Assembly: GCA_025174535.1 (NCBI GenBank)
Contig: JALBUN010000010.1
Span: 496,001-560,000, forward strand
Source of the DNA: Cantharellus purpuraceus
Taxonomy: Eukaryota; Basidiomycota; Agaricomycetes; Cantharellales; Hydnaceae
Length of the DNA: 64,000 bases
Direction of reading: 5' to 3'
Shown: in pieces, positions 1 to 64,000 of the stretch
Layout of the letters: each line of letters opens with the position of its first letter
Numbering within the stretch: position 1 is the first letter of the stretch
Translations under genes and position numbers: made by a program
Notes under the pieces: model-generated
The model's input: the letters and a program-made list of their open reading frames with translations, nothing else
What the model was told of the DNA's origin: nothing
Database searches by the model: none

Positions 1-2
1 GG

Positions 3-134
3 CAATGGCATGTCCGATTTAGTGGCACCCGTCGATCGGGAGCTAGTGTTTTCGGGATGACGTGGATCTCGGAATTGTTGCGAAAAGGGGATGGGGTGTA
101 TCAGGTCACGCAGAGTGCGGAGATCAAGAAGTAG
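3..134 (+). CDS. 3' end of an unrecognised gene (partial)
   Basis: An open frame enters from the left edge and stops at the TAG at 132-134, giving 43 residues that end in EIKK. The residues (for example TWISELLRKGDGVYQVTQ) have normal protein composition, but no family is recognised. It converges on the minus-strand WD40-like remnant to the right, with about 150 bp between them, which suits two genes meeting tail to tail. It could be a chance open frame, because only 132 bp are visible. Confidence 0.3.
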   Translation, partial: QWHVRFSGTRRSGASVFGMTWISELLRKGDGVYQVTQSAEIKK

Positions 135-287
135 AGTTGATGCTATGGTATGAAGTTAGTCGACGTAGATTATTGATAGCAAAATAAAATACACCTGCCT
201 CGTAGATTTTTGTAGCGATGCCAGAGGTGTTCCACGAAAACTGGTTTTTCTGTATCCAACCTCTCTATGTGGCATCTTTTATCGAAA

Positions 288-1555
288 CTAGAAAATGAAG
301 TAGCGAACTTGCGCCTCAAACCATGAAGCCTGGGTGAGTAATTCATCTGCAGCCTTGAATTCCTGAGTCTTTCCATCCCACAGCTTCGCTTTACCGTTGG
401 CATAGACCAACAGCAAATTGTCTTCACCCAGACATATGCGAGTTAGACGTGCTGCCGAGCCCGGAATGAGATATAAGCTGTCCAGACACACATTGAAGCT
501 TACTGTAATATAGAAACAATGAATAAAATTCAACTCAAAATTCAAGGTCATCGATGGCAATGACGGCAATTGAGCCATCGTCTGAAACACATAGGATACA
601 ATCTCTGAGTCTACCAACGCCTTCTTGATCCAACGGGATGACCGTTAATAAAGGCTCCGTGAATATCGTCCATTGGGCATGCAATTTCCAGGTGCTGCAA
701 AATTGATCAACGACTGACCTGCTATCGGATGGACATGCTTTAACGTCCTCCGATTTGTCGGGGGACTCAGACTCATCATGCGATGATTCCCTGCGTGCGT
801 AGTTTCAGGGCTCTGCTGGTCGATGCTGGCAAGGATGCTTGCTGAGCACGGTAAGCCAGAGGTATCTGACAAGAGCAGACATCATGACGGGTGAGTTCGT
901 CAGGGCTGCATAAGACCATTATGGCAAGCGATTAAACACCTCGCAAGGCATGACAAAGAGCACAGCTCGTAGGAAATTTCTAAGAGGTTGTCGCTGAGCA
1001 AGAGAGTCATCCTGTGGACCAAGGTATGGCATGGATTTTATCGAAGTAGTGCTCGAAGTAGTGGTCGAAGAGAGTTGAGGGGCAGATATGTATGACACCT
1101 CAGAGCTCTCAATTTGGATTGGATTTCTGCCTGCAATGTCGGCCCTAGCACTGTAACTCGGAACCTGGTTCCAATAGGATTACTGCCATGAACAGCAATA
1201 AGCACGACCATGGAATGATGGGCTTCTTTTAAATCTCACGTATCATCTGAATGACATACGTCACACAAAGATATGTACTACCTGTTCCGTCAGGGTTTCT
1301 ACGTCGCCGCCCCACCTTGCCCTCCTTCAATGTGACGAGGGTGCTTGCAGGGTTCTGGTCCCCCCCTTGCTGATGCGCCATGGCCGCTGTTGTGTTCGTG
1401 GGTGCGTCCGGGGTACGCCTCCAGTTGCGCAGCAGAAGATGTTTTTGCCAGTCCGACCGGATATAGACATCGCCCAGCGCGGACCATGCCGGAGATGGAG
1501 CTTCCCATGGCGATAAGGGGCCGAAGGCATTCGCGAAGGAACAGCAGCTGATCAC
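288..1555 (-). pseudogene. WD40-repeat-type protein, decayed or unresolved gene
   Basis: Reading the minus strand, one frame at about 880-545 contains GRLRDCILCVSDDGSIAVIA and hits a TGA at 537-535. A second frame at about 510-300 continues with ARLTRICLGEDNLLLVYANG and KAKLWDGKTQEF, then ends at 288. Both pieces look like consecutive WD40-type blades (a short hydrophobic strand followed by A/K-x-LWD), as in large RAVE/DMX-like or other agaricomycete WD proteins. No clean GT-AG intron joins the two frames, and the last block looks shortened. A third open minus-strand stretch at 1,555-1,229 with DVYIRSDWQKHLLLRNWRR may be an upstream exon. I infer a broken gene at the edge of the transposon island. 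A real gene with unusual splicing cannot be excluded, and the family assignment is tentative. Confidence 0.4.
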
Positions 1556-2774
1556 GGGCGACAGAGAGGGCCTGTCTTAAGTAGGGGTGGGGGGGTAACC
1601 GTGCTCGTGAACCCCAGTCAGAATCGACGTCTCAAAACGGACGCCATTGACAACGCTTGATTTAGATCTAGATTAGATCGGATGTCCTTGGATCTGCTCG
1701 TGCTTGCTCGAGATCGAGAGGCACATGTGTAAATACTTTTCCCTGCAACTATTTTGAGCCTAATCTAGTTTGGGAAAGGACATACCTTCAGCTATGAACT
1801 GTGTGTTAATTATGTGAGTTGATGTGCTTGTTCCAGCACTTACATGATAATATATTGCGTCCTGGTAAGCTGTAGCTCCAGGATGAGCATATTTTTGCTA
1901 AGTCCACTGTAGTCCTGTGAACAGAGTTCAACAAATTGGATTTGATATAAGAACTTAAAGGTTCATAAGAGGACCAGGTTTATCTGGATAAGTGGAGTGG
2001 AAATCAGAGATGGATTTGGATGTGTGATTGAGTTTGAATGATGCTCATTCAGAATGATGCCATTATACAATATTCTGATATATATGAGATATACATCAGA
2101 ATTTTAATAATGATAATAAAAATAGGAAGTTACAGATATCTTTAAAGATTTTGGATATCTTTGTCAAGGGTGGCTGAAAAAACAGAGTTCAAGGAGGTAA
2201 CCAGAATTTGGATGCTAGAGATATATGGGAAGGGACTTGACTGTTCCAGTTCAACTGGAGACAGAGTGGTGCAATAACTATTGAGTTGGATCAAGTGGAC
2301 TTGGCTTCAACTTGCATGTTGCACCCCCTTGGATCATCAGTCCAATATTTTGGAGTTTGGAGGTATGGGGTTGGATCAGAGATCTAGAGTTTGACTTGTC
2401 AAGAAGCTAGCAACCAAGAAGATGATGAAGTCAAACTTAGTTGATATATGAGCTGTTGTAACATACAGAGAATAGCCCATATAAGATATGAAGAATTGAA
2501 TGAAAAACTAGAGTAGGAGAACAATAGGATGGATTTGGAATATAACACAGAAAGGAGTTCAGAGTTTGGGCTCAAGTCTGAACTAATACTAATTAATATA
2601 AAAAGATGAAGGTGATAGTTACCCATATCAAGGAAACTACTTATCAAGAAGACAGTAAATGGAGTTTGGGGCTGTTGGAGATGGAGTTGACAGACATGGA
2701 GTAGAAGGAGGTGAAGATGGAGTCCAGAGATTGGACTTGGTGTTACAGGATGTAACAATTGTGGACAGTACTTG
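1556..2774. other. Non-coding stretch before the transposon island
   Basis: No convincing gene. The part from about 1,700 is A+T-rich and contains a degenerate piece of the small inverted-repeat element (2,040-2,160). The rest (2,190-2,770) looks like old repeat sequence, with no reading frame that resembles a protein family. Confidence 0.5.
2040..2160 (+). mobile_element. Degenerate end of a small TIR element (third family member)
   Basis: The sequence starts with GATGCTCATTCAGAA, a damaged version of the GACGCTTGTTCRGAA end seen at 18,466, and continues with ATACAATATTCTGAT, an ATACATCAGAATTTTAATAA stretch and GGAAGTTAC in the same order as the complete copy. Only one end is recognisable. 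Confidence 0.55.
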
Positions 2775-3213
2775 CTCCATTTGGAAACCATCACATCTCC
2801 AATTATCTGTCCAATTGTCACCACTGATCTCACCCATCCGTCTCCAGTTCCAATTGATGCATCAGCATCACCATAGGAACCCAGACATCCATCCCCATTG
2901 GACTCAGACATACTCATGTAAGGCCATTGCCCTTGGAGACGCATCACCAGAGTAATTATTATTAGATTTCAAATATGTATTTAAGTTGCCTGACTGGGGA
3001 CTTCATTCCCCAGTTCGAATATCAAATCACACCTAGTTCCTAAGTCCAATCCTAATTATCTAAGTCATACTCCATCTCTGAAATCTCAGACACCGGTATT
3101 AGTGAGGGTGCAGCACATAAGCTGAAGCCAAGTCCATTCTGACCCCCATGATGCACCCCGATTCCTGCTCCGACTCCCAATCTCCAATCCCCAATCAGAC
3201 CTAGTGCGTAACA
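2775..3213 (+). repeat. gypsy-0 5' LTR, truncated at its left end
   Basis: From CTCCATTTGG to the terminal GTGCGTAACA this matches the 527-bp chromovirus LTRs at 5,325 and 20,383. The first roughly 90 bp, including the TGTTATGAC terminus, are missing. It keeps the TATTTAAG box (2,978-2,985), the CTGGGGA/TCCCCAG inverted repeat and the self-primer CAGTTCGAATAT (3,011-3,022), with the CpG still intact. Confidence 0.85.
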
Positions 3214-5324
3214 GTATATTCAAACTGCCATACTCACTCCTACCAAGGCCAGGATCCACCACCAATTCTGAATGCGCACGAACCATCGAGGTGCCCACTC
3301 CCAGCATCAACACCATCCCCAAGGTCGTGACAGACCACTTAGAGGCTGTCAATGAAGAGGATGATACTCCACCCTCCCCAAATCTGGCACAAGCCTGCTC
3401 GCCAGCAGCATCTGTACCCCACAAGCCCCTAAGTCCTGGACCAAGGTCTGGGAACCCAACCCATTTGATGGCTCTGATCTGTGCAAGCTCCAACCTTTCT
3501 TGGTGCAATGCTGGTTGAATTTCCGTGACTGCCCCAACACATTCACATCCGATCAGGCAAAGGTCACTGTATGGGAACTGGTTTTCCCTTAAAAAGATCT
3601 TGTTTAAAGTCCTGAAACTGTACAATTTCATTCATGGCCTTAAAATATCAGCATATATGTGCTGCTTTCACTTGATTCAGGGCCATTCAAATATTCTCTA
3701 TTTTTTCATTTTTTTTCAAGAATTTTCCATGCAGAAATGAGTCCACAAACTTATTGTCCTGCTGGGCAAAGTTCTGGACCCACATGGACCCACAAACCTT
3801 CGCAGATGTCAGCAGCTTCAAAGTCAGCAGAGTCACCTGATCTACTGACTCATTTTCCATCACATGACTCATTTCAATCTCCGACCCAATCTGATCACCA
3901 CTGCCAGTAAATCCTCAATATCTTGGCAACCACAGCTCCTCCTGATTCCATTTTCAGTGGAGAGTTCAATAGAAGCTGTGCTTACCCATAGCCATGCTGA
4001 TCAGCCTGGGAAACGGAGTATTTCCCGAGTTATTTGAGTAATAGTGACTCATGCTATGACTCTTACCATGACTCAGGTTATGACTCCTGCCATGACTCAT
4101 AACTATTAATAGGTAGAAGGATTAGTCAGCTCCTGTAGATACAGTATATAAGGAGGCCATTTTGCCTCTGAATAAATAACCATTTTCTACCCCATCACAT
4201 CAGTGTGACTAGAGTGACATACAGTGTCATCCTCTATATCTCAGTAACTGTTGATTGTCCAGTTCAAGGGTCGCTTACAGTTGTGTAACTGTATTTGATT
4301 GCACTTGAAGTAGTGATTGTCCTGCTTTGGGCATGAGTGTAGTATCTACCTTGCATGACTATGAATCTACAGGGTAAGATTGTCTGTTGATAGTCCTGCC
4401 ATTAGTGCTCTTGTTTAAGTTACTAGTGTGTACTGCCTTTGCAGAGCATTAGGATCTTGAACTTGTGTGAAGCAGTTGCTAGACTACTTCACACATCGCT
4501 GTTACCCGCTTCAGAGGTGGATGATTGGATTCATCCACCTACTTCCTCTAGCCTCTAAGGGCATTCCCCTCTTTTTGGAATATCTGGACCTCTAAGCATC
4601 CATGAACTCTAGACTCTGGAAGTCTTATTCATTCCCTACTGCTAAGAAATGTATTACCTTCCTGCATATATATATCGTCTGCATTGACCATTACAATGGA
4701 TTGTAACCAAAGTACAAATGTTAAATCATTTCTGGAGTTGTGCTGCAGTAGGATTTGATATTCTTCTCAGCTGTTCATTCACGGAATTGTGGTGATTTAG
4801 AGTTTGCCCTAACACCATAATTTTGTGGGTTCCAAAACAGTCACCTTTGCCATGTCCTATCTCAAGGGCACTGCACTGGACTACTTCAAACCAGCGCTCA
4901 TGGATGACTCCAATGACCCAATATGATCAGAAGACTACTCCAACTTCATCTCTGAACTTTGGACCAATTTCGGTCCTTACAACCCTGAGGCCGATGCCGA
5001 GAATGAACTCAATTGACTTCGGATGAAGGAAAATCACAAAATTGCAAAATACATTGTGAGTTTCCAGCAGCTAGCCCTGAAAGTCCAATGGGGCAACACT
5101 GCACTCTGACGCCAATTTTACATTGGTCTCCCATCCTGCATCAAGGATGAGATATCACACATCGGTGAGCTGGATACTTTGGTAAACCTTTGCAAGCTCA
5201 CCCAATCCATTGATGCCTGTTATTGGGAACGTCAATCAGAGGTCTCCCACAAAAATTCGGCTAACAACAAATTGGACAAATCATTGGACAAGACCCCAAA
5301 GTCCAACAAGGGGTCCAATAAGAA
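3214..5324 (+). pseudogene. gypsy-0 gag remnant, split by a 1.27-kb insert
   Basis: The 5' gag part (3,214-3,567) and the following part (4,840-5,324) are collinear with gag of gypsy-1 and gypsy-2. The first contains the acidic NEEDDTPPSPNLAQ region; the second has frames matching AMSYLKGTALDYF, KENHKIAKYIVSFQQLA and KTPKSNKGS. An LTR-like element (3,568-4,839) sits between them, flanked by GTCAC duplications. Several frameshifts and TGA codons break the frame. At 5,324 the copy is cut off by the start of the gypsy-1 LTR; no pol of this copy is found anywhere in the window. Confidence 0.85.
3568..4839 (+). mobile_element. TG...CA element, copy 1 (solo LTR or non-autonomous LTR element)
   Basis: It begins TGTATGGGAACTGG and ends TTCCAAAACA. 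It is flanked by the perfect 5-bp duplication GTCAC (3,563-3,567 and 4,840-4,844), whose single form is seen in intact gag. A TATATAAGG box near 4,147 is followed by GAATAAATAA about 25 bp on, a promoter plus poly(A) layout expected inside an LTR. No coding frame is present. A second copy lies at 18,073-20,052. At 1.27 kb it is long for an LTR, so a tiny non-autonomous element is the alternative. Confidence 0.8.
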
Positions 5325-5851
5325 TGTTATGACCATATTCATTAACGTCCAGATCCCCATCCGATCCACTCAGATCCCCACACATATGAAATCTATACTC
5401 CATTTGGAAACCACCGTCTCCATCTACCTGTCTGATTGTCATCGCTGATTCCGCCCATCCGTCTCTGGTTCCAATTGATGCATCAGCATCACCATAGGAA
5501 CCTGGACATCCATCCCCATCAGACTCAGACATACTCATGTAAGGCCGTCGGCCTCGGAGACCCATCACTGGAGTAATTATTATTAGATTTCAAAATATGT
5601 ATTTAAGTTGCCTGACTGGGGACTTCATTCCCCAGTTTAAATATCGAATCACGTCTAGTTCCTAAGTCCGATCCTAACTCTCTAAGTTGTACTCCGTCTC
5701 TGAAATCTCAGACACTGGTATTAGTGAGGGCGCAGCACATAAGCTGAAGCCAAGTCCATTCTGACCCCCATGACGTGCTCCGACTCCAACCCGACCTCTG
5801 ACCTGACCTCTGACCCAATCTCCAACCCCCAATCGGACCTAGTGCATAACA
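5325..5851 (+). repeat. gypsy-1 5' LTR (527 bp)
   Basis: Bounded by TGTTATGAC and GTGCATAACA (short inverted termini TGTTA/TAACA). Inside are TATTTAAG (about 5,600), the CTGGGGA-CTTCAT-TCCCCAG inverted repeat and the putative transcript start CAGTTTAAATAT (5,633-5,644). It lies directly against the gag remnant of gypsy-0. Confidence 0.9.
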
Positions 5852-6068
5852 GTATATTCAAACTGCCATACTCACTCCTACCAATGCCACAATCCACCGC
5901 CAATTCCAAACATGCACAAACTGTTGAGGTGCCTGCTCCCAGCATCAACACCATCCCTGAGGTCGTCAAAGAACCGACGGACCACATAGAGGCTGTCAAT
6001 GAAGAAGACGACACCCCGCCCTCTCCAAATCTGGCGCAAGCCATCTCCCTGCTCGCCAGCAGCATCCG

Positions 6069-6328
6069 TGTTGCAAAACAAACATGTGTTGTATAAGCAG
6101 GTCCACTACAGTCCATAACCCTTGAAACTATAACAAGCTTACCCTTGTTATGCTGGAACAGCATTCATAATGCTGTTCCAAGGGTCAGATCCACAGCAGG
6201 AGCCTGGATCCGTATAGGGGGGATTTCTAGTATATTTAAGTAGCATAGTACTCTTCAGTATACCTCAGTCTTCGATTGATATGAGACTGAGTTTACACTA
6301 CAGCTTCACTGTGCTTCAACTTTGTACA
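6069..6328 (+). repeat. copia 5' LTR
   Basis: 260 bp from TGTTGCAAAACAAAC to CTTTGTACA, followed at once by the primer-binding site. It contains AGTATATTTAAGTAG (about 6,229-6,243) as a TATA-like box. The inverted repeat AACAGCATTCATAATGCTGTT lies at about 6,158-6,178. Confidence 0.92.
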
Positions 6329-6403
6329 GGTTATGGGCCCCGTTGCCTGAACTATAGAAGAAAGTTATCACTGTGATATTCTGTCTACCACTATACTACC
6401 GCC

Positions 6404-9400
6404 ATGACTACTCCATCTCCACCCATCGACAAACCCTCAAATTGTCTCTATGATATTCCTTATCTTAACAATGATAGTTCGAACTATCAGGCATGGAAAT
6501 ATCGCATCCAAACTGTTCTCGAACTCCAAGGACTATGGAAGGCTATTGAAGGCACTGAATCAGCTGCAGACAAGATCCAAGACGCATGAGCTCAGATCAT
6601 CTTAACACTGAAAGATGAGCCACTGAATGGGATTATTGGGATAGAGTCAGCGAAGGATATATGGGACAAGCTCAGCATATGATACGAAGGGAAGGGCACT
6701 CAGAAAGTTGCCTACCTTATCGGTGAGCTGTTCCGCAGTAGCTTGGTGGACACCGAACCTCTTGAGCCACAGATCAATAAAATGCGGCACACTGCACGAA
6801 CCCTTACCGCCCTCAAAAATGGGATCTCCAACAATCTTTTGGCCATTGCTATCATTCTCTCCTTACCAGCTTCTTATTCCACTCTGCAGACAATCCTTAT
6901 GTCACAGGAAACCCAATCTACAGAGGATGTGATGGCGAAAATATATGCCGAAGAAGCTAGGAGACAGGAGTCAGCTGCACAATCTGCATTTATGGCAAGA
7001 TTCCGCTCCAGAAACAAGGGTGAAAAGAACACACCTAAGAAGGAGAAGAAACCATGCACAAAGAAGAAGTGCGAAACATGTGGAAAGCACCACAATGGCG
7101 AATGTCAAAAGGGGAAGGGTGATGCAAAAGAAGAGAAGCCCGAAAAAGGGAAAGGCAATGCAGTTGCAAAGGTCGCACAGGTTGACTCAAACGAATCAGG
7201 GCCAATTCAGCTCTTCATAGCTGATAAACTTGCATCACACAAACACATGACTCACCAATGGATAGTGGACTCAGGTGCATCTGCAGCCATGAGCTCACAC
7301 CACAACTGGTTCACAACTTACCGAAAACTCAACCCACCCCAAAAGGTATGGCTTGGAGACAACCAATACATTCAAGCAGTGGGAGAAGGCTGCCTCACTC
7401 TGGAAATGAACCTAGGTGACCATCAGCTGCCTGCTATAGTGCAGAAAGTGTTGCACATACCTGATATCCAAGGGAACCTGCTTTCCATGTCAAGCCTTAC
7501 TCAAAACGGACTCTCAGTCAAGCCTTACTCGAAATGGACTCTCAGTTACCTTCACACCTGGTGGTTGTCAGATCTACAATCGTGCCGGGATGTTGGTTGG
7601 GAAGGCAGAAATGGATGGAGATGTATATGTACTCCATGCCCAAACACTCCTTTCTGAACAAGTCTATGTTAGCCAAGCCATGTCAAATGAGGCATCCGAA
7701 TACAAGGCACTCACTGCACAAAAGGAACCCACCTCCAAAGCCAGTGTGGAGACTTGGCACCACCAGCTGGGACACATCAATGAGGAGTCAGTGTTGCAAA
7801 TGGTGCGAAAAGGAATGGCAAAAGGCATGGTTCTAGTCCAAGACCCAAAGCCCTCACTGACATGCACCTGTGAGCCATGCTTACTTGGAAAGCAATCCCA
7901 GCAGCCTATTCCAAAGCAGACACAGGATTGGAAATCCTCTATCCTGGAACGGGTATTCTCAGACATTTGTGGCAAGATGCAGACTCGCTCACGCACTGGC
8001 TACAACTATTTTGTCACCTTCATCAATGATGCTTCACGGCATGTTGAGGTTGTGTTCTTAAAAGAAAAAAGTGAAGTCTTAACTCACCTCAAAACTTTTG
8101 TCGAATGCGCTGAAGTCTCTACCGGTGTCAAGGTCAAGATCCTCCAAAGTGATGGTGGCGGTGAATATGGCTCAAAAGAATTCAAGTCATATCTGGATTC
8201 AAAAGGCATTCAGCATGAAAAGACAAATGCCTATACACCACAGGAGAACGGTGTAGCAGAAAGAATGAACTGCACCTTGGTTGAATCTTCACAAGCAATG
8301 CTCAGAGACGCTGGCTTACCTGACTCCTACTGGGTGGATGTTGTTGAATATGCTGCACACATTCAGAATGTAGTGCCTACTTGAGCCTTGTCAGGGATCA
8401 CTCCCCATGAGGCTTGGAGTGGAAACTCACCTGATTTGAGCCGGTTCAGGATTTTTGGCTGCAAAGCCTATGTACACATTCCTGATGAAAAACGGTGCAA
8501 ACTGGACTCCAAAGCAGTTCAGTGCATGTTTATTGGGTATGTAATGGACAAGAAGGCTTACTGCTGCATTGACTGACGCACTGGAATGGTCCATGAACCC
8601 CGCGATGTCACCTTTGATGAAGGCATAGAAACCTACTCCGAATGAGTCACTGTTGAGGTCAATACAGATCTTGATGAAGCGGTAGCCAATGCACCTACAC
8701 CAGTTGAATCTGATGACAACAATGATGACTTACCACCGTTATTGGAAGATGTCGATTCAGATGATGAGGATGAAGACAAAGAGGTAGACACGTCACCTTC
8801 AGATGGCAAGACCATGCCAGTGACTCACCTTCCACCTCCTGAACCCCCCATGACATCTGAACCACGCCGCTCTGGTCGCATTAGACGACAGCCTGTTTCA
8901 GACGATGATGAGCGTTATACTGCCACATCGTATGGTCCTAGAAAAGCAAGTGAGCCATTAGATGAGGCTCATGCCAAGGTTATGTGGACAGAGTACAAGG
9001 AACCAGAAACTTATGAAGAGGCGATGTCTGGTCCAGATGCACCACTCTGGAAAGCTGCCTGTGCTGATGAACTTTTGTCATTCACTCAAACCAAGCTGTA
9101 TGATGAATTGGAGCATCCTAAAGGCTGAAAAGTAGTTGACTGTAAGTGGGTGTTCAAGGTTAAACGCAGGCCAGATGCGGAAATTACCAGATATAAAGCC
9201 TGGCTTGTCGCGTGGGGTTTTACCCAAGTCGAAGGGATCAATTATAATGAGACCTTCGCTCCTGTGGCGAAATTCACGTCCATCAGGACGCTACTTGCTT
9301 TGGCAGCTCATCTGGATCTTGAACTGCATCAAATGGATGTCAAGACCACATTCTTACATGGAGACTTGAATGAAGAAATTTACATGAACTTACCTCCAGG

Positions 9401-10550
9401 TTTCCACAAGCCAAATGTGGTCTGGAAACTCAAGAAGGGCCTATATGGTCTTAAGCAAGCAAGCCACGAATGGTATAAGAAAATACGCACCGAATTCGAG
9501 GAACTTGGTTTCAAACAATGCCAATCCGATCACGGCATTTTTCACCTATCCAAGGGTGACACACTGGTGATCATTGTGATTTATGTTGATGACCTGTTGA
9601 TTTTATCCAAGTCATTAGATGCCATTAATGAGGTCAAAATGAAGCTGAAGAACTGTTTTGAAATGACTGACCTTGGTGAAGCACGCTGGATCCTTGGTAT
9701 GGAGGTCACTCATAATCATGCGGAACGTGCTATTAGCCTGTCACAACATCGCTACATACAGGACATCTTGGAACAACATGGAATGGCCGAATGTCGGCCA
9801 GTATCAACGCCAATGGTTCCTAATCTCACATTAGAAAAGCTCAAGGAGCCAGAAATTGATGCGACAACTTACCAAAGTGCCGTAGGATCCCTAATGTATG
9901 CGATGATTGGCACACGCCCCGACCTTGCACATGCAGTGGGTGTGCTAAGCCAGTTCAGCGCAAATCCAGGCATAGCACACTGGACCGCACTCAAGCGTGC
10001 ATTCCGATATCTACGAGGAAATGGAGATGTTAGCATTGTTTTTGATGGAAAGAAAGGCGATGCAGCACTCACCGGATACGTCGACGCAGACTGGGCGGCC
10101 GACAAGAACAACAGGCGTTCAATTACAGGCTATGTGTTCCTGTTATGCGGCGGTGCAATCAGCTGGAGCTCCAAAAAGCAGAGCTCAACAGCACAATCAA
10201 GTACGGAGGCCGAGTATATGGCCAGCGCACATGCTGCAAAAGAAGTCATGTGGCTCAGGATGTTTTTATCAGAAATAGGACAAATTCAAGACTCACCGAC
10301 TTCCCTTTACATTGACAATCAATCTGCCATTGCACTTGTGAAGAACCCAGAGTTTCATAACAGGACGAAGCACATCGCTGTTTGCTATCACTTCATACGC
10401 AAAAAGATTGAGGACGGCAAATTAACTCCAATATATGTGCCTACTGGCGAACAAACTGCAGACATACTTACCAAAGGACTTCCAAAGGTGAAATTTGTCA
10501 CTTTTGTACACAGGATGGGTCTTTGTCAGAATGGATTGGACATGCGGTGA
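6404..10550 (+). pseudogene. copia Gag-Pol polyprotein, six TGA stops and one frameshift
   Basis: One polyprotein frame starts at ATG 6,404. It holds a Gag region with a short knuckle-like CETCGKHHNGEC, an aspartic protease with DSGA (7,268-7,279), a GAG-pre-integrase zinc region (WHHQLGH to CEPCLLGK, about 7,755-7,893), an integrase core with SDICGK, QSDGGGEY and PQENGVAER as the three catalytic acidic positions, a reverse transcriptase with YVDD (9,582-9,593), and an RNase H with STEAEYMA and IDNQSA. In-frame stops at 6,588, 6,680, 8,382, 8,574, 8,643 and 9,126 are all TGA. A 28-bp tandem duplication at 7,490-7,545 shifts the frame after the protease. The reverse transcriptase/RNase H half (9,150-10,550) is uninterrupted. 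It cannot make a full polyprotein. Confidence 0.93.
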
Positions 10551-10557
10551 GTGGGTG

Positions 10558-10818
10558 TGTTGCAAAACGAACATGTGTTGTATAAGCAGGTCCACTATGG
10601 TCCATAACCCTGACGAAACTATAACAAGCTTACCCTTGTTATGCTGGAACAGCATTCATAATGCTGTTCCAAGGGTTGGATCTGCAGCAGGAGCCTGGAT
10701 CCATATAGGGGGATTTCTAGTATATTTAAGTAGCATAGTACTCTTCAGTATACCTCAGTCTTCAATTGATACGAGACTGAGTTTACACTACAGCTTCACT
10801 GCGCTTCAACTTCGTACA
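10558..10818 (+). repeat. copia 3' LTR
   Basis: 261 bp, TGTTGCAAAACGAAC to CTTCGTACA, preceded by the purine-rich GGTGAGTGGGTG, a short polypurine tract. It ends directly against the ATCCA duplication. Confidence 0.92.
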
Positions 10819-11656
10819 ATCCATAACCCACAACCTCCCAAGTCCCAGACCAAGGTCCAAGAACCTGACCCCTTTGATGGCTCCGATCTGCAAAAGCTCC
10901 AGCTGTTCTTGGTGCAATGCCGGTTGAATTTCCACGACTGCCCCAATGCATTCACATCTGATCGGGTGAAGGTCACCTTCGCCATGTCCTATCTCAAGGG
11001 CACTGCACTGGACTACTTCGAGCCAGTGCTCATGGACGATTCTGATGACTTGATATGGTCAGAGGACTACTCCAACTTCATCTCTGAACTTCAGTCCTTA
11101 CAACCCTGAGGCCAATGCCGAGAATGAACTCGATCAACTTCAGATGAAGGAAAATCACAAAATTGCAAAATACATTGTGAGTTTCCAGCAGCTAGCTCCA
11201 AAAGTCCAATGGGGCGACGCCACACTCCAACACCAATTTTACGTTGGAGTCCCATCCTGCATCAAGGACGAGATATCATGCATTGGTAAGCCGGCTTTGG
11301 TTAACCTCCGCAAGCTCGCCCAATCCATCAATGCCCGTTATTGGGAACATCAATCCAAGGTCTCCTGCAAAAATTCGGCCAATAATAAATCGGACAAATC
11401 AGACAAGACCCCAAAGTCCAACAAGGGGTCTGATAAGAGGACCACCTCCAACTCAGGCCAGAAGTCAAACACTGGTAATGCTGCCGTTTCCGGTTCCGGT
11501 CAGAACAATTCCAGAACCAACAATAACTCTGGAGCTTGCAAGAGTACTCTGGACCTCTCCACCAAGCTGGGGAAGGATGGAAAACTTACCCAGCAGGAAC
11601 ACCAGCACCGCATGGACAACAACCTCTGTCTGTTCTGTGGAAAGCCTGGCCACTAA

Positions 11657-12263
11657 GACACTTGTTCAGAAATACATCAAATATGTATATACAACCCATT
11701 TCCTCAAATTTTATATAATATACTTATATTAAAACATATTTTGATATTTCATACATGATTCTCAAATTTATATAATTTACTTAGATTTAAAACATATTTT
11801 GATATTTTGACATGATTCTCAAAAATAATTCTTTTTTTTTTCATTTGCTGGTGGCAACTGCTTCAAGGAAATATTCTACTCCTGCTACACTTAATTTCTT
11901 TCACTCATTCTTTCTTGTACTATACTGGTAAAATAATCTAATGTACCTTGAATCCTCACCTGGCATTTGTATATCTAAATATTCTCTATTATACCAATAA
12001 TATTAATATATACATTACTGTCATATTCATATAAACAATTATGTTCATCCATAACAAACATCTTATCTTTTAAAGTTTATTAAAATATGAAATATATATT
12101 TATATTTATAAAAATTTAAGATATTCAAAAAAAACTCGGATATCTGAAATCTTTAAAGATATCCAGATTGTAACTCCCTATTTTTATGATCATTATTAAA
12201 ATTCTGATGTACATCTTGTATACATCAGAATATTGTATAACAGCATCCTTCTGAACAAGCGTC
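11657..12263 (+). mobile_element. Small TIR element (MITE-like), copy 1
   Basis: 607 bp of A+T-rich, non-coding DNA with terminal inverted repeats GACACTTGTTCAGAA and TTCTGAACAAGCGTC. The flanking duplication is TAA (11,654-11,656 and 12,264-12,266); the undisturbed target is seen in gypsy-2 at about 21,965. It is a non-autonomous DNA transposon. The 3-bp duplication would suit PIF/Harbinger-like families, but no transposase is present to prove it. A second copy in the opposite orientation lies at 18,466-19,030. Confidence 0.82.
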
Positions 12264-15200
12264 TAAGCCAAGGATTGCAACAAGGCAACCTCGTCCACAG
12301 CAAAGGCAAAGGGCCGTGCTGCCAACGCCACAATGGACAAGTCCAATGCAAAAGCGACGGACCCAAAAAAATAGTAAGCAGTCCTATAGCCTCCATATGG
12401 GCTGAGGGCTGCATTGGTACTCCCCATACGACAAACAAGGTCCGCCTGAACACATCCACTCTTTCCCACTCCAACTCCCTTACCCTCTTCATCTACTCCG
12501 ACTCCATTCCTGATACTGCTATTCAAGCATTAATTGACTCTGGTTCTACTCACTGTTTCCTTGATTTTCTGATTTACATAAACTCCATACATACACCATA
12601 ACTCCGATATCACTCTGATTATTTGATGGCACTACTAATGCTGTTATTTCACGAGCTATAGATCTGTCTATCCGTTTTTCTGTCAGAGAAATCCAGAACC
12701 TTACATTCTATGTTACTCTGCTTGACTCTAGCTGTTCTGTGGTTCTTGGACATAATTGGCAAACCCGCTACAATCTGTTGATTGACTGGGCATTGGGCCA
12801 TATCACATTCCGTTCTCCAGTACAGGCTGTGTCATTCCCAATGTCACCAGCAACTTTAGGTGTGAAACTATCTTCCACCTCTGCTGACTCCGCTCTGATA
12901 GATACTCCATCTACCCCGCCGTTTATATCACTGGTGGACGCTATGGTCTTCGCCAGACTAAGCAAACTGGATGGTTCTCACACATTCCAGGTCCACCTCT
13001 CCAATCCGATATTCCTCGCCACTCATTCTGCCCAATCAACTCCACTGGACCTATCTATGGTTCCTAAGGAGTATCATGAGTTCGCTGACATGTTCAGCAA
13101 GTCTAAAGCTGACTCCCTAGCAGAACACCGACCATATGATCTCAAGATTGAACTGGATGACAACTCCACCCCTCCGCTTGGCCCTATCTACTCGCTATCC
13201 CAAAAAGAGCTACTGGCTCTCTGAACATTGATAGATGAGAACTTGGCCACAGGCTTCATCCGCCCATCCCTATCTCCTCATGGAGCTCCAGTCCTGTTTG
13301 TCTGCAAAAAGGACAGGTCACTCCATCTATGCATCGACTTCCATGGACTCAACAAGATCACCAAGAAAGACCGATACCCAATTCCCTGCACCGCGGACCT
13401 ACTCAAGAGTCCTCGAAAGGCTAAGATCTATTCCAAAATAGATCTCTGACATGCCTACCATCTAGTCCGCATCCGAGAAGGCGACAAATGGAAAACAACC
13501 TTCCGCACATGATATGGATCTTTCGAGTGGTGCATCATGCCCTTTGGACTAACCAATGCTCCGGCTGCCTTCCAGAGGTTCATGAATGATACCTTCGCTG
13601 ACCTCCTCGATGTGACCATCCTCATTTACTTAGACGACATTTTGGTATATTTGGACAATGAAGAAGAACATCGGATACATGTCCGAGAGGTACTCTGACA
13701 TCTCCGAAAACATGGCCTCTTCACCCGCACTGACAAATGCGAATTCCACTCCGACTCAGTCAAATACCTAGGCTATATCCTCTCCCCAGCAGGACTGACA
13801 ATGTCCGATGACAAAATCAAAGCCATACAGGAATGGCCAGAACCCTGGAAAGTCAAGGACGTACAGTCCTTCCTAGGATTCACCAACTTCTACCACCACT
13901 TCATTCACGGCTACTCCAATATCACTGTTCCACTCACCCGACTCACTAGGAACAGTATCCAATGGAACTTCACTGACAAATGTAGACAGAGCTTTGAGAC
14001 CTTAAAAAAGGCCTTTACTTCTGCTCCAATACTGACTCATTGGGTTCCAGACGTCTATCCTATTAGAGACCAATGCCTCCGACTATGCACTTGCTGCAAT
14101 CCTGTCCATCATCTCTCCAGACGACAGACTAGTCCATCTGATCGCTTTTCACTCGCATACATTTACGCCCCCCAAACTGAACTATGACGTCCATGACAAA
14201 GAGCTCCTTGCCATATATGAAGACTTCCGGATATGGAGACACTACCTTGAAGGCCCCTCCGATCTGGTGGATGTCATAACTGACCACAAAAACTTGGAAT
14301 ACTTCTCCACAATGAAACTACTCACCTGAAGACAAGTCCGATGGTCCAAATACCTATCTCAGTTCAATCTCATTATCTGTTTCCATCCAGGTCAACTTGG
14401 AGCAAAGCCTGATGCTTTAACTAGACGATGGGACGTCTACCCTAAAGAGGGGAATAGCGACTATGCCACTGTAAACCCACACAACTTTTGCCCTGTGTTT
14501 ACTAACAAGCAGCTGGCATTGTCCCTATGAGCATCCACCCTCATGACTCCCACCCTCCGAGCTGTCACCATTATGGACATCGACCAACTCCGCTCTGACA
14601 TCCGCTCATCACTCCAATCCAATCCTGTTGCAGTTAAACACTTGGACTACCCTTCCGATCCAAAATGGTCACTTGACCCCAAAGGACACCTCCAACACAA
14701 CAACCGGATATATGTCCCCAACGCCAACGGTCTCCAACTCCGAGTTTTGCAGTATTATCATGATCACCTGATCTCCAGCCATTTTGGGCAAAATCGCACA
14801 CTAGGATTAATCCAACGGGACTACATATGGCCAAAAATGTGAGAATACATTCAACACTACTGTAACTCCTGCACCACGTGTATGTGCTCAAAATTGCAAA
14901 GGCACAAACCCTACAGAACGCTTAAGCAACTTCTGGTCCCGGAGCAACCATGGAACTCCATCTCCATGGATTTCATAGAGAAGCTCCCCCCATCGCTCGG
15001 ATACGACACCATACTCATGATTGTCGACAGGTTCACTAAACATTCCAATGCATGACACCATCACCTCTGCCTCACTAGCTAAATTGTTCATTCTCCACGT
15101 ATTCTCTAAACACGGAGTCCCATCGCATGTCATGTCTGATCGAGGCTTGGAGTTCATGTCCTCCTTCTTCCACACATTAGGAAAGGCTCTTGACATGAAG

Positions 15201-16034
15201 CTTCATTTCACCTCCGGATACCACCCTGAAGGAGATGGACAAACGGAACGAATGAATCAGTCCCTGGAGCAATATCTCCAAATCTATTGTAACTATCAAC
15301 AAGACAACTGGGCTGATCTACTTCTGATCGCAGAGTTTGCCTACAACAATGCTCTGAACGTGACTACTGGCATCTCTCCATTTTTTGCTAATAAAGGCTA
15401 TCACCCAAACATCTCTGTCCACCCTGAGAAAGAACTTGCCTCCACCAAAGCCTGCCAATTTGTAACTGACCTCAATCAACTACACCAACATCTCTGAGAA
15501 ACCATCTCCAATGCCCAGAAACAATATCAAGTCTCCGCAGACCGATGCCGCATTCCGGCTCTGGACCTGCAAATCAGAGACAAAGTATTCGTTAAGGCCA
15601 AACACTTCCAGACCACCCGCCCATTGAAGAAACTCTCCGAGAAATACTTAGGTCCTTATGAGGTCATTGCTTGTGCAGGCAGCAGGTCCTTCACCCTCCA
15701 CCTCCCAGACCACTTCCGAGCAGTTCATCCGGTTTTCCATATATCAATGCTCGAACCTGCTACTATGAACGAGATCTCCAGTCGCATGCAACCCCCACCT
15801 CCCCCAATCATCATCGAAGGAGACAATGAATATGAGATATCTGAGATCCTGGACTCAAAGATCGACCGTCGATACAAGTGCAAGCTCCAGTATTTAGTCA
15901 AATGGACTGGATATGAAGGCACCGATGAAGAGTCTTCATGGATCTCCACATCCAAACTCGATCATGCATCCGAATCCATCTCTGACTTTTACTCCGCTTA
16001 TCCAGACAAACCTGGCCCCCTTATGAATCTTTAA
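12264..16034 (+). pseudogene. gypsy-1 pol: protease, RT, RNase H, integrase, chromodomain
   Basis: After the knuckle remainder come a protease with DSG (12,536-12,544), reverse transcriptase with [13 protein letters not shown] and YLDD (13,627-13,638), RNase H, an integrase zinc domain (HH...CC, about 14,760-14,890), the integrase core with MDFIEKLP, SDRGLEF and EGDGQTERMNQ, and a C-terminal chromodomain (YLVKWTGYE, about 15,890-15,920). The frame ends PLMNL at 16,032. Premature stops at 13,222, 13,447, 13,510, 13,696, 14,328, 14,840 and 15,495 are all TGA. A small deletion near 14,055 disrupts RNase H and another near 15,045 disrupts the integrase core. Catalytic motifs survive but no full polyprotein can be made. 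Confidence 0.9.
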
Positions 16035-16176
16035 GTTTGATTACTAATGCTAATTCTATTATTTCGCATCATCATTTTATTACAAGTCACAAGGGAAATT
16101 ACCAGCCTGCCCAAAAAACTCCAAAGGAATATCACTCTGACTCAGTTTTCTCTGCTCTGAAATTTATAATCATTTT
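16035..16176 (+). other. gypsy-1 spacer between pol and the antisense gene
   Basis: Collinear with 25,712-25,857 of gypsy-2; no frame of its own. It holds the 3' flank of pol and is interrupted at 16,176 by the next insert. Confidence 0.7.
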
Positions 16177-16916
16177 TGTTGAAAAAATTTCGCCTTGCTG
16201 GGGGTGTGTTGAGAATAGATTTCGAATAGGGTCAGAGGGAGTGATGGGAACTGGGTGTATGCGTAGTCGAATTGAAGATATACTTGAGTAGTATCTTCCT
16301 ACGAAGTTTGATGAAATTTGGTTTGATCTTCGTCTAGATATTGACAATTTGAGCAGGGATCAGGAGCAGATGACTTGAATGAGAGTAGATGCTTAATAGA
16401 AAATCAACCAGCGTAGTGTAGGCTTCGAAAACTGGGATTCGAATATATGTTGCAATACTCTGGAGGAGTATGCAAAAGATTATAGAAATACGCGTTCGTT
16501 CTGGAGTTATTCCAGAAACAAATAGTTCAGACACAGTCAACAGAAAACAAGTGAGAGTAAATTCTCTGGTCCATTGCATATCTGGCTAGGCTGTTTCATA
16601 CAAGATATGCATGCTAATAACTCGTGATAAAAGTTCTGTGTCATGTGAATAAAGGGAAAGTGATTTATGATAAAAACAAAATGGGGGGGTGATGTCAAAT
16701 AGGGGAAAATGACGAAATAAATCAAAAGAAAGATTAGGGTGAATGTTCAGATCATTGTGGAGCTTACAGGGGCTCCTCCTTTACCCTCTCAGTCATTTCC
16801 CCTCGTCTCCTTATCCCCTCCTAAGCTCCTGAGCCTCCTATATGCTCCTATCCCTCCTATCCCCTCTGTTCCCCCCTCTCCTTTTTCTCCCTAGAAGTCC
16901 AGTCTTCCAAATAACA
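16177..16916 (+). mobile_element. LTR-like insert between pol and the antisense gene
   Basis: 740 bp absent from gypsy-2, starting TGTTGAAAAAATT and ending CAAATAACA, with ATTTT on both sides (16,172-16,176 and 16,917-16,921). The TG...CA ends and 5-bp duplication suit a solo LTR. A GGGGGTG-TGTTGAGAATAGA junction at about 16,200-16,220 looks like a polypurine tract followed by a second LTR start, so this may be a 3' element fragment. ATTTT is low-complexity, so the duplication is weaker evidence than elsewhere. The right end is strongly pyrimidine-rich. Confidence 0.6.
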
Positions 16917-16934
16917 ATTTTCATTTTTTTTTTT

Positions 16935-17843
16935 TTATACATCACGTTTCCTTTTCCCCTTCCCCTTGTCTACCTCAGGCTCCGTCTCCGACTCATCATC
17001 ACTCTCTACATCCAACACCCAATCTTTCTCATCCCCCATGTCTGAATCCTCGTCCAAAGGGGCCATGAACTTCCACAACCGACGTAACTCAGCTGTCCAC
17101 TGACCCTCCAGAACCTCCTTCCATTTCATCATCTTCACCAAGTCCACTAGTAACCCCTCCGTCCGCCAGAGGTGCTCCAACTGCAGGTTAACCAGCCAGA
17201 TAAGCTGGCCCATGGTACTATTGGGCGCAGAGACGCGCCCCATACCTGCACTGGTCGTTGCCCCTTCCAATCCAACACCGCTACCCCCAGCTGCCACAGC
17301 ACCTGTCTCCATCCACCGCTTTTTGGTCAGACAACCTTCTGTTTCTTTCTCTGCCCCTCCTTGTACCACTAGTTGGGGCTTGATGCTCCAACTCCAGGGA
17401 TCAAACTTTCCATCGATCCTACACCCTCCTTTCTGACCCCGACAACGATCACAGGACTGAAGGCAGCGAGTTGGGCCGGTAGGCCACACACACTCCACAC
17501 CCGCATCATGACACAAGTCGCATGTTATGCCGGGCCCGCCAAATGGCTCCGTTGGAGCCAGAGCCTTGGGTGGTCTGCCCCTTCTTGCTGCGGCCTCCAA
17601 GTGTTCCCTCTCCTCCTCTTTGTCCTGCTGTTCTGCTGCTGCCTTCTCCATCTCACGCTTGCAAAGCTGGATCGCCGACCTCGCGACATGCAGCTCCTTC
17701 TTACAGGTTGCCAACACATGACTCTCTGCCTTACACCATATGACCCTCCAGTCTGCCTCCCGCTTCTCCATATCAGCACTTGGGTACACCTTCAATGAAA
17801 AGACCGCAACATTGAGATTCTTCTTAGTGACTGTCTCACCTAT
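16935..17843 (-). pseudogene. Antisense Zn2Cys6/AT-hook protein gene of gypsy-1, 5'-truncated
   Basis: An uninterrupted minus-strand frame of about 300 codons with no ATG start. From the N side: a helical Glu/Lys-rich stretch (KREMEKAAAEQQDKEEERE), the AT-hook-like RRGRPPKAL, then six cysteines spaced C-x2-C-x6-C-x12-C-x2-C-x6-C, exactly the fungal Zn(II)2Cys6 spacing. After these come a Gly/Ala linker, a helical region (LIWLVNLQLEHLWR), an acidic stretch (SDDESETEPE) and a basic tail (KGKGKRKRDV). The gypsy-2 copy shows that the N-terminal roughly 300 codons have been deleted here. It lies between pol and the 3' LTR on the opposite strand. A DNA-binding nuclear protein is inferred; no function is proven. 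Confidence 0.72.
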
Positions 17844-18072
17844 TCAATCCATGGACATGAGGCCTCAGGGGCTCAGCCTTAAATGGAGAGATACTGTTAT
17901 GACTATATTCATTAACGCCCAGATCCCCATCTGATCCACTCAGATCCCTGCACACATGAAATCTATACTCCATTTGGAAACCATCACATCTCCAATTATC
18001 TGTCTGATTGTCACTGCCGATCTCGCCCATCCATCTCTGGTTCCAATTGATGCATCAGCATCACCATAGGAA

Positions 18073-20052
18073 CTGTATGGGAACCACCTTTTCCCTATCA
18101 AATTCCATTTATGCAGCACCAATGTGCTATACTTTGCTTTTCCATTCCTAAATATCAGCATATATTTGGTGCTTGTACCTGGAATGGACTTATTCAAATA
18201 TTCTCTATTTTTCTATTTTTTTTTTGGGAATATTCCATGCAGAACTCAGCCCAGAATCATTTATTTCTGCTGTGCTACAGCTGTGGACCCATAGGCACCC
18301 ACAAACCTTCACACAGCCAGCTCTCCACCTTTGGACCAGACCAGGCATTCAGCCTGAATTCAAGCTTAGATGTCTCTGATCAATAAATATTCTGTAACTT
18401 GACAACCACAGCCTCTCAGGGCACTATTTTCCATGGAGATCATCACCTGAGATGTGGCTATCCATGACGCTTGTTCGGAATCATGTCAGTATACAATATT
18501 CTGATGTATAGGAGATATACATCAGGATTTCAATGATACATAAAGCCAGGGAGTTACAATTTGGATATCTTAAAAGATTTCGGATGTGTGAAATTTTCAT
18601 AAATATAAACATATATTCTATATTTTAATAAACTTTAAAAGATGAGATATTTGGTTGAGATGAACATAATCATTTACATGGATATAATAGGAATGTCTGT
18701 ATTAATATAATTGGTATTATATAGGGTATTTAGATATACAAATACCAGGTGGGGATTAAAGATAGTTCAAATTATGTTACAAGTATTGTATAAGAAAGAA
18801 TCAATGATATTTGGATGTTCCTTCAAGAGAGTTGCCACCACTAAATGGGGAAAAAACAATTATTTTTGAGAATTATGCCAAAATATCACAATATGTTTTA
18901 ATCTAGTATATTGTGTAAAATTTGAGAATCATGTTGAAATATGAAAATAAGTTTGAATTGAAGTGTATTGTATAAAATTTGAGGAAAATAGGTTGTATAT
19001 ACGTATTTGTTGTATTTCTGAACAAGCGTCCATGGCTGTCCAAACCAGTGCAGAAAACAGGGTGGACACCCTTCTTTTTGCCTGATCAGTGCCTAGTTCA
19101 GGGATCAGATCAGGTGATTGCCTTGGAATATTCTACCCCTTTCCATAACATTCTAGCTGTTTCCTTCTATTATTAGATAGAACTTTCCAGAACCATTATT
19201 CAGCTCCTGATCAGTGTTAGTGCAGTGATCAGAAACTGTGATTGGCTTGGAATATTCTACCCTTTCTTCCACCTTCCACAACCTTCCAGTAGTTTCCATC
19301 TATTAATAGGTAGAATATTCCAGAAGCATTAGTCAGCCCCTGTAAATACAATATATAAGGAGGTCATTCTGCCTCTGAAATAGTAACATATTCAACCTAT
19401 TCTACCCATCTTCTGCACACCAGTGTGACTAGAGTGACATACAGTGTCATCCTCTATCTCAGTAACTGTTGATTACCAGTTCAAGGATCTTTTACAGTTG
19501 TGTAACTGTACTTGATTGCACTCAAAGTAGTGATATTCCTGCTTTAGGTGTGAGTGTAGTATCTGCCTCACATGACTACAAATCTACAGGGTGAGATTGT
19601 CTGTCGATAGTCCTGCCATTAGTGCTCTTGTTCAAGTTACTAGTGTGTACTGCCTTTGCAGAGCATTAGGATCTTGAACTTGTGTGAAGCAGTTGCTAGA
19701 CTACTTCACACATTGCTGTTACCCGCTTCAGAGTGCCACTGGTTGGACGGTTGGATTCATCCACCTACTTCCTTTAAGTGCATTCCCCTCTTTTTGGAAT
19801 ATCTGGACCCCTAAGCATCCGTGAACTCTAGACTCTGGAAGTCTTATTCATTTCTTGCTGCTAAGAAACACATTACTTTTCTGCGTATAGCCTGCATTGA
19901 CCAATACAAAGGATTGTAACCAAAGTACAAATGTTAAATCGTTTCTGGAGTTGTGCTGCAGCAGGGTTTGATATTCTTCTCAGCTGTTCATTCATGGAAT
20001 TGTGGTGATTTAGAGTTTGCCCTAACACCATAATTTTGTGGGTTCCAAAACA
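18073..20052 (+). mobile_element. TG...CA element, copy 2, carrying a small TIR element
   Basis: It starts TGTATGGGAACCACC and ends TTCCAAAACA, with the perfect 5-bp duplication GGAAC (18,068-18,072 and 20,053-20,057). It is collinear with the copy at 3,568, including a TATATAAGG box at about 19,360. Without the nested TIR element it is about 1.4 kb. No coding frame. Confidence 0.82.
18466..19030 (-). mobile_element. Small TIR element (MITE-like), copy 2
   Basis: 565 bp with ends GACGCTTGTTCGGAA and TTTCTGAACAAGCGTC, reverse-oriented relative to the copy at 11,657. Flanked by CAT on both sides; the empty site in the sister element at about 3,985 reads CCATAGCCATGC. Internal landmarks such as ATACAATATTCTGATGTAT and GGAGTTACAATTTGG are shared with copies 1 and 3. 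Confidence 0.8.
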
Positions 20053-20382
20053 GGAACCCAGACATCCATCCCCATCGGACTCAGACATACTCATGTAAGG
20101 CCATTGGCCTTGGAGACCCATCACTTGAGTAATTATTATTAGATTTCAAATATGTATTTAAGTTGCCTGACTGGGGACTTCATTCCCCAGTTCAAATATC
20201 AAACACCTAGTTCCTAAGTCCAATCCTAATTATCTAAGTCGTACTCCATCTCCGAAATCTCAGACACCAGTATTAGTAAGGGCACAGCACATAAGCTGAA
20301 GCCAAGTCCGTTCTGATCCCCAATTCCTGCTCCGACTCTGACCCAATCTCCAACCCAATCTCCGACTCAATCTCTGACCCCC

Positions 20383-20909
20383 TGTTATGACCATATTCAT
20401 TAACACCCAGATCCCCATCCGATCCACTCAGATCCCCACACATATGAAATCTATACTCCATTTGGAAACTGCCACGTCTCCATTCACCTGTCCAATTGTC
20501 GCCGCCAATTCCACCCATCCATCTCTGGTTCCAATTGATGCATCAGCATCACCATAGGAACCTGGACATCCGTCCCTGTCGGACTCAGACATACTCATGT
20601 AAGGCCGTCAGCCTCAGAGACCCATCACCAGAGTAATTATTATTAGATTTCAAATATGTATTTAAGTTGTCTGACTGGGGACTTCATTCCCCAGTTTGAA
20701 TATCAAATCATGCCTAGTTCCTAAGTCCAATCCTAATTCTCTAAGTTGTACTCCGTCTCTGAAATCTTGGACACCGGTATTAGTGAGGGCGCAGCACATA
20801 AGCTGAAGCCAAGTCCGTTCCAACCCCCACAATGTACCCGACTCCTTCTCCAACTCTGACCAAGACTCCAACCAAACCTCTGACCCTCAATCGGACCTAG
20901 TGCGTAACA
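20383..20909 (+). repeat. gypsy-2 5' LTR (527 bp)
   Basis: From TGTTATGACC to GTGCGTAACA. It carries TATTTAAG, the CTGGGGA/TCCCCAG inverted repeat and the putative transcript start CAGTTTGAATAT (20,692-20,703). It is inserted in the 3' LTR of gypsy-1. Confidence 0.92.
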
Positions 20910-20923
20910 GTATATTCGAACTG
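20658..20923 (+). promoter_or_regulatory. Putative self-primer and primer-binding site of the chromovirus
   Basis: TATTTAAG (about 20,659) is followed about 33 bp later by CAGTTTGAATAT (20,692-20,703). Immediately after the LTR lies ATATTCGAACTG (20,912-20,923), complementary to CAGTTCGAATAT, the form kept in gypsy-0 (3,011-3,022). Within gypsy-2, 11 of 12 bases pair and the twelfth is a G-U wobble in RNA. In Tf1/sushi elements the first bases of the mRNA anneal to the primer-binding site and prime minus-strand synthesis; the positions here fit that scheme. No tRNA 3' end complement (TGG...) is seen after the LTR. Confidence 0.75.
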
Positions 20924-20941
20924 CCATACTCACTCCTACCA

Positions 20942-21968
20942 ATGCCACAATCCACCGTCAATTCCAAACGTGCACGAACCATTGAGGTGCCCGCTCCCAG
21001 CATCGACACCATCCCTGAGGTCATCAAAGAACCACATAGAGGCCGTCAATGAAGAAGATGATACCCCACCCTCTCCAAATCTGGCACAAGCCATCTCCCT
21101 GCTTGCCAGCAGCATCCATAACCCACAAGCCCCTAAGTCCTGGACCAAGGTCCGAGAACCCAACCCATTCAATGGCTCCGATCCGTGAAAGCTCCAGCTG
21201 TTCTTGGTGCAATGCCGGTTGAATTTCCGCAACCACCCCGACACATTCACATCTGATCGGGTGAAGGTCACCTTCGCCATGTCCTATCTCAAAGGCACCG
21301 CACTGGACTACTTCGAGCCAGCGCTCATGGATGATTCCGATGAGCCAATATGGTCAGATGACTACTCCAACTTCATCTCTGAACTTCAGTCCAATTTTGG
21401 TCCTTACAACCCCAAGGCCAATGCCGAGAATGAACTTGATCAACTTCAGATGAAGGAAAATCACAAAATTGCAAAATACATTGTGAGTTTCCAGCAGCTA
21501 GCCCCAAAAGTCCAATGGGGCAACGCCGCACTCCAACACCAATTTTACATTGGAGTCCCATCCCGCATCAAGGACGAGATATCACACATCAGTAAGCCGG
21601 ATACTTTGGTTAACCTTCGCAAGCTCGCCCAATCCATTGATGCCCATTATTGGGAACGTCAATCCGAGGTCTCCCATGAAAATCTGGCTAACAACAAATC
21701 AGACAAAGCATCAGACAAGACCCCAAAGTCCAACAAGGGGTCTGATAAGAGGACCACCTCCAACTCAGGCCAGAAGTCAAACACTGGTAACGCTGCTGCT
21801 TCCAGTTCCGGTCAGAACAACTCTGGCACCAGCAATAACTCTGGAGCTCACAAGAGTACTCCAGACCTCTCCACCAAGCTGGGGAAGGACAGAAAACTTA
21901 CCCAGCAGGAACACCAGCACCGCATGGACAACAACCCCTGTCTGTTCTGTGGAAAGCCTGGCCACTAA
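20942..21968 (+). pseudogene. gypsy-2 gag
   Basis: ATG at 20,942, then the acidic N-terminal region. A 7-bp deletion near 21,030, relative to gypsy-1, shifts the frame. A TGA at 21,186 precedes the long open frame (21,204-21,968) with FAMSYLKGTALDYFEP, the capsid-like helical region, a Ser/Asn/Lys linker and the knuckle CLFCGKPGH, which stops at TAA (21,966) one residue after GH. In the next codons AKDC completes the knuckle. This is the least damaged gag of the three copies. Confidence 0.85.
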
Positions 21969-24900
21969 GCCAAGGATTGCAACAAGGCAACCTCATCCAC
22001 AGCAAAGGCAAAGGGCCATGCTGCCAATGCCACGACAGACCAAAAAAAATAGTAAGCAGTCCTATAGCCTCCATATGGGCTGAGGGCTGCATTGGTACTC
22101 CCCATACGACAAACAAGGTCCGCCTGAACGCATCCGCTCTTTCCCACTCCAACTCCCTTACCCTCCTCGTCTACTCCGACTCCATTCCCGATACTGCTAT
22201 TCAAGCATTAATTGACTCCAGTTCTACTCATTGTTTCCTCGATTCCTCTTTTTCCAATTTACATAAACTCTATACATACACCATAACTCCGATATCGCTC
22301 TGATTATTTGATGGCACTACTAATGCTGTTATTTCATGAGCTATAGATCTGTCTATCTGTTTTTCTGTCAGAGAAATCCAGAACCTTACATTCTATGTTA
22401 CTCCACTTGACTCCAGCTGTTCTGTGGTTCTTGGACATAATTGGCGAACCCGCTACAATCTGTTGATTGACTGGGCATTGGGCCATATCACATTCCATTC
22501 TCCAGTACAGGCTGTGTCATTCCCAATGTCACCAGCAACTTTAGGTGTGAAACTATCTTCCGCCTCCACTGACTCCGCTCTGATAGATACTCCGTCTACC
22601 CCTCCATTTATATCGATGGTGGACGCTATGGTCTTCGCCAGACTAAGCAAACTGGGTGGTTCTCACACATTCCAGGTCCACCTCTCCGATCTGATATTCC
22701 TTGCTGCTCATTCTGCCCAATCAACTCCACTGGACCTATCTATGGTTCCTAAGGAGTATCATGAGTTCGCTGACATGTTCAGCAAGTCTAAAGCTGACTC
22801 CCTAGCAGAACACCGACCATATGATCTCAAGATTGAACTGGATGACAACTCCACCCCTCCGCTTGGCCCTATCTACTCGCTATCCCAAAAAGAGCTACTG
22901 GCTCTCTGAACATTCATAGATGAGAACTTGGCCACGGGCTTCATCCACCCATCCCTATCACCCCATGGCGCTCCAGTCCTATTTGTCTGCAAAAAGGACG
23001 GATCACTCTGTCTATACATCAACTTCCATGGACTCAACAAGATCACCAAGAAAGACCGATACCCAATTCCCCACACCATGGACCTACTCGAGAGTCCTCG
23101 AAAGGCTAAGATCTATTCCAAAATAGATCTCTGACATGCCTACCATCTAGTCCGCATCCGAGAAGGCGACGAATGGAAAATGACTTTCTGCACACGATAT
23201 GGATCTTTCGAGTGGTGCGTCATGCTCAATGCTCTGGCTGCCTTCCAGAGGTTCATGAATGATACCTTCACCGACCCCCTCGATGTGACCATCCTCATTT
23301 ACTTAGATGACATTTTGGTATATTCAGACAATGAAGAAGAACATCGGACACATGTCTGAGAGGTACTCCGATATCTCCAAAAACATGGCCTTTTCGCCCA
23401 TGCTGACAAATGCAAATTCCACTCCGACTCGGTCAAGTATCTAGGCTATATCCTCTCCCTGGCAGGACTGACAATGTCTGATGACAAAATCAAAGCCATA
23501 CAGGAATGGCCGGAACCCCAGAAAGTCAAAGATGTACAGTCCTTCCTGGGGTTCACCAACTTCTACCGCCACTTCATTTACAGCTACTCTGATATCACCG
23601 TTCCACTCACCCGACTTACTAGGAACAGTATCCAATGGAATTTCACTGATGAATGTAGACAGAGCTTTGAGACCTTAAAAAAGGCCTTTACTTCCGCTCC
23701 AATACTGACTCATTGGGTTCCAGATGTCCCTATCCTATTAGAGACCGATGCCTCCGACTATGCACTTGCTGCAATCCTGTCCATCATCTCTCCAGACGAC
23801 AGACTAGTCCATCTGATCGCTTTTCACTCGCATACATTTACGCCCCCCAAACTGAACTATGACGTCCATGACAAAGAGCTCCTTGCCATATATGAAGACT
23901 TCCGGATATGGAGACACTACCTTGAAGGCCCCTCCAATCCGGTGGACGTCATAACTGACCACAAAAACTTGGAATACTTCTCCACAACGAAACTACTCAA
24001 CCAGAGACAAGTCTGATGGTCCAAATACCTATCTCAGTTCAATCTCATTATCTGTTTCCATCCAGGTCAACTTGGAGCAAAGCCTGATGTGTTAACTAGA
24101 TGCTGGGACGTCTACCCTAAAGAGGGGAGTAGTGATTATGCCACTGTAAACCCACACAACTTTCATCCTGTGTTTACTAACAAGCAGCTGGCATTGTCCC
24201 TATGAGCATCCACCCTCATGACTCCCACCCTCCGAGCTGTCACCATTATGGACATCGACCAACTCCGCTCTGACATCCGCTCATCACTCCAATCCAATCC
24301 TGTTGCAGTTAAACACTTGGACTACCCTTCTGATCCAAAATGGTCACTTGACCCCAAAGGACACCTCCAACACAACAACCGGATATATGTCCCCAACGCC
24401 AACGGTCTCCAACTCCGAGTTTTGCAGTATTATCATGATCACCTGATCTCCAGCCATTTTGGGCAAAATCACACACTAGGATTAATCTGACGAGACTATG
24501 TATGGCCAAAAATGTGAGAATACATTCAACACTACTGTAACTCCTGCACCACATGTATGCGCTCAAAATTGCAAAGGCACAAACCCTACAGAATGCTTAA
24601 ACAACTTCCAGTCCCAGAACAACCATGGAACTCCATCTCCATGGATTTCATAGAGAAGCTCCCCCCATCGCTCAGATACAACACCATACTCGTGATTGTT
24701 GACAGGTTCACTAAACAGTCACTATTCATTCCGACGCATGACACCATCACCTCCACCTCACTAGCTAAATTGTTCGTTCTCCACGTATTCTCTAAACACG
24801 GAGTCCCATCGCATGTCACGTCTGATTGGGGCTTGGAGTTCATGTCCTCCTTCTTCTGCACATTAGGAAAGGCTCTCAACATGAAGCTTCATTTCACCTC

Positions 24901-25711
24901 CAGATACCACCCTGAAGGAGATGGACAAACGGAACGAATGAATCAGTCCCTGGAGCAATATCTCCGAGTCTATTGTAACTATCAACAAGACAACTGGGCT
25001 GATCTACTTCCGATAGCAGAGTTTGCCTACAACAATGCTCCGAATGCAACTACTGGCATCTCTCTGTTCTTTGCTAATAAAGGCTATCATCCAAACATCT
25101 CCGTCCACCCTGAGAGGGAACTCGCCTCCACCAAAGCCTGCCAATTCATAACCAACCTCGATCAACTACACCAACATCTCCGAGAAACCATCTCCGATGC
25201 CCAGGAACAATATCAAGTCTCCGCAGACCAACACCAGACCTGCAAATCAGAGACAAAGTATTCGTTAAGGCCAAACACTTCCAGACCACCCGTCCATTGA
25301 AGAAACTCTCCGAGAAATACTTAGGTCCTTATAAGGTCATTGCTCATGCAGGCAGCAGGTCCTTCACCCTCCGCCTCCCGGACCACTTCTGAGCAGTTCA
25401 TCTGGTCTTCCATATATCAATGCTCAAACCTGCTACTACAAATGAGATCTCTGGTCGCACGCAACCTCCACCTCCCCCAATCATCATTGAAGGAGATAAT
25501 GAATATGAGATATATATCTGAGATCCTGGACTTGAAGATCGACCATCAATACAAGTGCAAGCTCCAGTACTTAGTCAAATGGACTGGATATGAAGGCACC
25601 GATGAAGAGTCCTCATGGATCTCCACATCCAAACTCGATCATGCATCCGAATCCATCTCCAACTTTCACTCCACTTATCCAGACAAACCTAGCCCTCTTA
25701 TGAATCTTTAA
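21969..25711 (+). pseudogene. gypsy-2 pol with protease-active-site and RT lesions
   Basis: Collinear with gypsy-1 pol. The protease motif reads DSS instead of DSG (22,214-22,222). Reverse transcriptase has lost 12 nt near 23,225, removing most of the MPFGLTN motif without changing frame, but keeps YLDD (23,300-23,311). RNase H (ETDASDYALAA) and the first integrase region are longer and more intact than in gypsy-1. Integrase core marks are MDFIEKLP, TSDWGLEF and EGDGQTERMNQ. A deletion near 25,235 and a 4-bp insertion near 25,510 shift the frame before the chromodomain (LVKWTGYEG, about 25,580). Stops at 22,907, 23,132, 23,357, 24,014, 24,203, 24,487 and 24,515 are all TGA. Confidence 0.88.
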
Positions 25712-27055
25712 GTTTGATTACTAATGTTAATTCTATTATTTTGCATCATCATTTTATTACAAGTCACAAGGGAAATTACAAGTCTCCCCAAAAAACTCCG
25801 AAGGAATCACTCTGCCTCATTTTTCTCCACTCTGAAATTCATAATCATTTTCATTTTTTATACATTGCGTTTCCTTTTCCCCTTCCCCTTGTCTACCTCA
25901 GGCTCCATCTCCGACTCATCATCACTCTCTACATCCAACACCCAATCTTTCTCATCCCCCATGTCTGAATCCTCGTCCAAAGGGGCCATGAACTTCCGCA
26001 GCCGATGTAACTCGGCCGTCCGCCAACCCTCCAGAACCTCCTTCCATTTCATCATCTTCACCAAGTCCACTAGTAACCCCTCCGTCCGCCAGAGGTGCTC
26101 CAACTGCAGGTTAACCAGCCAGATAAGCTGGCCCACAGTACTATTGGGCGCAGAGACGCGCCCCATACCTGCACTGGTCGTTGCCCCTTCCAATCCAACA
26201 CCGCTACCCCCAGCTGCCACAGCACCTGTCTCCATCCACCGCTTTTTGGTCAGACAACCTTCTGTTTCTTTCTCTGCCCCTCCTTGTACCACTAGTTGGG
26301 GCTTGACGCTCTGACTCCGGGGATCAAACTTTCCATCAATCCTACACCCTCCTTTCTGACCCCGACAACGATCGCAGGACCGAAGGTGGCAAGTTGGGCC
26401 GGTAGGCCACACACACTCCACACCCGCATCATGACACAAGTCACAAGTTACACTGGGCCCACCAAATGGCTCTGCTGGAGCCAGAGCCTTGGGTGGTCTG
26501 CCCCTTCTCGATGCAGCCTCCAAGTGTTCCCTCTCCTCCTCCTTGTCCTGCTGTTCTGCCACCGCCTTCTCCATCTCGCACTTGCAAAGCTGGATCGCTG
26601 ACCTAGCGACACTGTTATGACTATATTCATTAAATGACCAGATCCCCATCCAATCCACTCAGATCCCCACACATATGAAATCTATACTCCATTTGGAAAC
26701 TGCCGCGTCTCCATCTACCTGTCTGATTGTCACCGCTGATTCCACCCATCCATCTCCGGTTCCAATTGATGCATCAGCATCACCATAGGAACCCAGACAT
26801 CCATCCCTGTCAGACTCAGACATACTCATGTAAGGCCGTCGGCCTCGGAGACCCATCACCAGAGTAATTATTATTAGATTTCAAAATATGTATTTAAGTT
26901 GCCCAACTGGGGACTTCATTCCCCAGTTCAAATATCGAATCACACCTAGTTCCTAAGTCCGATCCTAACTCTCTAAGTCGTACTCCGTCTCTGAAATCTC
27001 AGACACCAGTATTAGTGAGGGCGCAGCACATAAGCTGAAGCCAAGTCCGTCCCGA

Positions 27056-28472
27056 TGACGAGCCAGGATGCATTGAGGACATATATCAAACCACTCTGAC
27101 AGTCCAACTCCACCAGCGTCTTTTTGTACCAACTTTTAAATAGCGCCACAACTCCCTCTCCACCTCAGTCTCTAATTCTAGCCATTGATCATCACTCGTG
27201 TTTCATCGCCATCGATCATTATCAGCCTTCTATTCACACCGATCCTTTCATCATCATTCACATGGCTTCCCATTCTATTCCCCTCTCCAACATCACTTCT
27301 AATAATACGTCACACTGGTCTCTGGACACAGAGGACTATCAAAAATACACCGAGCTCCACGGGCATGTTAAGCCACCTCCACGTGTCAAAATACTTCCAA
27401 AACTCTTTCAACGTCCAAGATCCCCACCATGTCTCTCTTATGCCATTGGCGATCCCATATTCTTTCACAATTCCATTGAACCATATACATTCCTTGACAT
27501 TTCGCCTCTATATCGTAACATGGATAGAAGAGTCGAACGTGAGGTAGAATTTCAGTTGCCATCACCGACCTATCCTCCCACTTCAATCCGACTCAGGTTA
27601 CATCGTGTCAGGCAAAGGGACAGAATACTCTTGGAACAGGATACCATATGGAGACGGATCACTAAGACAATAAGGAGTATTTGTTGTGGATGCTGACTGA
27701 AGTCCTCATGTGACTCAGGGTCAATTTACCTTCAGAGCTGTAGGGAAGATGGTATTGGTGGACGTTTCTATTGTTCTTTTATATGACTCACCCCTGTTTC
27801 ATCTTTTAATTCATTCATACACAACTTACTATCCTTGTTCTATTTTTGGTTCTTTTATTACTCATCACCCCCTATTCTTACAAAGATTACCCCTATCTGT
27901 CGTTTCATTTCTCCATGATTTCCCCATTAGTAGTTCAACTTCACACGCTTCATCAGCTGGCTTGATCAGCATTTCTTGCATCATATCGCATCATTTGCTC
28001 CTCATATTGTGTCATTGTGCCCTGGGGATTTGTATATAAAAGGGCGCTAGTTTTCACCTTTGGAAGAATCAACAAGTTTTCAGCCAACACTCTAAAGTCA
28101 AAGTCCATGCTCTAAGTCTACGCTCTATGCTCTACATCACAATCCATCATCTCTACACTGAGGTAAAACACCTTGGTTCAACGATCAGATTTCCCTCCAC
28201 CACCGAGAGGTTGCTTCTCCTGAAACCAGCTTTCATGTACCTCCCAACCGGGCTCTGCATTGTCATCCAGTCACAGAGCACAATCAGCCATCGGGACCGA
28301 CCTTTTGCTCCCATCCCCATCCAACCACAGAGCACTATTCCACTTTCCTATTACTCAGTGCCGCCCCTACCCCTGATTGATCTTTGGAGTGCTGAACAAC
28401 TGCGTTACACACCGTCTGTTTGCTAGGACCGTTGCACGCAGGCTTATAGGATCTTCCATAAGTGAACCGACA
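27056..28472 (+). mobile_element. 1.4-kb TG...CA insert with an internal ORF
   Basis: It interrupts the solo LTR between TCCGTCCCGA and CCCCCATGACG. The ends are TGACGAGCC and GAACCGACA, with CCGA on both sides (27,052-27,055; 28,473-28,476); a fifth base would mismatch. A TATATAAAAGGG box lies near 28,032. It has no relation to the other elements in the window. It could be a solo LTR of an unseen family or a small non-autonomous element with captured coding sequence. Confidence 0.65.
27261..27696 (+). CDS. Unrecognised 145-aa protein inside the nested insert
   Basis: An ATG-started open frame of 145 codons. The start is a Ser/Asn-rich segment (MASHSIPLSNITSNN); the middle contains YAIGDPIFFHNSIEPYTFLD; the C-terminal third is strongly basic (RLRLHRVRQRDR, WRRITKTIRS). 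The frame is also open upstream to 27,124 without an ATG. TTTAAATAG at 27,137 could be a promoter box. There are no transmembrane segments and no known motif. It may be a captured host fragment or an element-specific gene; a chance frame is possible. Confidence 0.4.
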
Positions 28473-29598
28473 CCGACCCCCATGACGTGCTCCAACTCTG
28501 ACCCAACCTCTGACCTGACCTCCGACCCAATCTCCGACCCCCAATCGGACCTAGTGCATAACAGACACACAGCTCCTTCTTATGGGTTGCCAACACGCAA
28601 CTCTCCACCTTGCACCATATGACCCTCTGATCTGCCTCCCACTTCTCCGTATCAGCACTCAGGTACACCTTCAATGAAAAGACCACAATGTCGAGATTCT
28701 TCTTGGTGGTAGCAGCATAAAGCTCCGCTCTTTTGCAAGCCTCAACCGCGGCTACCCAAGCCATCTCCTCATAACAATTTGAGGTCAGATCCAGCTCCAC
28801 ATCTGTCCCAACATCCACACCCGCCTCGGGCTCTGCATTTGCATCGAGCTCCATATTGGCATTGGGATCCACCTCCACCTGTGCCCTCTCCGCCTCCGCC
28901 GCTTCATCTTCCTCAGCCACACCCAACCCAAATAATGGCTGTGCCCACAGACATAACAGCAAGTCCACCACAGGGACAGTTGTCGGACGAGTTGTCTCCA
29001 TCCACGTAATGGAGATGATGGTGACCTTGGGGGTCCCTGCCTGTATTGGCACACTCAGACTTCCTGGGTGGCTGGTCACCCCTGCCCCGGTCACCTCCTC
29101 CTCTACCTCCATGGCGGCTTCTAGCTTGTGTGCCTGCTCCTCCACTTCCTTCAGTCTTGCAGCCTCCATCACAGCTGCAAGTTCCTTGACCCTGCAGACT
29201 CTCTCGGCTTTCGCTTCCTCCTCTTTCCTTCTCCGTTCCATCTCTGCCTCCTCCTTCTGTCTCTGCTCCTCCCCCTCTTTGCATCTCCATTCCTCCTCCT
29301 CCTCCTCCTTCTGTCTCCGCTCCTCCTCCTCTTTGCATCTCTGTTCCACCTGCTCCTCCTCCTTCCGTCTCCACTCCTCCTCCTCCTCCTTGCATCTCTG
29401 TTCCGCCTCCTCCTCCTCCTTCCATCTCCGTTCCACCTCCTCCTCCTTCCGTCTCCATTGTGCTTCCTCCTCCTCTTTCCATTTCCGCTCCTCTTCCTCT
29501 TCCTTCCATCAGGCCAAGAGCAACTGCTCAAGCTCAGCCACGCTCATGCTTGCCAAAGGGTTTGACATTGTTGAGGATAAGACCTCAATCATGCCCCT

Positions 29599-29610
29599 CC
29601 TTTTATATGT
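29599..29610 (-). promoter_or_regulatory. TATA box of the antisense gene
   Basis: On the minus strand ACATATAAAAGG lies 31-42 bp upstream of the ATG at 29,568, about 100 bp inside the 3' LTR border. It implies that the antisense gene has its own promoter rather than using an LTR. Confidence 0.5.
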
Positions 29611-29695
29611 CTCCAGACCCCCAGTATAACTCCGACTGCGCCCAACCGTCTCACCTATTCAATCCACAGACATGAGGCCTCAGGGGCTCGGCCTT

Positions 29696-29709
29696 AAATG
29701 GGGAGATAC
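29696..29709 (+). other. Polypurine tract of gypsy-2
   Basis: AAATGGGGAGATAC ends exactly at the first base of the 3' LTR, the normal place for the plus-strand primer. The same stretch, with one change, precedes the gypsy-1 3' LTR. Confidence 0.65.
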
Positions 29710-30235
29710 TGTTATGACCATATTCATTAATGCCCAGATCCCTGTCCGATCCACTCAGATCCCCACACATATGAAATCTATACTCCATTTGGAAACCGCT
29801 ACATCTCCATTCACCTGTCCGAGTGTCACCACCAATTCCACCCATCCGTCTCCGGTTCCAATTGATGCATCAGCATCACCATAGGAACCTGGACATCCGT
29901 CCCTGTCAGACTCGGACATACTCATGTAAGGCTGTTGGCCTCAGAGACCCATCACCAGAGTAATTATTATTAGATTTCAAATATGTATTTAAGTTGTCTG
30001 ACTGGGGACTTCATTCCCCAGTTTGAATATCAAATCATGCCCAGTTCCTAAGTCCGATCCTAATTCTCTAAGTCGTACTCTGTCTCCAAAATCTCGGACA
30101 CTGGTATTAGTGAGGGCGCAGCACATAAGCTGAAGCCAAGTCCGTTCCAACCCCATGACATACCCAACTCCTTCTCTGACTCTGACCAAGACTCCAACCA
30201 AACCTCCGACCCTCAATTGGACTTAGTGTGTAACA
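29710..30235 (+). repeat. gypsy-2 3' LTR
   Basis: TGTTATGACC to GTGTAACA. It pairs with the 5' LTR at 20,383 by shared private variants. Outside it the sequence changes at once to unrelated A+T-rich DNA. Confidence 0.9.
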
Positions 30236-32436
30236 ACAGGGCAAATTTTGCATTTTCTTGTGAGCCCTCCCTTTATTCTATGGGGGCAGCATCTACTAAA
30301 AAGTGGAGATACTATGATGATTGACACTTGTCATATATCCCAAGCTGAATGGATAATTTTCAGTTTTCTGTAAAATGTTTTTTCCCATATGACATCATGT
30401 ATTGCAAAATTTTGTATCATTTCACTTTCTCATAGGTTTCATTCTTACTAATGATTCTTTTTTTCATGTGATTGATAAACTGCATATTATTTGAAATATC
30501 ATTGGATTGATCATTGATCATCCCTTCCAAGTTGCTAACAAACAACTTGTGTTATATTCTGTCGTTCTTGGAATGACTCCTAAATGACCTTTACAACTTC
30601 AAAAAGTTTTCCATATCCCATTAGGATATTGCAACATCTATTGCTATCTCAAATTTCAAACAATTTGGACCATGAGATCCATTTCTACTAAGCATACACT
30701 CTCATAAAGTGTCATTGCTCCCCATCACCACATAAATCCTTCATAGCAGGCGTTCTTGATTGAATCACTTGATATTTGGTCACATCATTCTATTCAAATA
30801 TATCTACCAATCAACTCTGCATACATGCATCTCCACACCCTAGTTTCATCTCTATTCAAAATCTACTCTGTCACACACCTCACTTAACACATCACATATT
30901 CATTCAACCTCCTCACATCTGCTTATTTCCCTTTACCTCCCTCAACAGCTAGAACATTCTTCATATCAGGTTCATATCGGCTTGCCGGCACTGCTCAGTC
31001 ATCACCCTATTTCCAACACTTTCTCTAACTATCGTTGTCTAGGAGGGATTCCTACATCTAGAACCCCGTTCAGAACTCTCGACTTGGTGCATTGTTGATT
31101 CAATCGGTTCTAGAAAGGAACCCATAGGTTGTACAACTCTACAAAGTTGAGAGGAACATTATGAAAGTGGGCTATAAGTACTTTCTGGATAAACGTGCTA
31201 CCTTGAAAATAGTGTTAGAGAAGCTACCAACTGCTTAACAGTTCTGACTAGATTAGTCATACCTTCTATATCCACCATAGCAGTACCCATAGCCTTCACT
31301 TTTAAAGTTGCTGCTGGCCTTTGCTATCAGACTTTACATGGTACTTGCTGACGTGCTCCTTGTCTGTGATACAAAGATTACAGGGGTACTCGAATATCCT
31401 GTCGCTGTAGGAGCTTCCTTCGCAGAATTTCCTACCTAGAGGGCAATCCCTGCATCTAGATCCAAAGAGGTACGAGTGACACCTGTAAAGGTGATCTTCG
31501 TTGCCCCTAGAGCATGAGAACTTGTTCCGAACTACCACACACATAACTCCTACTAAGGAGCGATTAGGCCCCACGTATTCATTATACGTGTAGACAGCGT
31601 ACCTGGAGTTCAGAACGTTCACGGATAAAGCTTAAAGGCGTAAACTCCAGCAGGCGCTGAAACAACCTTTGTATACTCTGCCGAGTCGTGGACCCATATG
31701 TGTCCACGTTGAGGGCGAGTCGCTTCATACTTGGTAGTAGTAGAATATTCGTCAATATCTTGGTGCCCGGTAACCTACTGTCAGGTGAGGGGGCTGGGAT
31801 GGCTTTATTACCGTTAATGTTTGGTGCCTGATAGAACCTCGCGGCTTGCCATGAAGCTACGGGAGATCCATAAGCAAGCAGTCCTATCAGGACTGCGGCA
31901 ACTGGATGCCGTAAAGATACAACATGACAAGGTAAATAGTTCTTGTGGCGATGGACACCGCACCGGCAACTGGCTTCGACAGTTTAAAAAAGTAACTCAT
32001 TTGTGCCATTTTGACCGCACTACTTCCCGGGGCCGTACAATAAAGCTACGGGATAAATTGCGGTGAAAGCGGACACCTAGCATCATGCAACCGACTTGAA
32101 TTCGAAGTCCTATACCGGACCTATCAGGCCCCGACTGTTGTGCATGATACCCGGATTGGTAGATTGCCTGTTTTACCCGCAGTGGACATAGTCGCCGGTG
32201 CTTCTATGGTGCGTCTGAGTGGACGTGTCCTCTGTTTGCGAGTTTTTAGCACTGCTCCTATTTTGATACATAACTTTCGTGAGCCCTTCCACTCCTTCAA
32301 ACGAATGCACACTCGGTCCACATTACAGTACACAACCAGCATCTTTGGTCAAAACTACTCGTACCACCATTAGCACACTACTACCACATCTGCTACGTGT
32401 GACAGTATGCCTAGTGGTCTTTCCGATACCATGGTG

Positions 32437-32610
32437 CTTGGGCTCGTGATCTGTCCCAGTAGGCAGCCACTGCATAACGAGTTTTACTCCCTCCATACTG
32501 AACAGTGTCTCGTACAGTCTTATTCATCATCCTTATTACCGGGTTCATCCTCGTCTCACGCAAGCGCGAGCTGTTCTGCTTTCGACACAACAATCACGAT
32601 CTCGAAGCAC
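32437..32610 (+). repeat. Diverged dispersed repeat, copy 1
   Basis: Shares with 43,793-43,950, in the same order, TGTCCCAGTAGGCAG, ATACTGAAC, GGGTTCATC, CGTCTCACGC, GCGCGAG and TGCTTTCGACA. Neither copy has a persuasive frame or clear ends. Confidence 0.6.
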
Positions 32611-33247
32611 AGCACTCTGGCTATTATAGTGGCACAACTCATGGTGGCCAAAGCGGTCCGGGAAGCTCAGGCTGGATTACATGCTAGAACGCATGTTAGG
32701 TTAGGTCAGTCTGGAAGAAGATATCGTCTACGATGACCCATGACTCAATCCCTTTACACATGTTGTTCTCAAACTCTGATCAATTTCTTCCATGGACCAC
32801 CGATAGCCAGTCAGTGTCTAGCTCTGTCAACTGCCATTTCCTGTCTAAATGATAACTTCACTATGACCTCGCAGGTTGCAATCGTCTCCTTCGATATAAC
32901 AAGTCTTCATCCATGCCATTCACTGCTATGAATTGTTTTAGAGATCTAGTCATTATGTAGCAACACGATCATCATCTACCCTCTTCATAAACGGAGACAC
33001 GTACTGCCCGATCAATGCAAGACTGTTAGAGGAGCGTGGCAGATTCAAATACTACTACTGATAGTATAGGAAACTTCATTGACTGTGCGAAAGTCTACAG
33101 ACAAATGTCCGGGTCATGTTTATTGAGATCTGTACTACGTCAGGCTCAGTTGTTTGATAGACAACTCTGTGTATTACCTGTACTACATCAGGCTACATAT
33201 TTGAATAAGTAATAATAAAATATGTTATTAAGAGTGAATGGTTCTCA

Positions 33248-33341
33248 CCTCAGTTGTTGATAGACAACTGAGGGAAAAATAAAAAACTTCGCCGAATCAA
33301 CTTCTATCCCTTGTACTCACGTGACTGTATGCACGTGAGTA
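33248..33341. repeat. Two perfect 10-bp-stem hairpins
   Basis: CCTCAGTTGT (33,248-33,257), a 6-base loop and ACAACTGAGG (33,264-33,273) form the first. TACTCACGTG (33,314-33,323), an 8-base loop and CACGTGAGTA (33,332-33,341) form the second. A damaged relative of the first lies at about 33,148-33,172 beside a repeated CTGTACTACRTCAGGCT. Confidence 0.7.
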
Positions 33342-33579
33342 ACACTCACTATGATTGATTCCAACAATGTTTGCCTTACCACAGGCTGGCAGGACTAGGT
33401 GGGAACTTGAAGTCGTAGATGACTTGCGTAGTTCATATAGATTTAGTATATGAAACCTCTCGGTAATCAATTACATAACTGATCTATTTGAACGGAAAGA
33501 AGACCGGAGAAAGAAATGTGGTAAAAAGGGACAAAGTTTCTTTCTCACGATTGATTAAACCGGTGCCTTTGCTTGCAGG

Positions 33580-33960
33580 ACGGTTTTTTCAGCAGCACTC
33601 CGCTAATTCCGACACAACCCAACCAGCATCATGCCTAGTATGAAGCTGTACTGACTTTTCATACCTTTTTCTCACAGCAATATTCTCCACCTCATAAAAT
33701 TACATATTCCGGCGACTTCTTCAGTGATTCTTCGAAACGCATCAGTATGCCTGCCCATCGGCAAATTCCGTTAACAGCCCTCCAGGGCGCATCTCTTTTA
33801 GGCCATTGTCCGTCAGGAGACCATTTGGCACTGCTGCATTTGTTGCTGGGGAATGGGAATCCCAAAGAGTCAATAGGACCGTACCTTCTGTTTGACTCAT
33901 CTAGAAGCACCTGCCCAGGACATAGCCAGCGCATGGGCTCTAGAATCACAAGTTTTACTT
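33580..33960 (+). repeat. Diverged duplication, left member
   Basis: Matches 34,790-35,190 in order: CACTCCGCTAA...CCGACRCAAC, CCAGC then TCATRCC, AATCCYAAAGAGTC, CATCTRGRAGCAC, GGACATRGCCAGC versus GACATGGCTAGC, and GGGCTCTAG. The spacing is kept, the bases are well diverged. Confidence 0.55.
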
Positions 33961-34789
33961 TCCTACCGCACACCTCTTCTCAGGCCTGTCTTCGTCTATT
34001 CATTTCTGCGTTCCTAATTTCAGAAGCCAACGATGATACCTATTGATACAAAGGCAGTACGTGGTAAACCGGACATCTCTATGACATCAATGCTTCATCC
34101 TAAAGTGGCCCTCAATGAATCCCAGAGGGCACCTGTTGGGGTTTGAGGCAATTGAGGATGACATTGACTAGTACGCTTTCGCAATGAGCTGTGTCTCACC
34201 ATCGCCAGTCCGCCTCTTCCTTATCAGGCCTTCTTCCAACCAGCGGCAGACCACGACATAGTTATCGCACCTTTCCCATGTCAGACATTTTCAATTATGC
34301 TTGACATCCGGACCCTGAGCAACCTGATCCACCCCATCCTCATTTTTCTCGAAATCCGACGGCGTGCCAAAATCAGTAGCCGCCGACTGACGGATCACAT
34401 GGCGTTGCCTGCCAAACTGATATTGGCGTTGGTCATAGCATTCGGAGGTTCTTGACCTTTGATGGTACTTTTGATGGTGCTGCCAATGCCTTCTCGTCAA
34501 ATGATTCTCCTCTCATACAAGAATGAGAGCAATATGTCAACCAGGTTAGCACGCTCTATATTCCCATGTTACCAGGTGTACTCAGGGGCTTCACGGCAGA
34601 GAGCTACTTGTTCATTCCTAGCACGACATTAATTCCACACATTTTGTGTACCTTGGGTTGACAGTTTAATAAAGCCGATAAGTCTATTTTTACGAGCATG
34701 TTAAATTTATAAAATTTGACCATCCATTCCACACTTTTATCACAAGAGAGTAGAATCCTTAGGGATAGTTTATGGCGTTTTTGATCTAG

Positions 34790-35190
34790 TTTTAAAACCA
34801 CGATTGTCCGCTATTTAAAACACTCCGCTAAACTCCGACGCAACGAGGCACCAGCTTCATACCTGTTATGGAGCTGGAAGTCTGTTCTTCCTTGACTTTT
34901 TGTTTTCTACCGTAATACTGAATCCACAGCTTCTTCGGCGACACAGCTCCGGAACACAGCATCGCCTCACCCCAGTGATTCGGTCCACTGACGTAGTTAA
35001 CAAGCTCCGAAACGCAACATTTCCCCAGGGTACCCCAGCCAAGGGACGGACATACATGTTATATCAACTATTTGACTATATCGCTATCAGAGCATAGGAA
35101 TCCTAAAGAGTCGCAGATGCAGCCACGACTGTTAACACATCTGGGAGCACTTACTCAAGACATGGCTAGCACTCGGGCTCTAGGAGATTT
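34790..35190 (+). repeat. Diverged duplication, right member
   Basis: Partner of 33,580-33,960, same orientation, about 1.2 kb away. The common blocks are scattered over 380-400 bp, which suggests two old copies of one transposon-like unit. Confidence 0.55.
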
Positions 35191-36375
35191 AATTCGACAG
35201 TTAATGGTGCTGTAGTGTCCGGTGTAGGTTTGCTATTCCTTTTCTATTTCCCGATGATGATGAGGATGGTCTTAAGTCCCATCGGTGTGGTGGTGCCTAA
35301 TTGCAGTAGCGCGCCTGGCACCATGATCGGCATGGAATTTCATAATATTCTGAACATGTTTTTCAGTAAGCTAATTGTAGCACCATTATAGGAGGTTGTA
35401 CTGCATTGCACCGCTTTCAATTACCGTCAAAGTCTCTAGAGGGACTTTGTTCTATCGGTCTCGTCTGCCTTCCTATACTCAGGATACTTATAGAGTTTTC
35501 AAATTGGCTCGAATCCTATTTAAGTAATGCGCTGCTCAGGGTATAGACATGTTCGCTAGCGTGGACGCATTGTTCTCCGCGGCCACTGATGCGTGAGTGT
35601 AGGTATTCTCGGTCTTCTCTGTCCTGGCGAAGTAACAGCGCACCTCCCCTTGTTCTGTGGGTGTGAGTGCCTGGGGTCGCCAGCGACCCCTCGTGACTCA
35701 GTCGCTTGCCAGAAGACGCCACTTGCTTACGGTTTTCTCTCTCCTAGGTGCCAATACGTGTAGTATTTCTACCTCCATGTCTTGATCTAATATATATATA
35801 TAATATCCGGGGAGTACTTTTTTGACGAAAGCTACCTACTACCTTGGACGCAGTTCCTCTGCAAATCAAACTGTTCATGCGAAATCAAGGTAGAGTTATG
35901 TAATCAGTGAGTCCTACCCATCGCTTGTCATCAGCTCATCCACTAGAGCTGCTACATTCAGTCATATTTGTCTTCCATTCCTACTGGGTCCCTGACCTTG
36001 TTCCTCTCTGTCTTTCTCACCTTCATGATGTTAACTTTCGCCAAGAGGCCAACGGCACAGCTTTCTCCGAGTCTATACCTCTGAGCGCATCTTTTCATTG
36101 GGATGGATTAGGGAAAGCAGAGTATGAAGCTATGTCACTCACAAGTTCAAGCACTTCCCTGGCTCCTCCTTTCTTCTGGATCCTTATGAAAAAGTCCGTT
36201 GGTGCCGCGCTGCCAGAGCACAGCCCATGCGAGAACTAGGTAAGCAGCACATGAAACCGCGCCCCACCCGGTATATAGCCGTCGACCCTCACCCCCACTC
36301 TTGCAGCCCAAGTCATCTCCTCTCTCTCATACAGCATTTGGATCACCCAACCTCCCACCCTGCTTTTCATACTTC

Positions 36376-36949
36376 ATGGTAGCTGTTGAGGCTAACCAAG
36401 GTGTTTCACCTACTTTCCTCACCGTCATGGGGATTGTGGCCACCGTCATGGGCATCGGTCAGTCATCGTGCTTGGTGAAGGTTGTCGATGGTGACTGACA
36501 TGCCACGCTACCCAGCCCTGATCGTCTGCGTGATCAAACGGATACCCGAGTGGGTGGATCGCATAAGAGCAATTCCCCGACCCATTCCCGCGCTATTCTC
36601 ATCCGGCCCTTTTCGCCTCCCCAATGTCATGTGGTTCAACGACTTGAGTGGTTTCAGCATTCATTCCCTCTTGCAACGCACAGGGGGACGGTTGCGTGCG
36701 CTGTTTGGACCTGTCAGCCGTCGAGGCCATTCCGTGCGTGGCTATGCGGAGACCGCTTATGGAGGGCCATCCATGCACGACTATCGCTTCTCGCAAGCAT
36801 CTTCCGTCACCCTGACGGCACCATATGCTCAAATTGCGTCACCTCAGCCTGCACAGCTTGCTACCCACCACGGCGCGGATCCCATCGTCGATAGGGGAAC
36901 AGCGGCCTCTTCCGCATCAGAGCTGCAGACATTGCCCTTGCCATTATGA
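36376..36949 (+). CDS. Small single-pass membrane protein
   Basis: Model: exons 36,376-36,457 and 36,516-36,949; the intron GTCAGT...CCCAG has GTGACTGAC as branch-like sequence. The total is 171 codons plus stop. The intron falls in phase 1 inside the only hydrophobic helix, which runs SPTFLTVMGIVATVMGI then ALIVCVIKR. A short N-terminal tail (about 12 residues) and a long basic, Ser/Pro-rich C-terminal tail follow (ending TLPLPL). TATATAG lies about 100 bp upstream (36,270). No known domain. The layout closely resembles the gene at 39,608. Because neither exon has strong conservation evidence, the model is moderate. Confidence 0.5.
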
Positions 36950-37872
36950 TCTATACGACGCCATATACCCACTCCTCCATGTTTTTCAAAGCCTCGCTCC
37001 TGTGTATACACCTCTTCTACAATGCCCCCTCCGCATCAATTGCAAAAGAACTGTATATATATTCATTCGCATTTATCTCACGTCCGCCCCTGGACCGTTC
37101 CAAGTGTCCTTTTCATATTTGCATTTGTCTGTGGGCTTTTCCTTCTATGGAGTGAGCGACGCTGCTTTGGCGTACCTTTGAACAGCGAGGCAAGGGACAA
37201 CTACGGTGGTAACTTGTTCAGCGCGCAACATCGTAGCGGCTACTAGTCACCGGCACCCGGTGACACTTGGATACTCAACTTTCTGTATGGCCACTTCCAG
37301 GAAGTCGGTCAAGATCGGAGACACAAGGGCGCGGACTCACCAGATTCAACTCCGAGCATCAATGACTCCAACGATAACCATGACTCGAATTTCCCACGAA
37401 GATAGTATGAGTGGCTGTTTCTCGTCTCACAGTTTACTCAAACTAGACGACATAGTGTGTACTGCTTAGACGGAGACCGAATGTAACTAGATTGACTAAT
37501 AGACTAACCAGTTCAACTAGAGTCAATTCGGGTGTCACCTCAAATGTCATATAAGTAGGTAGAATTAGATACACACAAGGTAGGGAGAGCTTTTTTTTTT
37601 GGACCTTCAATACGAGTTGGGTGATTCGATTACGAGTCATCACACGCGATTAAGCGCCAGGCAAGCGCTTCCAAGTTGCGATTTCGGAGCTCATCCCGCC
37701 TTTCCAGGGCCATTTGGAATGCTCGAAATGTTAAAGAAGGATGAAGCTCTTGAATTGCTGCGGCGTGCCAGCGGCACCACTGCATCTGCAACCGCCGGTC
37801 CGCAAACCGTAACCTTTAACCCTGCCTCTGGCAAGGCAATGGAAAAGATTCAATAGTCAATGTGGCGCGATT

Positions 37873-38169
37873 CATGGCAGGATAGTTATTCTTGTCAAAT
37901 GTTAAGTCAGCCAGTCAATTCATCGTCCATATCGCTCGTGGCGGTCTAGTCGGCCGTCGGAGCCCGGTCTATCCTTGATCGTGTTAAATTATCTCCCATA
38001 TACCAAGACCCTTATTCAATGCATGGCAGGGTAGTTATTCTTGTCAAATGTTAAGTCAGCCCGTCAATTCATCGTCCATATCACTCGTGGCGGTCCAGTC
38101 GGCCGTGGGAGCCCGGTCCATCCTTGATCGTGTTAAATTATCCCCATATACCAAGACCCTGATTCAATG
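37873..38169 (+). repeat. Tandem duplication, 149 bp x 2
   Basis: CATGGCAGG... to ...TTCAATG is repeated twice (37,873-38,021 and 38,022-38,169) with about ten differences, nearly all C/T or G/A. The unit has no coding frame. Confidence 0.9.
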
Positions 38170-38707
38170 CAATTGCGCTGCCTGCATTTAGGATGATTCT
38201 CACAGACTTTCCAAGATCCGCCGCGCCACAACATATGTTGCGATCTTCTCCGGCATTCACGCAACGTTCATGCCTCGTTGTTTTCACGAACTTTGAGTAT
38301 GGAATTCCAATTAGTTAACGCGTCACGTTCTTCATTACTCACAAGATATGCCGGGCGTATATGAACCATTCTCCGTTATGGCTAGTTAGATTATAAGCGG
38401 TACGACAGGCAGCGCCTGTTGACTTATAATGACACGCCTCGAGGATCACACTCAAATTTGTCAGTTATTTGTTTTCATATTAATATGTCTCCGAGTGATC
38501 CACCTTGCACCCCGTAGCAGGCCTTTTTTCCCCCTTGAGCGAGAAGCGGAGCCCCTATTTCTTTCGGACAACAATGCACTACGAGGAGCCTGGAAAGGTT
38601 GCTTTCAGCGTGTTATGCCCTGGACAGTTAAGTATTTATGATCATAGTTTGAAAGCAGTAACGCCATCGAGATCGGGGCTACATGTGGGGTTATAGCTAT
38701 TTACTTT

Positions 38708-38742
38708 CCCCGCACCCCGCACCCCGCACCCCGCACCCCGCA
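38708..38742 (+). repeat. Minisatellite (CCCCGCA)5
   Basis: Five exact head-to-tail copies of CCCCGCA. The opposite strand is TGCGGGG repeated, with four or more G-runs, so it could form a G-quadruplex. Confidence 0.95.
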
Positions 38743-39607
38743 GCACCTCACGCTCCCAGGATTCATCGATCCATGACGCTCAGTCGAGGTTCTTCCAAAT
38801 TGACCACCGTTTCATGCACTTGACTATTCCCACCCACGGGCGGGATCCGTAGATCACCAAATCACAGTATCATTTCAGCGTCGGCGCTGACGGCCTTTCT
38901 ATCCTCAATTTGACTTTTTGGGCCACTCCGGACCAGTGAACATCGGGCCTGGGCTGATATCCATCTGCCATGCGGGACGCTGAGAAGCGCGCCCAGAAAA
39001 GACCCTGCTCTCCTCCTACTTGTCTAGTATTCCCACTGCGCAGTAGCAGGCTGCTGTAACCGTGCCTTACTTCAGCCCCGCGGAAACACCTCAAACCCCT
39101 ATCTTGATTCGGAATCGTGGATATCTTATCCGGCGTTTTCACTTTGCGCCCTGATGCTAGCAAGCCTTGCATGTGCAAAGTTTGGCGTACCCGCGCGAGG
39201 CAGTCCAGGAGCCGCAGATTCGTCGATTCGCAGCCAGTACCCACCAGATCTGTTTCCGCGTGCAGGAAGACGGGAAAGCCGCTCAGTGTGATGAAATCCC
39301 CCATGTGATGGGAGTCCCGGTCGTTTTTTGCACCGCCTTTCCGAGGCGATGCATGTCCCCCCAATGGGCCAGTTCTTCTGTTCTGTGGAATTTTCCACTC
39401 AATAGCCTCGCACATAGAGGCCGAGGCCTGATTCCTGGGCCTGGGCCAAAGTATCGAGGATCGGCAACGCCTCGGAAGGATCTGACAAGTGACAGGCGAT
39501 GATTCCTACAAGTATCTTTTTATATCATCGCGCTCTAATCCAAAATCGATTTACCATCTCTCCCAACAGCCCACCCAGCACTACCCTACTCTCAGAAACC
39601 TTCCACC

Positions 39608-40226
39608 ATGACCTCTCCGCCTCTATCCAATATGACTCTCAGTTCAGCGCCAGGCATTCCCACCTTCGCGAACGGACCAAATGTCACCAATGACTCACCA
39701 ACAACCTCACCGCCGACCACGCTTTCCGTAGTCCTTACAGTGGCTGTGGTCATCTGCCCCGGTACATACCCTCCTTACACTAGGACACTTGCGTTGACTA
39801 ACCAAGGCCTACTTACCCCACATCGCATGCGACCTTCCTCCACCAGTCATGTTCATCTGTCTCGTCATTGGGTTCTGCCGCATCTCGCGGCATGGACCGT
39901 TGCGGCTTCCGCTTCTTACATGGCGCATGCGCAATGAAGAGCGCGAGCGCCGTAACGACCTTGCCAAGTATGTGACGTGGGGGGGTGGCAGGCTTAATAC
40001 GTTTGGTGCTGCCCCTGCCGTGGGTAATGGCCCGATGCGAGAGCACAGCGATGGCGGGCGGTCCACGACGCCTCCTCTCCCACTGTATACGCTTCCCAAT
40101 ACCTCCACGCTTTCGTTGCCGCGGTACACGCTTGGGCTTCCGGCGCCCCCACCACCTGTATATGCCCCATCCGCTCGAGCGCCAAGCATCCTGGAACACT
40201 TCTCACAAGTAGAGCAGCCTGCCTGA
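39608..40226 (+). CDS. Small single-pass membrane protein, Pro-rich tail
   Basis: Exons 39,608-39,761 and 39,847-40,226, intron GTACAT...CCAG of 85 bp with GACTAACC as branch site; 177 codons plus stop. The intron is in phase 1 within the transmembrane helix (LSVVLTVAVVICP then VMFICLVIGF). The N side is Ser/Thr/Pro-rich with NMT, NVT and NDS glycosylation sites; the C side begins with basic residues (RMRNEERERR) and ends in a Pro/Leu-rich tail with LPAPPPPVYAP. By the positive-inside rule the tail is cytoplasmic. TTTTTATAT lies at about 39,515. No named family is recognised; similar short agaricomycete membrane proteins are usually annotated as hypothetical. Confidence 0.65.
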
Positions 40227-40888
40227 AAGACCTATGTTGGTGCTACCCTATCCCTCTGTAAAACTGGTGTGTACGGTTTCCGATTATCATGTGTAGAGTC
40301 CTCGGGCTAACTGTTTGTGTTCGGCGACAGCATGACTCGCATGACTCACCTCAATGAAGCATATGTTCTGTACGACTATCAGCCACGTCTCCTCTCATCC
40401 TTTCCTGCATGATCACGGACCACAAGCAATGTAGCGCATCCACAGACAGACTCTCTTACTCCCTCTTGGGACTAACGCTTATGTAGACCTATTCCTGCTA
40501 TCCTTTCTGTTAGATTCGCGCTGTGCTTCTCACGCTGTTTTACTGCTGACGCTTTCTACTATTTAATCTCTATAATATACCCGACGCTTACTTATGGAAG
40601 ATGAGAAAGCCCGTCTGGTGTGTCTCTCTAATCTTACGGACTCGCATGTGATCCGCTCGGTCGTCTTACCCCCCGGTGGGGGTGACGACTATTGTTAAAG
40701 TGGGGAGAGAAGATGATGTGGGGTGTTCTTTGATACATGAGGCAGTGAAAATATAAGAGAAATCATCATGTCGATGGGACGCAAGGTCACGGGAGGCGTA
40801 CAAGATGTCATTTAATAAGCAGACACAATCTGGCAATAGTGAGCAATACGGACAAGATTTGCAATCACATTCTGCAGTATGCCAACGA

Positions 40889-40920
40889 GGGGGAAGGGGA
40901 AGGGGGGAGCGGGGGGGCGG
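40889..40920 (+). other. G-quadruplex-like G-tract
   Basis: Runs of 5, 4, 6 and 7 guanines separated by AA, AA and AGC within 32 bp, followed by CGG. Confidence 0.8.
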
Positions 40921-43792
40921 TGTAAACAGGAAGGCGCGCTGACGAAGTGGCACACAGGGACGGGGATCAATTAATCAACACGGGAATCGATCACGCTGGA
41001 TTTCACGTTCAACATTAATGAGTTGCCATTCTCCACGTTAGGTCTGATCTCCCGGCGTAAGAGTCGGTTCTGAACCAGCCGTAATATTAATTCCTAGTGC
41101 CGGAATTCTTACGTCAGAGCTGATGGCATAGAAAGTAGTCTATGTAGTCGAGGACGCGGCAGCCTACAGCACAAGTGACCAGGGGGGTTCAAACGTCAGC
41201 AGTCAGCGGCGTTTTGGTTCCGGCGGCCTTCTAGGCAACAGAAGCAGCGGAGGATGTTCTATGAATGAAATAGGGGTTAGCATAGGGGTCAATACATCAA
41301 GGAAGATATGAGAGGCGAAAAGATTAATATTTATGAAAGAAGACAAGCAGGAAATAAAGTAGAAAGGACGATTGGAGATATCACATTACAGGCACTGACA
41401 AGCGTGTGCATGATCCGACGCAGGTGCCAAGGATTACCCATGTAGGGTCAAGGGTTGCCTAATTTGTCACCAAGTTGCAAAGAGTATATGTGGCGTGAAA
41501 TACCCTGTTCATTCTCGTCTCTAAATGCGTACGGTGCGTAGAGTGACAGAGTAAATGGCGGGAGTGATGAATGGCGGGAGTGATGAATGTAGCACTGGTA
41601 AATCAATGGCAGGCGTACCCGCATCGATGACAAACCATGAGTAAATGAAATGGGACAGTGGCTGTAATACGGTACCGCGGCAGGCCATTGGCACTCGGTG
41701 ATGCCGAGGTGGAACGCGGGAACCATGAGGGCGGTCACCAGAGAACCCACGTCGCGCCCATACTCTGACAGTATTGCGTACATATTCAACATTCAAGGGG
41801 GGGGGGTCGAGCGGTCGAATTCAGAGCGGCACAGCCAGGGTGTGCCCCTGCATCTTTTGCATACCCCTGCGGCGTGTCGGTGAAGTCACAGGGACAATCG
41901 ATTGCTACAAGACCTCGGGATCTGAATTGGATGCGACTAGGTTGCTTGCACGTCATTTAATGTAAAGCGGAAGCGATGATGATGGGATCAATGACCTGGG
42001 CTGTCACGTCAGTGGGTCATGCTATAAACATTCAGCCAGCCGGTATACGACACTGCATTCCTCTGATCCTCTGATCACGATCGTGATGGCTCTGCAATAT
42101 CTACAAGCTTCCTGCCAGTGAGCTATCATGTATGTGTTCAAGTTCTCCCCCCTCAAGTAGGCAGCATTCGTTCAATTGCATTTGACATTAGGGCTGAGGC
42201 GCCGAATTCAAGTGTTGCAAATGCATTAGGTGGATCCGAGGCCCGGAGTGCAAGATCACAAGGGCGGAGCAGGGATCAATCGATCACTGACAGTTGTTGT
42301 TGAAATATCTAAACAATCTTCGATCTCTCTTGGTGCCTAATATCACACCGTCAACCGACTGAAGGATCAATATTCAATGTTGTGCGCCTGAAAACGTGGC
42401 CAGGGCATACCAAACCCACCTGTTTTATAGCGTCCTTCCTACATCACTGTTGCCTGTTGTCGATCATGTTGGAAAACCCTGACGTACTGCCAATAAGGTG
42501 TTCTGCTCAACTTAAGACATGTATGTGGGAAGTTAGATCCCTATAGACGTCTGTTCCAGTCGTCTGCCAGATTCATAATAGAGTATTTTTGGAGCCAGTA
42601 AATATTGGCGGAACTGGATTCTGTACCTAATAATTTTAATTCAGTTTGATAATATGTATTGGTGTCAAAAATGCTCTAATTACAGCCAAGTCAGGTTAGT
42701 GGATACGTATAGCACCCCACCCGACCAGAATACACGATCCAGAACACTGGACAAGTATGGCGTACGTCCATTGGGATAATAAAGTCAAGAGTGAGGAATA
42801 TTCAGCCAGATCGGATCTTGGCACAGCTGGCCTGAATCCGTAAAAGTACCGAAACTCACAATTTGAACGCAGCAAGGTGGGCTTTCTTGATGGGATTTTC
42901 GGACACGTGGCGACGTGGAATCTTGAGATCCAATCTAGCTGTTCCTGCGCGTAAGCCTTCAGTCATTAACCTTGATAGCGCTCACTTGGGCCCCGTTTGC
43001 AATTCATCCTCTTCGTGTTCCGTAGGGGCTTGTTTTCCGCGCATAGGGTTATGCATATGATGGATAAGGCGTTCGTCCTAATTTTTTTTTGCAAATTACG
43101 CCTCTTCAGCATTCAGTTGAGTAGACGTGGTTTGCAAATTCTTCGCGACCCCTAGTCTCGACTCACCGATCAATCGATCATCGATCACCGCGTACAAGCG
43201 TTGGGCACTTCGGCTGCCCTGTGTGGAACAACGCACATGTACTGTTTCTTTCTTCTCGCCTCAAAGGTCGCTTGTAAATTAGCCATTACAAGACTGGGGA
43301 TCATGCAAGGTGCGAAAAAAGAGACCAGAACGGTCAAAGCCACGTCAAACGCACGGCAACCTGGAAACTTAGAGACGGCGCAGCCTGGGCTTTACCCTAG
43401 GTTCTTCTCTTACGAGAGGCAGTGTGGCCTATTCCACAAGCCGTCTTTGAGTGCATGCGCGGGCTGTGGCTGCCAAGGCGAGCCCCTGAATGATATATTT
43501 TGATGAAACACTGGTGACCGGACGTGCTTTTCTTGACAGCCACATGAGAAGACGCGAAGACGAGGTAAACTGGCGGTTGGCCACTCCATTACAAACACGC
43601 ATGACGAAGGTGTCACCCTCGCTTGATTACATAGCAATCTCGTGTATAATTTTATTTACCCTGCCTCGCAATCTACGTTATTATAACAATACATCTGATC
43701 AATACTTTCTTACACCCTTCGCATACCCTTGTTACATTCACCGCGCGTGGCGACATGTTTGACGGCACAACAGGCATTTCCTACTCTGTGAT

Positions 43793-43950
43793 TATTGGGC
43801 TTGTGGTTTGTCCCAGTAGGCAGTTGTGATGAGGCATACATCCCTATACTGAACGGCGCCTTGTGCAGTTCTATTCTTCATGCTTGTCGGAGGGTTCATC
43901 ATCGTCTCACGCCGGCGCGAGTTATGCTGCTTTCGACAGAATGGCTCTGT
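43793..43950 (+). repeat. Diverged dispersed repeat, copy 2
   Basis: Partner of 32,437-32,610; the shared blocks are listed there. It has the same orientation and lies about 11 kb away. Confidence 0.6.
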
Positions 43951-44633
43951 ATGATGGTCCGCCATGCAATGCCTATATGAATGCTGCTTCAGTCCTCCTT
44001 GGAAAGGCTGTGGACGGTCAGTTGCATCCTGTGTCGTCTGATTGTCGGTGTGGACGCCAACCACACTCATGTTCAGGGCCTTTATACCCTTCAGATATGG
44101 ATGTCGTTTTCGCCTATAATCAATAATAATAGGTCAAGCAATATACCAACTTGCAATAGTCTCGTGACAGGCTTCTATCCGTCATCGCTGTTTGTTGTCC
44201 CTGATACTATTAGTCCTTTATGTAGCAGTCAGTGCACGGACAAGCAATAAATAATACAGGCGTTACCTTCCCCCTTGCTATTCTTGTTTTATTCTCATAA
44301 ATTGTGGGTGTGTCCTGCCCGGTCTATGTATGTAACCCGTGAGAGGAAGCATGACAGTCTGATATACAAAGTACAAGAAACAGCCCGGGAATATCGTGAG
44401 CCCAGACGACGTTTAAAATGTGACAGTAATTATACCAAAAATGACTTGCTCTCCCTCCATGGGCACTCTTGCGAAGTCTAATAAGTATGCAGAACATTAT
44501 TTGCAGCCGGTACGGGAGTCGGTAAACTCCGCTCGTTGGCTTACCCAACGAGCGCCCGCGTGCGTCCTCTGATCCCTGACCATCTCGCCCTCCATCGACA
44601 GCACCAGCTTGCGCAACTCGTATATTGCCCAGC

Positions 44634-46761
44634 ATGGATCGTCTTGAATCTCTCAGCACTCAGCTTTCCCAGCTCACGATGTACGACATCAAGTCGTACT
44701 ACAACCAGGTGAGGAAGAGACGTTTGCTAGTCAAACTGTTACCGCGCTTGGGCGGGTAGTAATTGATACGGCTTGTTATTGTTCTGGGTGTGCAGGCGAA
44801 AAACATGGTGCTCAATGTGAGTGAGATGGAGGCCAAAGTGAGGGAAGCTACCAATGAGGATCCATGGTAAGTGATAAGGCGCGATTTCGCAATGTGAGGT
44901 GACCTTTGCTTATTTGTAGGGGGGCGAGCTCCACTTTGATGCAAGAAATTGCGCAAGGGTATGTCACGTCACTCTGGTGTTTGAGCATCTACTGATTATT
45001 TTTCCTTGGTGAACATGTCCAGAACGTTCAACTTGTATGTGAAGCCTTCCTTGAGTCGATTCTTGCCAACGTCCTTTCTTCAGCCAGCAATTCAATGAGA
45101 TCATGCCATGTATTTATTCACGGTTTATGGAGAAAGAGGCCAAACAGTGGCGGGAGATATACAAGGTAATTTGCAGTTTCATCTCTTCGCCTCTGCAGAT
45201 GATTGATCTTCATGTACTTACCAATGTAGGCTTTGCAATTGCTGGAATATATCATCAAGCATGGCAGTGAACGTGTGGTTGATGACGCACGCTCGCACCT
45301 GTCCACTATCAAGATGTTACGGAATTTCCACTATATAGATGACAAGGGAAAGGACCATGGCATCAACGGCAAATCTTTCAGTTCTCTTTCTATCTCAGCA
45401 CTGTATTGATTTGTTCCTAGTGCGCACCCGTGCCTCGGAGATTGCGTCACTTTTATCAGATTTAGACAAAATTCGCGCTGAACGACGCAAAGCGAAAGCG
45501 AACAGAAGTAAGTACGTGGGGACAGGAAATGATGCGATGAGTTTTGGTGGATCCGAAGGGAGATACGGTGGATTTGGCAATGATAGTATGTATAGCGGCT
45601 CGGGCGGAGGGTATAGCGGAAATACGGGTGAGTCTATCATCGTGATGTTGTTAGTCTGCTGACCTGGAGACTTTTTTTCTCGTAAGACTATTACAACGGC
45701 GGTGGTGGCTCTTCCTCGTCGTTCAGAGACGATGCAGGTAGAAAAGGATATGATGAGTATGATGCAGGCGACTACGAAGAGACACCGACGTCGCGCCGTT
45801 CCAATTCACTGCGAACTCCGACTTCACCTTCGTCTTCTAGACCCACGGGCGGTAGTGGGGGTTCTGACTCAACGTCTCGTACGGCTGCGGGCAAAGAAAA
45901 GGAGAAAGAAAAGCCTGTCGCCGTTGACGACCTCCTCGGCGATTGGGGTGATGATTCTGGTCTAGGTGCTTCGTCAACGGCGACGGCTTCCATTCATGAA
46001 AAGGCTTTGCCGGCGCTGGTTCCTCCTGTAACTAATGATGGTGCGAGAAACTTGCCTTCCAGAGAATAATGTGCTCATTTCGTTCATCAGGAGATGACTT
46101 TGATGATTTCCAGAGCGCACCTGTGTCGCCACCCCCTGCGCCCCTGGCCTTTTCCCAATCCCCGATGCAGCCATCCCCCCAAGGAAACAACGTGAAGCCC
46201 AACGTGTTCGATATTTTAAACCAAAGTTCACCGTCTACCGCCGCTCCTAAGGCTCCTGCGGGGCCAGCAGTGTCCCGTGCTCAGACGCAGCAATCCTGGC
46301 AACAGCCACCTCTCCAAGCGCAAGCTGGACGGCCCAATTACTTTGGTGGAGCTATGGGCGGCATGGGCAGCACCCCCATCTCACCGGTTCAAGCTTCATC
46401 CGCCGCCAGCGCGAGTGTAGGCTTAGCAGGGTCTGCAGCTGCAGCTCGCCCGGCGCATGGTTCGGCATCTACGGCGGTAACAACTACTGGAAAGCAGAGC
46501 GCCAACTTTGATGACCTGTGGTCACTTGGACTAGGCGCCTCGGGTAAAGCCTCTTCGGGATCTTCGGGCAGTACTGGTGCTACGACGGGGAAGTCGATGA
46601 AGGATCTGGAGAGGGAGAAGGTGCAGGCGGGAATATGGGGCGCAAGTCAAGGCCACGCAAGTCAGTCTTCTATGGGATCGTTTGGTGCGTTTGGAAGCAC
46701 GAGTGTTGGCAGCGGCACTTCCGGCGCGTCTGGTGGAGGTGGGGATGATTTGTTACTATGA
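44634..46761 (+). CDS. ENT3: ENTH-domain epsin, Ent3/epsinR type
   Basis: Nine exons: 44,634-44,708, 44,796-44,866, 44,920-44,958, 45,023-45,034, 45,084-45,165, 45,230-45,368, 45,421-45,627, 45,687-46,040, 46,091-46,761; 549 aa, in frame throughout. The ENTH domain (about residues 10-155) has YDIKSYYNQAKNM, EMEAKVREATNEDPWGASS, ALQLLEYIIKHGSERVVDD and GINVRTRASEI. It binds phosphoinositides at trans-Golgi/endosome membranes. The low-complexity tail has DDLLGDWGDD and GDDFDDFQSAP, the acidic-Phe type of motif that binds gamma-ear domains of AP-1 and GGA adaptors. So it works in clathrin traffic between Golgi and endosomes. Exon 4 is only 12 bp. Intron 6 (45,369-45,420) begins GC instead of GT. 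Confidence 0.95.
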
Positions 46762-46819
46762 CGATGAAGATGGTTGCACCGGATATAATATGCTGTTCAT
46801 GGATGGTCATTGATTCGCC

Positions 46820-46845
46820 TTTTTTTTTTTTTTTTTTTTTTTTTT
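46820..46845 (+). repeat. Poly(T) run of 26
   Basis: An uninterrupted T26 about 60 bp after the ENT3 stop, in the 288-bp space between the convergent ENT3 and reductase genes. On the minus strand it is A26. It may be a simple slippage tract or the scar of a retroposed poly(A). Confidence 0.9.
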
Positions 46846-47049
46846 GGCACGTTCAGTTTGTTCATGGTTGCAGCTGACTTCACACCTGGCTGGGTGCTTT
46901 CAACTTTCAGTCAGGCCCGTCGTATAAATACCACGCGTTGCACAAAACAAAAGAACTAGTTTTATATATTGCAAAATTCCATCCCTAGATTGATATGACA
47001 TGTAATAGAACAGAAGTTGTAGTGCGTGCTAACGTCGCAGTTCCCTATT

Positions 47050-50000
47050 TCAAGATGGCAGGTGCTGTAGTTGGTATGCAAGATACTTCTTCACCAGGGA
47101 CGGCGTCATGGGGCCAACCGCAAGCTCTGGAGCAACTTGCACAGATCGTTGCCACCCCAGCGCCGCGCTGGCATTGCTTTGAGCGACTCCTTGGTAAAAA
47201 TCAAGGAGTAGCACTGCAGGAACCTTTTCTACATCCACGTCCTGAGCAGCGATATGAGCGAGCCAGGCTTTGAGGCTGACAAGACCTAGAGGACGGGGCG
47301 AGAAGTCATGTACTGCCTTTGCGATAGCCTTCCATTGAGTCGCAACGGGGTTCTCGACGTGGAAGTACTCCAAGGAAGAGTTGCTGAGGAAGGTGTGTTT
47401 TATGATGACCGACGCCGCAATGTCAGACGGAACCCAACGTACAGGCTTTTGAGAAAAAAAAAAAAAAAAAAGGATCATCACGGAGAAGTCAACTGCGTTT
47501 TCGAAGCGTTTACTCACAGGAAGATCGTCCGGGATCAAACCCAGCACGACACTCGACCTGAGCACCATTGGGAGATGCTCAGTGAGAGTCCACGCGCCGT
47601 TGGTGGTGACGCCCGAGAGCTGGCCAACACGCACAATCGTCGCCTGGAGTCCCTTCTCCACTGCCGCCACGATCACTCGTTCGCTCACGTACTTGCCCTG
47701 GCCATAGCCCTGGTCGAGAGGCATTGAGGGATCGTCGATCGGCTCCTCAGGAACAAGCACTTGCCCAGCGGCATCGCCTACCGAGACGGCTTGCGATGGG
47801 CCTTGATATGCTCCAGCGGCAGCGGCAGACGACAAGAATATCAGCCGGGGCGTCTGAGCCTGCGGCGATGACAGGGCGAGATCGATGAGATGGCGGACAC
47901 CCGCAATGTGCACGTGCTCGTAACTCTCCAGAATGAGGTTGAAGTTGAGGTGCCATGCGGCATGGATGATGTGTGTTACATTGTCCCTGACCTTGACAGA
48001 CAAGAAAATAAGGCTGCATTCAAGCTCATCACGGACCGTGTACATACTTCTTCATATGCTTCCATTGTGAGGCCGAGATCCCCTCTAGAGAGATCAATGT
48101 CTAGATATACAATGTCGTCTTTTCGCTTGCCCAGAATGCTTGGGTCAAGTCCTCTACTTCGGAACCCTGCCGCTTGTCTCTCTTGCTGACTTGGTGAACC
48201 GCTCCTGTTTAATAAATATATCTTTGAAATGTCCTCTCTCTCCAGCAATAACGCCAGGAGGGAGCATCCTAAGAGCATACATGATCAGCGATCATACACG
48301 CCTTAGGGTAACGATGGGGAACCTACCAAGGCTCCCAGTGGAACCTGTCAGCGCAACTACCGAGCCATGCACAACTTTTGTACCAGGCTCATGGGCGCCA
48401 AAAGACGAAGAAAATTTAGCTATGGAACGTTCGATACGTTGACGCGATGAGTTGGTGAGCTGAGGCTTGTCAGTCGATGCGCGAGATATAAGATAGCCTG
48501 TGAGTCCGTCAATAGTGGGAAAAGTATATATAATGTTGTGTGCAACAGGCTGTGAAGCTGTAGGGATATTCTTGATAACGGCGAGTAGAGCGGCCCGAAG
48601 TCGGATAGCAAGCAACGAATCCATACCTACAAAAATCGGTTAGTATCCCCCGCCACGCAGCGACCAATGTTAAACAGTGCATACCATGGTCAAACAAGTC
48701 TGCTGTATCCGGGATTTCCTCGTCAAGCAGTCTTTGAACCGTCACTCTCAAAAAGGCCTTTATATCGTCCGAATTAGTCACGACCCCAGTGAAAATCCAG
48801 CCTCCTTCCCCTCCTTCTTCCAACAGTGCATAGCCGCTGTTAATCTCATCCGTATATTTATCTAATGTCTCCTTGACTTTGACGGTCGCTTTGTCCGTAG
48901 TGGCAAATGGCTTGTCCGGCGACGCAACGATGATGAGCTCGGGTACCAAACGCGAATGTCGTGGAAGAATTGAGTTTGCGTTATTGATGATTGGTTGAAT
49001 CTGGGAGAGAGACTCGGAGGTAGATTGCAAAGGGTCGGAAGGCTGAATGAGAACGCCGTTTAATGGACGACCGGCGCCAAAGACTTGCACATAACGAATG
49101 TGTTTGCTTTGTAGTAGGAGCCCCGCTAAGACAATGACTTTAGAAACAGCTTCCTCACCATGTCTATATAATCCGACCTATCTGTTTGTTGTCCGTTTTC
49201 TCGCCATTGCTTAGCACAGTCTAAAGGTAAAAGCTTTAGTCCATGGCAGCCGAGGACGGGACGAACATCAAACGTACAACATCACCTTTGCGGGAATGAT
49301 GTTTCCATAAATTGGGTCTCGTCGGATGGGGGACCCAAATATCTTCCGTTGCGTAACCATGGGGATCTTCGTGATTTATCACAGCAGGACAATCCTCTGC
49401 TGGCTAAACTCCGCACACACAAAATGAACAGGGCGATGCATGAGTCAAAGCCCAGTAAACTCACCGCGACAATCAACTCCCTCAACTCTGATGTATCATC
49501 TACAGGGATGAATTTCATATCATATCCTTCACGGAATTCGACATATTCCCAGTCTTCTGGCGGTTGCGGGTATATACTCGTAGTAGGGCCAAGTTCCGTC
49601 CTTGATGATATGACATAAAGGTTCAGTGAGAGAGACACATATTCAAGGAGACATACGCTCCAAAAGCCATGACAAGCTTCAGGCCGGCAGCGAGTAGGGC
49701 GTCCCCAGTCACCCTCTTCAGGGGCGCACCGGCAAATATCGCCATGTCGATCCCATCTGCGACTGTTTTGACAGCTTCTGGCCCAAGGTCATACAGCTCT
49801 TCCAAAATCGACGGAGGCATAGCAACGACACCACCCTTAATGAAAGGCACGTAGGTGAGGAGACTAGCAGCAGACGGAGGCTTAAGAGTCGGAGACGAGA
49901 CAAATGTGGCGAGAAAGCCTTGGGCGGGAACAAACATCCCTAACGCGAACATCCCCATGGCCTGGTATACTTGAGTGAATCGAATGGAAATACGGAGTGT

Positions 50001-50890
50001 GTGCATGACATACATGGAATAGGGGCGGAATGCTGTAAAAGGGTCGACCGACGTTTGACAAACCGTCTCCGATATGCGTTCGACATCCACCAAGGAAAAA
50101 GCTATGAGTCCAAGTAATAATCTTTGGGTGTCCTACACAGGTGTTAGTCGGTTTTCGAGCTGTACCTCGCTCGAATGAAGGAGAGCATATGGGCTCCACA
50201 GTGACAGCATCTCGTGGAACACAACTCGCCTGTAGAACCCGACGTATGCAAATAAAATGCAGGCAAGTTCATCTCCATTTCAGTTTCCTCCCGGGTCAAA
50301 CGCATCAATGGCGAGGCAGGTCCATTCGCCTTGGTTTCCAAGTTTGCAAATGGAACAACAGCGACTCCAGGAATGGATTGATCAAATACGCGACTCCCAC
50401 TGGCATCGACAACTAAGATATTCGCCTTCGAAGAACGAAGGAGGTGTTCAATTGCGGGCGGGCTATTTCTTGGAGATATCAGCAGGGGCTAGAGATGATT
50501 AGCCACAGATGGAACTAAAACTTGAACAGCACGTACGGTCCATCTGTTTAACGAACAAGCGAGCAAATTCACATAATACTCATATCCGTTCGCACCCAGC
50601 ATCCCGACAACGACTGGAGGTGTGCCGTGCTTTCGCGGCTGCAGAGCTGATGCCCTGAGTTGTTCACCCTGCAGCTTCGAAGCCCAGCATGCCCTGAGCT
50701 CTGCTGCAGCATTCTGTGCGTGCTGAATAAAGGTGGCCCACGTGATGCGCACAGAATCTGTGGGTGCGCCTGGGTACTCTTTGATGATTTGCACAACGTC
50801 CCTGGCAGGGTTCTCTAGTGCGATTTGCGTGAATAAATCTGGCACGGTGACATTGTACAAGTTCGGAGGGGTGCAACTGAGGGTAGCCAT
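47050..50890 (-). CDS. NRPS-like adenylate-forming reductase (A-T-R)
   Basis: Minus strand, twelve exons: 50,890-50,537, 50,488-50,230, 50,132-50,014, 49,961-49,657, 49,600-49,465, 49,403-49,278, 49,220-49,178, 49,125-48,685, 48,626-48,327, 48,268-48,048, 47,991-47,518, 47,445-47,050; 1,057 aa, in frame. The adenylation domain (about 30-560) has HTSGSTG (199-205), PPLFHAMGMF and SNGEKT. The carrier domain has LFDHGMDSL with the phosphopantetheine Ser598. The reductase domain has TGSTGSLG (688-695) and YGQGK (Tyr864/Lys868). Such enzymes activate a carboxylic acid with ATP, load it on the carrier and release it as aldehyde or alcohol with NADPH; the substrate is unknown. The length is normal for the class. 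LYS2 is less likely because it is longer. Intron 2 is GC-AG. No other biosynthetic gene is adjacent. Confidence 0.93.
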
Positions 50891-51596
50891 GATTGTGAAT
50901 ACCAGCGTGACGCGCACTTTTAAGTACTAATAGTCCCGGGCGTGCCGCCTCGGGATTGGTTGGCTAATGGTTACGTTCATTACCGAGCCGCCGACGAGTA
51001 ACGTGGTCTACTTCCCCTTCCTGCTTGCCCAGACTAGTAACATGGATCCTTCTGAGAGTCAGTTTTCAGCACCAGTTTTAACCTCTTTAATATAGACACG
51101 CAGGCAGGGTTCCCCCCAGATTTCCAAGTATTGGACCAAGGCACAACATGCATATCTAGATTTGTATATGCCGACAGGCGGCACGCATAGTACGCAGAAA
51201 TAAAAGGGCCGAAGGTTTAGCTGTAGGCACCAGTAGAGTCGTCGACCGCTGCGTGTACCAAAGGAAGCTCAGACCTAGTACATGTCACATATCCATCTTC
51301 TTGCTTCTCTTGCACACTTATAACGGTCACAGTCTGCCTTCGAAACTCGTGGCGGTTTGTTTGTCTGTGCGTGCCCATGGTTATGCTCCTGGATCTGCCA
51401 GTCACTGCGGCGTCAGCAACTTGCGGCCAAATCAAAGATGGAAGTCCCATTGTGGGAGATGCACCTATCAGCTATTTCTTGGGTGTACATGTCGGACATT
51501 CTACCTGGGGGGCTATGCTCTGGTGAAGGCAGTGTCGTGTTGGGCTTGACGCTTGTATGATTAGCGAAGGCTACATGCCAGCTGCTTCTATGACCC
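50891..51596. other. Intergenic, divergent promoters
   Basis: 706 bp between the reductase start (minus) and the next gene start (plus). No frame of note; it must hold both promoters. Confidence 0.6.
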
Positions 51597-52667
51597 ATGT
51601 CCTCTGAAGCTCAACCTCTTGTTGGACTAGTTGGCCATGCCTCTGTGTCCCGCCTGAGTGGTCTCAGCTCGGAGGATGGCAACTCCATACCCTCGGGAAC
51701 GGATAGCTCTCTGAGCTTTGCCTGGGGGCCTGGTGCAATCGCAGGAAAGTTTATCAAATGGATAGGAGAGATTAGTCTGGATGCTACGGTCCTTGTTATC
51801 ATACGTGGAAGACTCATGGTTATCAAACAAGCTGTGCGCAAGCGGCCACAGATGTTTCTACATGCAACCGCTCCTGCAGAGGAACAAGACTTGGAGGTGC
51901 AGCGTATGTATCAAGATTTGAAGACGCTGTGCAGGTGACCAGGTGTTCTCGAGGCGACGTATTCTCAGAGTTGCTCACCTCTCATGTCAGGGAGGAATTC
52001 TATCCGTTAGCCATCAGACGAAAAGCGGCTCGGCTTGTACTTGAGATTGCATTTTCAGTATACCTCAATCAGTTCCACACATTGGCAGAGTTTTCACGGT
52101 CTTTGTCTACAAGAGGTATGTATACTTCTACAACTGGGCCAGACTTTCGAAGATTGCATGCTAACCTCCCTCTGAAGCTACCCAAGAGGATCCTTGGGAT
52201 CGATGGAACACCTTGCTGCGGCTTAGCAACATTTCAGCCCTCAGCAGAGTCGGCAACGCTTTCCCTCTGCCTTCCGACGGTACTTGGGAAGACACGGGTG
52301 TTGGCGTAGCAGCGGCTACCACCACAGCTACATATACCACCACGTCTGGCGTCACACCGTCTGGCTTCTTTTCAGAAGCTCGTACCTCGGCGACTTCCTT
52401 GGGAGACATGAGCCGCCAGAAAATATTGGACGTTGGTGCACGCAGGATATTGTCACGTATCAAGAAGATTATTCGACAACGACCCCATATCTTCGTGAAC
52501 CCGAAAGGAGCCAAGCAGATACGGGAAGTTGACTATATACACAACGAGCTCCAGGATTTCAGTCGGTGCGCTGGATGCACCTTATTTGTGTGACGTCTGA
52601 CCAACATGGTGCCATCGTGCTAGTTTTCATGTTTCTCCCAACACGCAGCGCACGGCAGCGCGATTGA
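51597..52667 (+). CDS. Unrecognised protein with two related modules; possibly decaying
   Basis: Model: exons 51,597-51,934, 51,991-52,115 (or 52,018-52,115), 52,178-52,565, 52,649-52,667; about 280-289 aa. Module 1 has AVRKRPQMFLHA...MYQDLKTLCR followed by KAARLVLEIA. Module 2 has IIRQRPHIFVNP...IHNELQDFSR, and after the third intron the sequence TAARLILEIA is present but one frame off, so the model ends after a few residues there. Sequence similarity and intron position both indicate an internal duplication. A Thr/Ala-rich linker (TTTATYTTTSG) lies between. No domain family is recognised. The frame loss in module 2 may mean a recent pseudogene or an intron I placed wrongly. Confidence 0.5.
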
Positions 52668-53480
52668 TCCTGGAGATCGCTGTTATCGTCTCCGGTCCAA
52701 GCGGTGTCATTATTCTCGATGGTGTGTTCATTATCACCATACACGTGGTGTACAGTACGACTTGCCCTTTCGCGCAGATATCAGCAACCATCATGATATG
52801 TGGCTCCGGCTGATCCATCGGCCATATGTTCATTTCCTTCTTTCTCCAGCTATATGATGTTAGCGCTCCCAAAGCAAGTCATACACAGCAGACCCCGTGC
52901 TGTATCAACAATCATGTGCGATTTACCAAGTTGCCCACACCTGCGACTTGGCGTGCGGCTGCGGCTGCCAGACAAATGTAATCAGCGGGGTTTGAAATTC
53001 CTGGTGTGATTATATAGGCACGTGGACGAAGACCACTCTCCACAAAACCCGGCGTATAGATACGCGTGAATCTGTACTGTTGGCGCCCTAGCACCTTATT
53101 AGGTGTATTTTCGTGGACTCTGCCACGCTGACGGCGATCAAACCATGTTCGGAATACTATTATCCCGAATGTGAGTTAATACAGGGGGATCCTGAGCGCT
53201 GAGCCAGCTTGAATTTTACTACCTAATAATTTTGATACAATGTCCGCAGCGAATTGCCAGATTTGATAGACGATTTACATACATTGAGCCACTTTCCGGG
53301 TTGTCGAAGCCATTCAATCCTAATCTGATTCTGCGCTCTGCTTTCCAAATGGGTATTAGGCGCTGATCCCAACGTAGAATACGTCTCTTCAAAAGACGTC
53401 CCTGTACCTCACCTCGATCTCTTCCGTCCCCTCCCTCTGTGCCTACCCTCGGTCCCCCCGTGTCGCATTGGAACGCACCT
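52668..53480. other. Intergenic; remnant of the duplicated gene and desaturase promoter
   Basis: The first 150 bp still read LILEIAVIVSG in one frame, the lost end of the previous gene. Beyond that, no gene is seen. The last 100 bp before 53,481 are pyrimidine-rich (CCTCACC, CCCCTCCCTC), common just upstream of fungal start codons. Confidence 0.5.
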
Positions 53481-55189
53481 ATGGGTTCCAAGCGGCGTTC
53501 TCGTTCGTATCTCCAGTCTAACGAACCTTATTCGGAAGATAAGCTCCCCGAGTACACGCCTATGCAGTGGTGCGTCTTACCGACCCGGAGCGTTCGGTTT
53601 TGTGCCGGGGGCATAACGTGTTCCTACACTCAGGTCACAGAGGGAGATTCGCAACGCCGTCCCGTCACGTCTATTTGTTCGCAGCACCAAGCTTGGACTC
53701 CTGTACACTGCTCGCGATCTGGCTGTTGCAGCGCTGCTCTGGTACGGCGCGACCTTCATTGACCCCGCGTTCCGAATCTCGTGGCTGCGCGCAGTCTTGC
53801 GCCCTGGTGGTACCGAGATTGCGCGATGGATGCTTTGGCTCGCGTAGTGAGTTCGCTTAAGTTACTCGAGATAAGGATCTCATCCTGCTTCCACAGTTGG
53901 TGGTTTCAAGGGCTGACATTTACTGGCCTATGGGTCATCGGCCACGAGGTGGGTGTCTGACTATCGCCTCTGTGCTGTTCTAATCCTCGTGCTAGTGTGG
54001 ACACAACTCCTTTTCGCCATCGAGGACCTTGTGTAACGTCGTCGGCTACACCTTCCACACTCTTCTTTGGACACCTTATTTCAGTTGGAAGTACTCTCAC
54101 CATCGACATCACAGTCACCATGCGTCCATGGAGAAGGATGAATTGTGCGTCCCGTAGGCCATTTAATCGTACAAACCTCATGGTTGTTGTTAGTTATGTC
54201 CCCAGCACACGTTCACAGATAGGTCTTCCCCCAAAGAGTCAACGTTCCATCGACTATGAAGAATACCTCGGGGACACCCCTATCTATACAATGTTCAAGC
54301 TTATACGACAACAATTGCTCGGCTTCCCGGTCTATCTCCTGTCCAACGCATCGGGGCAGAAGGACTACCCTCGGTGGACTAACCATTTTAACCGTATGTA
54401 TTCTATGGTCGAAGATGGCAGGTGCTGACCCAGCATAGCGAACGCCGTGATATTCAGTTCCGGCCAGCGCAACACGATTATTCTCTCGGATATCGGCATA
54501 TTTTTCATGGCGTGGCTTATCACCTACACTAGTTCCATATTCGGATCAGCCAATGTCATCAAGTACTATGGTATACCCTGGTTGGCAGTAACACACTGGG
54601 TACGGCATCATTCCGTGTAGTAATACAACTTTGAATGTGTTTACTTGCGGTTTTAGGTGACAATGATTACGTATCTTCAGCACACGGACCCGCAGATCCC
54701 GCGCTACCGTAAGGCGGCGTGGACCTTCCAGCGTGGCGCCGCTAGTACCGTAGACCGCGATTTCCTGGGATGGCAGGGTCGGTTCTTCTTCCACGATGTC
54801 GCGCACTACCACGTGATCCACCATTTTTTCCCGCAAATGCCGTTTTGTGCGTGCCCGAGTGTTTCAGCAGTGCTATGCGATCTGACTCGTGTTCTAGACC
54901 ATGGTGAGGAGGCGACCACTTACCTCAAAGCATTCATTGGAGAACATTACGCGTATTCTAACCAGCCAGTGTTCAAAAAACTGTGGGAAAATTACAACTT
55001 TTGTCAGTTTGTAGAAGACGAGGGTACGTACACTGATCTATTCGGGTGCCATGATTGACGCCGATTTCTGACATCGTTCAAAATCATGTAGGCGATGTAG
55101 TATTTTTCAAGAACAAGCAAGGAAAGGCAATTCGCCGACCTGCCAGGCCGTCGCGCATTCGAGTGCGCCGAGCAGCAGCGGCATCGTGA
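53481..55189 (+). CDS. FAD2: Delta12 (oleate) fatty acid desaturase
   Basis: Nine exons: 53,481-53,569, 53,634-53,846, 53,897-53,948, 53,996-54,153, 54,194-54,393, 54,439-54,599, 54,657-54,846, 54,898-55,023, 55,092-55,189; 428 aa, in frame. The three His boxes of membrane di-iron desaturases are HECGH (117-121), HHRHHSHH (153-160) and HVIHH (343-347). Family marks include IRNAVPSRLF before the first membrane pair, HDVAHYHVIHHFFPQMPF, and KLWENYNFCQFVEDEG near the end. It is an ER membrane enzyme converting oleoyl to linoleoyl lipid. The length is usual. The C-terminus is basic (RPARPSRIRVRRAAAAS). An omega-3 desaturase is a less likely alternative. Confidence 0.93.
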
Positions 55190-55616
55190 TGTTTCTGTTA
55201 AACGTCAGTAAATAGTATGACGATCAGATGATGACGGCGATTACGACACGACAACTTTTCTGAAATGATGATGATGATGGTGATGCCTACCTGCCTTTTG
55301 TATTTGTTCGTTTACCTTTCTTGGCGATTGTGTCTTGGTATTGTAGATGTTACGCATCGACTGATGCACTATACATGGTTACGTATGTATTTACGAAGAG
55401 CTTATACATCCTCGAGTTGCTGCGGTGCATAGATCTTTCCCTTCAAAAAGATATCCACAAAATGTTTTTGCAATTGCAAGTCGTTTCACGGCCTGTGCGA
55501 ATACTGATGGGAGCTCCGCTGTAAAGCCCGGAATACAGTAACACCGAGTGTCACGCTTGGGTCACGGTGCCGCGGAGGCAGATCATATGCCATACTGGTA
55601 CTAAGTTATTCTGAGC
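55190..55616. other. Intergenic
   Basis: 427 bp with a short TGATGATGATGATGG run near 55,265; the promoter of the next gene is presumably here. No gene seen. Confidence 0.6.
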
Positions 55617-56955
55617 ATGGAAAGTCCGGATAATGCAGCCACCACGAACCCCGCCGCAGTGCCACTCCCCACCTCACCGAATACCACCCAAAGTGATTTT
55701 GAAGCATTGATAAACTTGCTTGGCACAGATGACCCCGATGGAGAGGATGCCGATTGTTCGTCGAAGACACCCGAGGTCAATCAACTAGCCCATAATCTGA
55801 GAGATGAGGGTGGGCGGCTGGACTTTATCAAGATCAATGCTTTATTCTCGTCCAACGGCCCAAAAACCCGCGGTTCTTCCGCAACCTCGAGCAAAACTGA
55901 TAAAGGCAGTATTGTTCGTGCGGAACATGCTCAGCCAGGGGTGGGGGGTGCTGCTGTTGTCTTACACTCTCCCACACGAACAAGTAGAGGGCCATCGCTC
56001 ATGGAGCACTCACAATCGCCAGCAGAAACAGCGGATCCATTTGGTCTCGAATCTGGGCTGCTACACGTTGCTGCCGAATCTACACCACAAACGGCCGCCC
56101 ATCCGTTTCGGTACATACAGGGCGATCTCATTGACCTCTCGTCGGATCATCTACCCTTGGCCACGGACTTGGATCATGATGGAGTTTCGCCGCCGGCCAT
56201 TCCTTCTTCATCTCATACGATTCAGTCTAATCCCCTAGTCGGTAGTGTTTTGCCCGGTCCTATTCCAATTTACTTATTCGTGTCGTCAACAGTCACAAGA
56301 GACGCCCACTTTTCTACCAGCTTCGCTGGCTCTTGCTCACCAAGAAGTGAGAGGGCTAAGGAAACGTGTCCGAGAGCTCGAAGATTTAATTAAGGAGTCC
56401 CGTGATCCAGTTTCTCCGCAGTGGGATCGCAGAAGTGAGTTCGAAGGTGACGGAACTCTCTCGTCATTCCAGACAATCTCTCCTGCCGAAAACAGCCGTC
56501 AAACATTGCCTGCGGAACCAAGCGTAATATATCGTGACGCTGAACTCGAAGGCCGATGGACCCGCATGCCAGTGACGCATGGAGTCGGTCAGGCACGGGA
56601 TCTTAATGCCCTGTCTCTCATACAGACACGTATTGCGCTCAAAGTAGGTCTCCTCTCCTCGTGGTCGTATGCACAATTGATAGAGCAATTGGTACAGTCT
56701 CTCCTGGACGACCTTGGACTACCATTCTCATGCATCCCGGGACTTCTTAAAGAAGATCGAAAATCTAGGGCGCTGCCTGCTTCTTCTTTAGAAGAAATAC
56801 ACGGTGCTCTAGATATGGTCACATTTGTCGACGAACTGGTGTGGAGACGCAGTCGGATGGGTGCGATACACGATAACCCTTATAGCGAGGAGAATGTTCA
56901 AGCTCTTAGAGATCGTCTTGAGCTTTGGGAAAAGGCTGTACGAACGCGGAGGTAA
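55617..56955 (+). CDS. Unrecognised coiled-coil protein
   Basis: Exons 55,617-56,237 and 56,293-56,955, intron GTCGGTAG...AACAG of 55 bp; 427 aa. The N-terminal 200 residues are Ser/Thr/Pro/Asp-rich and probably disordered, with DFEALINLLGTDDPDG near the start. Exon 2 opens with a short coiled coil (HQEVRGLRKRVRELEDLIKE), then a mostly helical C-terminal region (SLIQTRIALKVGLLSSW, YAQLIEQLVQSLLDDLGLP, LDMVTFVDELVWRRS). No transmembrane segment. The helical, conserved-looking C-terminus suggests a subunit of a larger assembly, but no family is recognised. Confidence 0.7.
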
Positions 56956-57336
56956 TAAAGTGACGCAGAAGAAAGCTACCCCTACTGTCCCTGGAACATG
57001 GGGATGTGCATGTGCTTTCGGTTCCTCACTGGACGTTCTTGGCTATGGGTTCCTGCGGATTACACGTCATGCTTTCGATAGCGTGACCAGCCTTCTGCAA
57101 GAGAAAGTGCGCACATAGGCGCTTCTAGGGACTTGAACTGGGCTTCCTCGTGGTGATTGTTAGTGTCAGGGGATATCACGACGGTGTATTGCCTTATTGA
57201 GGATCGGGATGTCGCGCAAAGCATGTGGCATGTGATGATCACGTGAGGACTTGTTACATACATGCAGGAGTAAGTTAGAGACCGCATTGTATTTAATCTT
57301 CGCATACGAACCGAGGGGTCGTGCGAGTCGTTCATA
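56956..57336. other. Intergenic, GH20 promoter
   Basis: 381 bp. GTATTTAATC at about 57,290 may be the TATA element of the hexosaminidase gene. No gene seen. Confidence 0.55.
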
Positions 57337-59805
57337 ATGGTGTATTTCACCCCGCTGTTCGCGCTCACTGCGTTCATCGCCCCTGCCAGTGTTGCCGCAC
57401 TTTGGCCAGTCCCACGTTCACTTAGTACAGGGTCGACGCCGTTACGTCTTGCCAGTGGGTTCAATATCGCGCTGGACATTAAGAACGCACCTGGCGACCT
57501 CAAGGATGCCGTGACACGCAGCAAGACGTTTTTAGCCAAGGACAAGCTCGAGGTGCTTGTGGTCGGACGTGGCGCGAACAACACGGCCGCGGTGAAAAAT
57601 GCGAAGCAGCTCCAGACCCTGACCCTGTCACTCGAGGGCAATGCGAAAGTGAGGAGCATTTCAGAGGAGGCCATTGTTGAAGTCACTCAGAGGAGTGAGG
57701 GATACACGCTGAACATCCCTGCGGACGGAAGTGGGGCGAAATTAACCGCCAACTCGTACGTTTCCTATCACGGTTTTCAGAGCTAGTTTTGACACGCGTG
57801 GTAGGACTCTTGGACTTTTACGAGGACTTACGACATTTGGCCAGTTATGGTATGAACTCAATGGCATGACATACACCATGCAAGCCCCGATAATCATCAA
57901 AGACTCCCCGGCGTATCCTTATCGTGGCTTCATGCTTGACACGGCACGAAACTTGTGAGAACCGTCGTCGACCGTCTTGTACACTGGAGGCTGACCTGGT
58001 TACCGTTTAGTTTCCCTGTTAGTCATATCCTGAAAACTCTGGATGCCCTAAGCTGGGTCAAAGTGAGCTTGTCTACCCCCCATACAATTTACCAGCCTTT
58101 TCTGAGGGGAACCGCTGTTAGATTAATACTTTCCACTGGCACATAATCGATAGCCAGAGTTTCCCTCTGGAGGTTGATGGATTGTACGTTGAGCAGCCGG
58201 CGTCTCATTGTTCTTCTGTCCCTGACGGCGATGGCTCGATTCGTAGCCCAGAGCTATCTAAAGCTGCCGCATACACCCCGACTTCCGTGTACTCCAAGGC
58301 TGATGTGAAAAACATTGTCACTTATGCTGCAGCTGTAAGCCAAGATCTCACTAGCCTGCTGAAGTCTAGTACTGAAGGGTCTCCTTTCAGCGCGGCATTG
58401 ATGTTATTGTGGTATGTTATACTGTAGCAATCCATTCGTCTCAATGCCCAGTCTTTTTCAGGAATTGGACACTCCTGGCCACATAGGTTCTATCGCAAGC
58501 TCTCATCCTGACTTAGTGGCATGTAACAACGCTGAGCCATGGACTGAGGTCTCCAGTGGTATGTTGTGATCGGCTGATGGCTTGCCATGATCGACTAATA
58601 TGCTTGCATATAGAGCCACCCGCTGGACATCTTCGCTTCCCTGACCCCAAAGCGGTGAACTTCACCGCATCGCTCTTCAAGTCGGTTGCTCCGAACTTCC
58701 CGTCCAAGTATTTCTTTACTGGTGGAGATGAAGTCAACGTCAATTGCTTCGCGGGAGATGCGGAAACCCAACAGTTGCTCAATTCTACCGGGAAGACCTT
58801 GGACCAGGCGCTGGATACATTCACACAGACGACTCACCAGGCTCTGGCACAGCTCGGCAAGACCCCTGTTGTCTGGGAAGGTGGGCAGCTATAAGCCGGT
58901 TTCTTGCTAGCTTTGTTGACGACATGGGCTGGTGCGACAGAGATGGTCTTGGAACACAATGTGACGCTCTCCAATGAGACACTTGTGATGTGATTTCATG
59001 ACCTCTATGTGCGATTACCTTGGACTGAAACACTTCATAGGGTGTGGATATCCTCGCAAAGTGCTGCGGCGTGAGCAAGCTGGCTCTAGTCGTTTATACT
59101 CATCTTACATTCATTCATTGTCGCAGAGTGTCAGCTAAGGGATTAAGAGTTATTCATGCCTCTAGCGACTTTTTCTACTTGGTCAGTCCCCATCAATGTG
59201 TCACGGTTTCCGCCATGACCTCATCCACATTAGGACTGCGGTGGAGGAGGCTGGGTCGGCAGTAATGTAAACGGGTAAGGGCATTGAATTTCTTACCTGC
59301 TTCCGCATGTTGATGTTTGCTTGCGCACGTCTCTAGAAACAGTTGGTGTGACCCTTTCAAGACTTGGCAAAAGGTGTGGTTTTTGCCCTTACAAGACAGG
59401 TGGCAGATGCATCGACTTATTCCTTTGACAGTCTTATTCCTTCGATCCCCTCGCAAATGTTTCGGCTTCTGATCAGAACCTGATTCTTGGAGGTTCGTTG
59501 CCGATCTATTAGTTGCTGGTTCGGAGTTCTGAGATCATATCATGTGTTTACCAGGGCAGCACTTACTGTGGACAGAACAAAGTGGACCGGAGAACCTGGA
59601 GCCCATAGTGTGGCCGCGTGCTGCGGCTTCCGCTGAGGTGTTTTGGACAGGCGCTACCTTACCATCTGGCCAACCACTCAACGTTACCGAGGCACTCCCT
59701 CGCTTGCACGATTTACGCTACAGATTCGTGCAGCGTGGCGTCAACGCGATTAACCTTCAGCCCATGTGGTGTGCTCTACGGCCCCACGCCTGCGATCTTG
59801 TGTAG
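57337..59805 (+). CDS. Secreted beta-N-acetylhexosaminidase, GH20
   Basis: Fifteen exons: 57,337-57,755, 57,805-57,954, 58,011-58,062, 58,122-58,183, 58,247-58,334, 58,391-58,411, 58,462-58,558, 58,614-58,880, 58,941-58,989, 59,041-59,070, 59,127-59,181, 59,234-59,274, 59,337-59,373, 59,432-59,492, 59,555-59,805; 559 aa, in frame. The signal peptide (LFALTAFIAPASVAA) is followed by LWPVPRSL, then the GH20b domain and the barrel: YRGFMLDTARN, FHWHIIDSQSFPLE, VELDTPGH, the catalytic pair in GGDEVN (Asp335-Glu336), PVVWEEMV, LLWTEQSGPENL and WPRAAASAEVFW. It removes terminal GlcNAc from chitin oligomers or glycoproteins by substrate-assisted catalysis, for cell-wall turnover or nutrition. Exon 6 is only 21 bp. 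NxS/T sites are present. Function confident, exact substrate not. Confidence 0.95.
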
Positions 59806-60555
59806 GTCCATATTATGTTACTTTCACGCGGTCTTAAGGGTGGGATGGAGACTGTTGACTGGGACTGGGTAGACGGACTTTCACCCTACCTTAGGCTCCT
59901 TGCTGTGCTCTGTCCTGTCAGCTCGTTGCTCTCGTCCTTATTCGCACGGAAATACCTTGTGTGCTAATGCTGGCGTGCGTCATGTTAGAGAAACACCCGT
60001 TACAAAAGAGGAAGTCAACAATGCCACGGATATACTTCAATTGATTAGGAGCCATGCCCAGGATATGCTCAGCAACTTTTTCGATCCATTCAGGGACGTA
60101 CCACATGCCCCATAAGTGCACCACATGATCAGAACCTTTCTTGTGTGGTATTTATAGAGCTGGTAGGGGTTGTCTCGTCATGTCGCCTGATCGACAAACT
60201 GAAACTGTTTGTGATTCCAGTATGCTCAAAATCTCGAAGCATAAGTTTATAGAGTAAACCGTCTTGGCGATTTACGATGGTTAAGGTAGAAAGTGTACAT
60301 GAGGTATTGGAGGGGAAAAAATGAGTGTGACGCGAGCAAATGGTCGAGGATGTGTATAGTCTGTTGTCCATAGCCGAGTCCGCAATGCAATTTAAGGAGA
60401 GCAAAAACAATTAAAATGAGGCCGTTGATAATGCATTCAGACGCTGTTGGTCGGCAGCTCGAATGGACAAGGTGCTCCAGTGATGGAAGTACCCGCGATC
60501 GGGTGTGAAATGAGACCTGTGATGAACATTTGAAGAATAATGCGGAGCTTGAGAG
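59806..60555. other. Intergenic between convergent genes
   Basis: 750 bp between the ends of the GH20 and LEA2-like genes. A short plus-strand frame at 59,970-60,115 (TKEEVNNATDILQLIRSHAQ) looks protein-like, but no start or neighbour exon supports it. Confidence 0.5.
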
Positions 60556-61810
60556 CTATAGGATCCAGATGAGCCGCTTATATAAAGGCCAAACGAGAAA
60601 CCCACGTGGACGTGATTGGCCAGCTGGTACGTTCTGCTTGTTACGACAAGCATTGTAGACATTCAACCCTGCAACAAGAAAGGCTATCTAACAAGAAATA
60701 AAGGCAAGGAAACATCAGAACGTACATGTCTGGTCTGTGTCATTCACAGCCGTAAAATTGAACTTCACAGGAAGAATGACAGAAGTGAAGGCTTTGCCAG
60801 GAACAGTTGTGCTCGGCAAATCACCCTCGGCGATTTGTTTGCTTGTGTCCGATTCGAATACCTGTGCATGGACGTGACTGAAATGTAACGGAAGGAAGTT
60901 ACTATTTGTGTCAACTTGTAAGTTCAAGTTGGTGTTGAAGCTGAAGTTCGCCGGAGTCCGTGAGAAGACAACGTTGCCGCTGCCGCTAATTGGTGTATTC
61001 TCGTTGAACGCAAAGTTGGGGACGCGAGGGATTGTAAAGGCGAGCGTGATGCCGATTACGACACATGCGCCGAAGAGGATACACACAAACAAACGACGTG
61101 TGAGCCACTTGATGCCGCAAAATCCATGTTCATCGCGACGGAACGAACGCCACTTGGCTGCGAGCTTCTCATTGCGGTCTTCACGCTTCCCTGACTTAGT
61201 CATTGCACGTAGCTCTGACGCTTTCCATTCTGATCCAAGAGCAGGCACAGTGACGAGCTCTACAGGACCTGCGCCTGATTCGGATCCAGGGGTTTCTGGT
61301 TTTGATGCTCCCGCGGGAATTTGTTGGTATCTGGCAGTAAATGTGAGGGAGAGCCGAATGCAATATCTGTCCTACATACCCTGTGGTGTTGGCAACAAAT
61401 GCAGTGCTGTATCTCGGCCCAGCATTGTTGAAATCGGCGTAGACATCCCAACCTTCATCTTGGCCCCCTACATCTGGGCCACCCTGACGGAGTGGTAGCT
61501 GCTCATCTACCCCACCTTTTACGGGTGCTTCTCTTCCCGGCGCAAAAAAGGACGTTCTGTTGTACCCGGCTGAACCAGCAGTCCCTCGTCCAGGGGGCCC
61601 CATGTCACCAGTGAGAATGTCCGCGCTGTTCTGAGACATGCGGTTTGGGCTGTAAAAGGCTGAAGATATCGATGATTCCATGCGAGGGCGGTGCCCTACT
61701 GGCACTGAAGCGGGTTGCTGCTGAGAAAGGGCATTGTTGGAATCAAAGGAGCCTCTGCGCTCTCGGGAGTCGTAAAAAGACGACACATTTGATGGACGGG
61801 AAGGATCCAT
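60556..61810 (-). CDS. Single-pass membrane protein with LEA2-like outer domain
   Basis: Minus strand, exons 61,810-61,380, 61,330-60,726, 60,668-60,556; 382 aa, in frame. The first 145 residues are Ser/Gly/Pro-rich and probably cytoplasmic (MDPSRPSNVSSFYDSRERRG). After KWLTRRLFVCILFG a transmembrane helix follows (ACVVIGITLAFTI, about residues 225-250). The outer part contains NFSFNTNLNLQVDTNSNFLP and SVILPVKFNFTA, resembling the beta-sandwich of LEA-2/WHy domains found in fungal vacuolar and plasma-membrane proteins, and several NxS/T sites. The role is unknown. The start at 61,810 is the first ATG. It is divergent from RPC17 over 100 bp. Confidence 0.8.
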
Positions 61811-61910
61811 CGTAGTCAAGAGCTAACTTGACCTGTGAGAAGAGGGAGGTCGGTCGCACAAAACAGGCTGTCACAGTCACTCAGTGTCACTCCACGGTGC
61901 CATACTCAAC
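61811..61910. promoter_or_regulatory. 100-bp bidirectional promoter
   Basis: The start codons of the LEA2-like gene (minus, 61,810) and RPC17 (plus, 61,911) are only 100 bp apart, so 5' ends and promoter elements of both must lie here or overlap. The sequence has CACAGTCACTCAGTGTCACT. No TATA box is visible. Confidence 0.65.
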
Positions 61911-62713
61911 ATGGAGGTTTGCTCGTTTATTGCTTCAAACGGGAATGCTAAATAGCCTGAATACAGGTGGTAAATGCACGATCTGCACTCCTTTCCAATT
62001 TTGAAGTTTTGTCTCTTCTGCGCGAGCTGGAGAGTGAGCAGTTGGTTGAGACGCGTGCCGCACTGGCAGTGAAGAAGGAACAGGCAGAGAATGGCCAACC
62101 GGACTTAAGCACTCTTCCAAATCAACCACCTATCCCTGAAGTCTGTGAAAACTTGAGAACAGTAGAGTTCGAAGTGCGTGCCTACAACATTGTGCATTCG
62201 GGACACTCGAGATCAATACATGATAGGCCATCGCACATTTATCTGCGCCATATCAGCCAGTGAATCGGCAAAACGCTCAAGCAATACAATGCTTGACAAA
62301 AAACCTTGCGCCTTATGGTCTAACTAAGGGTGAGAAGCTACAAATTGTGAATCTAGCTCCTACCGAGCCAGTTGAGCTATATGTCGTAAGTTGAAAGGAT
62401 ATTTCTGTTCGCCTCTTTCGTAACCCTTCCGCGCCAGATCGTGGAAGAATTAGAGGACCGTCTCCGTGAACAAATGGACGACATTCTTGAACTGGTGCAA
62501 GACTCTCTTTCCGGTACAAGCCCAGCAACGGCCGTACCCACTGGCACAACGGATGCCCTAAAAGATGAAGATGCAGGTGAGATTGTCAGAGACATCAGTT
62601 ATTCCGATGCAGAGGTCATTGGGGAAGGATGGGAAGACAGTGGAATGATGGAGTTTGTCGATACTGAAGGCGCATTTGAAGGCGACTTAGATGCAGAAGA
62701 TATTGATGAATGA
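61911..62713 (+). CDS. RPC17: RNA polymerase III subunit RPC9/Rpc17 (CGRP-RCP homologue)
   Basis: Exons 61,911-61,916, 61,967-62,173, 62,257-62,385, 62,438-62,713; 205 aa. The protein begins MEV-VNARSALLSNFEVLSLL. The core has GLTKGEKLQIVNLAPTEPVE and IVEELEDRLREQMDDIL, the HRDC-like helices of Rpc17, which pairs with Rpc25 in the polymerase III stalk and contacts initiation factor TFIIIB. The C-terminus is acidic (EGDLDAEDIDE), as in other fungi. The first coding exon is 6 bp, supported by the fit of MEV to the family N-terminus. The second intron's acceptor (62,256) is the least certain boundary. Confidence 0.88.
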
Positions 62714-63043
62714 CATACGCATTGAACTACGATTCACAGCTTGAAATAAGAGGTTGCACATAACGCGGATACATGATTGCATTAGTTATTTGTAATTAAT
62801 GATAGTCAGTATGCACCATCCCAATTTTTAAAGGTTAAGGTCCTCTTTGTAGGCAACCAATCAACTAATATTCAATGCCTGGGGGTATAGACTCGACAAT
62901 CCTTATCGCCGTGGACAGTTTGTTTCTACATTAATAGCATCAAGGAGAACAATGATCAATATTAGGTTATTGATGTCATGCTAAGTGTCAACGTCAACGC
63001 ACCTCAGAGGTTCTTTTCACTTATTGTGCAGCTGGGCACAATG
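62714..63043. other. Intergenic between convergent genes
   Basis: 330 bp, A+T-rich; no gene seen. The 3' ends of RPC17 and the small minus-strand g. Confidence 0.5.
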
Positions 63044-63310
63044 CTATCGCACAAAATAAGCAGGTGCTGGAGGGTCGGGGGGAATTTGGTGTCCATTATC
63101 ATACGGGGGTGGGGATGGGGGGACACTCCAAGGTGGAAGACCTCCAGTCGTTAACTCTAGCTCTGTCTCATCTGCCACAGGGATTGCTTCATTGCCCCCT
63201 AATTCGGGCTCCTGAATGTGAGAGTTGTCTCCAGGCCGGCAGTACGCCACTGATATCATTGCCAATATAGTTATCAACAATAAGACTGTGAAGGGATATG
63301 ATCGATGCAT
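63044..63310 (-). CDS. Small secreted or membrane-anchored Pro-rich protein
   Basis: Minus-strand frame from ATG 63,310 to a stop at 63,044; 88 aa. The N-terminus is a short basic MHRS then the hydrophobic YPFTVLLLITILAMISVAYC, a signal peptide or anchor. The mature part is acidic then Pro-rich (PPWSVPPSPPPYDNG, ending PAPAYFVR) with a PPPY motif. Further minus-strand frames upstream (63,467-63,189, MASYYNCMPSLG...) suggest that the real gene has an earlier exon, but no single splice explains both. No family is recognised. Confidence 0.45.
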   Translation of the reverse strand: MHRSYPFTVLLLITILAMISVAYCRPGDNSHIQEPELGGNEAIPVADETELELTTGGLPPWSVPPSPPPYDNGHQIPPDPPAPAYFVR

Positions 63311-64000
63311 GCACGTCAAAAGAGTCAGCGCTAGCGGCTAATGCACCACTACACGCACGCGAGCCAGAAACGATGCCAATTATGGTATGCACGTTGAGAG
63401 AATTCGACTCGGCAGCCTGATCCTGGAGGGCGCCTAGGGAGGGCATGCAATTGTAGTAGGAAGCCATTCGAGTCAGAATCGTTCAGGCAAAATTGACTCA
63501 AAGCAGCGGGCTGCTTATATCCTGGCCATGGCACCATGAGTGACGCTGGGGGATAGACCAGTGCATCATAGCTTTACTATTTCATCGAGGCTATGGATCG
63601 CCCAGATAAGATGGTGCAGGCGGTACACAGGCAAGTGTTTATGCCAGGTTGTCAATTTGGCGTGTTCGGACTAGGCTGTGGCAGAGTCTTCAGAGCCGCG
63701 CCACCGAGTACAACTTTGGATAGATGGGCGTACGGATGGATGGGGAAAGAGAAAGTAAAACACCAGAGCCTTGCATGAAAAGAAAGAAAGAAAAACCAAA
63801 TCAAATAAGAAGCCCAGGTTTCACTAGCAACCTTCATCACCGCGCTCTTTGGATTCGAATGAGTTTCAAAAATTCGCTCGCCGCAATATACGTCGACAGG
63901 CTGGCCACGTGCACTGCATAATGCTTTGGCTCGCAATTCCGTCTATCACGACAATAATTACACTTCTAGCATCCAGCAGCTGGCTATATAAATGGAGAGG
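63311..64000. other. Right edge, promoter of an unseen gene
   Basis: No gene resolved. The last bases contain a good TATA box (TATATAAAT, 63,985-63,993) in plus orientation, so a gene probably starts just beyond the window. Confidence 0.4.
63985..63993 (+). promoter_or_regulatory. TATA box at the right edge
   Basis: GGCTATATAAATGG, a strong plus-strand TATA match 8 bp from the window end; the transcript would start outside. Confidence 0.45.

Follow-up and report, generated by a model that had tools for sequence, protein, structure and literature searches.

Zhao et al. 2011 reportedly described a Boty-like chromovirus of Botrytis cinerea with an antisense gene, brtn. In HTLV-1, the antisense gene at the 3' end encodes HBZ, a bZIP protein that is expressed from a spliced antisense mRNA and acts as a nuclear regulator. 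LTR retrotransposons with antisense genes of unknown function are on record from plants and, in the case of Boty, from a fungus (PMC7264820). According to the accessible parts of the citing papers, a chromodomain is part of the Boty-like gag-pol, and brtn belongs to the same element (PMC4227169); brtn is termed an additional ORF (PMC8365987). The plant aORF-3R elements include Grande with gene23, RIRE2, and Retand with TRP28, and, as far as the accessible text of their descriptions goes, some of the encoded proteins are nuclear or are thought to bind DNA (PMC7264820, PMC11963269). For the TRP28 antisense proteins of Retand, DNA binding is predicted in the accessible part of a further account (PMC11963269). 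In Grande, an antisense promoter precedes the gene, and in deltaretroviruses an antisense promoter is located in the 3' LTR (PMC7264820).

The window, i.e. the whole stretch of 64,000 nucleotides analysed here (G000:C10:496001-560000), is part of a genome of 40.15 Mb and contains an element that spans from a 5' LTR (20382-20909, plus strand) to a 3' LTR (29709-30235, plus strand), the latter showing 92.8% identity to the former in the LTR comparison. The C-terminal end of pol (25340-25711, plus strand) matched the chromodomain family PF00385 above the Pfam cut-off (E 5.1e-7), which identifies the element as a chromovirus. Gag and RNase H matches above their Pfam cut-offs were found in broken frames, and the integrase match (rve) was below its cut-off. 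The forward frames of this element are short.

Between pol and the 3' LTR, the first-pass annotation had described a 585-codon minus-strand frame containing a single TGA, its halves lying around a nested LTR. This description was borne out. The frame runs on the minus strand from 29568 to 25858, and its stop is separated from the pol stop by a spacer (25712-25857) that also adjoins the gene in other copies. Its two parts are separated by an LTR of the same family (26613-28563), which is flanked by the 5-bp duplication GACAC (26608-26612 and 28564-28568) and itself interrupted by a repeat at 27051-28474. Taken together without the second GACAC, both parts comprise 1755 nt, i.e. 585 codons, with a single TGA at codon 20. 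The N-terminal part (28569-29568, minus strand), which was aligned in the copies, contains the start codon, a Glu/Lys-rich coiled coil, and a middle region. These are followed in the C-terminal part (25858-26612, minus strand) by a second helical stretch, a six-cysteine cluster, predicted helices, an acidic stretch, a basic tail, and the stop. The Glu/Lys-rich stretch, the acidic stretch, and the basic tail named in the first-pass annotation were all found, as was the fungal binuclear-cluster spacing 2-6-12-2-6 of the cysteines (C-x2-C-x6-C-x12-C-x2-C-x6-C; 26344-26445, minus strand). The six cysteine columns are conserved in 29, 28, 29, 28, 29, and 29 of 29 copies. Two further statements hold in part. 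An AT-hook-like RGRP (26494-26505, minus strand) does precede the cluster, but the core RRGRPP occurs in just 10 of 29 copies and is missing from the only relative found outside this genome, and is not a feature of the family. The frame was said to be present in two window copies; both of its parts are present at 25858-29568, whereas the second copy (16935-17829, minus strand; 94% identical DNA) keeps the C-terminal part alone and is interrupted at 17830 by LTR sequence. Both window copies of the antisense gene are broken.

The frame is not limited to these two copies. When the genome was searched with the C-terminal protein, 750 candidate places yielded at least 144 scored matches, the match counts being lower bounds, and open frames at these matches reach 782 codons. 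Thirty loci anchored on the gene were fetched, including the window's own 2. In 29 of them the 3' match of pol adjoins the gene in the same convergent arrangement; the remaining locus, L028, retains the spacer and is itself interrupted by an insertion. Of these 30 loci, 22 have the 140-bp region at the LTR side of the gene. A second set was searched with pol DNA alone, so that copies were not chosen by the antisense protein, and comprised 30 loci (2 of them the window's own) from 40 scored of 562 candidates. The antisense gene, convergent with pol, was present in 28 of these 30 loci, or 26 of 28 excluding the window's own, and two (L045 and L047) lacked it. Hence, in this one genome the frame lies opposite to and 3' of the chromovirus pol, and the claim that it is a part of the element next to the 3' LTR is supported by the constant position of the gene in 28 of the 30 loci anchored on pol. 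As in aORF-3R genes, the position is between pol and the 3' LTR, in antisense to gag-pol, in most copies.

The 140 bp that separate the start codon from the 3' LTR (29569-29708, minus strand) contain the putative promoter of the antisense gene. Its TATA box (29600-29609, minus strand), TATAAAAGG, and the start codon are conserved in all 21 aligned copies, in agreement with the earlier claim of an own TATA box beside the 3' LTR, then placed at 29599-29610. Outside CpG, the diversity of this region is 0.014-0.026, below that of the spacer; the LTR is also low, at about 0.03. The 140-bp region adjoins the LTR where the polypurine tract would be expected.

Selection on the antisense protein was analysed in both sets. 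The gene-anchored analyses used 29 of the 30 loci, with the window copy L009 left out, and after coverage and identity filters retained 29 rows for the C-terminal part, 23 for the middle region, 28 for the spacer, 21 for the 140-bp region, 15 for the LTR, and 21 for pol. The pol-anchored analysis used 28 of 30 loci, with the window copies left out, and retained 22 rows for the gene, 28 for pol, and 27 for the spacer. One of these 22 gene rows has 14 stops and is probably misaligned. Much of the difference between copies is CpG decay, and diversity was computed without any column in which any copy has a CpG. Diversity at codon positions 1, 2, and 3 was 0.021, 0.0098, and 0.076 in the gene-anchored C-terminal part, as compared to 0.077-0.092 in the noncoding spacer, and 0.031, 0.020, and 0.074 in the pol-anchored gene, with 0.041-0.069 in the spacer. 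Transitions shared by two or more copies were taken as older changes. For non-CpG transitions in the gene, the normalised replacement/silent ratio was 0.12 for shared changes and 0.49 for singletons in the gene-anchored set, and 0.13 and 0.55 in the pol-anchored set. Thus, the dN/dS-type comparison among copies proposed with the first-pass annotation points to purifying selection and is not near 1. In pol itself, the corresponding values were 0.05 and 0.82 (gene-anchored) and 0.03 and 0.81 (pol-anchored). The antisense gene is somewhat less constrained than pol (shared transitions 0.12-0.13 versus 0.03-0.05), a degree of conservation like that of the element's other proteins, as in aORF-3R genes.

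Among the five alternative frames, four gave shared-transition ratios of 2.7 to 7.5. The fifth, a sense frame, gave 0.15, as expected for a frame whose silent positions fall on those of the antisense frame. Each of the three sense frames contains stops in 28 of 29 copies, L027 being stop-free in one of them; the antisense frame is stop-free in 14 of 29 gene-anchored C-terminal parts and in 13 of 22 in the pol-anchored set. CpG sites have decayed in 24% of replacement columns versus 41% of silent columns. Transversion ratios, which are based on few events, were 0.13 (gene-anchored) and 0.32 (pol-anchored) for shared changes, and 0.31 and 1.09 for singletons; singleton transversions of the pol-anchored set show no constraint. 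The shared versus singleton ratios and the codon-position signal indicate that the protein is constrained while the element multiplies and that single copies later decay, as in pol. Gene and pol were also compared for co-descent, but in the pol-anchored copies their distances were not correlated (r 0.09, a value reached in 1307 of 5000 permutations); recombination among copies, or a pol end of little diversity, may account for this.

Outside this genome, a single relative was found. P0001, a metagenomic protein of 362 aa encoded on a contig of 2753 bp, shares 43-45% identity with the antisense protein (E 2.5e-37) and retains all six cysteines as well as CxW, without the AT-hook. It was the sole match of a search with query words from residues 290-555. 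Homologue searches with the C-terminal part and with the whole protein found nothing, and scans of viral contigs and of bacterial and archaeal genomes yielded no relative of the antisense protein.

In Zn2Cys6 domains, the cysteines are spaced C-x2-C-x6-C-x5-12-C-x2-C-x6-8-C. The cysteines of the antisense protein and of the metagenomic protein satisfy this spacing. The assignment to Zn2Cys6 in the first-pass annotation therefore stands with regard to spacing and not with regard to profile: no Pfam family was obtained at E up to 1 in the two window C-terminal parts or at E up to 10 in four copies of the gene, and the best resemblance to a basic first half lies in the second half. A genome search with PF00172 listed host genes and none from the window element; these host Zn2Cys6 genes point to a fungus. 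In the 24 copies with the whole cysteine pattern, each half of the cluster was scored separately, with the halves of Zn2Cys6 domains from host genes and from solved structures as reference. In every one of these 24 copies, the canonical first-half profile was the better match for the second half, with scores of at most 2.2 as compared to 3.1-19.8 for true first halves. For the first half, the canonical second half was the better match in 17 of the 24 copies, at low scores; this half is ambiguous, resembles neither canonical half well, and does not follow the basic pattern CxxCRxRKxKC. When 5 copies were shuffled, p values for the second half ranged from 0.03 to 0.29. In a profile comparison with host domains, the first half was weakly aligned to the canonical second half (probability 8.3%). 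The first halves of a second family (see below) and the metagenomic protein do not fit and do not strengthen a swap. A plain claim of a half-swapped Zn2Cys6 was weakly supported and dropped, the second half scoring below every true first half; a half-swapped cluster of some kind is possible from these scores. AlphaFold models were of low confidence (mean pLDDT 45 and 47), and a search of solved structures with the C-terminal part of one copy gave best E values of only 2.1 and 4.8.

Five loci (L080-L084) derived from chromodomain places in the genome were inspected for similar genes. L082 belongs to the window family and L081 reads as a host chromodomain-helicase gene. L080 and L084, which represent one chromovirus family, have no antisense frame of at least 110 codons with the cysteine pattern within 2.2 kb. 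L083 has a pol end with 72% identity to that of the window, and its antisense strand encodes a coiled coil, then CDMCIKHDDVCKW and CLACQTNRLKC. The first exon of this second family gave 96 matches of 100 candidates (identity down to 43%) and its C-terminal part 87 matches of 95 candidates (identity down to 36%). When all 87 C-terminal places were compared to all 150 scored chromodomain places, 13 pairs within 2 kb were obtained (12 matches, 10 places). All 13 are convergent and nine are 98-108 bp apart; in one pair, on C14, the distance of 775 bp contains an LTR-like match. The remaining 75 matches have no scored chromodomain nearby, which carries little weight since 150 of 735 candidates were scored. 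A high-copy sequence before the gene is probably its LTR, having 547 candidate places versus 100 for the gene; a 5' partner was not found among 40 scored places.

In the second family, an intron of the antisense strand lies between the cysteine halves. Both halves were found in 12 of 16 loci. The intron starts with GTRAGT in 11 of these 12 loci (not in L089) and has TACTGAT and a 3' TAG in all 12; as read by hand, its length ranges from roughly 49 to 73, and splicing would leave a loop of some 10 residues. The halves lie a multiple of three apart in 5 loci but not in the other 7. Because the splice signals are kept while the length drifts, the gene is probably transcribed and spliced from the antisense strand. 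Between subfamilies dN/dS was 0.18-0.45 (12 of 16 loci), and pN/pS between groups was 0.41 in the true frame versus 0.56-1.18 in the other five. By tblastn, no likeness was seen between the antisense proteins of both families. Profile comparison gave weak similarity (in-register halves E 0.013 and 0.02, crossed halves 0.17 and 0.25; probabilities 3.3% and 2.3%), and half-by-half similarity was not significant in register, the single pair with p 0.048 being crossed. A common origin of both antisense genes is therefore unproven and would rest on place, orientation, build, and cysteine pattern.

The antisense gene is almost certainly real and belongs to the element. In its best reading, which we consider moderately probable, it encodes an accessory nuclear DNA-binding regulator of the element; we infer nuclear location, DNA binding, and regulation. 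Placed opposite to gag-pol in the pol-3' LTR interval of a chromodomain Ty3/gypsy retrotransposon, the gene would be expressed as an antisense mRNA from the promoter beside the 3' LTR. The protein would dimerise via the coiled coil, be brought into the nucleus by the basic tail, and bind DNA through the Zn2Cys6-like cluster. Its most likely role would be the control of transcription or of the chromatin placing of its own element. Since the genomic RNA is the sense strand, the antisense intron would not be spliced from it and would survive retrotransposition.

A real element protein of another kind is the main competitor. It might act in the particle or on RNA, like a nucleocapsid protein or chaperone, with a structural or RNA-binding cysteine cluster. 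The missing match to any DNA-binding profile and the poor fit of the cysteine halves to Zn2Cys6 agree with this, and selection and place would suit any accessory protein. We nevertheless regard it as rather unlikely, because Zn2Cys6-typical spacing, coiled coil, acidic stretch, and basic tail occur together and an antisense mRNA would arise apart from gag-pol. A role of the antisense RNA that outweighs its protein, silencing or tuning the sense RNA via double-stranded RNA, has been discussed for plant elements (PMC7264820) and would also explain the conserved antisense promoter; selection on amino-acid positions in one frame and an intron that restores the reading frame of the cysteine cluster make it improbable.

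L045 and L047, which have pol without the gene, and the unknown function would fit a host gene or other transposon carried along by chance insertion. Yet the same junctions are found in unrelated places, with pol adjoining in 29 of 30 gene-anchored loci, and a second element family has a similarly built gene, so that we assign this explanation a very small chance. That there is no gene and the frame is open by chance or base composition is hardly credible: stops do occur in 15 of 29 C-terminal parts and CpG decay reaches replacement sites (24%, versus 41% of silent sites), but the codon-position signal, the retained promoter, start, and intron, and a relative with 43-45% identity contradict it.

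Beyond the regulator reading, we tentatively propose, with some doubt, a chromovirus lineage with its own antisense-transcribed, partly spliced zinc-cluster regulator that would be old enough to comprise families without tblastn alignment, the cluster perhaps being a half-swapped relative of Zn2Cys6. Mushroom genomes hold multi-copy hypothetical proteins annotated as 'Zn(2)-C6'. If such a lineage exists, some of these would be retrotransposon proteins, a warning that would extend to some zinc-cluster 'host' genes in fungal annotations. In function, a zinc-cluster regulator encoded by a retrotransposon would correspond to the antisense regulators of retroviruses. Selection on the antisense protein is measurable over many copies and its promoter is visible. 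Furthermore, the intron of the second family is removable only from antisense RNA, so that expression and role are directly testable.

The first-pass annotation knew of no description of such a gene. Our literature search, which covered titles and abstract openings and few subscription papers, met no chromovirus whose antisense gene encodes a zinc-cluster protein or bears an intron, and in this respect the statement holds; the layout as such is known from plant elements and Boty. What appears to be new, in that it was not met in the searches, is the zinc-cluster, intron-bearing kind of gene. With fungal Zn2Cys6 factors (PF00172) the protein shares six cysteines at canonical spacing, a coiled coil, and acidic and basic stretches. 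It differs from them in that no profile match was obtained, the half resembling a first half lies second, and the main coiled coil is N-terminal. HBZ likewise is encoded by an antisense gene at the 3' end; it is a bZIP protein without relationship to the antisense protein, whose two longest copies matched no Pfam family, bZIP included, at E up to 10, and whose function is here deduced from the sequence. The plant aORF-3R genes have the same place and orientation in most copies. In contrast, their hosts are plants, Retand is not a chromovirus, the domains are TRP28 and SMC rather than a six-cysteine cluster, and the accessible parts of the descriptions mention no intron. Boty, compared here through what is accessible of the citing papers' description, is likewise a chromodomain-bearing Ty3/gypsy element of a fungus, and its antisense gene is located 3' of pol and before the 3' LTR (PMC7264820, PMC8365987, PMC4227169).

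In the copies of the window family that were fetched by the antisense gene (L010-L038), CpG sites are strongly decayed, with 24-41% of CpG column letters altered in the part encoding the C-terminus of the protein. This decay gives rise to many TGA stops as well as R/W, R/Q and R/C changes in these copies, and it suggests that the repeats are CpG-methylated. The LTR nested in the antisense gene itself carries an insertion, a 1.4-kb repeat (27051-28474), of which pieces of at least 200 bp are present in 7 others among the 30 loci collected via the antisense protein. At one pol-anchored locus (L068) the pol end, spacer and antisense gene are tandemly duplicated, forming two units.

A divergent chromovirus family, family 2, has its own antisense gene in convergent arrangement (L083, G000:C24:99300-101600; L085-L100). 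Its product comprises a coiled coil, a Cys cluster interrupted by an intron in the gene, and an acidic C-terminus. No Cys-cluster antisense frame was found within 2.2 kb past the chromodomain in a further chromovirus family (L080, L084), some copies of which retain open frames of more than 1300 codons. Sequence immediately preceding the family-2 antisense gene shares 75-78% identity over approximately 500-600 bp with window positions 2172-2757, which probably represent a fragment of a family-2 LTR.
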